From the IMG/VR virus record IMGVR_UViG_3300008120_000149, positions 1-45,079 of that record: a DNA stretch of 45,079 nucleotides; one strand, written 5' to 3'. Source of the stretch: a virus. Positions 1 through 45,079 of the stretch are shown here, piece by piece (position 1 is the stretch's first letter; every line of letters begins with the position of its first letter). The position numbers were made by a program, and so were the translations under genes. The notes under the pieces are model-generated. The model was not told the origin of the DNA and ran no database searches. It worked only from the letters and a program-made list of their open reading frames with translations.

Positions 1-2640
1 AAGTCCTTGAGTACCTTGTGTTCCTTGAGTACCTTGAGTACCTTGAAGTCCTTGAGTACCTTGAGAACCTTGAGTTGTTCCAGCAGGTCCTTGAACACCT
101 TGAGTACCTTGAGTTCCTTGAGTACCTTGAAGTCCTTGAGTACCTTGAGAACCTTGAGTTGTTCCAGCAGGTCCTTGAACTCCTTGAGTACCTTGAGTTC
201 CTTGTGTTCCTTGATTACTTAAACCTTGAACACCTTGAACACCTTGACGACCTTGAGTACCTTGTGTTCCTTGTGTTCCTTGAAGTCCTTGAGTACCTTG
301 TGTTCCTTGATTACTTAAACCTTGAACACCTTGAGTTCCTTGAAGTCCTTGAGTACCTTGAGTTCCTTGATTACTTAAACCCTGAACACCTTGAGTTCCT
401 TGAGTACCTTGACGACCTTGAGTACCTTGAGTACCTTGAGTACCTTGATTACTTAAACCTTGAACACCTTGAGTACCTTGAGGTCCTTGAGTTCCTTGAT
501 CTCCTTGAGTTCCTTGAGTTCCTTGAAAATCTCCGCGAGCTCCTCTAAGCCCTTGAACACCCTGATCCCCCTGAACACCTTGAAAATTACTTAAAGATCC
601 TTGGACACCTTGGACACCTTGAGTTCCTTGAACACCTTGAGTACCTTGAGATCCTTGGGTGCCTTGGGTTCCTTGGGTTCCTTGATTACTTAATCCCTGA
701 ATCCCTTGAGTACCTTGAGTACCTTGGGTTCCTTGGGTTCCTTGATTACTTAATCCCTGAATCCCTTGAGTTCCTTGAGTACCTTGAGATCCTTGGGTTC
801 CTTGGGTTCCTTGATTACTTAATCCCTGAATCCCTTGAGTTCCTTGAGTACCTTGAGTACCTTGAGTTCCTTGATTACTTAAACCTTGAACACCTTGAAC
901 ACCTTGAACACCTTGACGACCTTGAGTACCTTGTGTTCCTTGAGTTCCTTGAAGTCCCTGACTACCCTGAGTTCCTTGATTACTTAAACCTTGAACACCT
1001 TGAGTACCTTGAGTACCCTGAAGTCCTTGAATACCCTGAGCCCCATATTCTCCACTAAGTCCCTGAGTACCCTGAGATCCTTGAATTCCCTGAGTTCCTT
1101 GAAGTCCCTGACTACCCTGAGTTCCTTGATTACTTAAACCTTGAACACCTTGAGACCCCTGAAGTCCTTGATTGCCCCGAGTGCCTTGAGTGCCTTGAGA
1201 TCCTTGAATTCCTTGATTACTTAATCCTTGAACACCTTGAGTACCTTGAGTACCTTGAATACCTTGTGTTCCTTGTGTTCCTTGAGATCCTTGATTACTT
1301 AGACCTTGAACGCCTTGGGTTCCTTGAATACCTTGTGTTCCTTGAGTTCCTTGAGTTCCTTGAGTTCCTTGAATTCCCTGATTACTCAGACCTTGGATAC
1401 CTTGAATTCCTTGGGCACCTTGAATCCCCTGGGCACCATATTCTCCACTAAGTCCTTGAGTACCTTGAAGACCTTGAAGACCTTGAAGACCTTGAGTTCC
1501 TTGAGAACCTTGAGTACCTTGATTACTTAAACCCTGAACACCTTGAGACCCCTGAAGTCCTTGAGTACCTTGAGTACCTTGAGACCCAACTCCCTGCGTT
1601 CCTTGAACACCTTGAACGCCTTGAACACCTTGAACGCCTTGAACCCCCTGAGATCCATATTCTCCACTAAGTCCTTGGATGCCTTGAAGTCCTTGATTAC
1701 CCAACAATCCTTGAAGTCCTTGAGCACCTTGAGTGCCCTGAGACCCAACCCCCGGTGTTCCTTGAACACCTTGAGCACCTTGAGCACCTTGAGTTCCTTG
1801 AGTTCCTTGAGTACCTTGAGTTCCTTGATTACCCAGAAGACCTTGAACACCCTGGGTTCCTTGTGCCCCATATTCTCCACTAAATCCCTGAGTACCTTGA
1901 GTACCTTGAGTACCTTGATTACCCAGAACGCCTTGAGACCCCTGAATTCCTTGATTACCTTGAGATCCTTGAAGTCCCTGAATACCTTGCGTTCCCTGAA
2001 GACCTTGAACACCTTGTGCCCCATATTCTCCACTAAATCCCTGAGTACCTTGAGTACCTTGAAGTCCCAGAATACCTTGGATACCTTGGACACCTTGGAT
2101 ACCTTGAGTACCTTGATCACCTAAAAGACCTTGAACACCCTGATTACCTTGTGCTCCATATTCTCCACTAAATCCCTGAGTACCTTGAGTGCCTTGAGTA
2201 CCTTGAATTCCTTGATTACTTAAACCTTGAGTGCCTTGAGTACCTTGAGTACCTTGATCACCTAAAAGACCTTGATCACCTAAAAGACCTTGGACACCTT
2301 GGATACCTTGATCACCTAAAAGACCTTGGACACCCTGATTACCTTGTGCTCCATATTCTCCACTAAATCCCTGAGTACCTTGAGTACCTTGAGTACCTTG
2401 ATCACCTAAAAGACCTTGGACACCTTGAGTTCCTTGAGTTCCTTGAAGTCCTTGAAGTCCTTGAGTTCCTTGATCACCTTGAGATCCATATTCTCCACTA
2501 AATCCTTGAGTTCCCTGAGTTCCTTGGAAATTACTTAAAGGACCTTGTATTCCTTGTGTTCCTTGATCTCCTATAAATCCTTGAGTTCCCTGAGTTCCTT
2601 GACCACCAAAAACTCCCCGAATTCCCTGAACTCCCTGAAG
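1..2640. repeat. 9-bp tandem DNA repeat encoding Gly-X-Gln triplets
   Basis: The plus strand is a near-continuous run of 9-base units of the type ACCTTGAGT, with variants in three or four positions. On the minus strand each unit reads Gly-X-Gln. The CAAGG core is almost invariant, while the X codon varies (ACT, CTT, GTT, ATT). Higher-order units ending in a GEYGAQG or GLSNQG module recur every 100 to 400 bases. Such repeats can expand or contract by slippage or recombination, and short-read assemblies here may be collapsed. Confidence 0.9.
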
Positions 2641-2793
2641 ACTATTAGCTTCTCTTGTTGCTTTAAGTGATGGAGAATATCCAATAGTTACTTTGTTAAT
2701 TTCTTGGTGTGACGAAGTTGTCGCAACAGAAATTTGTGCGGATGATCCAACAACAATATTATAACCAGTACTTCCAAGAGAAACTGAAGGCAT
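1..2793 (-). CDS. Collagen-like giant virion protein, C-terminus cut by window edge
   Basis: I translated this frame by hand; it is open from the ATG at 2793 to the left edge, 931 codons with no stop in the parts read. The start makes a TAATG overlap with the stop of the upstream gene. Residues 1 to about 51 form a non-repetitive head (MPSVSLGSTGYNIVVGSS...). After that almost everything is Gly-X-Gln triplets (GTQ, GLQ, GIQ, GVQ). The run is broken by recurring short modules: GLSNQG, GEYGAQG, GLLGDQG and PLSNFQG. The repeat phase is the same at both ends, so no frameshift is apparent. Proline is nearly absent, unlike animal collagen. The position after a giant fibre gene and the relation to the other collagen-like gene at 11874-14846 suggest a tail fibre or fibrous virion decoration. 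That role is inference; the C-terminal domain, which might define it, lies outside the window. Confidence 0.85.
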   Translation of the reverse strand, partial: MPSVSLGSTGYNIVVGSSAQISVATTSSHQEINKVTIGYSPSLKATREANSLQGVQGIRGVFGGQGTQGTQGFIGDQGTQGIQGPLSNFQGTQGTQGFSGEYGSQGDQGTQGLQGLQGTQGTQGVQGLLGDQGTQGTQGTQGFSGEYGAQGNQGVQGLLGDQGIQGVQGLLGDQGLLGDQGTQGTQGTQGLSNQGIQGTQGTQGTQGFSGEYGAQGNQGVQGLLGDQGTQGIQGVQGIQGILGLQGTQGTQGFSGEYGAQGVQGLQGTQGIQGLQGSQGNQGIQGSQGVLGNQGTQGTQGTQGFSGEYGAQGTQGVQGLLGNQGTQGTQGTQGTQGAQGAQGVQGTPGVGSQGTQGAQGLQGLLGNQGLQGIQGLSGEYGSQGVQGVQGVQGVQGVQGTQGVGSQGTQGTQGLQGSQGVQGLSNQGTQGSQGTQGLQGLQGLQGTQGLSGEYGAQGIQGAQGIQGIQGLSNQGIQGTQGTQGTQGTQGIQGTQGVQGLSNQGSQGTQGTQGIQGTQGTQGVQGLSNQGIQGSQGTQGTRGNQGLQGSQGVQGLSNQGTQGSQGLQGTQGIQGSQGTQGLSGEYGAQGIQGLQGTQGTQGVQGLSNQGTQGSQGLQGTQGTQGTQGRQGVQGVQGVQGLSNQGTQGTQGTQGTQGIQGLSNQGTQGTQGSQGTQGTQGIQGLSNQGTQGTQGTQGTQGIQGLSNQGTQGTQGTQGSQGTQGVQGTQGVQGVQGSLSNFQGVQGDQGVQGLRGARGDFQGTQGTQGDQGTQGPQGTQGVQGLSNQGTQGTQGTQGRQGTQGTQGVQGLSNQGTQGTQGLQGTQGVQGLSNQGTQGTQGLQGTQGTQGTQGRQGVQGVQGLSNQGTQGTQGTQGVQGPAGTTQGSQGTQGLQGTQGTQGTQGVQGPAGTTQGSQGTQGLQGTQGTQGTQGTQGL

Positions 2794-3125
2794 TATAGGG
2801 ATTCTGTGGGATTTACTATCACCATACCATCCACAACTTTTGTTTTTTTGCCGATGGAAGAAATGACAATTACATCATAATAATATCTTCCAGGACTCAG
2901 ACTAGAGGTAATTGTATTTGCAAGAGAGACAACTACCTGTCCAGCAGCAGAAACAATTCCTACATTAAAAGATGTAGAAGAAATTGATTCTGGGTGTTTT
3001 TTAATCTTTGATACTCCACTATGGCCAGTCAAATCCAAAGGAGATCCGTCAGGGTTATTGACAGTAAAAACTTCTTGATAATCTGTACCCTTCTCTATGA
3101 CAATATTGACTGACGGAACTGCCAT
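2793..3125 (-). CDS. Small beta-rich virion protein, possible BppU-type N-terminal fold
   Basis: 110 residues with no signal peptide or membrane segment. It starts MAVPSVNIVIEKGTDY and has features common in small phage Ig-like adaptors: an early DGSPLDLTG stretch and alternating hydrophobic strands through the C-terminal half. This resembles the N-terminal domain of BppU-like receptor-binding protein adaptors, which is a pattern impression and not a proven match. A good Shine-Dalgarno (AAGGA) precedes the ATG and an ATAAATA late-promoter-like motif lies about 23 bases upstream. Its stop overlaps the start of the collagen-like gene by one base (TAATG), so the two are probably translationally coupled and may assemble together. 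Alternative: an independent structural protein of unknown role. Confidence 0.8.
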   Translation of the reverse strand: MAVPSVNIVIEKGTDYQEVFTVNNPDGSPLDLTGHSGVSKIKKHPESISSTSFNVGIVSAAGQVVVSLANTITSSLSPGRYYYDVIVISSIGKKTKVVDGMVIVNPTESL

Positions 3126-3147
3126 TTCCTTAAATTATTCTTTTAGT

Positions 3148-3154
3148 TATTTAT
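3148..3154 (-). promoter_or_regulatory. Late-promoter-like ATAAATA motif
   Basis: The minus strand reads AAATAAATAAC about 23 bases before the 3125 start codon, in the 66-base gap after the giant fibre gene. It resembles the TATAAATA late promoter of T4-like phages. The surrounding sequence is very AT-rich, so a chance match is possible. Confidence 0.45.
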
Positions 3155-3191
3155 TTAATAATAAAAAAGAATTATTTAATACTTTTAAGAA

Positions 3192-6100
3192 TCAACTCAA
3201 TCCTGAACCAGAAATCACAAACGTAGTTGTTATTCCAGAAACACAAAGTATGTTACATACTCCATATTGAGCAAGTGTTCTATTTCCACTAGATGCTGTT
3301 CCAGCAAGACGAAGTATTACATTTGTTCCTTGAGTGATTGTTTGATTGGAACTAGAATTATTAAAAATTGCAACGGTGTCTCCAGTAGAGAATACACCTG
3401 CAGGCACAGTAACTCCTCCAGTAGTAATCGAAATATGTTTTCCAGAATCAGAAACATCTAAGATATAAGCAGAAGTTTTTGGATTCTGAGGAATAGTCTT
3501 AGAATATGTAGAGCTGGTTGCATTTCCATCAAACGTAGTTGCAGTTAATGTATTACTAACTCCATTATAAGTTAATCCACTATCAATAAATACATTTTGC
3601 GCACCTGTAGATTGATTCGCTACGAGAACTACAGAATTTGTTGTATCAGCGGATGTTGTTGCAGAAATATTAACATTAGTTGCATTTGTTGCAGTACCAA
3701 AAAATGAATTGGCAGTCACAATACCAGCAACATTTATACCCGAAGAGCTAATTGTTACCCCAGATCCAACAATTACTGATGTAGCAGTTACTTTTCCTGT
3801 TATAGATACGCCATCAATAAGAGTGGAAAGTTTTTCAGAATTATCATAGTATAACTTTACATCTCCACCATATGTTGCAGTAATGGCATTTTTTTGAGAA
3901 GTTCCATCACTATTCAACAATCTAATATAAGTTGTATAATTCGTTGCACCAGAATTGGTATATAAATCAATATACTTATCACTTGGAGTTATAAATCCCA
4001 ATCTTCCACTCAACTCAATAGTTCCATTTGTAGTTGAAGTTCTTAAAGGATCTTCAATAACTTTTAGATCTCCATATGCAGTTAATATTCCTGCAGTACC
4101 ATTTTCAAGTTTAAATGTATAATCAGTAGTGCTTGTTCCTACATTATGAAAATCAACAACTTTTCCAAGCTCTACAACACCAGAGGCAGAAATAGTAGGA
4201 ACCACTGTCCATCTATTACCAGAAGATCCAGTAAGAGTGTGATTATTTAATATTTGAGCCGTGCTAAGTCCAGTAAAGGTAAGAGTAGAAATGCCAGTTG
4301 AAGAATTAAATTGAGAGGCAATAGTAATATTATTTCCCTTAAAATTAATTGCACTAGAGAATCCAACATATCCACCTTCAGTACCAACTCCAACTCCAAG
4401 CAAATCTTCAATTGATCCTATTTTACCAAAAATCTTCCATTCATTATTTCTTGTATAAACCCATCCGAAATAATCAGTGCTACTTGGATTAGAATTGTAC
4501 TGAACATCTCCAGGATTTCCTGCAATAGTTGGTTCAGTTTCGCCAGAAGTATATTTTCTGGAAACAGCGTTTTCTCCTTGTATAAACAAAGAATTAACTT
4601 CAAATCCTTTCGGCGATAATGAAGTGACTTTTTCATTGAATACTACAGGACCTTTAAATTCAGAAATTACATTGCCATCAGGTCCACCATCAACACTTAT
4701 TGATCTTGTAAAATTACCTTCCACAGAATTTATAAGATTTATGTTAGGGATATTTCCAATATCTTCGCCAGTAACCGTAGGAATTGGAGTATCGAATATT
4801 TCCTCTACTCCACTTAGAATACTTGTTTTTTTATTTCCAGTATATGATGTTCCTTTATCATTCATACCACTATAGAAAGTGGCACCACCTTCTCTTCTAG
4901 TGGATTGAGATAGTATTTCTTCAGTGCCAGTAATTTGTCTGTTTTGTTTGTCAGGGAAAGATGTAGAATAATTTCCAGGACCAAATCCAACATACTCAAA
5001 AGTATGTCCAGAAGCACGAAGAATAGAGTGTCTTCGCATCTCAACTGGTTTAATTAGAATTTGTCTCAGTATAGATCCACTTGCGTGAATTGATGCTCTA
5101 CTTCCCAAAACACCACGTTGAATATCAATACTGCTTAGATATGGAGGAGTTCCAGTAAAAGTTATTTTTCTAACTTGAATTATTTCATCATCAACCTGGA
5201 AATAATCGCCAACATTAATATCCAAATTTCCAATACTAGTAATAGAACTAAAATTAGTAGTTGTACTTGAGGAAAGTTGAGCAGAAAGTGTAGCGGTAAT
5301 TCCAAAAGAAATTGGAACCATTCTTCCACTTAAGTTTTCATAGTTAGAAGTAATTTCACCGTCATTTGAAGTTACTCCTAACGGATATGCATAAATTGTT
5401 CCCGAAACTGCAGGAACGTTTGTACTCACACCAACATTAAGAATAAAACTTGTAGATGCAACTTTTTCTTTTACTATAAAATCTCCATTATAAAAACTAT
5501 TGGATGCTCCAACAATTTTTACTTTATTATTCGCATAAAAATCATGATTGCTAGAAGTAGTAACTGTTGCCAATCCAGTAACATTGTTATAAGCAATACT
5601 TGACACAGAAAGAGACTTTCCACAATCATAAACATAAGCATCATTAGTAACTATTGATCCTATTCCAGATGTACTATGATTAGAAACTGAATCAAAAGAA
5701 ATTGCAGTAAATCTATTTCTAGATCCAACAGTAACGTTAGAAATTCTATATAAAGTATTATATCCCTTTGTTCTTTCTGAAGTGACGCCAGAAATTCTAA
5801 CTACATCGCCTACATTGTTAGAAATTGCAGCAACTCTTAGTACAACAGGAACGTGTCCGGTAGTTGTTGCTATTCCTACTACAGAGAAAGTATTTCCAAT
5901 ACCATAAGCACTTCCCCCATCCATTATCTTAAACTGGGTTACATTTCCACTACTATTAGTAACAACTTTTAATGTTGCTCCACTTCCGATAGTAGATCCA
6001 GCAACCCCAACTAACGTTGCATTATAAAAAGTTCCTTCAGTATAATTAACTCCTTTTTGACTACTATTAACATATTCTAATTTTGTAATTCTACCAAGAC

Positions 6101-9100
6101 CATGATCAACTGAAGTATAAATTTCGTGAGTTGTAGCATTGCTCGAAACTATATTTGTAATTCCTATTCCAGAACCATTATCTAACAATATTTTAGAAAC
6201 TGTTTCTTTAGTAATGCTACTTTGAACATCATCAACAACAACTTCTCCTATTGGAGACGATACTGCAAAGCATTTCGTCTCGTTTGGATCAGAAATTGGA
6301 TAATCTCTATTTGTTTGAGGATAAAGTTCTTTGACTGGTTGCGAGAACTTCTCTCCCGTAAATGGATTATCTACAGGACTGTTTGAAGAATTTAAAACAG
6401 TTAAGTAATAAATTCCATCTTGCTTATTTTCAATATATTTTTGATATTCTTCAACTCTATAAACATAATAAACATTATTATATTTTTTCCTCTTAAAATA
6501 TGGCAGTGAAGTAGTTCTGCTTTGAATGTTATTAGTAAAAGTACCTGGATTGGAAGATACATTCACTGAAAAATGCTTAGAACTACTAATACCAACAATA
6601 TTGAAAGTTCCATTATATCCAGCATTTTTTTGTCCAGAGGTATTATTTGTGCTGGTTATGTTTAATATTTCAATTTGATCCCCAATTCTTAAATTATGAG
6701 GAAGTTCTGTAGTAATACTTGCAATATTAGAAGACCAAGTTGCATTTGAAACAATTCTAAAATTTCTTAATTCGTTGCGATTTGAAATTGATGTAGATCC
6801 AGTGTGATCAAAATACTTTGTTATCTCAGTATTATTTTTACCAATAGTGCTATTAGATTCTTGGACAATATATCCTTCGCTAGGTGGTTTTGCGTAAGAT
6901 CCACCCAAATCTTTTGGTATTACATATCTTAGTCTATAGATAGTATCTATAGAATTTCTATCATCACCTTTACGTTTAATGTATGTTCTAGAAGTTGAAG
7001 GTATAGTAAGAGCACTTATGGTAGTGTAAATATCATTCGGTCCTTCTACACTAATATACCACTGCTTATTAGAATCATCCCATTGAATTGGATGACCAAT
7101 ATCATTAGAATTTTTATCAGATACTCTACTTACAATTTCTAATTCACCACCTCTATTATTAATTGTTATTGCATTACCTACAGTAGCATCACTCTGTGTT
7201 TTTGCTAATTTGATAGTATTAGATGAAGCATTAATTATATAATAAACAGTATTTGGAATGAGTCCATCAGGAAGATGTCCAGTATTACTTAAAACTCTTA
7301 CAGTTTCTCCAGTAGAAAAAGAATGAGTAGCAGTAAGAGTTAAAGTATTACTTGAAATAGAATTAGTTCCAGAACTTCTAGCAACATATGACACTTTTTC
7401 ATATGAATTTGATGTTCCAGGAATTGTTATTGTTGCACTTTTTTCAACTCCACTAATAACAACGTTCAATTTATCAATTGGTTTTGCACCAATTCTATAT
7501 CCCTGAAGTACGTTGTCGGGAGGAATATCTTTATTCGTCTGACTATACAGATATAATCTAGCATTATTTGCTACTGATTTTGTTCTTGATATATCAATAG
7601 CATAAAATTCAACTGCATTTTCTTTTGTTGTTATTTCCTTTGGTGGTATAATGTGAGTGATATATCCACAATCATCTTGAGAAAACGCATTAGATCTAAA
7701 TCCAGATGCAATTAATGCCTTTGCCCCAAAGTTAGAGTTTGAGTTTGTAATAGATTGATCGCCACCGCTTTCTACTACAAATTGTTCTGCATATCCAATA
7801 GCAAATATAGAAACGTTTTGTATAAACGCATCATTTATACATTTAATGTGGAAATTTCTATAACTTGGTTTAAATATTGCTCTAGAGTTTGTACTAATAT
7901 TCTCATTGCCTGCCGTTTCATTTCCAACATATGTTCCAGAGTCTTCACTATAAACTACAAAAGCATTATCATCTTTCTGCAATCCAATCCCAGTGAATTG
8001 GGCAACAACCATAGACTTAAATCCAAGAGCCTTACTTCCATCAGCAAGAAGTCCGCACATTCCATAAACAGATCTCAAAGAACAATTGAAAATATATGGA
8101 GATGCAGAATTTACCGTATCTGAAGTAAGAGTTATTGTAGAAGATCCATTAACAGTTGGTGCTGGTGATGGAGTTGATGAAGTTTTATATTTGAATTGAG
8201 TGCTACTTAATTTTTCAAAAACAACATAATTTCCATTACAAACTGTAGGGGTTACTCCCGAAACACGTATGGGAGTATCTACTTCCAATCCAATGATTTC
8301 GGACGAAAGTGTAACAGTAATTGTATTTCCAGATGCAGAAATGCTGGATATTACTGAACTTTCTCCAGTAGAACCAACAATTCTATATTCATCTACTTTT
8401 GGTTCAATATCCAAAGAAGCACTTGGATAATCATTTAATATTTCTCTACCTGAAGATGGACCATACCCAAGACCTATTTTTTCATAATATATTTCAAGGT
8501 CTGTTCTTCCATAAGAAAGAACGTTATTAACGCCATCAGCATACTCAAAAACAGTAAGTTTATGGTGCGAAAAATTAGGAGTAGATGTAGTGCTACTATA
8601 ATCAATATAGCAAAAATCATTCTGATCTGCATCAAAAACTGAAAATTGCCAAAAATAGCATCCACCAGTTACTCTAAAAATACAAGACCTATCAACATTA
8701 TCATTTAAAGGATTTGGAATATATTTTGGTCTTATTTTAGTTTTTCTAAGATCCAAACCTACAATAGATGTTCCACGAGGTACAATTACCCCACCATAAA
8801 CACTATTAAATTTATAAAGTTCATTTATTGGGTCATTTAAATCAAAATTAGATTCTAAGGTGAATTCAGATACAGATGATACTCCCGGCACTACTCCAGG
8901 TCTATTATCTATAATGTGATCTCCTGGATATAATAAAATAGTAGTTCTAGCAAACTTATCATTATTCAATCCACTTTGATAAGAAAATCTTGATGCTTCA
9001 ATCAGAGCTCTTTGAATGGTTTTAAAAGGTCTGGTTAAAGAATTTCCTTGATTTTCAATACTATCTGTAGAATCTAAACTATTAGGATCTACATATATGA

Positions 9101-9149
9101 TTGTTCCACGAACTGACTTGATAAAATTTTCTAATCTAGAAAGACCCAT
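3192..9149 (-). CDS. Giant tail-fibre-like structural protein (1985 aa)
   Basis: At 1985 residues this is the largest complete gene here. The N-terminus (MGLSRLENFIKSVRGTIIYVDPN..., then PFKTIQRALIEASRF and LLYPGDH) has the look of a right-handed beta-helix of the pectate-lyase or DUF1565 kind, shared by several cyanophage virion proteins. The middle is a long Ser/Thr/Asn/Gly-rich array of beta strands with recurring 'GxGxTFSVVG' and 'VRISGVTS' type stretches. The last 450 residues resemble fibre shafts and tips (DVQYNSNPSSTDYFGW; GRLGFITPSDKYIDLYT), ending in a compact beta domain (TITQGTNVILRLAG...). I see no S74 self-cleaving chaperone and no transmembrane segment. A late-promoter-like GATAAATAATC lies 27-37 bases upstream. 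It is probably a distal tail or long tail fibre component. The exact T4 counterpart is unclear. Confidence 0.85.
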   Translation of the reverse strand: MGLSRLENFIKSVRGTIIYVDPNSLDSTDSIENQGNSLTRPFKTIQRALIEASRFSYQSGLNNDKFARTTILLYPGDHIIDNRPGVVPGVSSVSEFTLESNFDLNDPINELYKFNSVYGGVIVPRGTSIVGLDLRKTKIRPKYIPNPLNDNVDRSCIFRVTGGCYFWQFSVFDADQNDFCYIDYSSTTSTPNFSHHKLTVFEYADGVNNVLSYGRTDLEIYYEKIGLGYGPSSGREILNDYPSASLDIEPKVDEYRIVGSTGESSVISSISASGNTITVTLSSEIIGLEVDTPIRVSGVTPTVCNGNYVVFEKLSSTQFKYKTSSTPSPAPTVNGSSTITLTSDTVNSASPYIFNCSLRSVYGMCGLLADGSKALGFKSMVVAQFTGIGLQKDDNAFVVYSEDSGTYVGNETAGNENISTNSRAIFKPSYRNFHIKCINDAFIQNVSIFAIGYAEQFVVESGGDQSITNSNSNFGAKALIASGFRSNAFSQDDCGYITHIIPPKEITTKENAVEFYAIDISRTKSVANNARLYLYSQTNKDIPPDNVLQGYRIGAKPIDKLNVVISGVEKSATITIPGTSNSYEKVSYVARSSGTNSISSNTLTLTATHSFSTGETVRVLSNTGHLPDGLIPNTVYYIINASSNTIKLAKTQSDATVGNAITINNRGGELEIVSRVSDKNSNDIGHPIQWDDSNKQWYISVEGPNDIYTTISALTIPSTSRTYIKRKGDDRNSIDTIYRLRYVIPKDLGGSYAKPPSEGYIVQESNSTIGKNNTEITKYFDHTGSTSISNRNELRNFRIVSNATWSSNIASITTELPHNLRIGDQIEILNITSTNNTSGQKNAGYNGTFNIVGISSSKHFSVNVSSNPGTFTNNIQSRTTSLPYFKRKKYNNVYYVYRVEEYQKYIENKQDGIYYLTVLNSSNSPVDNPFTGEKFSQPVKELYPQTNRDYPISDPNETKCFAVSSPIGEVVVDDVQSSITKETVSKILLDNGSGIGITNIVSSNATTHEIYTSVDHGLGRITKLEYVNSSQKGVNYTEGTFYNATLVGVAGSTIGSGATLKVVTNSSGNVTQFKIMDGGSAYGIGNTFSVVGIATTTGHVPVVLRVAAISNNVGDVVRISGVTSERTKGYNTLYRISNVTVGSRNRFTAISFDSVSNHSTSGIGSIVTNDAYVYDCGKSLSVSSIAYNNVTGLATVTTSSNHDFYANNKVKIVGASNSFYNGDFIVKEKVASTSFILNVGVSTNVPAVSGTIYAYPLGVTSNDGEITSNYENLSGRMVPISFGITATLSAQLSSSTTTNFSSITSIGNLDINVGDYFQVDDEIIQVRKITFTGTPPYLSSIDIQRGVLGSRASIHASGSILRQILIKPVEMRRHSILRASGHTFEYVGFGPGNYSTSFPDKQNRQITGTEEILSQSTRREGGATFYSGMNDKGTSYTGNKKTSILSGVEEIFDTPIPTVTGEDIGNIPNINLINSVEGNFTRSISVDGGPDGNVISEFKGPVVFNEKVTSLSPKGFEVNSLFIQGENAVSRKYTSGETEPTIAGNPGDVQYNSNPSSTDYFGWVYTRNNEWKIFGKIGSIEDLLGVGVGTEGGYVGFSSAINFKGNNITIASQFNSSTGISTLTFTGLSTAQILNNHTLTGSSGNRWTVVPTISASGVVELGKVVDFHNVGTSTTDYTFKLENGTAGILTAYGDLKVIEDPLRTSTTNGTIELSGRLGFITPSDKYIDLYTNSGATNYTTYIRLLNSDGTSQKNAITATYGGDVKLYYDNSEKLSTLIDGVSITGKVTATSVIVGSGVTISSSGINVAGIVTANSFFGTATNATNVNISATTSADTTNSVVLVANQSTGAQNVFIDSGLTYNGVSNTLTATTFDGNATSSTYSKTIPQNPKTSAYILDVSDSGKHISITTGGVTVPAGVFSTGDTVAIFNNSSSNQTITQGTNVILRLAGTASSGNRTLAQYGVCNILCVSGITTTFVISGSGLS

Positions 9150-9175
9150 TTTATTATACTTATAGTTCCGTTATA

Positions 9176-9186
9176 GATTATTTATC
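9176..9186 (-). promoter_or_regulatory. Late promoter (GATAAATAATC) of the giant fibre gene
   Basis: The minus strand reads GATAAATAATC, with the core 27-37 bases upstream of the 9149 ATG. It matches the T4-type late element recognised by the gp55 sigma factor and sits between an intrinsic terminator and the fibre gene. That placement is what would separate early from late transcription. Confidence 0.6.
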
Positions 9187-9190
9187 ATAC

Positions 9191-9214
9191 AAAAAAACCT
9201 CCGGAGGGAGGTTT
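9191..9214 (-). terminator. Rho-independent terminator of the small-gene/tRNA cassette
   Basis: On the minus strand there is a perfect 8-bp stem (AAACCTCC / GGAGGTTT) with a 4-base loop (CTCC), followed directly by a T run. It lies about 20 bases after the stop of the 64-residue gene and just before the late promoter of the giant fibre gene. The T run is on the minus-strand side only, so it acts on leftward transcripts. Confidence 0.9.
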
Positions 9215-9234
9215 CGAGTTATAATTTTTTAAGT

Positions 9235-9429
9235 TTAATTTTCTTCAGATTCAGGAGATTCTGAATTATTATCTTCGGGTTCAACAAATACTGTGTTCAT
9301 CAATTGAGTAGTATTTTCTATTACTTTATCTATTCTCAATATACTATCTTTAATTTCATTTAATTTTAAGGTTAATTCTTCTTTCCGATTTAAAAGACTA
9401 TTAATCTGATTTTGCAATTCTTCACCCAT
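9235..9429 (-). CDS. Small coiled-coil protein, unknown function
   Basis: 64 residues. Residues 5 to about 42 form a heptad-like helix (LQNQINSLLNRKEEL then LKLNEIKDSILRIDKV), followed by an acidic, disordered tail (FVEPEDNNSESPESEEN). This suggests a small oligomerising protein. It is the last gene of the tRNA cassette, with the terminator about 20 bases downstream. No clear Shine-Dalgarno precedes the ATG. I do not recognise a family. Confidence 0.75.
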   Translation of the reverse strand: MGEELQNQINSLLNRKEELTLKLNEIKDSILRIDKVIENTTQLMNTVFVEPEDNNSESPESEEN

Positions 9430-9477
9430 GACTTATAAAACTAAGCGATTACAATTAGTATATATTAAAGTTAAGTT

Positions 9478-9651
9478 TTACTCAGATTGCTTACATTTCA
9501 TCATATACTCTACTGTATTTGCCACATCACCCATAGCATCACGAAGAAATGGTTGCTGTCCTGATTCTTGTTTGATGATTGGTCTCGAATCGTCAGTGAG
9601 TGTCCATCTCCACTGTTTCATAGATTCGCAGTACCATAAGGATATTTTCAT
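9478..9651 (-). CDS. Small conserved-looking cyanophage protein, unknown function
   Basis: I translated this 57-residue frame by hand because it is short. It starts MKISLWYCESMKQWRWTLTD and ends VANTVEYMMKCKQSE before a TAA. The aromatic-rich N-terminus (W6, W14, W16) followed by a polar helical C-terminus is like a compact small domain, not random sequence. It lies between tRNA-Thr and the 64-residue coiled-coil gene on the same strand, with spacings of about 20 and 48 bases, so it belongs to the tRNA cassette. From memory, similar short proteins occur in other cyanomyoviruses. Function unknown. Confidence 0.75.
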   Translation of the reverse strand: MKISLWYCESMKQWRWTLTDDSRPIIKQESGQQPFLRDAMGDVANTVEYMMKCKQSE

Positions 9652-9672
9652 TTATAGTTTTATAAGAACTAA

Positions 9673-9744
9673 AGCCCCCGACTGGATTTGAACCAGCGAC
9701 CAACGGTTTACAAAACCGTTGCTCTACCACTGAGCTACAAGGGC
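9673..9744 (-). tRNA. tRNA-Thr (anticodon TGT)
   Basis: A 72-base cloverleaf on the minus strand. The acceptor GCCCTTG pairs with CGGGGGC with two G-U pairs, and the discriminator is T. The D-arm starts AGCTCAGTGGTAGAGC. The anticodon stem ACGGT/ACCGT holds the loop TTTGTAA, giving anticodon TGT, which reads ACA. The T-arm has the GGTTCAAATCC core. CCA is not encoded. Confidence 0.95.
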
Positions 9745-9745
9745 A

Positions 9746-10015
9746 TTAATCAGCAGGCAACATTTCTGGATTTTCCAGTTCCAACTCATATAAAAGAGGA
9801 TGACATTCTTCAAGCATTAAGTAATATGATGCCTGATAAAGATCTTCTGGTTCAAATCGTCTTTCGTTGTCTGCCAATTTAATCAATTCCAAGTCGAACA
9901 AAGATTCTTTTGGAAGATCGTCAAAGGTAAAAGGAATTTGATTTATGAAATACAAAAGAACAATTTCAGTTCCTCGATTATACCAAACATATTTGGCATC
10001 TATTCTGTATTTCAT
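9746..10015 (-). CDS. Hypothetical protein between tRNA genes
   Basis: 89 residues starting MKYRIDAKYVWYNRGTEIVLL. It looks like a small alpha/beta domain: an N-terminal beta hairpin, then an acidic helical C-terminus (FEPEDLYQASYYLMLEECH; LLYELELENPEMLPAD). There is no cysteine cluster, membrane segment or known motif. It sits between tRNA-Leu(TAA), 42 bases upstream, and tRNA-Thr, 1 base downstream, so its transcript must be processed together with the tRNAs. I do not recognise the family. Confidence 0.75.
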   Translation of the reverse strand: MKYRIDAKYVWYNRGTEIVLLYFINQIPFTFDDLPKESLFDLELIKLADNERRFEPEDLYQASYYLMLEECHPLLYELELENPEMLPAD

Positions 10016-10057
10016 AGAATAGTCCTTTACTTTTGACTATTTAGAGGATAAACCTCA

Positions 10058-10142
10058 TAGGAACGGGGAGAGTTGAACTCCCACGGGCATAATGCCCAAC
10101 TGATTTTAAGTCAGGTGTGTCTACCGATTCCACCACGCTCCC
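10058..10142 (-). tRNA. tRNA-Leu (anticodon TAA)
   Basis: An 85-base class II tRNA on the minus strand. The acceptor GGGAGCG pairs with CGTTCCT and the discriminator is A. The D-arm is of leucine type (GGTGGAATCGGTAGACAC). The anticodon stem CTGAC/ATCAG region frames TTAAA, giving TAA, which reads TTA. A long variable arm (TTGGGCATTATGCCCGT) precedes the T-arm GGGAGTTCAACTCTCCC. CCA is not encoded. Confidence 0.93.
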
Positions 10143-10146
10143 AAGG

Positions 10147-10218
10147 TGGTTCTGGAGAGAATTGAACTCTCTTCTTACACTTATAAGGTGTAGGATTTAA
10201 CCAATAAGCAACAGAACC
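10147..10218 (-). tRNA. tRNA-Ile (anticodon TAT)
   Basis: A 72-base cloverleaf on the minus strand. The acceptor GGTTCTG pairs perfectly with CAGAACC and the discriminator is A. The anticodon stem TACAC/GTGTA holds the loop CTTATAA, so the anticodon is TAT, which would read ATA. The T-arm is GAGAGTTCAATTCTCTC. The D-stem (GCTT with AATC) appears to have one mismatch. It lies 4 bases from tRNA-Leu(TAA). Many bacteria read ATA with a modified CAT anticodon, so a direct TAT anticodon is noteworthy. Confidence 0.88.
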
Positions 10219-10260
10219 ATTTATAAGACAATCATAAGGCAAGAACCTTAGATTGTCAAG

Positions 10261-10340
10261 TGCCCCCAGTCGGACTCGAACCGACAAGCCGAAGCGGTTG
10301 ATTTTGAATCAACTGCGTTTACCAATTTCGCCACAGGGGC
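10261..10340 (-). tRNA. tRNA-Leu (anticodon CAA)
   Basis: An 80-base class II tRNA on the minus strand. The acceptor GCCCCTG pairs with TGGGGGC (G-U pairs near the base) and the discriminator is A. The D-arm GGCGAAATTGGTAAACGC is of leucine type. The anticodon stem GTTGA/TCAAC holds TTCAAAA, giving CAA, which reads TTG. The variable arm CGCTTCGGCTTG forms a short hairpin. The T-arm is GTCGGTTCGAGTCCGAC. CCA is not encoded. Confidence 0.93.
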
Positions 10341-10355
10341 AGAAAAACCAAGTTT

Positions 10356-10562
10356 TCAAGGTTTGTAAGTATTTGGATTATACTTCAAGTACTCGAAGAA
10401 TGTCAAGCGCATTTCTTTTTCACTCATTCCACAATGTTTTGCTGCAGTTGGTAAATTCCACTTTGCACAAAACAAATTCTCATTTGCTTCCTTCACATTT
10501 TCTGGTGTTGTTTTCACTGATTCTTCCTTCAGTGCTTTATAATTAATGCGATAAGGATTCAT
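10356..10562 (-). CDS. Small helical protein with HTH-like segment, unknown function
   Basis: 68 residues, starting MNPYRINYKALKEESVK. I chose the ATG at 10562 because the longer frame begins with TTG inside a repeated leader element (10563-10637 region). The C-terminal half (NLPTAAKHCGMSEKEMRLTF) has the spacing of a small helix-turn-helix with a predicted turn at CGMS, so a DNA-binding role is possible, though this is weak inference. The gene lies 15 bases before tRNA-Leu(CAA) and follows the 60-residue gene. The upstream sequence closely matches the one in front of gp59. No Shine-Dalgarno is evident; TTACTTTTT precedes the start in both cases. Confidence 0.7.
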   Translation of the reverse strand: MNPYRINYKALKEESVKTTPENVKEANENLFCAKWNLPTAAKHCGMSEKEMRLTFFEYLKYNPNTYKP

Positions 10563-10637
10563 TTGAAAAAGTAATAAGGTAAAAATTTTGCTGGAATTTT
10601 TTTCGACCAAAAATGGATTTAAAGGTCAATTTTGGTT
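10563..10637 (-). repeat. Leader element copy 1, shared with the gp59 leader
   Basis: This intergenic sequence matches 41832-41907 over most of its length. The core at 10593-10619 is identical to 41862-41888 (27 bases). On the minus strand both copies run from CAAAATTG through TGGTCGAAAAAAATTCC and end in TTACTTTTT a few bases before an ATG. A promoter or an RNA-level control site for two co-regulated genes is the likely meaning. Confidence 0.8.
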
Positions 10638-10820
10638 TTAGAGTGGATTTGCATAACAAAGAGTGTCTTCATCAAGAACCCCACGAACAAATTCTAGCAC
10701 ATTCATAAACTCATCTACAGTATCGCAGGTCACTTGCTTTTCTGTCCCTTCACTGGAATACAAATACACAGTTCGCTTGATTGGATCAACAACGCATCGT
10801 GTGAGGTACTCGTCTTGCAT
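10638..10820 (-). CDS. Small conserved-looking phage protein, first gene of tRNA cassette
   Basis: 60 residues (MQDEYLTRCVVDPIKRTVYLY...). It has an N-terminal beta hairpin, an acidic helix (TVDEFMNVLEFVRGVL) and a C-terminal DTLCYANPL. It follows a consensus sigma-70 promoter whose -10 ends 26 bases before the ATG, with AGAGAT as a possible ribosome binding site. It is the first reading frame of the unit that includes the four tRNAs. From memory, similar short proteins occur in other cyanomyoviruses. No enzymatic motif is visible, and its function is unknown. The promoter type implies early, host-polymerase transcription. Confidence 0.78.
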   Translation of the reverse strand: MQDEYLTRCVVDPIKRTVYLYSSEGTEKQVTCDTVDEFMNVLEFVRGVLDEDTLCYANPL

Positions 10821-10845
10821 TCGGATCTCTTTTGATTACTGATGT

Positions 10846-10874
10846 ATCATAACAGATCTAAAAATTCTTGTCAA
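10846..10874 (-). promoter_or_regulatory. Consensus sigma-70 early promoter for the tRNA cassette
   Basis: The minus strand carries TTGACA (10874-10869), a 17-base spacer and TATGAT (10851-10846). This is a full -35 match and five of six at -10 with ideal spacing. It drives the 60-residue gene, the tRNAs and the small genes to the terminator at 9191. It lies only 20 bases from the 3' end of the glycine-rich adhesin gene, so an early unit begins inside a late region. Confidence 0.85.
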
Positions 10875-10893
10875 GCATCAATAATCAAAACAT

Positions 10894-11871
10894 TCACCCT
10901 ACTAGTTGCGTTATTAAATTACTCACCAAAACATCTTGATTCGTAGTATATTCAATAAAATTATCTGTTAATCTACTTGTTATTCTAACCTTTGGTGCAG
11001 AAAAATGAGATCCGTCAGCAGAATTTTGAAACGTCATTTTTATATCTGGAAAAGAATTTAAGAATCCATCTAATATTTGTTTTTCATACCATATTCTTAT
11101 ATTTGCGCCACCACCTTGTCGCGCAGATCCTGGGGGAGCGCCAGCCCCCCCTTCGCCTCCAATTGTTCCATTACCATAGGCATAGATTTGCCCAGGAGCT
11201 ACGGTTGTAAGAAAAAAGGTAATGTTACTATTCGCGCTAGCACCGATTCCAGGCTCTGCCGTTGGATTAGCCAAATTATATCCACCTTTTCCACCGGTTC
11301 CGCTACCCAAACTAGCATTAGAAGCATAAAAGTATGGGGTATTTCCATTTATGGTTATATTACTGTTAGTAAAACTATATTGATATATTCCCAAACCTCC
11401 ACCACCAACAACAGCTAACCAAATATTATTGATACCAATTCCAGCAGCAGCACCACCAGTATCTGGAGTAGAAGAAGTAGTGGTACTTGCACCTCCATCG
11501 TAAGTATCAAACTGTGTAGTATTACGGGTTCCACCAGCGTAATATATTGGTCTTATTTGTAAAGTATATGAAGAAGGGATTTTCATAGAAAGTCTTGTAT
11601 ATCCTCCACCACCATTAACAACAGTTGCAGAAGCACCACCATTACTACCTGTATACTGTTGATTTGTAAACCCTCTTCCCCATATTTCTACAGTAAAATC
11701 TTCTGCACCAAAGTATTTTCTAAGTTCCGATGCAGGAACTTTGTAATTAGTCGAATCTCTACTTACTAAAAATAAATCAGTATCTTGAACAGTCATTAAA
11801 TTTTGAGCCTCTATTTTATAGTTTGTACTATTTCTACTGACCAAAAAAAGATCATTATTTTGTATTGGCAT
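10894..11871 (-). CDS. Glycine-rich putative tail adhesin
   Basis: 325 residues. The N-terminus carries a duplicated motif: NNDLFLVSRNSTNYKIEAQNL at residues 5-25, then DTDLFLVSRDSTNYKVPASEL. It probably serves as an attachment or trimerisation element. A glycine-rich body follows, with GGASATVVNGGGGY, GGAAAGIGINN, GTGGKGGYNLANPTAEPG and GGEGGAGAPPGSARQGGG. It ends in a compact beta domain. Glycine-rich stretches set in beta loops recall the gp38-type tip adhesins of T2/S16-like phages, which use polyglycine-II packing, but the resemblance is architectural only. It lies 2 bases after the collagen-like gene and is probably co-transcribed with it. It could define receptor specificity. Alternative: another fibre segment. 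Confidence 0.8.
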   Translation of the reverse strand: MPIQNNDLFLVSRNSTNYKIEAQNLMTVQDTDLFLVSRDSTNYKVPASELRKYFGAEDFTVEIWGRGFTNQQYTGSNGGASATVVNGGGGYTRLSMKIPSSYTLQIRPIYYAGGTRNTTQFDTYDGGASTTTSSTPDTGGAAAGIGINNIWLAVVGGGGLGIYQYSFTNSNITINGNTPYFYASNASLGSGTGGKGGYNLANPTAEPGIGASANSNITFFLTTVAPGQIYAYGNGTIGGEGGAGAPPGSARQGGGANIRIWYEKQILDGFLNSFPDIKMTFQNSADGSHFSAPKVRITSRLTDNFIEYTTNQDVLVSNLITQLVG

Positions 11872-11873
11872 AT

Positions 11874-14846
11874 TTATGGCAACAAAGGAAGACTAGAAAT
11901 ATCTAGATTAGAAATACCCGTTCCAGTAATTGTAATTGTTTTATTTGAACTTTGATTTGCACTAAAAGTAGGATTGAGACTTAATGTAATTCCAGTACCA
12001 GCAGATAAAGTTAATAATCCATCATTTGGAATTCCCACCTCTCCTTGAGGACCACGAAGACCTTGAACACCTTGAGTTCCCTGGTTTCCTATACCAGCAA
12101 AAAGTCCAGAAATTCCCTGTGTTCCTTGAGGACCCCGAGTACCCTGAATACCTTGAGTACCTTGATTACCTTGAATACCACCACCACCTGGAGTACCTTG
12201 AGTACCTTGAATTCCTTGAATACCTTGGAAATTGCTAAGACTTCCTTGAAGTCCTTGAAGACCTTGAGTACCCTGAATACCTTGAGTACCTTGATTACCT
12301 TGAATACCACTACCACCTGGAGTACCTTGAGTACCTTGAATTCCTTGAATACCTTGAGTACCTTGAAAATTACTTAGAAATCCCTGAAGTCCTTGTGTTC
12401 CTTGAAAACCTTGAAGACCTTGAGTACCTTGAAGACCTTGATTACCTTGAATACCACTACCACCTGGAGTTCCTTGAGTACCTTGAATTCCTTGAATACC
12501 TTGAGTACCTTGATTACCTTGAATACCACCACCACCTTGAGTTCCTTGAAGACCTTGAATTCCTTGTCTTCCTTGAGTTCCCTGGAAATTACTTAAAGAA
12601 CCCTGAATACCTTGACGACCTTGATGACCTTGAAGACCTTGAAGACCTTGAGTGCCTTGATTTCCCTGAATACCACCACCACCTTGAGTGCCTTGAAGAC
12701 CTTGAGTGCCTTGAAGACCTTGAGTTCCCTGGAAATTACTTAAAGAACCCTGAAGTCCTTGAATACCTTGACGACCTTGAAGACCTTGAAGACCTTGAGT
12801 TCCTTGATTTCCCTGAATACCACCAGAACCTTGAGTTCCTTGAAGACCTTGAAGACCTTGAAGACCTTGAGTGCCTTGATTTCCCTGAATACCACCAGAA
12901 CCTTGAATACCTTGAAGTCCCTGAATACCTTGAAGACCTTGAGTGCCTTGAAAATTACTTAAAGAACCCTGAAGACCTTGAGTACCTTGAATTCCCTGAA
13001 GTCCTTGAATACCTTGAGTTCCTTGAGTACCTTGAAAACTTTCTCCCTGAAGTCCTTGAGTTCCCTGAAGACCCTGAATACCTTGAAGACCTTGAGTGCC
13101 TTGAAAATTACTTAAAGAACCCTGAAGACCTTGAAGACCTTGAGTTCCCTGAAGTCCCTGAAGACCTTGAGTTCCTTGAGTACCTTGAAGTCCTTGAAGA
13201 CCTTGAGTGCCTTGAGTGCCTTGAGTGCCTTGAATACCGTCATCACCCTTTATTCCACCAGACCCCTGGACTCCTTGAAGACCTTGAAGTCCTTGAATTC
13301 CTTGTCTTCCTTGAGTACCTTGAAGACCTTGAAGACCTTGAGTTCCTTGATTTCCCTGAATACCACCAGAACCTTGAGTTCCTTGAAGACCTTGAGTGCC
13401 TTGAGTGCCTTGAGTGCCTTGCATAGTTCCGGCTGGACCTTGAAGACCTTGAAGACCTTGAAGACCTTGAATGCCTTGAGTGCCTTGAGTGCCTTGCATA
13501 GTTCCGGCTGGACCTTGAAGACCTTGAAGACCTTGAGTGCCTTGAGTGCCTTGATTTCCCTGAATACCACCAGAACCTTGAAGACCTTGAAGACCTTGAG
13601 TGCCTTGAGTACCTTGATTTCCCTGAATACCACCAGAACCTTGAGTTCCTTGAAGACCTTGAAGACCTTGAGTTCCTTGATTTCCCTGAATACCACCAGA
13701 ACCTTGAAGACCTTGAAGACCTTGAGTTCCTTGAGTGCCTTGAATACCTCCAGTACCTTGAGTGCCTTGAAGACCTTGAAGACCTTGAGTACCTTGAGTA
13801 CCTTGCATAGTTCCAGCTGGACCCTGAACACCTTGAGTGCCCTGAAGACCCTGAAGTCCCTGAGTGCCTTGAAGTCCTTGAGTACCTTGGGTACCTTGAT
13901 TACTTAAACCTTGAAGACCTTGAAGACCTTGGGCACCCTGAATACCAGTTTCTCCACCAGAACCTTGAAGTCCTTGAATTCCTTGTCTTCCTTGAGTACC
14001 TTGAGTACCTTGAGTACCTTGAGTACCTTGAGTTCCTTGAGTTCCTTGATTACTCAGACCCTGAACCCCTTGAAGACCTTGAATTCCTTGAAGACCTTGA
14101 GTGCCTTGATTTCCCTGAATACCACCAGAACCTTGAAGACCTTGAAGACCTTGAGTTCCCTGAAGTCCCTGAATACCTTGAGTGCCTTGAGTACCTTGGG
14201 TACCTTGGGTACCTTGGAACATCAGCTCATATGGTGCTGACCACATAACACCATCGCCAGAAGACGTTAAAATAGACCCAGGATTGCCAGAACTATTTTC
14301 AAAATCAAATAAACGAGAACGAAGTCTAAGTTCATCATTTACATCCAATCCAACATCAGGTAAAGTAGTAGCAATACCAACTCTAGAATTTACATAATCA
14401 TATTGAATGTAAGAAGTGGCATAAAAATCTTTATCATTTCTATTATTAAGTCTAGTGTATATAAAATTTCCAGGGTCCCCTGGCGCAAATACGGTAATCG
14501 TGGAAATAGTTCCAGTAGAATCAATAGTTGCATTTACAGAGTTGCCTCTAAAATTCAATTTAGATACGCTATTAATTCCTGCAATTAAAGCAACATCCTC
14601 ATCAAAAATAGTAAGCCCATTCAAATAGGTTTGGGGAGCTTCTGGAATCCAGTACCTATCATATAAATTATCAGAATCTAGAGTTACAAGTTTATAATAA
14701 GTTCCCGCAATACCAATTGTACTTTTTTCTCCAGGATATCCTAAATTAGGTTCTGCTTCATCTGGATATAGATAAAGATGCCTATCTGTACTTAATCCAG
14801 AAAATGGTTTTACCTTATTTCTACCACTTAAATATCTTTTAGTCAT
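11874..14846 (-). CDS. Collagen-like tail fibre protein (990 aa)
   Basis: Residues 1 to about 209 form a folded head: MTKRYLSGRNKVKPFSGLST, then a YLYPDEAEPN segment, YRYWIPEAP-like strands and a GDPGNFIYTRLNNRNDKDFY segment. Residues about 210-945 are Gly-X-X triplets, mostly GTQ, GLQ and GIQ. They are interrupted by the modules GSGGIQGNQG, PAGTMQG, GSLSNFQG, GLSNQG and GGSGIQG. The last 45 residues form a beta cap (LLTLSAGTGITLSLNPTF... ending SLPLLP). No stop or frameshift interrupts it. It shares repeat type and interruptions with the gene at 1-2793, so the two are paralogues. The head and cap suggest a fibre linking the tail to a tip; the adhesin gene follows 2 bases later. The role is inferred. 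Confidence 0.87.
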   Translation of the reverse strand: MTKRYLSGRNKVKPFSGLSTDRHLYLYPDEAEPNLGYPGEKSTIGIAGTYYKLVTLDSDNLYDRYWIPEAPQTYLNGLTIFDEDVALIAGINSVSKLNFRGNSVNATIDSTGTISTITVFAPGDPGNFIYTRLNNRNDKDFYATSYIQYDYVNSRVGIATTLPDVGLDVNDELRLRSRLFDFENSSGNPGSILTSSGDGVMWSAPYELMFQGTQGTQGTQGTQGIQGLQGTQGLQGLQGSGGIQGNQGTQGLQGIQGLQGVQGLSNQGTQGTQGTQGTQGTQGTQGRQGIQGLQGSGGETGIQGAQGLQGLQGLSNQGTQGTQGLQGTQGLQGLQGTQGVQGPAGTMQGTQGTQGLQGLQGTQGTGGIQGTQGTQGLQGLQGSGGIQGNQGTQGLQGLQGTQGSGGIQGNQGTQGTQGLQGLQGSGGIQGNQGTQGTQGLQGLQGPAGTMQGTQGTQGIQGLQGLQGLQGPAGTMQGTQGTQGTQGLQGTQGSGGIQGNQGTQGLQGLQGTQGRQGIQGLQGLQGVQGSGGIKGDDGIQGTQGTQGTQGLQGLQGTQGTQGLQGLQGTQGLQGLQGSLSNFQGTQGLQGIQGLQGTQGLQGESFQGTQGTQGIQGLQGIQGTQGLQGSLSNFQGTQGLQGIQGLQGIQGSGGIQGNQGTQGLQGLQGLQGTQGSGGIQGNQGTQGLQGLQGRQGIQGLQGSLSNFQGTQGLQGTQGLQGTQGGGGIQGNQGTQGLQGLQGHQGRQGIQGSLSNFQGTQGRQGIQGLQGTQGGGGIQGNQGTQGIQGIQGTQGTPGGSGIQGNQGLQGTQGLQGFQGTQGLQGFLSNFQGTQGIQGIQGTQGTPGGSGIQGNQGTQGIQGTQGLQGLQGSLSNFQGIQGIQGTQGTPGGGGIQGNQGTQGIQGTRGPQGTQGISGLFAGIGNQGTQGVQGLRGPQGEVGIPNDGLLTLSAGTGITLSLNPTFSANQSSNKTITITGTGISNLDISSLPLLP
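12040..14218. repeat. 9-bp tandem repeat coding for Gly-X-Gln triplets
   Basis: This is the same kind of array as at 1-2640: 9-base units around CCTTGA(A/G)(G/T)(A/T)C on the plus strand. Modules recur at irregular steps, for example the sequence for GGIQGNQG (plus TTTCCCTGAATACCACCAG) many times. GTMQG modules recur near 13425, 13497 and 13807. The pattern implies repeated duplication of blocks larger than one triplet. Confidence 0.9.
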
Positions 14847-14851
14847 ATAAA

Positions 14852-15520
14852 TTACGTCGTGCTATTTTCAAGAATGCTGCAAATAAATTCCATTTGAAGA
14901 GGTCCAACCAATCCACCACTAACATAATGATGAGTAATACCAATTGCTACACCAGAATTAGTCACAAAAGTTTTAGATGTTCCAACACTGCCAATAATGG
15001 AATCAACAGTAAAAGATTGTTGAGGTGATGGGTATATTGTAGTAGTAATACCAAATGACCCAGTACAAGTAAAAGCTAATCCACTCATAGTTATTTCATC
15101 ACCGACATTAAAATTATGTGGATTGAATGTTGTTATAGTCGTTATTCCCGTAGTATTATCATATCGACAACTAGAAATAGATACAATTCCAGACTGAGTT
15201 CCTTCAATTAAAATAGAATCAATAAGTGTAGCATTTCTCTCTAAAATTAATCTTCCATCAATAATGATTAATGAATCGCTAGGAGGAATTTCTGCATTTT
15301 TAATAATTCTAGTGTCTCTAATATTTCCAAATGTTCTAGATCCTGTACTTTTTCTTCTATGCGTAAAAGTAACTGTTGGATATGTTCCTATCCCCACATT
15401 AGATACTTGCGCATAAAGAACAATCGCAGATACTCCCGTTGGGGTAGTGTAAATAAGTTGCTCTCCTGGAGCAACAGGAACTGCAATTGTTAAAAATTTA
15501 TTAAGTGGTGCTATTGCCAT
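14852..15520 (-). CDS. Virion structural protein, unknown T4 counterpart
   Basis: 222 residues. It starts MAIAPLNKFLTIAVPVAPGEQ and is beta-rich throughout: VSAIVLYAQVSNVG, TVTFTHRRKSTGSRTF, then a C-terminal domain with NPHNFNVGDEITMSGL. The NPHNFNVGD type segment (strand, His-x-Phe, then Val-Gly-Asp) also appears in the 1985-residue fibre (NHDFYANNKVKI, PHNLRIGDQIEI), so these proteins share a small beta module. There is no signal peptide, cysteine motif or enzyme signature. It lies 3 bases after the stop of the 1433-residue gene and 5 bases before the collagen-like gene, in a run of tail genes. It may be a fibre-attachment or baseplate-peripheral protein; this is inferred from position. 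Confidence 0.8.
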   Translation of the reverse strand: MAIAPLNKFLTIAVPVAPGEQLIYTTPTGVSAIVLYAQVSNVGIGTYPTVTFTHRRKSTGSRTFGNIRDTRIIKNAEIPPSDSLIIIDGRLILERNATLIDSILIEGTQSGIVSISSCRYDNTTGITTITTFNPHNFNVGDEITMSGLAFTCTGSFGITTTIYPSPQQSFTVDSIIGSVGTSKTFVTNSGVAIGITHHYVSGGLVGPLQMEFICSILENSTT

Positions 15521-15523
15521 TTT

Positions 15524-18500
15524 TTATCTCAATGCCAGTATGAGTGGAGTTACTTCCGCCTGTATTGCTTTACTAAAATCTCTTCCTCTAATCGTCGCTG
15601 TTGGCTGATTAATTTGGAATCCTTCACCAATATCAAAATTTCCTTTTTGATCAGTACTTGTAAATGGAATTTGTGCTCCATCTAAAGCAACAACTTCATT
15701 CTCTTTTATAGGAACTGCCCCAACAAAGGGTGTTGCCTTATTTATATCTGTTCCACATCCAATGTATTCAAAGGAATGAGAACTGGTCAAAATACGACTG
15801 ATTCTTTTGAAAGAAACATCTTCATCTCCAAATAACTCATAAGGAATGAATTGATTAAATGTTACAGTAGTAACTGAACCAATACCAACCGAAACTGGAT
15901 CAGTAGCAGAATCAACAGTGTAATAAATTGGACGAGTAATAACTGTCGCCGCGACACCAGTATTTCCCGTATCTGGAATAAAAACTTCAAGATTTTGAGT
16001 TGGTAAATAATTTCTTCCACTATTCACAACATCAATAGCAACTATTGATCCAGTAACAGGATCAACAGTTGGACTCAACTCAGCAATAATTCCTTGAGGA
16101 CCTTTCGGTGATTGAGAAAGATCATCAGCATCACGAATTAAAACTGTTGGGGGAGCAGCAGCACTGAATCCAGATCCACCATTAAGAACTTTAATTTCTT
16201 GTACATCTTTCATTGGTTGATCTAATATATTAGGAACACTTTTATTTGGAACTACTGTGTCTGGATATTTGCTCAGATCAATTTCAAAGAATAATGCCTG
16301 CCCATCAAATGGTTTTCTATATCGTCCAAGTTCATCTTTAACATCAAAGAAAGTTACTTTATCACTTCCAGCATTAACTCCATTTTGAGATCTAGTAGGT
16401 GGATCTTGGAAATTTTGAGGAGAATTATATACTTTCCCAAAAAATTCAGTTCTTCCAAGTCCGACTGCAACCAATCCAAAATTACCAAAAGAAGAATTGG
16501 AGTTTGTAAGGTCACAAGAACCACCACTATCTACATAAATTCCAATATGAGAATTAATTGTAAAAATAGAAACTAATTGAGCATACCCATTATTTGTAAT
16601 TGATACACCAATTCCATTTTCATTATATTGAGTAAATGAATCACAAACCATACATTTAAGATCATTTGAAAGATTACTTGGATCTAGCGTTGTAGAATGA
16701 TCGCCATCTATTTTCATTCCAATACTTCCGCCCATAAAATTAGTACAGTTTCTAATATAGGGTGATCTCCATCTTCCGGTAGGACCTTCATTAGCTGGAC
16801 CAGGATCTAAATATCCACTCCTTGCTCCACCAATACCTATAGGAGGAGGGAATGCTACTGCTGCTCCTTTTTTAAATGAAATCGGAACCACAGTTTCTCC
16901 AGCATAAAAAGGTACTTTACCAAAAGCAAAACTCAAGTTCTCAATCAAACATCCTCTTCTAACATAAAAAACATCATCATCATATTGAGGACAAACAGTA
17001 ACTAATCTCAAGTCTTGACCACTAACTGAAACATCAGTTCTTAAACCTATTGGATTTTCTTCAATATAAAATCCAGAACGAACCATAATAGTATCACCGG
17101 GTTGTGCAATTGCAGCAGCAGCACCAATTGTTAATTTTGCAGATCCCTCTGTTCTTCCATTATTATCATCATTTCCATACTTAGACACGTAAATAAGATT
17201 CTTAGAATCTGCTCCAGCAGGTGCCCAAATAATTTTTCCATCAGGGTAAGTTCTATTTGGAGATGCTGAAGGTCCATTACGTATAATTGTTGTTACAATC
17301 CCTGCACAAACCGCTATTGCAGAAGCAACATTTACACATCCATTTAAATTCGAATTAGATCCAACAGAAAGATCATCTTGAATTGTAAAATCTTTTATTT
17401 GAAATATACTAGATCCAATACTCTGATATGATTTTGGTGGATCTACATTATTAATTACATATCTTGCAAGTTGAGACGCTGTAGTGATAGCAACTATTGT
17501 CGCATCTTTTACAGAATATCCATTAGTATCAGTTCCACCAATATGAACTAAAGTATTTCCACTATAATAAGAAAGTCCAGCTCCTACTGATTGGGAATTC
17601 CCTCCGCGAGTAATATCATAAGTAATTGCTTTTAATATACTCTTAATATCATCTTTACAATTTACGGGATCAGTAGCAATACCAGAGGAATTGACAACTG
17701 TAAATGGAGGATTTTTATAATCAGTGCTAGTTAAAAATCCAATAGATTCATTTGCAATAAAATCTAAATTAATTCTAATTAAATTTGCTGCATCAAAAAA
17801 TCTTCCCGCAATAATATTTCCGCCAGTATCAACCCCAACTGTAGTTAAAACATTCCTAGGAACTTGATATTGCTCTGACCTAAATCCTACATTTTCATTT
17901 GAATCATAAATCGCACCCTGATTAAAAAATACATCTTTATTATTAAATTCAATATCTCTTCTCGGAGAAGTAGTACCAAATCCAACAGATCCTATTGCAG
18001 TAGTTGTTATTACAGTGCCTGCTACTCCAACTTTTAAAGTAGAATTTACAGTAGCATCTTTACCTACATTTAAATTTTTCTCAATTCCAACTCCACCCTC
18101 AACAATTAATGCCCCAGTATCTTTGCTTGTAGATTCTTGGACACTACCAACAGTAATATATCCACCTGCATTAATATTTTCTCCAACACCAAGACCACCA
18201 GTTATAACAACAGCACCAGAATCCTTATCATTAGAAGAATTTCCAGAAAGAACATCAACTGTTCCTATGATTTCTGCATCTCCAGAAAGATAAAAATCAT
18301 TTCCTACATTTAAATTCTCCTCTATTCCAACACCACCCTCAACAACAAGAGCACCAGAATCTTTATCAACAGAAGAATAAGTTCCACTTATAAAAACAGA
18401 ACTTCCTACACTTAAACTCTTTTTAATTCCAACTCCACCTTCAACTACAAGAGCACCAGTACCTATACCTGAAGAATCAGTAGAACTTCCTATAGAAACA

Positions 18501-19825
18501 GAACTACCAATACTTAAACTCTTTTTAATTCCAACTCCACCTTCAACTACAAGAGCACCAGTATCTTTACTTATAGAATCAGTAGAACTTCCTATAAAAA
18601 CAGAACTTCCTACACTTAAACTCTTTTCAACCCCAACTCCACCTTCAACTACAAGAGCACCAGTATCTTTACTTATAGAATCAGTAGAACTTCCTATAGA
18701 GACTGAACTACCAATACTTAAACTCTTTTTAATTCCAACTCCACCTTCAACTACAAGAGCACCAGTACCTATACCTGAAGAATCTTCTGTAGAACGTACA
18801 ATTAAATAATCTCCAACATCAACATAAGAATCAACTTCTAATTGAAGTTGAATATATGCATCACCAGTAACATCCAAAGAAGCATCAATTGTAGTATCAT
18901 CAAAAATATCTGCTGTTCCAACAACAATAAGATTTCCTCCTACATTAAGATTTTTACCAATCCCAACACCACCATTTACAACTAAAGCGCCAGAAGAAAA
19001 ATTAATAGACTGCTGTGTACTAGTAAATCTTACAATATCAGTAACTCTAAGGTCACCAGAAACGTCAAGATAATATTCGGGAACATAGTTATTAATACCG
19101 ACTTTACTATTCCTATAAACATCTGAACTAACAGCATTACTAGCAGTATCTGAAGATGTTAATGTCCATCTATCAGATACAGTAATATTTGCAAATTTAC
19201 TACTAATACCACTGATTTCAGCTTTTACCAAATTATTAGGATCACTACCATCAAAGAAATTTAAATTAGCAACAATTCCTTTGAATAAATTCTCATCCCA
19301 AACACCTATAGTTTGCAGAGGTGTTCCTAAACCAGAAATATCTCTCCAAAATACTGAAGTTCCATCAGTTAAAAGTATTTCTCCAAGTACCCCACTATAA
19401 TCTGTTTTATCATAAATTGGACCTTGTAAAAATAAATTATTATTTACTAATATATTATCCTGTTGAAGATTTGCAAATGGTTCTGGAATAGAGTATGCAG
19501 GATAAGTACCAAACCCAAGAGTCGTCGATATGGAAACATTATTTAAAGACTCTTGATTAATAACTAAACTTCCATTCTGGATTGATATTACTTTTGTTCC
19601 TGGTTGGATTATTTCACTAATTTCCCGTATATAATGATCTGTAGTAATACCAGAAGTCGATATACCAACAATCAAAGTTGTAGAAATTCCTACTGTCCCA
19701 CCCACAGAAACAGCAAGAGAAAATCCAGCATCATCAAAAATATTTACAGCACTTGAATCATATTCTTTACTAGTATCAACTGTATATTTTCTAGAGTAGT
19801 AAAAAGTTTGACTGGTACGTGGCAT
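15524..19825 (-). CDS. Large repeat-containing virion protein with beta-helix domain
   Basis: 1433 residues. The N-terminal part (MPRTSQTFYYSRKYTVDTSK...) is followed at residues about 280-590 by a shaft of repeats of the form TGALVVEGGVGIKKSLSIGS; the most regular copies are 34 residues apart. Residues about 870-1180 begin LIYVSKYGNDDNNGRTEGSA, then AIAQPGDTIMVRSGFYIEEN. This is typical of right-handed beta-helix (pectate-lyase-like or DUF1565-type) domains. The C-terminus includes HSFEYIGCGTDINKATPF, and a related HTFEYVGFGPGNYSTSF occurs in the 1985-residue fibre, so the two share a module. No catalytic residues can be assigned. It is probably a tail fibre or baseplate-peripheral protein; many cyanomyoviruses carry a protein of this form. 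Exact T4 equivalent unknown. Confidence 0.85.
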   Translation of the reverse strand: MPRTSQTFYYSRKYTVDTSKEYDSSAVNIFDDAGFSLAVSVGGTVGISTTLIVGISTSGITTDHYIREISEIIQPGTKVISIQNGSLVINQESLNNVSISTTLGFGTYPAYSIPEPFANLQQDNILVNNNLFLQGPIYDKTDYSGVLGEILLTDGTSVFWRDISGLGTPLQTIGVWDENLFKGIVANLNFFDGSDPNNLVKAEISGISSKFANITVSDRWTLTSSDTASNAVSSDVYRNSKVGINNYVPEYYLDVSGDLRVTDIVRFTSTQQSINFSSGALVVNGGVGIGKNLNVGGNLIVVGTADIFDDTTIDASLDVTGDAYIQLQLEVDSYVDVGDYLIVRSTEDSSGIGTGALVVEGGVGIKKSLSIGSSVSIGSSTDSISKDTGALVVEGGVGVEKSLSVGSSVFIGSSTDSISKDTGALVVEGGVGIKKSLSIGSSVSIGSSTDSSGIGTGALVVEGGVGIKKSLSVGSSVFISGTYSSVDKDSGALVVEGGVGIEENLNVGNDFYLSGDAEIIGTVDVLSGNSSNDKDSGAVVITGGLGVGENINAGGYITVGSVQESTSKDTGALIVEGGVGIEKNLNVGKDATVNSTLKVGVAGTVITTTAIGSVGFGTTSPRRDIEFNNKDVFFNQGAIYDSNENVGFRSEQYQVPRNVLTTVGVDTGGNIIAGRFFDAANLIRINLDFIANESIGFLTSTDYKNPPFTVVNSSGIATDPVNCKDDIKSILKAITYDITRGGNSQSVGAGLSYYSGNTLVHIGGTDTNGYSVKDATIVAITTASQLARYVINNVDPPKSYQSIGSSIFQIKDFTIQDDLSVGSNSNLNGCVNVASAIAVCAGIVTTIIRNGPSASPNRTYPDGKIIWAPAGADSKNLIYVSKYGNDDNNGRTEGSAKLTIGAAAAIAQPGDTIMVRSGFYIEENPIGLRTDVSVSGQDLRLVTVCPQYDDDVFYVRRGCLIENLSFAFGKVPFYAGETVVPISFKKGAAVAFPPPIGIGGARSGYLDPGPANEGPTGRWRSPYIRNCTNFMGGSIGMKIDGDHSTTLDPSNLSNDLKCMVCDSFTQYNENGIGVSITNNGYAQLVSIFTINSHIGIYVDSGGSCDLTNSNSSFGNFGLVAVGLGRTEFFGKVYNSPQNFQDPPTRSQNGVNAGSDKVTFFDVKDELGRYRKPFDGQALFFEIDLSKYPDTVVPNKSVPNILDQPMKDVQEIKVLNGGSGFSAAAPPTVLIRDADDLSQSPKGPQGIIAELSPTVDPVTGSIVAIDVVNSGRNYLPTQNLEVFIPDTGNTGVAATVITRPIYYTVDSATDPVSVGIGSVTTVTFNQFIPYELFGDEDVSFKRISRILTSSHSFEYIGCGTDINKATPFVGAVPIKENEVVALDGAQIPFTSTDQKGNFDIGEGFQINQPTATIRGRDFSKAIQAEVTPLILALR
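18290..18790 (-). repeat. 102-bp tandem repeat inside the 1433-aa gene
   Basis: The plus-strand string TCAACTACAA recurs at 18441, 18543, 18645 and 18747, exactly 102 bases apart. A diverged copy lies one period further left near 18339. Each unit encodes 34 residues built around GALVVEGGVGIKKSLSIGSS. The copies differ by only a few bases, so the duplications are recent compared with the rest of the gene. Confidence 0.92.
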
Positions 19826-19844
19826 GAGGATACTAGAAAAAAAA

Positions 19845-20564
19845 TTAAGGTCTTACATCATAATTCCAACCAACAATAGAGTACTCATCATTATTGCCAG
19901 GATAGTCTGCAGGACTATTTCCTTCGTACTCTACTATTAAATTTTCCCCATCAATTCTATTAGCATACACTATATAGTAGCAATCTATAGAAGAGCTTGA
20001 CCCAGATTTAATAATAATTTTAGTCCCCCACTCAATCTTTTCAATTATAAGATCTTGTTGAGATCCTATTTGTGTCAAATTAACAGTGATGCTTTCTGGA
20101 TCAACAAATCCTCTCCAATACTCTGGAAGTTCAATTACATTTGAATCAGTAAGTCTTCCTCTGAAATAAACGGCATTTTCAGGACCCTCTATGCAAGTAT
20201 GCCTGAGTCTCCATCCCTGTTTATTTGGATGCGGAATATCAAAATTCTTTTTAGCAGAAAGTCTATGCCCACCACCATTAGAAAAAACTTCACCACTAAA
20301 AGTTGTTCTATTTGCATTAACAAAAAAAGACGGGATATTTCCCCTACTTCTTTCTAAAGTAAGAGTTGATGTGCTTGTCCCATTCAAGTGCATATAAGTA
20401 TAGTCTGCAGGAGACTCCGACTTATTCACCAGACAAACAGAAACATCACTTAGATTAAAAGGAGATCCATCATAACTACTAACATCAAAATCATCATTAT
20501 CTCTATATTCAAATGGAGTTCCTGGTCCAGTAAAAGTACCGTACTTTTCAAACGTAAAAGCCAT
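19845..20564 (-). CDS. Virion protein with LEGPE-type beta domain, paralogue of next gene
   Basis: 239 residues, starting MAFTFEKYGTFTGPGTPFEY. The first 110 residues form a beta-rich variable head. From residue about 113 there is a shared domain: DIPHPNKQGWRLRHTCIEGP, then AVYFRGRL and VIELPEYWRGFVDPESITVN. The motif HP-K-G-L-H-C-EGPE-VYxRG-L followed by ELPEYW is frequent in fibre-associated proteins of marine phages. It matches the upstream 219-residue gene strongly. An extra C-terminal tail (NSPADYPGNNDEYSIVGWNY) is unique to this copy. The start overlaps the upstream stop (TAATG). Its role is presumed to be in the tail or in fibre assembly; the function of the domain is not known to me. 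Confidence 0.82.
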   Translation of the reverse strand: MAFTFEKYGTFTGPGTPFEYRDNDDFDVSSYDGSPFNLSDVSVCLVNKSESPADYTYMHLNGTSTSTLTLERSRGNIPSFFVNANRTTFSGEVFSNGGGHRLSAKKNFDIPHPNKQGWRLRHTCIEGPENAVYFRGRLTDSNVIELPEYWRGFVDPESITVNLTQIGSQQDLIIEKIEWGTKIIIKSGSSSSIDCYYIVYANRIDGENLIVEYEGNSPADYPGNNDEYSIVGWNYDVRP

Positions 20565-21223
20565 TATTCATCAATCTCCGTTATTAACTTTTCGACATCA
20601 TTTCTTGTACCAAATATATGATAAAAGCAACTTATTGGCATAGATTCTTTTTCTTGTAAGTATATTTTATTATTTTCTATCTTAGATACAAAAATATCTT
20701 GGGAATTTCCTAGTGGAGTAATAGAAATTGATATTGAAGATTCATCAACCAACTTAGTCCAGTATTCTGGCAATTCAATTACAGATTCATCAACCAATTT
20801 CCCACGAACATAAACTCCATTTTCAGGTCCCTCTAAACAAGTATGAACTAATTTTTTCCCTTCTTTAGTTGGGTGATCAATTACAAAATTCTTTATTGAT
20901 GCCTGAAGAACTTGGGTTCTTACAATTTTTGCTTCAATGAACTTACATTTCAATAAAACATCAATTCTAACGAAGTTCTGAAATCTTGAATATAATCTAA
21001 CCCAAAGAGAATATAAAGCAGATGGTGCATCAGAGTTATTAAGTCTTCCTATAAGAACAGTAGCACGGGGAACTTTGTGGTCACTTGATTTACCAACTTG
21101 CATAGGTCCTTCAACATAAGCAGACCCCCTTATCTTAGAATCTCCCACTCCCAACGCAACTGGTTTTCCTGCTCCACATACAAATTGTCCACCTACGGCA
21201 TTATCATCCATCAAAAAAGCCAT
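20564..21223 (-). CDS. Virion protein with LEGPE-type beta domain
   Basis: 219 residues, starting MAFLMDDNAVGGQFVCGAGK. The N-terminal half is variable (KIRGSAYVEGPMQVGKSSDH). From residue about 111 it carries the domain FVIDHPTKEGKKLVHTCLEG followed by VYVRGKL, VIELPEYWTKLV and a C-terminal beta segment. It is a tandem paralogue of the downstream 239-residue gene. A strong Shine-Dalgarno (AGGAG) precedes the ATG. It is placed between a gp5-needle-like gene and the 239-residue gene, and is probably a virion component. Whether the two form a heteromer is unknown. Confidence 0.82.
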   Translation of the reverse strand: MAFLMDDNAVGGQFVCGAGKPVALGVGDSKIRGSAYVEGPMQVGKSSDHKVPRATVLIGRLNNSDAPSALYSLWVRLYSRFQNFVRIDVLLKCKFIEAKIVRTQVLQASIKNFVIDHPTKEGKKLVHTCLEGPENGVYVRGKLVDESVIELPEYWTKLVDESSISISITPLGNSQDIFVSKIENNKIYLQEKESMPISCFYHIFGTRNDVEKLITEIDE

Positions 21224-21232
21224 TTATTTCTC

Positions 21233-21898
21233 CTATTTTACTTTAGTTTGAGATCTATATACATCCTTTCCACCAACTTTAGAATCTCTATTTGCAACAG
21301 CATCTGTCACACCCTGAATCACTGAACTATATATCTTCATAGTAGAATTTGCTGTTATTTGTGCCTGACCAGTGGTGACTAGTTTATATGAAGAAGTTCC
21401 GTCAATTGTTATATTATTTGCTTTAAGATTGAGATTCCCCCCCTCCGCTTTAATTTGTATATTTCCTCTAGTATTGTCTGGACCTTTTGCAATTAAATCA
21501 ATGTCAAGTCCTTCAATACGAACTCTACCATTTTCAGCCCTAATAATTATATCTCCATTGATGGAAGTAAGAACCAAAGCATTTTCATCTCCACTTTTAT
21601 CATCACCACATTGAATTTGAAAAACTCCTGGGGCAAACATAGTAGTCCCACCTTTTCTGGGGCCATCCTTATCCATCATTATAGAGTGTCTTCCATCAGA
21701 AGCCTGAAGTAAAACATCCGCAACAACGTCTGCTTGCTTATGAATATGACCGAAACTTATAGATCCATGATCATTTCCATAACGAACTGTAGTATAAGTC
21801 TTCTTTGATCTATTATTATCAGGCAATGCTCCAGTAGCATATGCCTCGCTTCTAGGAGATCCTACCCGTGTATTTTTTATATTTTGAGGTGTCGCCAT
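21233..21898 (-). CDS. Separate beta-helical spike/needle-like protein
   Basis: 221 residues. After a polar N-terminus (MATPQNIKNTRVGSPRSEAY) it has DHGSISFGHIHKQADVVADV, then DGRHSIMMDKDG. This is followed by a run of short strands, ALVLTSINGDIIIRAENGRV and IQIKAEGGNLNLKANNITID. Strands of 8-9 residues with turn glycines resemble the triple-stranded beta-helix of the T4 gp5 C-terminus and VgrG spikes. The neighbouring gp5 homologue lacks that part, so I infer that the needle may be encoded as a separate gene. It lies downstream of the 1370-residue gene. A TAAATAG motif upstream could be a late promoter. Alternative: an independent baseplate protein with a similar fold. Confidence 0.75.
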   Translation of the reverse strand: MATPQNIKNTRVGSPRSEAYATGALPDNNRSKKTYTTVRYGNDHGSISFGHIHKQADVVADVLLQASDGRHSIMMDKDGPRKGGTTMFAPGVFQIQCGDDKSGDENALVLTSINGDIIIRAENGRVRIEGLDIDLIAKGPDNTRGNIQIKAEGGNLNLKANNITIDGTSSYKLVTTGQAQITANSTMKIYSSVIQGVTDAVANRDSKVGGKDVYRSQTKVK

Positions 21899-21930
21899 AT
21901 ATCATTTATAAATTATACTACTATTTACCA

Positions 21931-24900
21931 TCACAATTCTGTTGTCGTTCCAAAAGTTCTTGGAATATTTAATCTTGGATCATTAGAAGAAACATCAGTT
22001 CCAGATACTTCAATGGCACTTGGAGGAGTAACTATATTAGCAGTTATACTTTCCTGCAGAGTATCATAAACTATAATTTGAGTTCCAGTTGTCTTATAAT
22101 AACCAGCATATCTAACTCCATTATCATAATAAACTGCCCCATAATATGCACGACCATCAACATATCCAGTCTGCTTAAGTCCAACTAAGTCAGTCACCTG
22201 GATTAATTTATCTTCAGGAACTTCTATAGGATCTCTTACAACTCTAAAGACTGGAATGAAAGATGCATTAACTCCGGTAGGTTGCGTAGGAGACTGCATA
22301 AAAATATTTGGGTATGAAGTAAAACCTCTCCCAGGTTCATCTACAACAACATCCAAGATCCTACCAAAAGAATCACAAATATACGATAGTTTAGCTCCAT
22401 TATCTGGAACTATTTTTATTTCATCAACTCCACAGTTATAATTAATTCCAGGATCGGTTACGACAACATCAGTCAATTCAAGGGTTACTGGATATGTTTG
22501 TCCTGTAGGGTCTGGTGGCAAATATCCATTTCCAGGATCTTCAACTATTACTTCATCAACAACTCCCCTACCACCAATTTCCTTAGGGCAAGGGGGAGAT
22601 ATAAGAACAGCAGAAACTCCAATTGGATTTGATCTGGCCCAAGAAGCAGCATTTGGATTAAGAGTATTAATGTCTTTAGTAATATGTACAGCAGCTCCCA
22701 TTGGATTATTCTTAAATATAAAAGAATTTTTATTATCCAAAGGTTGTTGAACATTTTCAAGTTCAACACTAACAGTATGTTTTCCTTGGGTTACATTTGC
22801 GATATATTGAATAGGATTTCCAGAGAAGTCAGTAGATGTTGCAATTTGTTGACCATCTATTTTCAAAGTCCCCGTATTGTCTGCTTGAAAATTTATTTTA
22901 TATGTACCACTTTCTGGAAAATCAACATTACTCCAAGTTAAAGTATATTTTCCTATCACCGGATTTTCTGGTTGTGATATATTAACAAAAACTTTTGGAG
23001 AAACAGAGTAATTATTCATAAAATTATCACTCCAAAATCTATCCTGATGGGCAAATAATGGAGGTCCAGAATAACTAACCCCACCAATGTTTGCAACTGA
23101 AGTCAAATTTTGAGTCCCAACTTTAAAAGTAAGGTCATATGTACTTCTACCACTATTTTTTGCATTTCTTTTATTAGAAGGGACAAATGTACCAGACTCT
23201 ACAGTAATTTGCATATCATCATTATCATTGTCAGATGCAATCCGGTCTCCAAAAATACGATTAGACTCTTGGAGACCACCTTCTTTATTTTTTTTACCAT
23301 TTGAAATAACACCTTGCTCTACAGTCCCAAGAGAAGAAGTAGCAACAACTGTATAATTAGTATTTGCTTTTACTTTAATTGTTTCAGTTCTATAAGTTCC
23401 AGAAGAATATGCACCATTAATAGTAAATGTACTAGACTTATCTTCCGAAGTAAATGAAAATTTCATTTTATTACTATTTCTACCCTCACCATAAACTCTA
23501 AAAACAACATCAACAAATTCAGATTGTGTTGGAGATCTCCAATCTTGAGTACTGAATATTTTTTTATCAACTGTACTAAAAACATCTTGAGGAAAATTTA
23601 AAACTTCAACAGTAATCGTATGAGGTCCTTCCGTAATAAAAACTTTACTAATTGTAGGATTATTTACAGAGAATCCATTTAATGATGTCACTAAAATCCC
23701 ATCTACATAAACTCTTCCAGAATTATCTGCGGTTCCTTTTAATGCATAAAACCCGTCATATGGAATATTTACATTCCAAGTATTAGAGAAAGTTATTCCA
23801 GATTGATCGCTCCCAGGATCACTTGAAGGTGGGACTGGAGAAACCGCATACCTGTTCATAAACTTACTCCAGGTATTTGGAACTTCATATTTAACAGGAT
23901 ACCAACTTGCAGTTGCTCCAGAAAATCTTGTAGACCATATTGGATTAGAAGGACATCTACCAGTCTGTTTTTTTATTGGTTCTACTGGAATTGGTGGATC
24001 AGGAGCATCTATAGACATAGAAATTCCCATCGGATTTGTATTCCAAGATGCTGAAGATACTACATTTCCAACAGTTATTGATGAATCTTTAGAACTAATT
24101 GGATTTATGCTAAAAATTTCAAATTTAATATTTGCATCATTTCCATCCAAATCATATAAGTCTAATCTTTTTGAACCCGTTATTTTTTGAGTAGAACTAC
24201 TACCTATAATCTGTATCGGTCCATATAATCTACCACCAGTGAAACTTACATTTTTCGTTATTGTTTCTTCTTTTAGATAAGAAATAAATGAAGAAGTAAA
24301 AGTGTCTATCTGAGATAGTTTAGTTCTCTTAAAAGAAACATTTCCCGAATCTGTAGGCAAAATTATTTCAGAAGCAGCAATATCAGCAATATATGGATTA
24401 TCATTAACCTCCATTTTAATCTTTGCTTTAACTTCACCGGTACCAGATACTTCAACATAATATTGGTTATTTTTCTGAACAAACTTTATTCCTGGTATTT
24501 GATATGAAGTTGGTGTGGATGCTGGGGAATTTTGCGTTATCTGAATCCCATTTACCTTTAATACATTTTGTTCATTGACGACATCAGCAATACTTACCTG
24601 AATATTTTGATCAGTTCCATCAGCATCATACAACGCAATTTTACTATTACCTTTTACTTGCGGGTCTAGAACATTTAACGATGCTCCAACAATTTTAATA
24701 GGTCCATAAGTTTTTCCTCCAGCAAATCTAGCAGTTTTTCTTATATTTTCTTCAGTTTTTATTAATAAATCAGATCCACTTGAGGATCCTTCTCTAGTAA
24801 ATTTAATATTACCTTCCTCTGAAGGAATTATAATTTCCTTTGCAGCAACACCTGCAATTGTAGGAGAATCTTTTATATCAACTAAAATAGTTACCTTTCC

Positions 24901-26043
24901 GGTGCCAGTTCCTTCAACTTCTATAAAAAAATCTTTTCCTTTTTTTACAAATTTAGGACTTATTTTTGATACTTGAGTGCTACTTGGAGAAGTAGAAGAA
25001 CTAGATGTTTGTGGGACAGGAATATTTAATAAATCAACTCTAATTACGTGAAAACCTTCTGTGATATTTATAGAAAAAGATGTTACTGGACTATTAAATC
25101 CGTTTAAATTATCTACAAGTAAAGAATCGTCAAGATAAACTTTTGCTATATTATCACAAAGTCCATTAAAAGTATATTGCCCATCATATGGAAATTCTTC
25201 TATCCATTCAAAAGTAAAGACTCTTCCAGAATAATCACTTCCAGGAAAATCTGAAGATGGTACTGGAGAAATCGCATACTTATTCATAAACTCATTCCAA
25301 GAGGGATGAGTCACATCATAAGAATCATAAGATTCATCTAAAGAAGTTATTTTAGACGGTTTGCTTTTTCTAGTAGTCCAAAAAGGTTTCTCTATAAGAA
25401 CTTTCTGATACTTTTTAATCTCATCTGCAATTGGATCATTTTCATTATCAAAATCATAATTATCTGCATTCCATTCGCCTAAAATTTCTCCATCAGGTCC
25501 CCATTCAACTACACCATCACCCTCTTCTTCTTCTATTACATATTCTTCAAAATCTTCTTCATCCTCATAAGTTTCTAAAATAGTAGCGGTTTCTCCTAAT
25601 GAAGATCTTAATACTGCACCACTTCCAAATTGACAAAAATCTTCTGCAGAAACTTTAGGTGGAAATTTATATCCGAATCCTCCAGAAATTATATCAACCG
25701 CAAGTAATGATCCATCTGCGCCTATAATAGGATTTGCTGAGGCCCCTACTCCACCACCTCCAAAAAAATTAATAACAGGAGGTCCGCATTTTTGTGGTTT
25801 ATTATCACACTTATTATTAGAAATTAAATCAGAATAAGTTAAAGAATTTACTTCTGTAATTGTTAAAAATCTTAGATTATTATCACCATCAAAGAAAATA
25901 AAAACAGTTCCTGGATTTACTTGCGCGTATTTATTTGCATCATTAATAGAAACATTATCAATATATCCTAAAGTAGGATCAACGTATCCTACAGTTATGG
26001 CAGATCTTGGTGTTGGTCCTAATAAACTGCTTTGTCTTGCCAT
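21931..26043 (-). CDS. Large multi-domain virion protein with three PA14/GLEYA-like modules
   Basis: 1370 residues. It starts MARQSSLLGPTPRSAITVGY. An acidic stretch (EDEEDFEEYVIEEEEGDG) lies near residues 160-190. Three modules begin FMNKYAISPVP (about 253), FMNRYAVSPVP (about 728) and FMNNYSVSPK (about 1007). Each continues into a PYDGQYTFNG / YVDG / LNGF pattern, resembling PA14- or GLEYA-type carbohydrate-binding beta sandwiches. Between modules 1 and 2 two further related units occur (FFIEVEGTGTGKVTIL and YYVEVSGTGEVKAKIK). A SWxxNPMGI motif also recurs three times. The C-terminus (KLIQVTDLVGLKQTGYVDGR...) looks like a separate conserved domain. It may bind glycans on the host surface; this is inferred. 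Located directly after gp5. Confidence 0.82.
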   Translation of the reverse strand: MARQSSLLGPTPRSAITVGYVDPTLGYIDNVSINDANKYAQVNPGTVFIFFDGDNNLRFLTITEVNSLTYSDLISNNKCDNKPQKCGPPVINFFGGGGVGASANPIIGADGSLLAVDIISGGFGYKFPPKVSAEDFCQFGSGAVLRSSLGETATILETYEDEEDFEEYVIEEEEGDGVVEWGPDGEILGEWNADNYDFDNENDPIADEIKKYQKVLIEKPFWTTRKSKPSKITSLDESYDSYDVTHPSWNEFMNKYAISPVPSSDFPGSDYSGRVFTFEWIEEFPYDGQYTFNGLCDNIAKVYLDDSLLVDNLNGFNSPVTSFSINITEGFHVIRVDLLNIPVPQTSSSSTSPSSTQVSKISPKFVKKGKDFFIEVEGTGTGKVTILVDIKDSPTIAGVAAKEIIIPSEEGNIKFTREGSSSGSDLLIKTEENIRKTARFAGGKTYGPIKIVGASLNVLDPQVKGNSKIALYDADGTDQNIQVSIADVVNEQNVLKVNGIQITQNSPASTPTSYQIPGIKFVQKNNQYYVEVSGTGEVKAKIKMEVNDNPYIADIAASEIILPTDSGNVSFKRTKLSQIDTFTSSFISYLKEETITKNVSFTGGRLYGPIQIIGSSSTQKITGSKRLDLYDLDGNDANIKFEIFSINPISSKDSSITVGNVVSSASWNTNPMGISMSIDAPDPPIPVEPIKKQTGRCPSNPIWSTRFSGATASWYPVKYEVPNTWSKFMNRYAVSPVPPSSDPGSDQSGITFSNTWNVNIPYDGFYALKGTADNSGRVYVDGILVTSLNGFSVNNPTISKVFITEGPHTITVEVLNFPQDVFSTVDKKIFSTQDWRSPTQSEFVDVVFRVYGEGRNSNKMKFSFTSEDKSSTFTINGAYSSGTYRTETIKVKANTNYTVVATSSLGTVEQGVISNGKKNKEGGLQESNRIFGDRIASDNDNDDMQITVESGTFVPSNKRNAKNSGRSTYDLTFKVGTQNLTSVANIGGVSYSGPPLFAHQDRFWSDNFMNNYSVSPKVFVNISQPENPVIGKYTLTWSNVDFPESGTYKINFQADNTGTLKIDGQQIATSTDFSGNPIQYIANVTQGKHTVSVELENVQQPLDNKNSFIFKNNPMGAAVHITKDINTLNPNAASWARSNPIGVSAVLISPPCPKEIGGRGVVDEVIVEDPGNGYLPPDPTGQTYPVTLELTDVVVTDPGINYNCGVDEIKIVPDNGAKLSYICDSFGRILDVVVDEPGRGFTSYPNIFMQSPTQPTGVNASFIPVFRVVRDPIEVPEDKLIQVTDLVGLKQTGYVDGRAYYGAVYYDNGVRYAGYYKTTGTQIIVYDTLQESITANIVTPPSAIEVSGTDVSSNDPRLNIPRTFGTTTEL

Positions 26044-26085
26044 ATAATATTGATCTTGTTATTTTTTCTTTCTTTTATTAAAAGT

Positions 26086-26096
26086 ATTTAGTATGA
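26086..26096 (-). promoter_or_regulatory. Late-promoter-like CTAAATAC motif
   Basis: The minus strand reads ACTAAATACTT about 45 bases upstream of the 26043 start, just after the gp5 stop. It differs from TATAAATA at two positions. It would let the 1370-residue gene and downstream fibre genes be expressed independently of the hub genes. Confidence 0.35.
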
Positions 26097-28025
26097 CTAT
26101 CCAATGTTTGAATTTGCTCCAACAGTAAATCCAGATACAGTTTGTTTAGAAGGTTGTGCAAAAGGAATTTCTTTCTTAGAAACTTCCGAATTTTGATTTA
26201 TATTTTTAGACACATTATCTAAAACTGGCTGATCGATAGATTTAGATGCTCCTCCACCATTCTGGAAAGTGTGATAATCATTGATTGGGCAAGATTCCTC
26301 CTCATCACAACTAAAGAATTGCAGTACAGAATTTACAAATCCCAAAGCACTTGTCATATTTCCAGTTATTCCATCGAGTAAAGATGAAGACTGATTTAAT
26401 ATTGTTGCAACATTGGTTAAAGGCTGACTTACGCCCCCAGTTGCAGAATCAATCTGTCCAAAAATAAAACTAGAAGTCTGTCCAGCAAGAGAATCAATTT
26501 TACCAGAAACATATGCAGAAGAATCAGAATATAACAATGAATTCAAAGGAAAAGAATTAGAATCTCCAGAAGCACTTCCCCCAAGTTCAACATAAGAACC
26601 CAAAGATTCTGAAACTAAATTTCCAATAGGAGATATTGCGGCATCCACTCCCTCAGTAATTTCTTGAATTACATTTCCCAATACATTTCCCGTAAGTTGC
26701 TCAACTGAACAAATTGGAACAACTGGAGCAGTTCCTTCTTCTGGTGCAACTTTTTTTAAATTGCCAGAATCATCTTTAAATAATTTACCCAAGAATGATC
26801 CTATCAAACCAACTAATTTTCCAACTATTTTATTAAAAAGACAAACAATTTTACTTGTGCTTTTATCCTTTAACTTTAAAACTTTATTTCTTTGATTTGG
26901 GAATATTTTATCAACTATTTTAGAAATTCTAGAATTCATTTCTTTAATCACATATGCTTTAACCTGCTCAAAGATACTTTTCATATAGGATGCAATTTTT
27001 GACGCAGCAGAATCTATTAATGATTTTAGTTTAGATTCATTTAGATTAGTAGATACTGCATCAATATAACTGTTTGCTGCTTGCTGAACCTTATTAATAT
27101 CTTTTGTAAGATTCTCAATTACTATTTGTATATTTTTTAGATCTGTTTTTTGCTTCTTACAAGGACTAGAAAGAGGAACCTTTCTTAACATTTTTTCATT
27201 ACGAATTACATCAGCTGCACTTAATTCGTGCGGATTATCTGGTTGTTCTCTAGTTGCACCAGGTTGAGAAGGAGAAGTTGAAGAATTTGATTCTTGGCAT
27301 CTATTTTTAATTCCCTTTGCTACTTCAGATTGAATAAATGCCGCCCTATCCTCTTGTCTCAATAGACCGGAGTTTATTCTCGCTTCCGCTTCTATTATAG
27401 CTCTTTGTTGATCTTGAAATTGTGCTTTTGATAAAGGAAGATCTGATCTTAGACCATATTGATTTAACGCAACTCCAGATGGAGGGGGAGAACACTCCGC
27501 AGATTGCTCTGTTGATTTTGGTTTGTTTGTGACCAGTGCCTCTGCAGGTACTTTAATATTTAAATCTTTGTCTCCATTTGCAGGAGTTGCGAATCCACTA
27601 GTGGGACCAAAATTAGTTTTATCTGTACCAGTTTGTGTGCCCAATACGGTCTGAGCATTATTTCCAAGAACCCCCATTATAACAGGAACTTGTTGGTCTT
27701 GCCCGTCTAAAAAGAATCCAAAAACAAAATTACCCTGCCGAATATTTGGAGTTGCAGATGCTGCTGCCTGTCCTCCCCCAGCGGTGATTGGATACATCAC
27801 TTGTGCCCAAGGAAGTTGATCGGAAGGAATTGTAGTCTCCTCCCGATCGTGCAATCCAATTATTCTAACTTTATATCTACGACCCCACCCAGGAACTTGA
27901 TCTTTACTTTCAAATTTTCCAGGAATAATATTGTCTCTCCAAGTTGAATCATCAGCGATCTGTCCGATCCACCAATAAAAATGAGATCCTAGAAATCCAG
28001 GATTAAATAAAGACCCACCTTCCAT
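26097..28025 (-). CDS. gp5: Baseplate hub subunit gp5, OB-fold form without lysozyme domain
   Basis: 642 residues. It starts MEGGSLFNPGFLGSHFYWWI, then VPGWGRRYKVRIIGLHDREE, QLPWAQVMYPITAGGG and VFGFFLDGQDQQVPVIMGVL. This is the gp5 N-terminal OB-fold, which sits on gp27 at the tip of the tail tube. In T4 a lysozyme domain and a C-terminal beta-helix needle follow. Here I see neither. Residues about 150-400 are polar and helical, and residues 400-642 contain many Ser/Gly/Asn repeats (NSFPLNSLLYSDSSAYVSGK). Cys-rich spots occur (CSPPPSG, CKKQKTD, CDEEESC). It lies 6 bases after the CP12-like gene and downstream of gp27. Cell-wall cleavage may be supplied by the hydrolase-containing protein at 29611. 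Confidence 0.88.
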   Translation of the reverse strand: MEGGSLFNPGFLGSHFYWWIGQIADDSTWRDNIIPGKFESKDQVPGWGRRYKVRIIGLHDREETTIPSDQLPWAQVMYPITAGGGQAAASATPNIRQGNFVFGFFLDGQDQQVPVIMGVLGNNAQTVLGTQTGTDKTNFGPTSGFATPANGDKDLNIKVPAEALVTNKPKSTEQSAECSPPPSGVALNQYGLRSDLPLSKAQFQDQQRAIIEAEARINSGLLRQEDRAAFIQSEVAKGIKNRCQESNSSTSPSQPGATREQPDNPHELSAADVIRNEKMLRKVPLSSPCKKQKTDLKNIQIVIENLTKDINKVQQAANSYIDAVSTNLNESKLKSLIDSAASKIASYMKSIFEQVKAYVIKEMNSRISKIVDKIFPNQRNKVLKLKDKSTSKIVCLFNKIVGKLVGLIGSFLGKLFKDDSGNLKKVAPEEGTAPVVPICSVEQLTGNVLGNVIQEITEGVDAAISPIGNLVSESLGSYVELGGSASGDSNSFPLNSLLYSDSSAYVSGKIDSLAGQTSSFIFGQIDSATGGVSQPLTNVATILNQSSSLLDGITGNMTSALGFVNSVLQFFSCDEEESCPINDYHTFQNGGGASKSIDQPVLDNVSKNINQNSEVSKKEIPFAQPSKQTVSGFTVGANSNIG

Positions 28026-28031
28026 TACTTA

Positions 28032-28250
28032 TTAATCCTCATATATTCTACACTCAAGAGCATTTGGGTGAGAGTCGCAATACAATTCAAGTGAAGTTGG
28101 ATCATAATCTTCGTCTGGGTGATTTACTTGATACTGCTCAAGTGCATTGAGTTCATCGCTCAAATGACGACGACGCTGACTACTAACATTAGAATCGTTT
28201 AATTCATCAATATCATCGTTAATATGTTGTTGAAGACTTTTGTTAGTCAT
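28032..28250 (-). CDS. cp12: CP12-like protein (Calvin-cycle inhibitor type C-terminus)
   Basis: 72 residues. The C-terminus LELYCDSHPNALECRIYED (residues 55-72) matches the conserved CP12 tail with its cysteine pair (C58, C67) and the ECRxYxD ending that docks into the GAPDH active-site groove. The N-terminal part (MTNKSLQQHINDDIDELNDS, then RRRHLSDELNALEQYQ) is helical and lacks the N-terminal cysteine pair of plant CP12. In cyanobacteria CP12 binds GAPDH and phosphoribulokinase and slows the Calvin cycle; phage CP12 is known from cyanophages and is thought to direct carbon to the pentose phosphate pathway. The start overlaps the gp27 stop by 4 bases (ATGA), so it is probably translationally coupled within the baseplate operon. 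Confidence 0.75.
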   Translation of the reverse strand: MTNKSLQQHINDDIDELNDSNVSSQRRRHLSDELNALEQYQVNHPDEDYDPTSLELYCDSHPNALECRIYED

Positions 28251-29587
28251 AATGGTACTTTACCAGAAGTGTGATTGCCAACTCTACCAAAAGAATCTCT
28301 AACCAAATTTAATTTAGTATAAGTTTCTTTTGGGGAAATGTAGTGACATAAATCTGCTATAATATATAGACCACCATATTCCTTATTTACCTCTTCATCA
28401 TTAATCGACAATTCTTTAGCATCTACAAAAACAACATCCCCAGCGTGCAAAGAAAAATCTCCAGGGATAGTAATAGTACTCTTTAAAGAAAATAATTGAT
28501 TGTATCTCATTATAGATTGATTTAATATATTCTTATATTCAAAATTTTCTTCTTTGGATTTACTAAGTTGCTGTTGAGTGTTCCCAGAGGGTAATGTTCC
28601 TTTATCCAATAAGTAATAAGTTGTCCTAGAAAATTCTTTATTACTGCCAAGTCGGTTAAATTCTGGGTTTAAAGTTGGAAGTTCCTTTCCTCCTAGTTTT
28701 AAAGATTTTTCTTTTTCTTTTGCATTTGGAGTAATAACTTCATAATAACAACTAAAGGGATCAAATAAAACTGTGCGAGTTGAAAATGCTCCCATTTTTA
28801 ATTTTTCTTGGACATCAACTCTATTATCTTTATAATAATCAAGTGCTTTAACATCATATCCAGAAGGAACATTATCTCCCCTAGAGTCTGGTGTTTGGTT
28901 GAATATAATAGACTTTTTCTTTTCTTGGCTTAATAAAGAATCTATAGACTTAAATTTAAATCCATCTGTAGTTTCAAAGAAAAAATATCCCGCAGTATTT
29001 CCAGTCGCTTCTGAAAAATTAGGGACTGCTTTTTTAGACAACCAATTTAAAGCATAATATGGTTTTCTATTATTTCCAATAAAATTATAGTTATTAGATG
29101 TATCTTCAATATCAACTTTTTTGCCCGTGGAAAGATATTTTTGGTCCGTTAAAATCTGCTTAATGTGTTCGGAAATTTTACCATCAAATCTTTCATTGAG
29201 TCTAATTTTTTCATTCATAATAAATTCTTTGGAAACTAATTCCAATTGAATCATAGATTTTGTAGTATCTTCTGAAATTGGAGAAACTTTATTCACATAA
29301 AGAACTAAGTCTAAAGTAACTTCATTATTATCAGTAAATTTCAAATATACTTTTTCCTGCCCAACAATAGGCAAACCATCTACTACTGTTTTATCATCAA
29401 CCGAATTTCCAGTATCAGCAAAAGTATAAGTTGCTTTAATAGTATCCTGCAGAATACTTTCATAATACATTAGACGAACAGCACCATTCACAACGCTCGC
29501 AGTTTTACTTTGATCCTTATTAGAAACTACATCTAGTCTCTGTATATAAGAAGATTCTGCGCTTTTAGTTGCTATGAAATTCGCCAT
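28247..29587 (-). CDS. gp27: Baseplate hub subunit gp27
   Basis: 446 residues. It starts MANFIATKSAESSYIQRLDV. The N-terminal half has the gp27-like pattern YESILQDTIKATYTFADTGN and LELVSKEFIMNEKIRLNERF. The C-terminal part includes YNQLFSLKSTITIPGDFSLH and GDVVFVDA, then YGGLYIIADLCHYISPKETY. This matches the hub-protein fold shared with gpD of P2 and VgrG N-termini. It forms the trimeric adaptor between the tail tube and gp5. The gene is followed, with ATGA overlap, by the CP12-like gene and then gp5. It lies 23 bases after the hydrolase-containing tape-measure-like gene. The order tape measure, gp27, gp5 supports the assignment. Confidence 0.87.
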   Translation of the reverse strand: MANFIATKSAESSYIQRLDVVSNKDQSKTASVVNGAVRLMYYESILQDTIKATYTFADTGNSVDDKTVVDGLPIVGQEKVYLKFTDNNEVTLDLVLYVNKVSPISEDTTKSMIQLELVSKEFIMNEKIRLNERFDGKISEHIKQILTDQKYLSTGKKVDIEDTSNNYNFIGNNRKPYYALNWLSKKAVPNFSEATGNTAGYFFFETTDGFKFKSIDSLLSQEKKKSIIFNQTPDSRGDNVPSGYDVKALDYYKDNRVDVQEKLKMGAFSTRTVLFDPFSCYYEVITPNAKEKEKSLKLGGKELPTLNPEFNRLGSNKEFSRTTYYLLDKGTLPSGNTQQQLSKSKEENFEYKNILNQSIMRYNQLFSLKSTITIPGDFSLHAGDVVFVDAKELSINDEEVNKEYGGLYIIADLCHYISPKETYTKLNLVRDSFGRVGNHTSGKVPL

Positions 29588-29610
29588 TTGTTATTACCTC
29601 TTACTTATAT

Positions 29611-32600
29611 TTAACCACCAACATAAAGAGAGTCAAATGGATCGGATTCACTTTCGTTAGAAGAAATCATCAAACCTCCCCCACCTTCATAAGCATCCCC
29701 ACTTCCCGCAACAATTTGAGTATTAGGTACAATTACAATTTGCTCAGACCCAGATTCATACGAAGCAAAATTACTTAAAACATTTATAGCATCTTTATAT
29801 TTTGCCTTATTAATAGCATCTAAGAAACCTGGAAAAGTTCCTTCAATTGCAGCAGTAGAATCTGCATCAATAACAAACTCTCTTCCCTTCTCAGCAATTT
29901 TTGCAATATGAGGGTATGACTTAGTAAATCCACCTTTATCATAACCATTCAATTTACTACTCATATGCATCAATACGGTTTTACCGGATCCAGGAACGGT
30001 TGCATAATTTCCACCACCACCAGGATCATTTTGAAAATTAGTAAGTCTAAAAGGAACCAAAGGGAATCCGGGCATATTAACATCAAATGCAGCTTTCCTG
30101 CCAGAATGAGTATGCATTGCTTGACCTTTTCTAATCAGATTAACATAGTAATCATTATTTTTATTTGCTAATATAGGAGTTCCGTCAGAAAGTTCTGGTT
30201 TTAACCCAGATCCTGCCATTTTTTTGATTAAAGGAACTCCATCCCTTACTAAAGTATCAACAGATCCATCAAAAGATTGAAAGTGTGCGTGAGACCAGTT
30301 AGGTTGAGACATATATGTTCTTCCAGTTAATCCAAATCTCCAATTCCCAGAACCAGAACCAACATCACTAGAATAAGATGTTTCTCCTTTTATATTAGCA
30401 TTAACCTGCGCTGCACTTAATTTACCTGCCTTAAATTGTCCTATCATTGCCCCACCAGGTTCAAATCCAAAAGTATGCCCGTGCCTTGATTTTTCTGTCT
30501 CGTTTGCAAGATGATTATTTGCTTTTTCATAAGCATCTGCTCTAAAACTGTCTCTTGCTCCAACAAATTGTCTAGCAGATTGTTGTTTATTAGTATCTAA
30601 TAAAGCGGCAGCAACTCTCTCAAGTTGTTCCTGTGTTTTACCGTGAGTTTTAGAAAACCTAATAGCATCTTGTTTTGTTTTTATTTTTGACCAAGCATCA
30701 GTACCACCATATTGTCTAACTGGTTGAAATTGACCAGGATTTAATATTGCTTTTTTGATAGTAGGGGCATTCCAAGCAGGATATTGTGTTCTATTATAAA
30801 TCACTTGAGCAACATCTGCAGAACCTTGTGGATGAGAATTTTCAAACATTGCTGCTGTAGCAAGCAACCAAAAATCTTCACTATCACTAGAAACTTGAAC
30901 TCCTCCACCTTCTCCCATATCTTCCGCACTTGGAGCAGTTTTTTCATCTCCTCCGGGTTTCCTAAGTCTCAAGTTTTCCTGTATTTCCCTCAGCGTTTTC
31001 TGAGAATTTGTCTCAGTAGATTCCTTAAATGCTTTTGCTACCCAATCACTAATATCACCACCTTGAGCAATGGCATCTAGTGTTTTAGGATCAACAAATC
31101 CACCCTCAGCAAAAGCAGCAAGACCACCCTTTAATTTCCCATCATCTATTCCTTTTGCAACCAACATATTAATTCCAAGACCAACATTTTTATAGTCTTC
31201 TTGTGTTGGTTTTTGCCCCAAAAGTATCTTAGAAGTAATTGCAAGTATTGGTCCAAAGTAATCACTATCTCCAAGATTCTTACCCGCGTTTTGAATCATT
31301 TTAAATGGATTAATTAATTCATTTGCTTTTTCCTGCATCATTTTAAAGGGATTTGGAAATAACCCAAATAATTTTTGCTCCCCACCAACATCAGAACCAG
31401 GAGAAGTTGCCTCAACATCACCAGGTTTTTTTGGTACTAATTTTCTTTTATATTTTGCTTTTCTTGTTAGTGTTCTTCTTACTCCACGCTGAGGTCTTCC
31501 AGATCTTGTTATTCCGCCGCCTGCTTTCTTAACAGTCTTTCCTTTCGCGGATGAAGACTTACCACCAAAAAGAAAATCATATAAGACACCACCAATAGCA
31601 TCACCAGCAACACCCCCTAACAATCCCCCAATAAAGTTTCCAGCAACAGGCACAACGGTTCCTGCAGCAGCACCAACAGCACCAAGGAGTCCTGCACCAA
31701 TTGCTCTAAATGCTGCTCTTCCAGGGTTCTCTCCAAGAGCAACAGACAAACCAAAATCAATCAGTGCTCCAACTACCGGAAGAGGAATCCTTTTTAAAAA
31801 TGGTCTTACCGAAGAAAGAAGTGCTCTATTACCACCACGTCCAACTGTTACTTTAGGTCTTTGTCTAAAAGGATTTCTTACATCAGGTCTCCCTACTGTT
31901 CTACCACCACTTGTAGTAACCTTAGGTTTTCCGCCAGGTCTTACCGCAGTACCACGTCCCTTCCCACCACCAAATCCACCAGAACCAGCAACAGCCATTC
32001 CTGCGATAATAGCAAGATTTAAAAACTGATTTAATGAACTAGATAGTTGATCAAACTGTTTTGCGCCATCATCACCAAAAAGATTTTTTATAAATCCACG
32101 AGTAGCATCATAAGCCTTATATCCCCAATCAATAAAAGTTACAAGACCATCTAAAAGTTTTCCACCAACACCAAGAACAAAATCAGTTGCCTTACCCAAA
32201 AACTTTACAATAGGTATTATCTTTGGCAAATGATCTACTAGTCTGACTGCAAAATATCCAAGAATAATATTTCCAATAAAGTTCTTTACCCAATCCAAAA
32301 ATCCCATTCTAGGCAGACTAGGCATTTTTATTTTGCCCTTTTCTGCGTTTGGTTTTGTTTCTAATTTTTCTTCTATTTTTTCACGTCTCTCAGAACTCTC
32401 TTTTTTCTTTTCTTCATTCAGTTTTTTCTTATCTGCTGCTAGAGTTCCTTTTAATATATCATCAATTTGAATTACTTTAACACGAACAATACCAAGATTT
32501 TCAACAGACTTATTAGTAAATCCTATAGATGAGGAACCTTTAATAATATTATTATTAACTTTTGATAGTGCTCCCCCTTTTGCGGAAGGCAAAAACTTTT

Positions 32601-32616
32601 GGGTATTAATCGCCAT
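29611..32616 (-). CDS. Tape-measure-like protein with SleB-type cell wall hydrolase domain
   Basis: 1001 residues. Residues 50-95 are a charged coiled coil. Hydrophobic segments lie at 104-160 and 280-350 (IGAGLLGAVGAAAGTVVPVA and a glycine-zipper run). A basic linker spans 360-400. Residues about 582-720 match the SleB/CwlJ hydrolase family: FWLLATAAMFENSHPQGSAD, VAQVIYNR, IKKAILNPGQFQPV, with E592 in the catalytic glutamate position. Residues about 776-890 (SHAHFQSFDG, HTHSGRKAAFDVN, VLMHMSS) may be an M23- or M15-like domain, but the metal ligands do not line up cleanly. The C-terminus has GREFVIDADSTAAIE, found in tape-measure tails. It is probably ejected or exposed at the tail tip to open peptidoglycan. 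Starts 6 bases after the related 880-residue gene. Confidence 0.8.
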   Translation of the reverse strand: MAINTQKFLPSAKGGALSKVNNNIIKGSSSIGFTNKSVENLGIVRVKVIQIDDILKGTLAADKKKLNEEKKKESSERREKIEEKLETKPNAEKGKIKMPSLPRMGFLDWVKNFIGNIILGYFAVRLVDHLPKIIPIVKFLGKATDFVLGVGGKLLDGLVTFIDWGYKAYDATRGFIKNLFGDDGAKQFDQLSSSLNQFLNLAIIAGMAVAGSGGFGGGKGRGTAVRPGGKPKVTTSGGRTVGRPDVRNPFRQRPKVTVGRGGNRALLSSVRPFLKRIPLPVVGALIDFGLSVALGENPGRAAFRAIGAGLLGAVGAAAGTVVPVAGNFIGGLLGGVAGDAIGGVLYDFLFGGKSSSAKGKTVKKAGGGITRSGRPQRGVRRTLTRKAKYKRKLVPKKPGDVEATSPGSDVGGEQKLFGLFPNPFKMMQEKANELINPFKMIQNAGKNLGDSDYFGPILAITSKILLGQKPTQEDYKNVGLGINMLVAKGIDDGKLKGGLAAFAEGGFVDPKTLDAIAQGGDISDWVAKAFKESTETNSQKTLREIQENLRLRKPGGDEKTAPSAEDMGEGGGVQVSSDSEDFWLLATAAMFENSHPQGSADVAQVIYNRTQYPAWNAPTIKKAILNPGQFQPVRQYGGTDAWSKIKTKQDAIRFSKTHGKTQEQLERVAAALLDTNKQQSARQFVGARDSFRADAYEKANNHLANETEKSRHGHTFGFEPGGAMIGQFKAGKLSAAQVNANIKGETSYSSDVGSGSGNWRFGLTGRTYMSQPNWSHAHFQSFDGSVDTLVRDGVPLIKKMAGSGLKPELSDGTPILANKNNDYYVNLIRKGQAMHTHSGRKAAFDVNMPGFPLVPFRLTNFQNDPGGGGNYATVPGSGKTVLMHMSSKLNGYDKGGFTKSYPHIAKIAEKGREFVIDADSTAAIEGTFPGFLDAINKAKYKDAINVLSNFASYESGSEQIVIVPNTQIVAGSGDAYEGGGGLMISSNESESDPFDSLYVGG

Positions 32617-32621
32617 TTATC

Positions 32622-35264
32622 TTACCTCGCCAACCCTAAAGTATTTTGCTTTGATCTACTGCCTCTAGTAGAAGCACTGAAATTAGGTACATTTGAAGTT
32701 GATGGTTTGCTTCCACTTCCTCTTCTACCATTCATTCCACCTCCAGCAACTACAACTTTTGGTTTGGGTTTTGTTGGAGGTGATAAAGGTTTTCTCTTAT
32801 TTAATTCTGACTGTCTCTTAGCAATAGTTGCTTGGGTTGCTCCCCTTGCTTTCAAGGAAGAAATAGATCCTTTTGATGCCTCATCATATTTCTTTCTTGC
32901 ATTTGCAGCATCAATATTTTTATACGCACCGGGATTTATCATTCTTCCAAGTGATTCAAGTGGATTACTTGTTCCTGTTCCTGGTTGCGGTCCTCTTACA
33001 TAAACTGTCTTACCACCTCTCATTGCTTTATATCCAACAAAAGGTCTTCCTTTATCATCAGTCATAATCTGAGTTTTAGGAGCATCTTTAAAGGACTGGT
33101 CTTTTAATCCATAACCACCCATAATTTTTCCACCTTGGAAAGTCTTTGCCCCTAAACCAGACAAAATAGTTTTTGCTTGCCTTGATAAAACTTCAGAACC
33201 AGTTTCTCCACCAAGTTTAATAACTTTCTGAAGAATTCCACCAAAACTTTTTTGGAATCTTTCTTCTTTATCAACAAGTTCTCTCAACTTTTCTATTCTA
33301 TTTCTAAGTTTTTCTGGCGATTCTTTTCTTGCCTTTTCAATAGATGATGCAAGTCTCTTTGCTTCAACATAATCCAATCCACTTTGCACCAAATAACTTA
33401 ACAATAATTCCACACCAAGAGACTTGAGATTTCCAAATCCACCAGGAACTTTCATATTAGTTTTTATTTGCGGAACAGAAAGTCCTCCAGTTATTCCAGT
33501 TCTAGCAAGTCCTCCACCAGTATAAGGAACAATAGCACTGGTTGCGGGGATAGGTGCTCTAACATTTTTCGCTGCTTTTGAAAAATAGTCTGCAGGAAGA
33601 TTACTAAATTGACCTCTTAAAAAATAATCTGATTTAAGATTTGTGAATTGACCTCTCAAATTTGATTTTGGTGTGTTTAATCTTGGTAAGTTTTCTGCAT
33701 ATCTTGGAGCAGTTTTTGCATCCATATCAAATTTCTTCGCCAAGTCATCAAGTCCTGCTGCTGCTCTAGAACTTTGAGTAAATGATTGTGGATTATTAAC
33801 TGCTTTTATTTTGTCTGCTGCAGATTGGCGAATAGCATCAAGCGCATCATCAGCACCGTGATGTCCCTGAAATATTCTTTCGTAAATATTTTCTCCACCG
33901 ACCATTTTTGCAAAATCAGGCACTCCATTCAATTTCTTAAATGCTTTAAACAAATCTTCTTCTGTTCCAAATTGCCTAAAAACACGTGCAGCACGTCTAA
34001 GAGTATCAACATCAGGATTTGTTCCATAACTAGAAGCAAGAGGTATATCACCAATCATACCACCACCTTGGGCATAAGTGGTTCCGCTCATAATCTTAGG
34101 TTTGTTAGTTCCACCTCCAGCGGCATTCATTGCCTCCAAAGTATCAACACCATACTTAGCAACAGCACCCCGAGACATCACAAACTCGCCATCAGAAAGC
34201 ATCGCAGGAACTTTATCTACACCCTTCTCACCACTTACAAACCCATTTACAAATCCACCACCATTAAACATTCCACCCAAACCACGCTGCAAAACTTGCT
34301 CTCTTTGCAGTTGTGTTGATCCTGGAGTTCCTTGTCCAGGTTTTACCCCTTCTCTTTTTTGTTCATTTTGTTGAGAAGCAGCATAAGCACCAACACCAGC
34401 AGCAGCTGCACCACCAACAACCAAAGAAGTAAGTGGATTTTTTGCAATGACTTTTAGAAGTTGAGGTATTGCAACTTTTCCTATTTGGAATATAAATCTG
34501 CCGACAGTCCCTGTTAAACCTCTAACCAACTTACCAAAACTTGTTCCAAATAAAATATAGGACCCAAGTAATGCAGGCCACCAATCTTTTACAAAACGAA
34601 TAATAGATTTAACTTTACTTACATTCTTTTCATCACCCAACCATTCTACAAGTCTATATACGATTCTTCCAAGTATGACTGTGGTAAAGAATTGAAGTAT
34701 TTTATCAAGTAAGGATTTTACTGGAGCAATAATTTTTTCTGCTAATTTCTTTAATCCTTCAAACCTTTTTTCTAATTTATTCTCTGCAAGATTTCTTTTC
34801 TCTTGTTCTGCTTTCCTTTTTTCATATGCAGATGCATCATCATCCACTTTCTTTTGCAGAGCAAGTGTATCTGCAATCGAAGACATATACTTAGCAATTG
34901 CAGAAATATCTTCTTCTATTCCTGCGCCAACTTTTTGAGAAACTCCAGTATATTTCTGCAATGCACTAGATGGGGATCTCACAAGAGCATTTCCGCGAGG
35001 TCCCTTCATTCCACCACCAGACGCTGGAGAAGGACCTTTCCCAGGAGAAGAAACTGCTGCTTTTGCTGCTTTTGTGGTTACGACTTTATCAACAAACTTT
35101 TCAAAACTTATCTTATTTTTTCTTCTAGAAAATCCTTCTTTTAATTGTTCTTTAGATAATTTTTGCCCACCGACAGTATTCTCCGTAAGGAGTTCATTTA
35201 GGTAATATTCATACCTATCCTTACCAAAAAAACTAGAAGCACTTATTGCTTTAGAAGTGGGCAT
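32622..35264 (-). CDS. Tape-measure-like tail protein
   Basis: 880 residues. The N-terminus (MPTSKAISASSFFGKDRYEY...) is followed by a helical charged region at 120-185. Hydrophobic helices lie at about 189-209, 228-250 and 275-298 (LVVGGAAAAGVGAYAA). The segment GFVNGFVSGEKGVDKVPAML then SDGEFVMSRGAVAKYG at 338-372 is a recurring signature of phage tape-measure proteins. The rest is basic and low in structure, with Gly, Lys and Pro, ending in KQNTLGLAR. A tandem repeat occurs at about residues 535-565 (RGQFTNLKSDYF, RGQFSNLPADYF). No catalytic motif is seen. It lies just after gp51 (overlap about 14 bases) and before the 1001-residue gene, in the position of T4 gp28-gp29. Which of the two sets tail length cannot be told from sequence. 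Confidence 0.77.
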   Translation of the reverse strand: MPTSKAISASSFFGKDRYEYYLNELLTENTVGGQKLSKEQLKEGFSRRKNKISFEKFVDKVVTTKAAKAAVSSPGKGPSPASGGGMKGPRGNALVRSPSSALQKYTGVSQKVGAGIEEDISAIAKYMSSIADTLALQKKVDDDASAYEKRKAEQEKRNLAENKLEKRFEGLKKLAEKIIAPVKSLLDKILQFFTTVILGRIVYRLVEWLGDEKNVSKVKSIIRFVKDWWPALLGSYILFGTSFGKLVRGLTGTVGRFIFQIGKVAIPQLLKVIAKNPLTSLVVGGAAAAGVGAYAASQQNEQKREGVKPGQGTPGSTQLQREQVLQRGLGGMFNGGGFVNGFVSGEKGVDKVPAMLSDGEFVMSRGAVAKYGVDTLEAMNAAGGGTNKPKIMSGTTYAQGGGMIGDIPLASSYGTNPDVDTLRRAARVFRQFGTEEDLFKAFKKLNGVPDFAKMVGGENIYERIFQGHHGADDALDAIRQSAADKIKAVNNPQSFTQSSRAAAGLDDLAKKFDMDAKTAPRYAENLPRLNTPKSNLRGQFTNLKSDYFLRGQFSNLPADYFSKAAKNVRAPIPATSAIVPYTGGGLARTGITGGLSVPQIKTNMKVPGGFGNLKSLGVELLLSYLVQSGLDYVEAKRLASSIEKARKESPEKLRNRIEKLRELVDKEERFQKSFGGILQKVIKLGGETGSEVLSRQAKTILSGLGAKTFQGGKIMGGYGLKDQSFKDAPKTQIMTDDKGRPFVGYKAMRGGKTVYVRGPQPGTGTSNPLESLGRMINPGAYKNIDAANARKKYDEASKGSISSLKARGATQATIAKRQSELNKRKPLSPPTKPKPKVVVAGGGMNGRRGSGSKPSTSNVPNFSASTRGSRSKQNTLGLAR

Positions 35265-35445
35265 TGCTCATCTGCTGTTTTTGTTTTAACTCTTCTTCTT
35301 CAAGGTGCTGTTGCAATAAACTAACGTAAATATCCCTTTCCCAAGGGATCATACCTTCAATTTCCCATAATGAATATTTATGGTATTGCATCAAAGAAAA
35401 ATTAAGTTTGAAATAATTTTCAAGGTCCATATGGACCATACTCAC
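35251..35445 (-). CDS. gp51: Baseplate hub assembly catalyst gp51
   Basis: 64 residues. The core ENYFKLNFSLMQYHKYSLWE followed by IEGMIPWERDIYVSLLQQHL fits the gp51/tail-chaperone pattern, in which a short protein with an LPFERxIY-type motif works with gp26. It overlaps the stop of gp26 by a few bases and its own end overlaps the start of the tape-measure-like gene. That is the usual arrangement for tail chaperones made in amounts set by coupled translation. It is not a part of the finished virion in T4. The first Met residues (MSMVHMDLENY) give three possible starts; the first is used here because of the overlap with gp26. Confidence 0.78.
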   Translation of the reverse strand: MSMVHMDLENYFKLNFSLMQYHKYSLWEIEGMIPWERDIYVSLLQQHLEEEELKQKQQMSNAHF

Positions 35446-35966
35446 GCGAAAAAAGATGCTAACCCTTCTAAAACAACTTCACTTTCAACTTCAGTAACTG
35501 GATTCTTATTATCACTGAAATCAAAATTGTTCTTAATAAATTGATCCAATGAAGGATATTTCATTTCCATCATAATAGAATCATCTAGTTTAATTCTATT
35601 TGTATGACTTTCATTTTTTTGAACTTTAATATCATCCAAATTAATTTTCACAGGAACTTGAGTTGTTTCATCGTCAGGGCAAATAATATTAACCTCAAGT
35701 TCCTCTCCAACAGATTTACCACGAATATTTAAAAACAAATATTCAATATCAAAAGTTGGAAGAGATTCTACCTTGATATTTTTAGTAAAAATACAATTCT
35801 TAATTACAGTTTTAATTGCAGTTGTAATTTGCTTTATATCTTCACTTTCTAAAGCAATCACAAGCAACTTTTCTTCTTTGACCAAGAAAGGTCTATATTG
35901 AATTTTTTGATCCGTAGAAGGCAACTCAAGTTCATAGGTAGGCGCAGAAATCTTAGGTAAAGGCAT
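35442..35966 (-). CDS. gp26: Baseplate hub protein gp26 (T4_baseplate family)
   Basis: 174 residues. It starts MPLPKISAPTYELELPSTDQ, then KIQYRPFLVKEEKLLVIALE, which is the defining N-terminus of the gp26/T4 baseplate family (PF12322). The rest includes FDIEYLFLNIRGKSVGEELE and a short C2 segment NIICPDDETTQVPV, ending in VVLEGLASFFA. The protein acts in baseplate hub assembly with gp51, gp27 and gp28. An ATAAATA late-promoter-like motif lies 29-35 bases upstream, overlapping the stop of the gp54-like gene. T4 gp26 is a little longer (208 residues). Confidence 0.85.
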   Translation of the reverse strand: MPLPKISAPTYELELPSTDQKIQYRPFLVKEEKLLVIALESEDIKQITTAIKTVIKNCIFTKNIKVESLPTFDIEYLFLNIRGKSVGEELEVNIICPDDETTQVPVKINLDDIKVQKNESHTNRIKLDDSIMMEMKYPSLDQFIKNNFDFSDNKNPVTEVESEVVLEGLASFFA

Positions 35967-35994
35967 AATATCCTATAAAATTTTCAGGTGTGAT

Positions 35995-36001
35995 TATTTA
36001 T
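35995..36001 (-). promoter_or_regulatory. Late-promoter-like ATAAATA upstream of gp26
   Basis: The minus strand reads CATAAATAATCAC 29-35 bases upstream of the gp26 ATG and overlaps the stop codon of the preceding gene. Distance and sequence suit a T4-type late promoter for the hub operon (gp26 to gp5). Confidence 0.5.
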
Positions 36002-36903
36002 GGTGCTAGAGGACCAATGTTCCTACCAACATAAGGAAGACCCGATTCAACAAAACGCGAATTTGCATTCACTGCACTAATAATCTCATCACCTTCAAAA
36101 GATTGGATAGAATTGCCAGAAGAAAGTGCATTTTGAATACTTACTCCTCCAGTCGTATCTACACCAAACTCAGGATTTACGAATGTCTGATAAGCATTAA
36201 GATTAAATCCTGCTTGTTCTAATGGATTATTCAATGATGCTTGTGGATTTTCACTATTTGTTGGAGGAGGAGATCCATTAAGATCCTCAACAAAGTATCT
36301 GGTGTAAGAAAATGACACAGTACATTTAAGTAACGAAGAAGAGTCATAAGAAATAGGCATAGAAGATATACTAATCGGATATGCCTTCAAAAAAGTATAA
36401 GTAAGTTTTGTGGTATAGTCCTTTTCAAATTTAACAATACTAAGATTTTGAGTTTGATATTCTTCTGGATATCTTACTGTATAAAAATAATTCGGAGATT
36501 TAAGACCCAACGGTGTATTATTTGGACCACCAGAAATACTTTCATTTGAAATGAACTTAAGCCAAGTTTCAAAAAATCTAATTACAGTATATCTTGTATC
36601 GACATAAAAGGTTAAATCTATTCTATCGTCATATATTCTACGATATGCGTGCCTTTCAGTTACGCCAGTATAATCATTATTGATTTCAATGGTTGCTAGA
36701 GAGGATCCAGGTAAAGTTGCTTCACAGCAAGCAAGTTGTAAATCATTTTGAATCCCAGAAAAGATTATCCCATTCGTATTCATCATCGAAGAAACAGGAT
36801 CTGGAATCGAAAGAAAAAGTTCATAATGAGAAGTTGTTGCTGGCTGCAATAATGAACTTTTTATATCAGATATTTTTCTAGGTTTTGGCGTAGAAATGGC
36901 CAT
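35998..36903 (-). CDS. gp54: Tail tube initiator-like baseplate protein (gp54/gp19 fold)
   Basis: 301 residues. It starts MAISTPKPRKISDIKSSLLQ, then HYELFLSIPDPVSS. The core has CCEATLPGSSLATIEINNDY, DLTFYVDTRYTVIRFFETWL and AYPISISSMPISYDSSSLLK followed by CTVSFSYTRYFVED. This is the tail-tube-type beta barrel pattern with the 'xYPxSISxxxISYD' loop also seen in gp19 and gp54. Residues after 210 are a low-complexity tail (SPPPTNSENPQASLNNPLEQ...). T4 gp54 caps the baseplate and starts tube polymerisation. The gene is divergent from gp4, and gp48-like is on the other strand nearby. It could also be another tube-like structural protein. Confidence 0.65.
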   Translation of the reverse strand: MAISTPKPRKISDIKSSLLQPATTSHYELFLSIPDPVSSMMNTNGIIFSGIQNDLQLACCEATLPGSSLATIEINNDYTGVTERHAYRRIYDDRIDLTFYVDTRYTVIRFFETWLKFISNESISGGPNNTPLGLKSPNYFYTVRYPEEYQTQNLSIVKFEKDYTTKLTYTFLKAYPISISSMPISYDSSSLLKCTVSFSYTRYFVEDLNGSPPPTNSENPQASLNNPLEQAGFNLNAYQTFVNPEFGVDTTGGVSIQNALSSGNSIQSFEGDEIISAVNANSRFVESGLPYVGRNIGPLAP

Positions 36904-36912
36904 CTATAAATA
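36904..36912 (+). promoter_or_regulatory. Late promoter CTATAAATA for the gp4-gp53 operon
   Basis: CTATAAATA on the plus strand begins 42 bases before the gp4 ATG and immediately follows the divergent start codon of the gp54-like gene. It is an exact match to the cyanophage/T4 late core. With a 42-base gap between the divergent genes, control of both must lie here. Confidence 0.75.
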
Positions 36913-36945
36913 CTTTTTGATCGTATATATTATGTAGTAGGGATA

Positions 36946-37383
36946 ATGGGAGAAAGTATTAAGAGTAAGTACAAACCATCATACCCAGACAAATACAAAG
37001 GAGACTCTTCCAATATAATCTGTAGAAGTAATTGGGAAAGAAAATTTTGTTATTGGTGTGATCATAATCCAAGTATAATTTCTTGGGCATCGGAAGAATT
37101 CTGTGTTCCTTACGTATCGCCTGTTGATGGCAAAGTCCATAGATATTTCCCAGATTATTTAATTAAAATCAAAGAAACATCGGGTGAAATTAAAAATTAT
37201 GTGATTGAAGTAAAACCAAAGAAACAAACTCTTCCGCCAAAACAAAGATCCAGAGTTACAAAATCATATCTACACGAATGTAGAACTTATGCAGTAAATC
37301 AAGCAAAGTGGAATGCGGTTAAAGAATGGTGTGCAGATAGACTATTAGAATTTAAAATAATCACAGAAGAAGAGTTATTCTAA
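36946..37383 (+). CDS. gp4: Head completion protein gp4 (TnsA-like nuclease fold)
   Basis: 145 residues. CRSNWERKFCYWCDHNPSII (residues 26-45), VHRYFPDYLIKIKE and NYVIEVKPKKQTLPPKQRSR form the typical gp4 signature. E31, D70 and E88-x-K90 fit a PD-(D/E)xK arrangement, as in TnsA-like nucleases. In T4 gp4 (with gp50) completes heads after DNA packaging before tail joining. Its size matches the family (about 150). It is the first gene of the only rightward operon and overlaps the next gene by 1 base at the stop/start (TAATG). Confidence 0.88.
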   Translation: MGESIKSKYKPSYPDKYKGDSSNIICRSNWERKFCYWCDHNPSIISWASEEFCVPYVSPVDGKVHRYFPDYLIKIKETSGEIKNYVIEVKPKKQTLPPKQRSRVTKSYLHECRTYAVNQAKWNAVKEWCADRLLEFKIITEEELF

Positions 37384-37769
37384 TGGCAGAAGGTTTTGGT
37401 CAATATCTCAATTTACCTCCAAGAATGAGGGAACTGAAAAAAAGAATTCAACGAGAAAGAGCTACTGATTCCGAAGACTTGATGATAATTATCATAGATG
37501 AATTAAAAGAAGAAGCATTATACCCAGAAGTAGGAAAATTTTATACCTTTATCTACAATGCCAAAACTCCAGGTCTTAAGTACGATCAGCATCCACTAAT
37601 TGCCTGCACATCAATAGAACCGTGGGGATTTAGAGGAATTAATTTTCATTGGAGAAAATACCGACAATACACTTGGCAAGAAGTTGCAGGAAAACTTCAC
37701 GTAGTAAGGTATGAAGAACTTGACGAAATGCTTACTATACCTTATGCAAAATTCCTACTAAATAAATAA
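37383..37769 (+). CDS. Conserved-looking phage protein, unknown function
   Basis: 128 residues. It starts MAEGFGQYLNLPPRMRELKK, then SEDLMIIIIDELKEEALYPE, VGKFYTFIYNAKTPGLKYDQ, and ends PYAKFLLNK. The middle (EVGKFYTFIYN...HPLIACTSIEPWGFRGINFH) looks like a compact SH3- or Tudor-like beta barrel, as seen in small phage proteins that limit or guide assembly. It lies between gp4 and gp48-like. From memory similar proteins sit next to gp4 in other cyanomyoviruses, but I cannot name a function. The stop overlaps a run of TAAATAAATAAG that may hold a late promoter for the next gene. Confidence 0.78.
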   Translation: MAEGFGQYLNLPPRMRELKKRIQRERATDSEDLMIIIIDELKEEALYPEVGKFYTFIYNAKTPGLKYDQHPLIACTSIEPWGFRGINFHWRKYRQYTWQEVAGKLHVVRYEELDEMLTIPYAKFLLNK

Positions 37770-37847
37770 GAAACTCCCATTATAAATGTCTCATACTCTA
37801 CAAAAAATTGAGATGCTTATTCCTACTAGAGGTGGGAGGAACTTTTA

Positions 37848-39179
37848 ATGGCAACAACAAAATTAATAGAAAGCAAACCTACAATTACAAAAGTTGGATC
37901 TCAAGGAACTCCTCTAGAATATTATGTTCAGACGCAGTATCAAGTAGATAATAATGGAAAACTAATTCCAGGGACTCAAAAATCATATATTGCTTACAAT
38001 AATTCTACAACCTTTGTAAAAAACTGGGTCCAAGCAGCGGAAACTTCTAATGGAGGAGCAAGCTGGACCTTTAAGAATGGAATAGATGAGAAACCAATTT
38101 TTGGAGCAGATGCTCAAAAATCTTTAAAAGATGGTGCTTTAAAAACAGATACTCAGAACGCAATTAAATCCTCCGCAAAGAGTGCGCCACAGCCACTATC
38201 TAACCAAGACCAAGCACAATTGGCAGTAAGTGCAAAAAATCAAGCATCAGAAACGGTAACTACAGAAGAAGCGCAAGCATCTCTATCAGATATAACCTCA
38301 AAAGAAACCGAAGCTTTATCAAGGTCTTCTTTTCCAAAAAATTTAACATATCCTGCAGATCTTCAAATTGCTCAACAGGACGTAATACAATTTAATATGG
38401 TGAAATATTCACCAAGAAAATTTAAAAGTGGAGAAGGAACGATAAACCCAATTCAAGAAAGAAGAGAAATTACAGATGAATTAATCATAGGAAGAGTATA
38501 TTTACCAATACCAGGTGGAATTTCAGACACTAACGCAGTGACTTGGGGAAGTGATGATATGAATCCCATACAATCAATGCTTGCAAACATTGCTATGTCA
38601 GCAATTGGTGGTGGAGGAGAAGCAGGTGCTAATACCACTGAAGGAACAGTTGGAGATATTGGAAATAACTCCGCAGATGCAAAAGAATGGGTAAAGAGTT
38701 ATTTTGCACAAGCAGCAACTGGGACAACGAATTTATTATCAAGAACCCAAGGTGCAATAACAAATCCAAATATGGAGTTACTGTTCTCAGGTCCAACACT
38801 AAGACCTTTCACATTTAACTTCAAACTATCTGCAAGAGGTACTAAAGATAGAGATGAAATTCGTCAGATTATAAGATTCTTCAAACAAGGAATGGCGGTC
38901 CAGAGAACACAATCCCAACTCTTCCTAAAAGCACCTCATACATTCAAAATAAGATATTTGCATAAAGAAAAAGATCATCCATATATTAATCTAATTAAAG
39001 AGTGTGCCTTGCAATCATTTACCGTAAATTATACTCCAGAAGGAAATTATATGACCTTTGCAGATGGTCTAATGACTTCCTATGAAATATCAATGCAATT
39101 CCAAGAACTCGAACCAATCTTTAATGATGATTATAGAAACCTTGATGGAAAATCAATAGATACAAATATAGGTTACTAA
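37848..39179 (+). CDS. gp48: Baseplate tail tube cap, gp48-like
   Basis: 443 residues. The first 180 residues are polar, low-complexity sequence (NSTTFVKNWVQAAETSNGGA; KSSAKSAPQPLSNQDQAQLA). The C-terminal half carries the tube-cap core: MELLFSGPTLRPFTFNFKLS, DRDEIRQIIRFFKQGMAVQR, FLKAPHTFKIRYLHKEKDHP, then ALQSFTVNYTPEGNYMTFAD and SYEISMQFQELEPIF. This fits gp48 of T4, which sits between the baseplate and gp54 at the base of the tail tube. A Shine-Dalgarno (GGGAGGAAC) lies before the ATG. The upstream 78-base gap contains TATAAATG at about 37781, a possible second late promoter. The N-terminal polar part is longer than in T4 gp48. Confidence 0.75.
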   Translation: MATTKLIESKPTITKVGSQGTPLEYYVQTQYQVDNNGKLIPGTQKSYIAYNNSTTFVKNWVQAAETSNGGASWTFKNGIDEKPIFGADAQKSLKDGALKTDTQNAIKSSAKSAPQPLSNQDQAQLAVSAKNQASETVTTEEAQASLSDITSKETEALSRSSFPKNLTYPADLQIAQQDVIQFNMVKYSPRKFKSGEGTINPIQERREITDELIIGRVYLPIPGGISDTNAVTWGSDDMNPIQSMLANIAMSAIGGGGEAGANTTEGTVGDIGNNSADAKEWVKSYFAQAATGTTNLLSRTQGAITNPNMELLFSGPTLRPFTFNFKLSARGTKDRDEIRQIIRFFKQGMAVQRTQSQLFLKAPHTFKIRYLHKEKDHPYINLIKECALQSFTVNYTPEGNYMTFADGLMTSYEISMQFQELEPIFNDDYRNLDGKSIDTNIGY

Positions 39180-39180
39180 A

Positions 39181-39873
39181 ATGGCAAACGAATATTTTAG
39201 AAAAGTTCCAGATTTTGAATATGTAAATAGACTTCCAAATTCTAAGATTGGAGACTATATTCAAGTCAAAAATTTTTTTAAGAGGGGAAAAATTAGACCT
39301 GATATTTTTCAAAATCTAATGTTCTTTGAAAAATATAAGATAGTTGGTGACGACAGACCAGACAATGTAGCATATGAATTTTATGGAGATTCCAATTTAG
39401 ATTGGATTGTTTTAATTTCCAATAATATTCTTAGCATACAAACCGAATGGCCCTTAACCCAAACTTCATTTGACACCTACTTGTTTGAAAAATATAAAGT
39501 TGTTGGGGATACAGAGACAGATACTTATAATCGAATTTATAATGGGATACATCATTATGAAACAACTAGGGCAACCAATTCTTCTGGTGCAATTTTAGTA
39601 AGAGAGGGATTGATGGTAGATGAAAATTATTCCCTTACATACTATGACGAACTAATTTCAGCATATTCAACCATATATCCAGTCACTCCGATTACAAATT
39701 ATGAGTATGAAGAAAAAATCGAAGATAATAAAAGAAGTATATTCTTACTTAAAGCAAGATATTTAAATGTTATTATTGATGATATGGACGATATTATGAA
39801 ATACAAAAAAGGTTCCGGTCAATTTAAAACCGAAACCTTAAAAACTGCTGATAATATTAGACTTTATTCCTAA
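39181..39873 (+). CDS. gp53: Baseplate wedge subunit gp53
   Basis: 230 residues. The signature ENVAYEFYGDSNLDWIVLIS-type segment (residues about 60-82, DNVAYEFYGDSNLDWIVLIS) corresponds to the 'xIYGNPxLYWVLLMxN' motif of T4 gp53. The following EWPLTQTSFDTYLFEKYKVV matches the gp53 region after it. The C-terminus (KRSIFLLKARYLNVIIDDMD) is the conserved helical tail, reading into a short basic end. gp53 joins the six wedges around the hub. The gene ends directly against the stop of gp32 on the other strand with no gap, and its 3' end doubles as the gp32 terminator. Confidence 0.85.
   Translation: MANEYFRKVPDFEYVNRLPNSKIGDYIQVKNFFKRGKIRPDIFQNLMFFEKYKIVGDDRPDNVAYEFYGDSNLDWIVLISNNILSIQTEWPLTQTSFDTYLFEKYKVVGDTETDTYNRIYNGIHHYETTRATNSSGAILVREGLMVDENYSLTYYDELISAYSTIYPVTPITNYEYEEKIEDNKRSIFLLKARYLNVIIDDMDDIMKYKKGSGQFKTETLKTADNIRLYS
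39804..39839 (-). terminator. gp32 terminator inside the gp53 coding sequence
   Basis: On the minus strand an 11-bp stem (AAGGTTTCGGT / ACCGGAACCTT, one G-U pair) encloses a 9-base loop and runs straight into a T tract (TTTTTTG). It lies 35-70 bases beyond the gp32 stop. On the plus strand the same site has a C-A mismatch and no T tract, so it should not stop gp53 transcripts. Confidence 0.78.
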
Positions 39874-40824
39874 TCAATCATTTGCGAGACGAGAAAAATA
39901 TGCAAGAGCATCATCTTCATCGTCATCATCTGAAGTGACTTTAGGAAGAGAAGAAGACTTAGAACGAGTATAAGACTCTTCAAGTTCTTCCACTACACGA
40001 CTTTGGACTGTTGGAGTTTGAACCAAGTCTTCCAGATCGTCTTCTTGTTCAATTACTGCACGGGAACGGGTAGGAGATGAACTCTTAACACCAAGAACCA
40101 TATTCATACGACGTTCAAGATCTTCATAAGACTTAAACTGATCTGGAGCAGTAATTGCAGTTAGAGAATACTCTTTCTTCCAGATAGATTCAAGAGCATC
40201 ATCATCATCCAGGAGTGGTGCAACGCGGTCAAATTCAGACTTATCGTAATTCCAATACCCATCTTTCTTTACGATTTTGAGTTTGAAATTAGCACCTGCC
40301 CAGAAGTCAAAAGGATTGATGGGTTCTTCGTCCTCAAACTCAGGTTGCATTGCTTCCATAATCTTATCAAAGATTTTCTTACCATACTTGAAAAGAAAAA
40401 CCTTTCCTTCATTTTGAGGATTTGCAGGATCCTTTACAACGTAAATATTGCTATAATAGTTAAGCTTACGTTTTTGCTTACGAACAATTTCTTTATTGGT
40501 TTCAGAACCAGTATTCCAAAGTTCGCGGTTATGTTCCCCAAGAGGATCTTTTTGCCCGATAGTGGTCAAAGAGTTTTCAATATACCATCCACCAGGACCT
40601 TGGAAAGCGTGCGAGTACATCTTTGCCCAAGGAAGTTCTTCACCATCGGGTGCAGGAAGGAAACGAATTACCGCAGATCCTACTCCGTCCTTTCCCATTT
40701 CGGGTTTCCATAGACGTTCATCAGCACCACCCACACCAGGAGTGCTCATTTTTTCAACTTCCTTCACAAGTTTCTGTGTCAGAGATCCAAGAGAAGATTG
40801 CTTTTTAAGAGATTCAAATGACAT
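39874..40824 (-). CDS. gp32: Single-stranded DNA binding protein gp32
   Basis: 316 residues. The N-terminal basic segment (MSFESLKKQSSLGSLTQKLV) corresponds to the cooperativity (LAST) region. The core has SAVIRFLPAPDGEELPWAKM, HAFQGPGGWYIENSLTTIGQ, LNYYSNIYVVKDPANPQNEG and KVFLFKYGKKIFDKIMEAMQ, matching T4 gp32. The C-terminal acidic tail (EDDLEDLVQTPTVQ...SDDDDEDDALAYFSRLAND) would recruit replication and repair partners. The zinc ligands of T4 gp32 (His-Cys3) are absent; the protein has no cysteine, as seems usual in cyanophages. It has its own sigma-70 promoter upstream, a good Shine-Dalgarno (AAAGGTAA), and a terminator beyond its stop. It is therefore a separate transcription unit that can be made early in large amounts. 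Confidence 0.93.
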   Translation of the reverse strand: MSFESLKKQSSLGSLTQKLVKEVEKMSTPGVGGADERLWKPEMGKDGVGSAVIRFLPAPDGEELPWAKMYSHAFQGPGGWYIENSLTTIGQKDPLGEHNRELWNTGSETNKEIVRKQKRKLNYYSNIYVVKDPANPQNEGKVFLFKYGKKIFDKIMEAMQPEFEDEEPINPFDFWAGANFKLKIVKKDGYWNYDKSEFDRVAPLLDDDDALESIWKKEYSLTAITAPDQFKSYEDLERRMNMVLGVKSSSPTRSRAVIEQEDDLEDLVQTPTVQSRVVEELEESYTRSKSSSLPKVTSDDDDEDDALAYFSRLAND

Positions 40825-40890
40825 TTGATTACCTTTGTTAATTGTATTTGGCCTTTGTAACTTTGCTTAAGGGATCGTTCAGCCCACTTT

Positions 40891-40919
40891 ATTCTACAGG
40901 TCTGACCCCGTTTTGTCAA
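40891..40919 (-). promoter_or_regulatory. Consensus sigma-70 promoter of gp32
   Basis: The minus strand reads TTGACA (40919-40914), a 17-base spacer and TAGAAT (40896-40891). The -35 match is perfect and the -10 has five of six bases. It lies in the last codons of the upstream DUF1825 gene; the -10 contains that gene's TAG stop. It is 67 bases before the gp32 ATG. Confidence 0.85.
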
Positions 40920-41238
40920 TCTGCTCTTTCATCATATCCAGCATTTTTGACATATTGTTGAGAATGATATTCATATCCGTTCCAGAGGGCATCCCCATCA
41001 TAATCGCAGAATTTACAATTCTTTCTTTCATTTCTTTTGCCTCTGGATCATCTGACAAACTCATTCTTGTATAAAGAACTTTTTGCTTATCTAGAAGAGT
41101 TTCAAGAACTTCAACATGCTCAAGTTTTTCTTGTTTAGACATCGTTGGAAATTTAAAAATATTTCCGTAAATTTGTTCTTGAAGTTCAGCAATTTCAGTC
41201 ATCTCTGCACGGACAACTTCAGATCTAAAAAAACTCAT
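40894..41238 (-). CDS. DUF1825 family protein
   Basis: 114 residues, starting MSFFRSEVVRAEMTEIAELQ, then YGNIFKFPTMSKQEKLEHVE, LLDKQKVLYTRMSLSDDPEA and ERIVNSAIMMGMPSGTDMNI. This is the pattern of DUF1825 (PF08855), a helical family known from cyanobacteria and their phages. Its function is unknown. It has a helical hairpin with charged faces, no cysteines and no catalytic motif. It starts in the last codons of gp59 (4-base overlap ATGA), so gp59 and DUF1825 are translationally coupled, which hints at a role in replication. Its 3' end contains the gp32 promoter. Confidence 0.85.
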   Translation of the reverse strand: MSFFRSEVVRAEMTEIAELQEQIYGNIFKFPTMSKQEKLEHVEVLETLLDKQKVLYTRMSLSDDPEAKEMKERIVNSAIMMGMPSGTDMNIILNNMSKMLDMMKEQIDKTGSDL

Positions 41239-41831
41239 TGATCCTCCAAAATAAGATCTTTCAAAATTTTACGATAGCGAAAGATGTCAGTATTTATAAA
41301 TGGTGTGTACTTTCTAACTTTACGACTAACGGTTTCCCATACAGGATCTTTAAGTTTTTTGTCAAAATTCTTTGAGTATAAAAAGATCTTATCGAAAAGC
41401 ACCATTGTTTCCAATGATATTTTTCCACTTAGAAAATTTTTAAGTAGAACTGGATGTCCTTTTGAACACTTAAAGACATCTTCAAATTTATTTTCTTCGA
41501 ATAAAGATTGACTTTCTTCTTTAAAAATATAGGAAAGTGATTGAATTTTTTTCTGCCAATCTTTATATCTATCTTCACCTTCCTTTATCATTTCACCAAT
41601 CCAAAGTGTTTCTGGATCAGAGCATGATACAAAATTAGCAACAAAAAAATCAACTATTTCTTTATCTGATTTTTGCCTTGCAATCTTTTCAAACCAAAAT
41701 CGATCTTTCCGTTTGTAGAAAGATTGTACCGTTGCTCTACTTTTTCCACAGTACTTATGATAGTCATAACTATCTTTTGTAAAGTGATTTTTTAGAGCAA
41801 GGTACTCACGATAGGCATCGAATGGCATCAT
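41235..41831 (-). CDS. gp59: Helicase loader gp59
   Basis: 198 residues. The N-terminus MMPFDAYREYLALKNHFTKD, then YDYHKYCGKSRATVQSFYKR and KDRFWFEKIARQKSDKEIVD, is the cyanophage gp59 signature. VDFFVANFVSCSDPETLWIG follows. T4 gp59 binds fork DNA, gp32 and the gp41 helicase, and loads the helicase onto gp32-covered DNA; it lies here next to gp32. T4 gp59 is slightly longer (217). Two adjacent ATG codons start the gene; the first is used. The leader is a copy of the element at 10563. Genes gp33, gp59, DUF1825 follow one another on this strand. Confidence 0.88.
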   Translation of the reverse strand: MMPFDAYREYLALKNHFTKDSYDYHKYCGKSRATVQSFYKRKDRFWFEKIARQKSDKEIVDFFVANFVSCSDPETLWIGEMIKEGEDRYKDWQKKIQSLSYIFKEESQSLFEENKFEDVFKCSKGHPVLLKNFLSGKISLETMVLFDKIFLYSKNFDKKLKDPVWETVSRKVRKYTPFINTDIFRYRKILKDLILEDQ

Positions 41832-41907
41832 TCAAAAAAGTAATATAGGGATTTTTTTGCCGGAATTTTTTTCGACCAAAAATGGATTAAAAAACCAATT
41901 TTGCACG
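41832..41907 (-). repeat. Leader element copy 2, upstream of gp59
   Basis: This is the partner of 10563-10637. The core 41862-41888 is identical to 10593-10619, and flanking similarity continues to the start codon (TTACTTTTTT then ATG). It fills the 55-base gap between gp33 and gp59 and extends over the gp33 stop. Such conservation in an intergenic gap suggests a promoter, processing site or translational operator. Confidence 0.8.
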
Positions 41908-42144
41908 GGAAGTTTTTTTAAGAAAATTAAGTTCCATTGCTTCGTATTTAATTTTTTCCTTCAAAGGTTTAGAGATAAGTTTTGGAACTGATTCCAAATC
42001 AATATTATTATGTTCACAAAAATGAATAATAGCATCAATATAATTCATTTCTATATTAACGTGAACAAGATTTTCAATTTCTTGTGCAAACCTCGATGGG
42101 CAGAAAAACTTACTTTCTAGTGCTTTCTCTAACTCATTCTCCAT
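41887..42144 (-). CDS. gp33: Late transcription coactivator gp33
   Basis: 85 residues from the ATG at 42144. The longer frame begins with TTG at 42168 inside the exonuclease gene, so I chose the ATG. The sequence MENELEKALESKFFCPSRFA, NYIDAIIHFCEHNNIDLESV, LISKPLKEKIKYEAMELNFL and KKTSRAKLVF has the size and layout of T4 gp33: a central helix pair and the conserved SKPLKEKxxxEAMxLNFLxK segment near the end. gp33 bridges RNA polymerase and the gp45 sliding clamp, with gp55 as sigma factor, to switch on late promoters of the TATAAATA type seen elsewhere in this window. It overlaps the exonuclease by 11 bases and is followed by gp59. Confidence 0.8.
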   Translation of the reverse strand: MENELEKALESKFFCPSRFAQEIENLVHVNIEMNYIDAIIHFCEHNNIDLESVPKLISKPLKEKIKYEAMELNFLKKTSRAKLVF

Positions 42145-42814
42145 TTGACCCAGTATTGTGATGTACAAATTCTTTAATGTATCGAACTAGAAGTTTAATA
42201 TAGTCCCCTTTATTTCTTTTGTCAAACACTTTAACTTCCCCACCAGGAGTAACCATTAGCGTGATAAGTTTTTTAACCACTTGTCCTGTAAGTTCATAAT
42301 ATGCGGCAGCATAAAATGTTTCTTGGACGAAGTAATTCTCAATCCATTTTTCCGGTTTGATTTTATCTGATGTTTTAAAGTCTATTACAGCCAACTCGCC
42401 TTCATATTCCGCAATGCAATCGACTCTTCCAGCAAGTCCAAGATATTCTGAATAAAGTGTTCTTTCAATTGCATGAATATTATTTATCTTATCAAGATAA
42501 GGTTTTGCATGATGAAACATATGTTTTGTCAGGAGATGATAATCATCCCAAACAAGTTCTTTATTTTCCAAATAATCCTGACAGACTTGGTGAAAATCAG
42601 TTCCTCTTGCGGTTGCTTTCTTTGTAATACGATTTGCTTCTTCAAGTCCTACACGTTTTCTCCAGTCAATAAAGATTTGACGATTGTAAAAAGAAGTGAC
42701 TGAAGTGATAGAAGGCACCCAATCTCCACTTGGTAGATTATAGAGACGGATGCTCTCTGTTGTTTTGCATTCTAGTTCAATATCACCTAAAAAATTATGA
42801 TGAATAAATGTCAT
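42134..42814 (-). CDS. RecB/Cas4-like PD-(D/E)xK exonuclease
   Basis: 226 residues. Residues 68-77 (ARGTDFHQVC) carry the motif I region with H75. Then YLGLAGRVDCIAEYEGELAV (residues 124-143) and VIDFKTSDK hold the catalytic D132 and D145-F-K147. VQETFYAAAYYELTG follows with the Q165 and Y169 motif. This is the RecB/Cas4/MGME1-like nuclease core. The family is frequent in cyanophages and is labelled simply exonuclease; its presumed role is processing host or phage DNA ends. It lies 3 bases (overlap) after phoH. No Fe-S cysteine cluster is present, unlike true Cas4. The order phoH, exonuclease, gp33, gp59 suggests coexpression in early or middle phase. Confidence 0.83.
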   Translation of the reverse strand: MTFIHHNFLGDIELECKTTESIRLYNLPSGDWVPSITSVTSFYNRQIFIDWRKRVGLEEANRITKKATARGTDFHQVCQDYLENKELVWDDYHLLTKHMFHHAKPYLDKINNIHAIERTLYSEYLGLAGRVDCIAEYEGELAVIDFKTSDKIKPEKWIENYFVQETFYAAAYYELTGQVVKKLITLMVTPGGEVKVFDKRNKGDYIKLLVRYIKEFVHHNTGSNGE

Positions 42815-43566
42815 ACACCGACTTCCATTTTAGCAAGAATATATTCCTTCACAAATCCGGAACGAACAATATCATCAACACCAAATTCAATAATATCAAT
42901 TGAGGGCATGATACGAAGAACCTTCATAAAATCAACGATTCCATTCTTTTCATTGGTCTTAACGAGGTCAGATTGAGTAGCATCACCACAGAACATGATT
43001 TTACTATTCTCTCCTACACGAGTAATGATACTATCAAGTTCATGATAGTTCAGGTTTTGGAATTCATCTACGATAATGATTGAGTTGTCCAGAGTAGTTC
43101 CACGAATAAAAGAAGTACTCCAAAAACTAATTGTACCTTGAGTTTTGAGGTTTCCATAGAGCATTTCAAAAGATGCATCATCTGGCATTTGGAACATATA
43201 CTTTACCATATTCTTATAAGGAATTTGATAAAGAGATGACTTATCTTCGTGGTCTCCAGGAAGAAAACCAATTTCACGAGTAGCAACAAGAGACCTTACA
43301 ATATAGATTTTTTCGTAAGGACTTCTTTCATCTAAAACATCTTGAAGAGCATTATAAAGAGTGATGAAAGTTTTACCTGTTCCAGCACATCCATAAGCAA
43401 CGACATGTTGATTTTTTTCATATGATTTATACAAAAGTTTTTGATTGTCTGTGAGAGGTTCAATCTCTCTCATCAACTCAGAACCAATTGGTTTTTTACG
43501 CTTCATTTGTTTAGCGGTCATACCAACGCCAATTGGTTGATCATCTGTCCTTCTTCTTCTTGCCAT
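42811..43566 (-). CDS. phoH: PhoH-like ATPase
   Basis: 251 residues. Walker A is GCAGTGKT (residues 59-66) and Walker B IIIVDEFQN (163-171), followed by GDATQSD (194-200). The order ENxxLxxSYxxN, VVAYGCAGTGKTFITLYNAL and the IRG-T-LDNS segment are those of phage PhoH, an AAA-type ATPase/helicase-like domain of uncertain role in marine phages. The gene starts 49 bases inside the upstream HNH frame and ends overlapping the exonuclease by 4 bases. The N-terminal basic segment (MARRRRTDDQ) is also translated in another frame as the HNH tail. No phosphate-control (pho box) site was seen. Confidence 0.92.
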   Translation of the reverse strand: MARRRRTDDQPIGVGMTAKQMKRKKPIGSELMREIEPLTDNQKLLYKSYEKNQHVVAYGCAGTGKTFITLYNALQDVLDERSPYEKIYIVRSLVATREIGFLPGDHEDKSSLYQIPYKNMVKYMFQMPDDASFEMLYGNLKTQGTISFWSTSFIRGTTLDNSIIIVDEFQNLNYHELDSIITRVGENSKIMFCGDATQSDLVKTNEKNGIVDFMKVLRIMPSIDIIEFGVDDIVRSGFVKEYILAKMEVGV

Positions 43567-44168
43567 TTAGATTTTTGTAAATGATTTGTTATTTTTAATA
43601 CATGTTCAGCGAATGAAGATACATCCATATCACTTTTCATATAGTTGCATTTAGTGCAACAAGGAACACAATTTTGTTTTTCATATCCCTTTGTATTATC
43701 TATTCTATCAATTCCATTATAAGGAACAGGAACTCCTACATGTTTTCCCCTACCTCTGTTAGGTTGTTTTAATTCTGGTTCTGATCCACAATAATAGCAA
43801 TTTTGTTTAATAATTTCAAGATGTTCTTCTTTTGATAGATCAAAATCTATATTTCTGGATTTAGCCCCAGATTGATACTGTTCATAAATGTACCTATAAA
43901 CGCTTTCAGGTTTTCTTCTTTTTTGAGAGTTTAGATTATTTCTATAAGTGTGCTTGCATCCACAACTTTTTGCTCTGTCTAATTCATTTTTACATAAGAA
44001 ACTTTCATACATAAAAATTTTTTCATTTCCACAAACACATCTACATAAAAGTTTTTTTCTTTTTCTGCCGTTGGAATAAGTTTCAAAAAAAGGAGGAGAA
44101 ATAACTTCAAGATAATAAAATTTATCTCCCACTTTTATTTCTGGATGCTTTATAAAAGTTCTAGACAT
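43518..44168 (-). CDS. HNH endonuclease, likely homing-type insertion
   Basis: 216 residues. Two zinc-binding regions appear: CRCVCGN with SCGCKHT in the N-terminal half, and NCYYCGSEP with GIDRIDNTKGYEKQNCVPCC then TKCNYMKSDM in the C-terminal half. The latter is a classic HNH core. Such free-standing endonucleases cut phage DNA and spread into intergenic sites. The C-terminal 17 residues (SKWQEEEGQMINQLALV) are encoded by the phoH start in another frame. This suggests insertion just before phoH and the loss of the original stop. It has its own TATAAATA promoter about 30 bases upstream, unlike the early-type genes around it. Alternative: a regulatory HNH protein. Confidence 0.88.
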   Translation of the reverse strand: MSRTFIKHPEIKVGDKFYYLEVISPPFFETYSNGRKRKKLLCRCVCGNEKIFMYESFLCKNELDRAKSCGCKHTYRNNLNSQKRRKPESVYRYIYEQYQSGAKSRNIDFDLSKEEHLEIIKQNCYYCGSEPELKQPNRGRGKHVGVPVPYNGIDRIDNTKGYEKQNCVPCCTKCNYMKSDMDVSSFAEHVLKITNHLQKSKWQEEEGQMINQLALV

Positions 44169-44169
44169 A

Positions 44170-44214
44170 AACCTGGTTGGAATAGCATAAACTTATTTAT
44201 ATTATATCCAGGTT
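44170..44214. repeat. Inverted repeat AACCTGG / CCAGGTT flanking a late promoter
   Basis: AACCTGG at about 44170-44176 and CCAGGTT at about 44208-44214 are inverted copies separated by about 31 bases. The TATAAATA element lies between them. The right arm reaches the stop of the 84-residue gene; the left arm is next to the HNH start. It may be an operator, a hairpin, or chance. Confidence 0.45.
44194..44201 (-). promoter_or_regulatory. Late promoter TATAAATA of the HNH gene
   Basis: The minus strand reads TATAAATAAG 26-33 bases upstream of the HNH start. It is a perfect core match. It would make the endonuclease (and perhaps phoH by read-through) late-expressed. Confidence 0.65.
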
Positions 44215-44467
44215 ATACAGGTTTAACTCTTGATTTTGGGACTTTGCTTACACGACCTAGGACATCATTCCATCCTGGATGAGACTTTTTCAGTCTATCA
44301 TAGACCTCACCAATTTCACCAGATGCAGGACAGGTACTTGGGTCTGACCAATCTCTTTCCCACTCTGGATTGTCTTTTTTCCATTGATCCCATTCATGAA
44401 CACTAAGAACTATTTCTTTTTGTTCACCCGTGGATTTATTAACGACGGGGTACGTAGCCAAATTCAT
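44213..44467 (-). CDS. Small conserved-looking phage protein, unknown function
   Basis: 84 residues: MNLATYPVVNKSTGEQKEIV, then HEWDQWKKDNPEWERDWSDP, STCPASGEIGEVYDRLKKSH and PGWNDVLGRVSKVPKSRVKP. An N-terminal beta hairpin leads into a Trp-rich central helix (EWDQWKKDNPEWERDW) and a basic C-terminus, which is a distinctive pattern I remember from other T4-like cyanophages, without a known function. Only one cysteine is present, so no zinc ribbon. It lies between the 52-residue gene and the HNH gene. The basic tail could bind nucleic acid; this is inferred. Confidence 0.78.
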   Translation of the reverse strand: MNLATYPVVNKSTGEQKEIVLSVHEWDQWKKDNPEWERDWSDPSTCPASGEIGEVYDRLKKSHPGWNDVLGRVSKVPKSRVKPV

Positions 44468-44490
44468 TCCTCCATAGTGTGTAAGGATAT

Positions 44491-44649
44491 TTAGTCAATG
44501 ATAATAGAAGGAGCGTCATCACACTCAATACAATCTATACACTCTTGAATATCCGGATTATCTTTTAAGTATTTTTGAAGATCATCTTCAGTAAGAATAA
44601 CTTTAAAGATGTGTCCTGTTAGATGATCTTTTAAACACCAACTCTTCAT
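44491..44649 (-). CDS. Small cysteine-containing protein, unknown function
   Basis: I translated this 52-residue frame by hand. It starts MKSWCLKDHLTGHIFKVILT and continues EDDLQKYLKDNPDIQECIDC, ending IECDDAPSIIID. Three of its four cysteines lie in ECIDCIEC, and with C5 near the N-terminus could bind a metal, though the spacing is not a known zinc knuckle. It begins 6 bases after the thyX stop and ends 23 bases before the next gene on the same strand. The frame uses ordinary codons and has no alternative on the other strand. Function unknown. Confidence 0.68.
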   Translation of the reverse strand: MKSWCLKDHLTGHIFKVILTEDDLQKYLKDNPDIQECIDCIECDDAPSIIID

Positions 44650-44655
44650 AAAACC

Positions 44656-45078
44656 TCAGGGAGAAAGTCTTGCTCTATGTAGTCGCTTCTCCTCATAATA
44701 CTTCCACACATTTGGAGACCATCTCTCAAGGTGAGGAGCAATCTGCTCACACAATGATTGAATCTCTAGTTGTGCGTCCATCTTTGCTCGCAAATCCATA
44801 AAGTGAAGAACAGAGCGTAGGTTAAAAGAAACCACAAAGTTCTGACGAATTGCTTGTGCAAGATAATCCCTAATGTGTTCTTCACACATTCCCTTTTCAT
44901 ATTTTGCGGCATAACGCTTACAACCTTCTAGAATCCAACCAAGTTCGTCTTGGTAATCTTCTTGGGTCCAATCATACTTCTTACCATAACGATTGGTATA
45001 GAAACCAGGAGGACGAACAAAGAATACATCTTCTGGTTTGAGTTCCCCACTTGCAACTTTAATGACTCTCTTTCCAGT
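44656..45078 (-). CDS. thyX: Flavin-dependent thymidylate synthase ThyX, N-terminus outside window
   Basis: The frame is open to the right edge; about 140 C-terminal residues are visible. TGKRVIKVASGELKPEDVFF, then RPPGFYTNRYGKKYDWTQED, and NFVVSFNLRSVLHFMDLRAK followed by AQLEIQSLCEQIAPHLERWS match the C-terminal half of ThyX: the substrate and FAD-binding NLRSLxHFLxLR helix and AQxEIRxLCxxIxP. The catalytic RHRxxSxNExSxRY segment would be upstream, outside the window. It makes dTMP from dUMP using FADH2 and methylene-THF and supports phage DNA synthesis. A start at the internal ATG at 44889 would miss needed parts and is not used. Confidence 0.92.
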   Translation of the reverse strand, partial: TGKRVIKVASGELKPEDVFFVRPPGFYTNRYGKKYDWTQEDYQDELGWILEGCKRYAAKYEKGMCEEHIRDYLAQAIRQNFVVSFNLRSVLHFMDLRAKMDAQLEIQSLCEQIAPHLERWSPNVWKYYEEKRLHRARLSP

Positions 45079-45079
45079 A

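Follow-up and report, generated by a model that had tools for sequence, protein, structure and literature searches.

The cp12 gene described here lies on the minus strand of a 45,079-nucleotide virus fragment (IMG/VR record IMGVR_UViG_3300008120_000149), the whole of which is referred to below as the window, and it is flanked by two genes of the baseplate hub, gp27 upstream and gp5 downstream (Table 1). Its product, MTNKSLQQHINDDIDELNDSNVSSQRRRHLSDELNALEQYQVNHPDEDYDPTSLELYCDSHPNALECRIYED, ends in ...CDSHPNALECRIYED, which includes C58, C67, and the tail ECRIYED, and is the only CP12 match in the record. A preliminary description of this DNA had placed a 72-residue ORF between gp27 and gp5 and had noted that it shares four bases with the gp27 stop codon, both of which are confirmed from the sequence; at its other end, 6 bases separate the cp12 stop codon from the gp5 start. 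The identity of gp27 is based on its PHROG match together with synteny with the annotated T4-GC 15. Because the window also encodes a gp32-type ssDNA-binding protein, a helicase loader, PhoH, and head closure, tail tube cap, and baseplate wedge proteins, it can be assigned to a T4-like cyanomyovirus.

Table 1. Positions in the window of cp12, the adjoining hub genes, and associated motifs
Feature	Position	Strand	Remarks
cp12	28032..28250	-	72 aa; CP12-C type, with C58/C67 pair and GAPDH-docking tail, no N-terminal Cys pair
gp27-type baseplate hub/tail protein	28247..29587	-	Upstream of cp12; PHROG 350 "tail protein," E 1e-96
Start/stop overlap ATGA	28247..28250	-	gp27 stop / cp12 start; 4 bases
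gp5 baseplate hub / tail lysozyme	26097..28025	-	PF06714 (Gp5_OB), E 2e-6; PHROG 33098, E 7e-155
GAGGAT, CP12 codons E71-D72	28035..28040	-	GAGG is Shine-Dalgarno-like for gp5 (ATGAGGATTAATAAGTA-ATG); putative role
TAAATA in GTTAAATATA	29608..29613	-	T4-type late-promoter-like core, 26 bases before gp27

Other features of the window, likewise on the minus strand, include four tRNA genes (Thr-TGT, Leu-TAA, Ile-TAT, and Leu-CAA) clustered among tail fiber genes at 9673-10340 and a 325-residue ORF (10894-11871), without a PHROG or Pfam match, that is situated between tRNA and tail fiber genes. Beside PhoH (43518-44168) is a gene for a protein of the HNH/endonuclease VII type, which also matches the Srd anti-sigma and sigma-70 decoy families, though more weakly. 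Upstream of gp27 are two large, poorly annotated genes (29611-32616 and 32622-35264, encoding 1001 and 880 residues) with partial matches to cell-wall hydrolases or endolysins; the equivalent slots in other cyanomyoviruses are annotated variably as endolysin, muramidase, or peptidase.

CP12 identity and likeness to host proteins

Judged by its sequence, the ORF is a genuine, full-length cyanophage CP12 auxiliary metabolic gene. The CP12-like character that the preliminary description had read from C58, C67, and the ECRIYED tail is borne out by Pfam, PDB sequence, and fold matches alike. A Pfam search with the 72-residue protein gave a significant match to the CP12 family PF02672 (E 6.9e-13; 49.6 bits against a cut-off of 22.7), with residues 6-71 aligned to model positions 1-70 of 70, i.e. 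to the whole domain, and the same family is matched by all 27 aligned phage CP12s, the window protein included. PHROG 627 is matched with an E value of 2e-21. The best PDB sequence matches are solved CP12 chains (6gfo, 3zdf, and 5nmu), and the CP12 chain of 3zdf has the same residue at 13 of the 21 C-terminal positions. An AlphaFold model, for which the input was an alignment of window, IMG/VR, and host CP12s, has a pLDDT of 91 and shows helices at residues 6-17, 24-43, and 53-60; its top fold match (probability 0.90) is 6gfo_F, a full-length CP12 bound to cyanobacterial GAPDH, with an E value of 0.058 that is weak because the protein is small. Fold matches other than CP12, all with E values above 1, were set aside as helical coincidences.

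Classical CP12, a partner of GAPDH and PRK that is controlled by thioredoxin and known from Thermosynechococcus and plants (PDB 6gfo, 6gve, and 3zdf), provides the best fold match but has an N-terminal cysteine pair that is missing from the window protein, which contains two cysteines in total; the classical AWD_VEE motif is also missing, with HLSDELNAL in its place. The CP12s of the picocyanobacterial hosts (Synechococcus, Prochlorococcus, and Cyanobium) are like the window protein in their helical N terminus without a cysteine pair and in the tail DPxxLExxC...P...EC..Y.D, with an overall identity to it of about 39-51%. Phage CP12s differ from these host proteins by a spacing between the helices that is shorter by two residues, and most of them have P20 where the hosts have alanine. 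C58 and C67 are invariant in the 27 phage proteins and are kept in the hosts as well. In a position-by-position comparison, the residues invariant in hub-located CP12 were mostly conserved in host CP12, with H9, I10, D13, R28, H29, E33, L34, L37, D50, P51, E55, C58, P62, E66, C67, and Y70 near-invariant in both; L17 and P20, conserved only in phages, are common to phages that carry cp12 outside the hub.

In a tree calculated from 73 columns, the inner forks of which are poorly resolved, phage CP12s form one clade separate from host CP12s (SH-aLRT 99). Two entries labeled as host, L138 and L160, group with the phages and probably represent phage contigs within assemblies of single cells or metagenomes. 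Within the phage clade, copies from hub and non-hub sites are intermixed, so that cp12 must have been relocated between sites.

Homology indicates that the phage protein most likely docks on host GAPDH. It would insert its oxidized C-terminal hairpin (C58-C67) together with the ECRIYED tail into the active site of the enzyme, where NAD(P) binds; flux through the Calvin cycle would fall, and more NADPH and ATP would be left to the phage.

Gene order at the gp27-gp5 junction

Both cp12 (T4-GC 337) and its site near gp5 are already known in cyanomyoviruses. Earlier work on the cyanophage gene includes that of Thompson 2011, as cited in PMC5082946, and a survey of 16 cyanomyoviruses reported CP12 in 15 of them, gave positions for the gene that include "near gp5," and described the region near gp5, with its tRNAs, as a hot spot of gene content (Sullivan 2010, PMC3037559). 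The window gene shares with the known cyanophage cp12 its family, length, and C-terminal motif, and many of the known members also share its position between gp27 and gp5; in contrast, the clade to which it belongs is mostly metagenomic, and many of its members overlap gp27 by 4 nt and have no promoter of their own.

CP12 was matched in 373 phage records, at one place in each, and nearly all of these are Synechococcus or Prochlorococcus phages. The order gp27-cp12-gp5 proved to be conserved in most of the cyanomyoviruses examined. The three genes follow one another directly in SynMITS9220M01, DSL-LC02, S-T4, S-SM2, S-SSM7, S-CAM9, S-CAM4, Bellamy, and S-RSM4, and ten further phages keep the order with cargo (cpeT, tRNA, or other genes) between cp12 and gp5 (S-RIM4, S-MS29, S-WAM1, S-RIM8, S-CREM1, S-RIM2, P-TIM40, Syn33, S-SZBM1, and P-SSM4). 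Among the first 80 IMG/VR loci, gp27 is immediately upstream of cp12 in all 80 and gp5 is downstream in 77, the other three being contig ends; in a wider set, gp27 lies no more than 300 nt upstream in 130 of 148 loci. Copies outside the hub are found in P-HM2 (before talC), S-SRM01, S-SKS1, and P-TIM68, and P-SSM5 has a divergent copy, also outside the hub. In six cyanomyoviruses, S-PM2, P-TIM68, S-SKS1, P-SSM2, S-SRM01, and P-HM2, gp27 abuts gp5 with nothing between them; for S-PM2, the survey cited above reports a genome without cp12 (PMC3037559).

The tight and widely conserved coupling of cp12 to gp27 and gp5, with its start/stop overlaps, might be taken to mean that CP12 is a hub assembly chaperone for these two proteins or a component of the virion, and the preliminary description had raised such a second role. 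This is very unlikely. The six phages in which gp27 abuts gp5 lack the gene at the junction, having it elsewhere or not at all, so that CP12 is not a hub component in all relatives and the hub does not need it. The conserved residues of the protein are, moreover, mostly those of the host. The N terminus without the first cysteine pair, previously thought to leave room for a tail function, occurs likewise in the CP12s of host Synechococcus, Prochlorococcus, and Cyanobium and is therefore an inherited feature. In S-SZBM1, where cp12 occupies the hub site, the main text on the published virion proteome lists structural proteins including those of the hub, one enzyme (a cytidylyltransferase), and five unknowns, and it does not name CP12; this weighs weakly against a virion role as small acidic proteins are easily missed in virion proteomes. 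Less probable still is a scheme in which CP12 would be made late for the benefit of the next cell, travel with the virion in loose association with the gp27/gp5 hub, and be injected so as to slow the Calvin cycle immediately, ahead of all phage gene expression.

Least probable among the explanations considered is that cp12 is a neutral passenger, hitch-hiking in a recombination hot spot. Such a reading would accommodate the varying location of the gene between lineages and the presence in the same junction of other cargo, namely cpeT, tRNA, speD, ndhI, and a 2OG-Fe oxygenase, but it is largely refuted by the purifying selection acting on cp12 in relatives (median dN/dS 0.16, with N- and C-terminal parts alike), and the GAPDH-docking tail has been retained.

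Late-promoter motifs and the timing of expression

Cyanomyovirus late promoters have been described as T4-type, NATAAATA, and it has been suggested that middle expression arises where an early and a late promoter overlap (PMC2984593). In the window, TAAATA is found no more than 60 nt upstream of 9 of the 29 minus-strand genes, against 1.3 expected, and gp27 (motif at -26) is among them; the enrichment is positional only, as ATAAATA occurs 14 times in the window overall, where chance would give 20.4. No TAAATA is present in the 60 nt scanned upstream of the window cp12.

Across 104 distinct cp12 upstream sequences, de-duplicated at 85% identity with related loci remaining in the set, TAAATA occurs at -40 to -20 in 44, compared with a mean of 2.8 and a maximum of 9 in shuffles. 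In hub loci where at least 14 nt separate gp27 from cp12, the motif stands at -25 to -36 in 26 of 29, and the gp27 stop codon provides the TAA of several of these hub motifs; in hub loci with a gap of less than 14 nt, here called packed, it precedes cp12 in none of 54. Non-hub loci have it in 19 of 20, where "non-hub" means that no gp27 was present in the fetched flank, some of these contigs being short; one locus (L031) with gp27 34 nt upstream was counted as hub. The neighbors of cp12 in non-hub phages are mostly without TAAATA, and in S-SRM01 the motif precedes just one of 25 genes, namely cp12. Of 52 packed loci, 30 have the motif before gp27; a test of whether gp27 and cp12 carry it in a complementary manner, one having it where the other does not, gave no significant result (Fisher p 0.34). 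The gp5 gene of S-PM2 has TAAATA at -26 in a phage where cp12 is absent, and the hub motif could therefore have belonged originally to gp5.

Some non-hub copies of cp12 lie among small early-type genes (L003 and L217-L257), where they have their own conserved AAATAAATA at about -27 and their neighbors mostly do not; locus L231, with the motif just upstream of 4699, is an example.

Packed loci such as that of the window have no cp12 promoter of their own, and the gene must therefore be read with gp27. The window copy is the extreme of this packed form, being without its own promoter and without a clear Shine-Dalgarno sequence: a scan before the cp12 start, at a locus (L009) whose upstream sequence is identical to that of the window, found just a 3-mer. 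With neither element available, reinitiation after gp27 is the most likely route of translation, and the ATGA overlap is probably the termination-reinitiation site. The translational coupling to gp27 proposed in the preliminary description is thus supported by the overlap, as a prediction. The coding of a gp5 Shine-Dalgarno-like sequence by E71-D72 was considered as a general feature of cp12; it occurs here and is not general across loci.

Taken together, a reading that is reasonably probable as a whole is that the window gene is a CP12 auxiliary gene acting as a GAPDH brake and made from a late gp27 transcript. It would occupy the gp27-gp5 junction as cargo of a known cyanomyovirus hot spot, be transcribed with gp27 from a predicted gp55-dependent late promoter, of which the TAAATA upstream of gp27 is the likely transcription entry for gp27-cp12-gp5, and be translated by predicted reinitiation at the ATGA overlap, with no structural role for its product in the hub.

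An alternative that is unlikely, but to which appreciable weight must be given, is that cp12 is an ordinary early/middle auxiliary gene, transcribed along with genes of nucleotide metabolism, its promoter being either sigma-70-like or an unrecognized phage early promoter and its place in the hub being irrelevant to timing. The cp12 of P-HM2 is reported to be middle-expressed, concurrently with early/middle genes (PMC5082946), and a cargo hot spot near tRNAs (PMC3037559) would suit such a gene. However, sigma-70-like matches of at least 10/12 were found in only 6 of the 104 distinct cp12 upstream sequences, with P-HM2 the sole case within 50 nt of the start; on the strand upstream of the window cp12 nothing notable of this type was detected, a single 9/12 match being within chance; and the late motif goes with cp12 into several genomic settings. 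Unlike the window copy, P-HM2 cp12 lies beside talC and has a sigma-70-like promoter, the TTGACA element of which is overlapped by a TAAATA at -30; since this gene has the motif yet is middle-expressed, the motif alone does not prove late timing. In S-RSM4, where cp12 is in the hub site behind a late motif, carbon fixation is reported to stop at about 2 h of infection, which fits early action better than late, although the phage's other carbon genes confound the comparison.

The hub junction can also host a promoter of the sigma-70 type, as cpeT in the cp12 hub junction of S-RIM2, P-TIM40, and Syn33 (L094, L096, and L098) has TTGACA-17-TAGAAT 50-55 nt upstream. In these three phages cp12 has a late motif and lies next to cpeT, which suggests that the two genes, side by side, may differ in timing.

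The preliminary description had held that cp12 would act late rather than early; the promoter architecture supports this, and the one measured homologue, that of P-HM2, speaks against it. On motif evidence, it is simplest to suppose that the majority of cyanomyovirus cp12 genes, among them that of the window, are expressed late or at least partly late. Infection RNA-seq reportedly exists for Syn9 and P-TIM40.

The gene and its position are ordinary for cyanomyoviruses, and it is the late-promoter signature that is worth following, as it makes a testable case against a purely early/middle role. Phage CP12 has a central place in the model that cyanophages, during early/middle infection, divert the carbon of their host into making nucleotides. 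P-HM2, the source of the expression evidence considered here, appears as a regulatory exception, in that most other cp12 loci, in several genomic settings, have a late motif or would be read on a transcript shared with gp27. If cp12 is indeed late in most cyanomyoviruses, its product would act during virion production or prolong a shut-off that something else has started, and ideas on when the virus shuts off carbon fixation would have to be revised.
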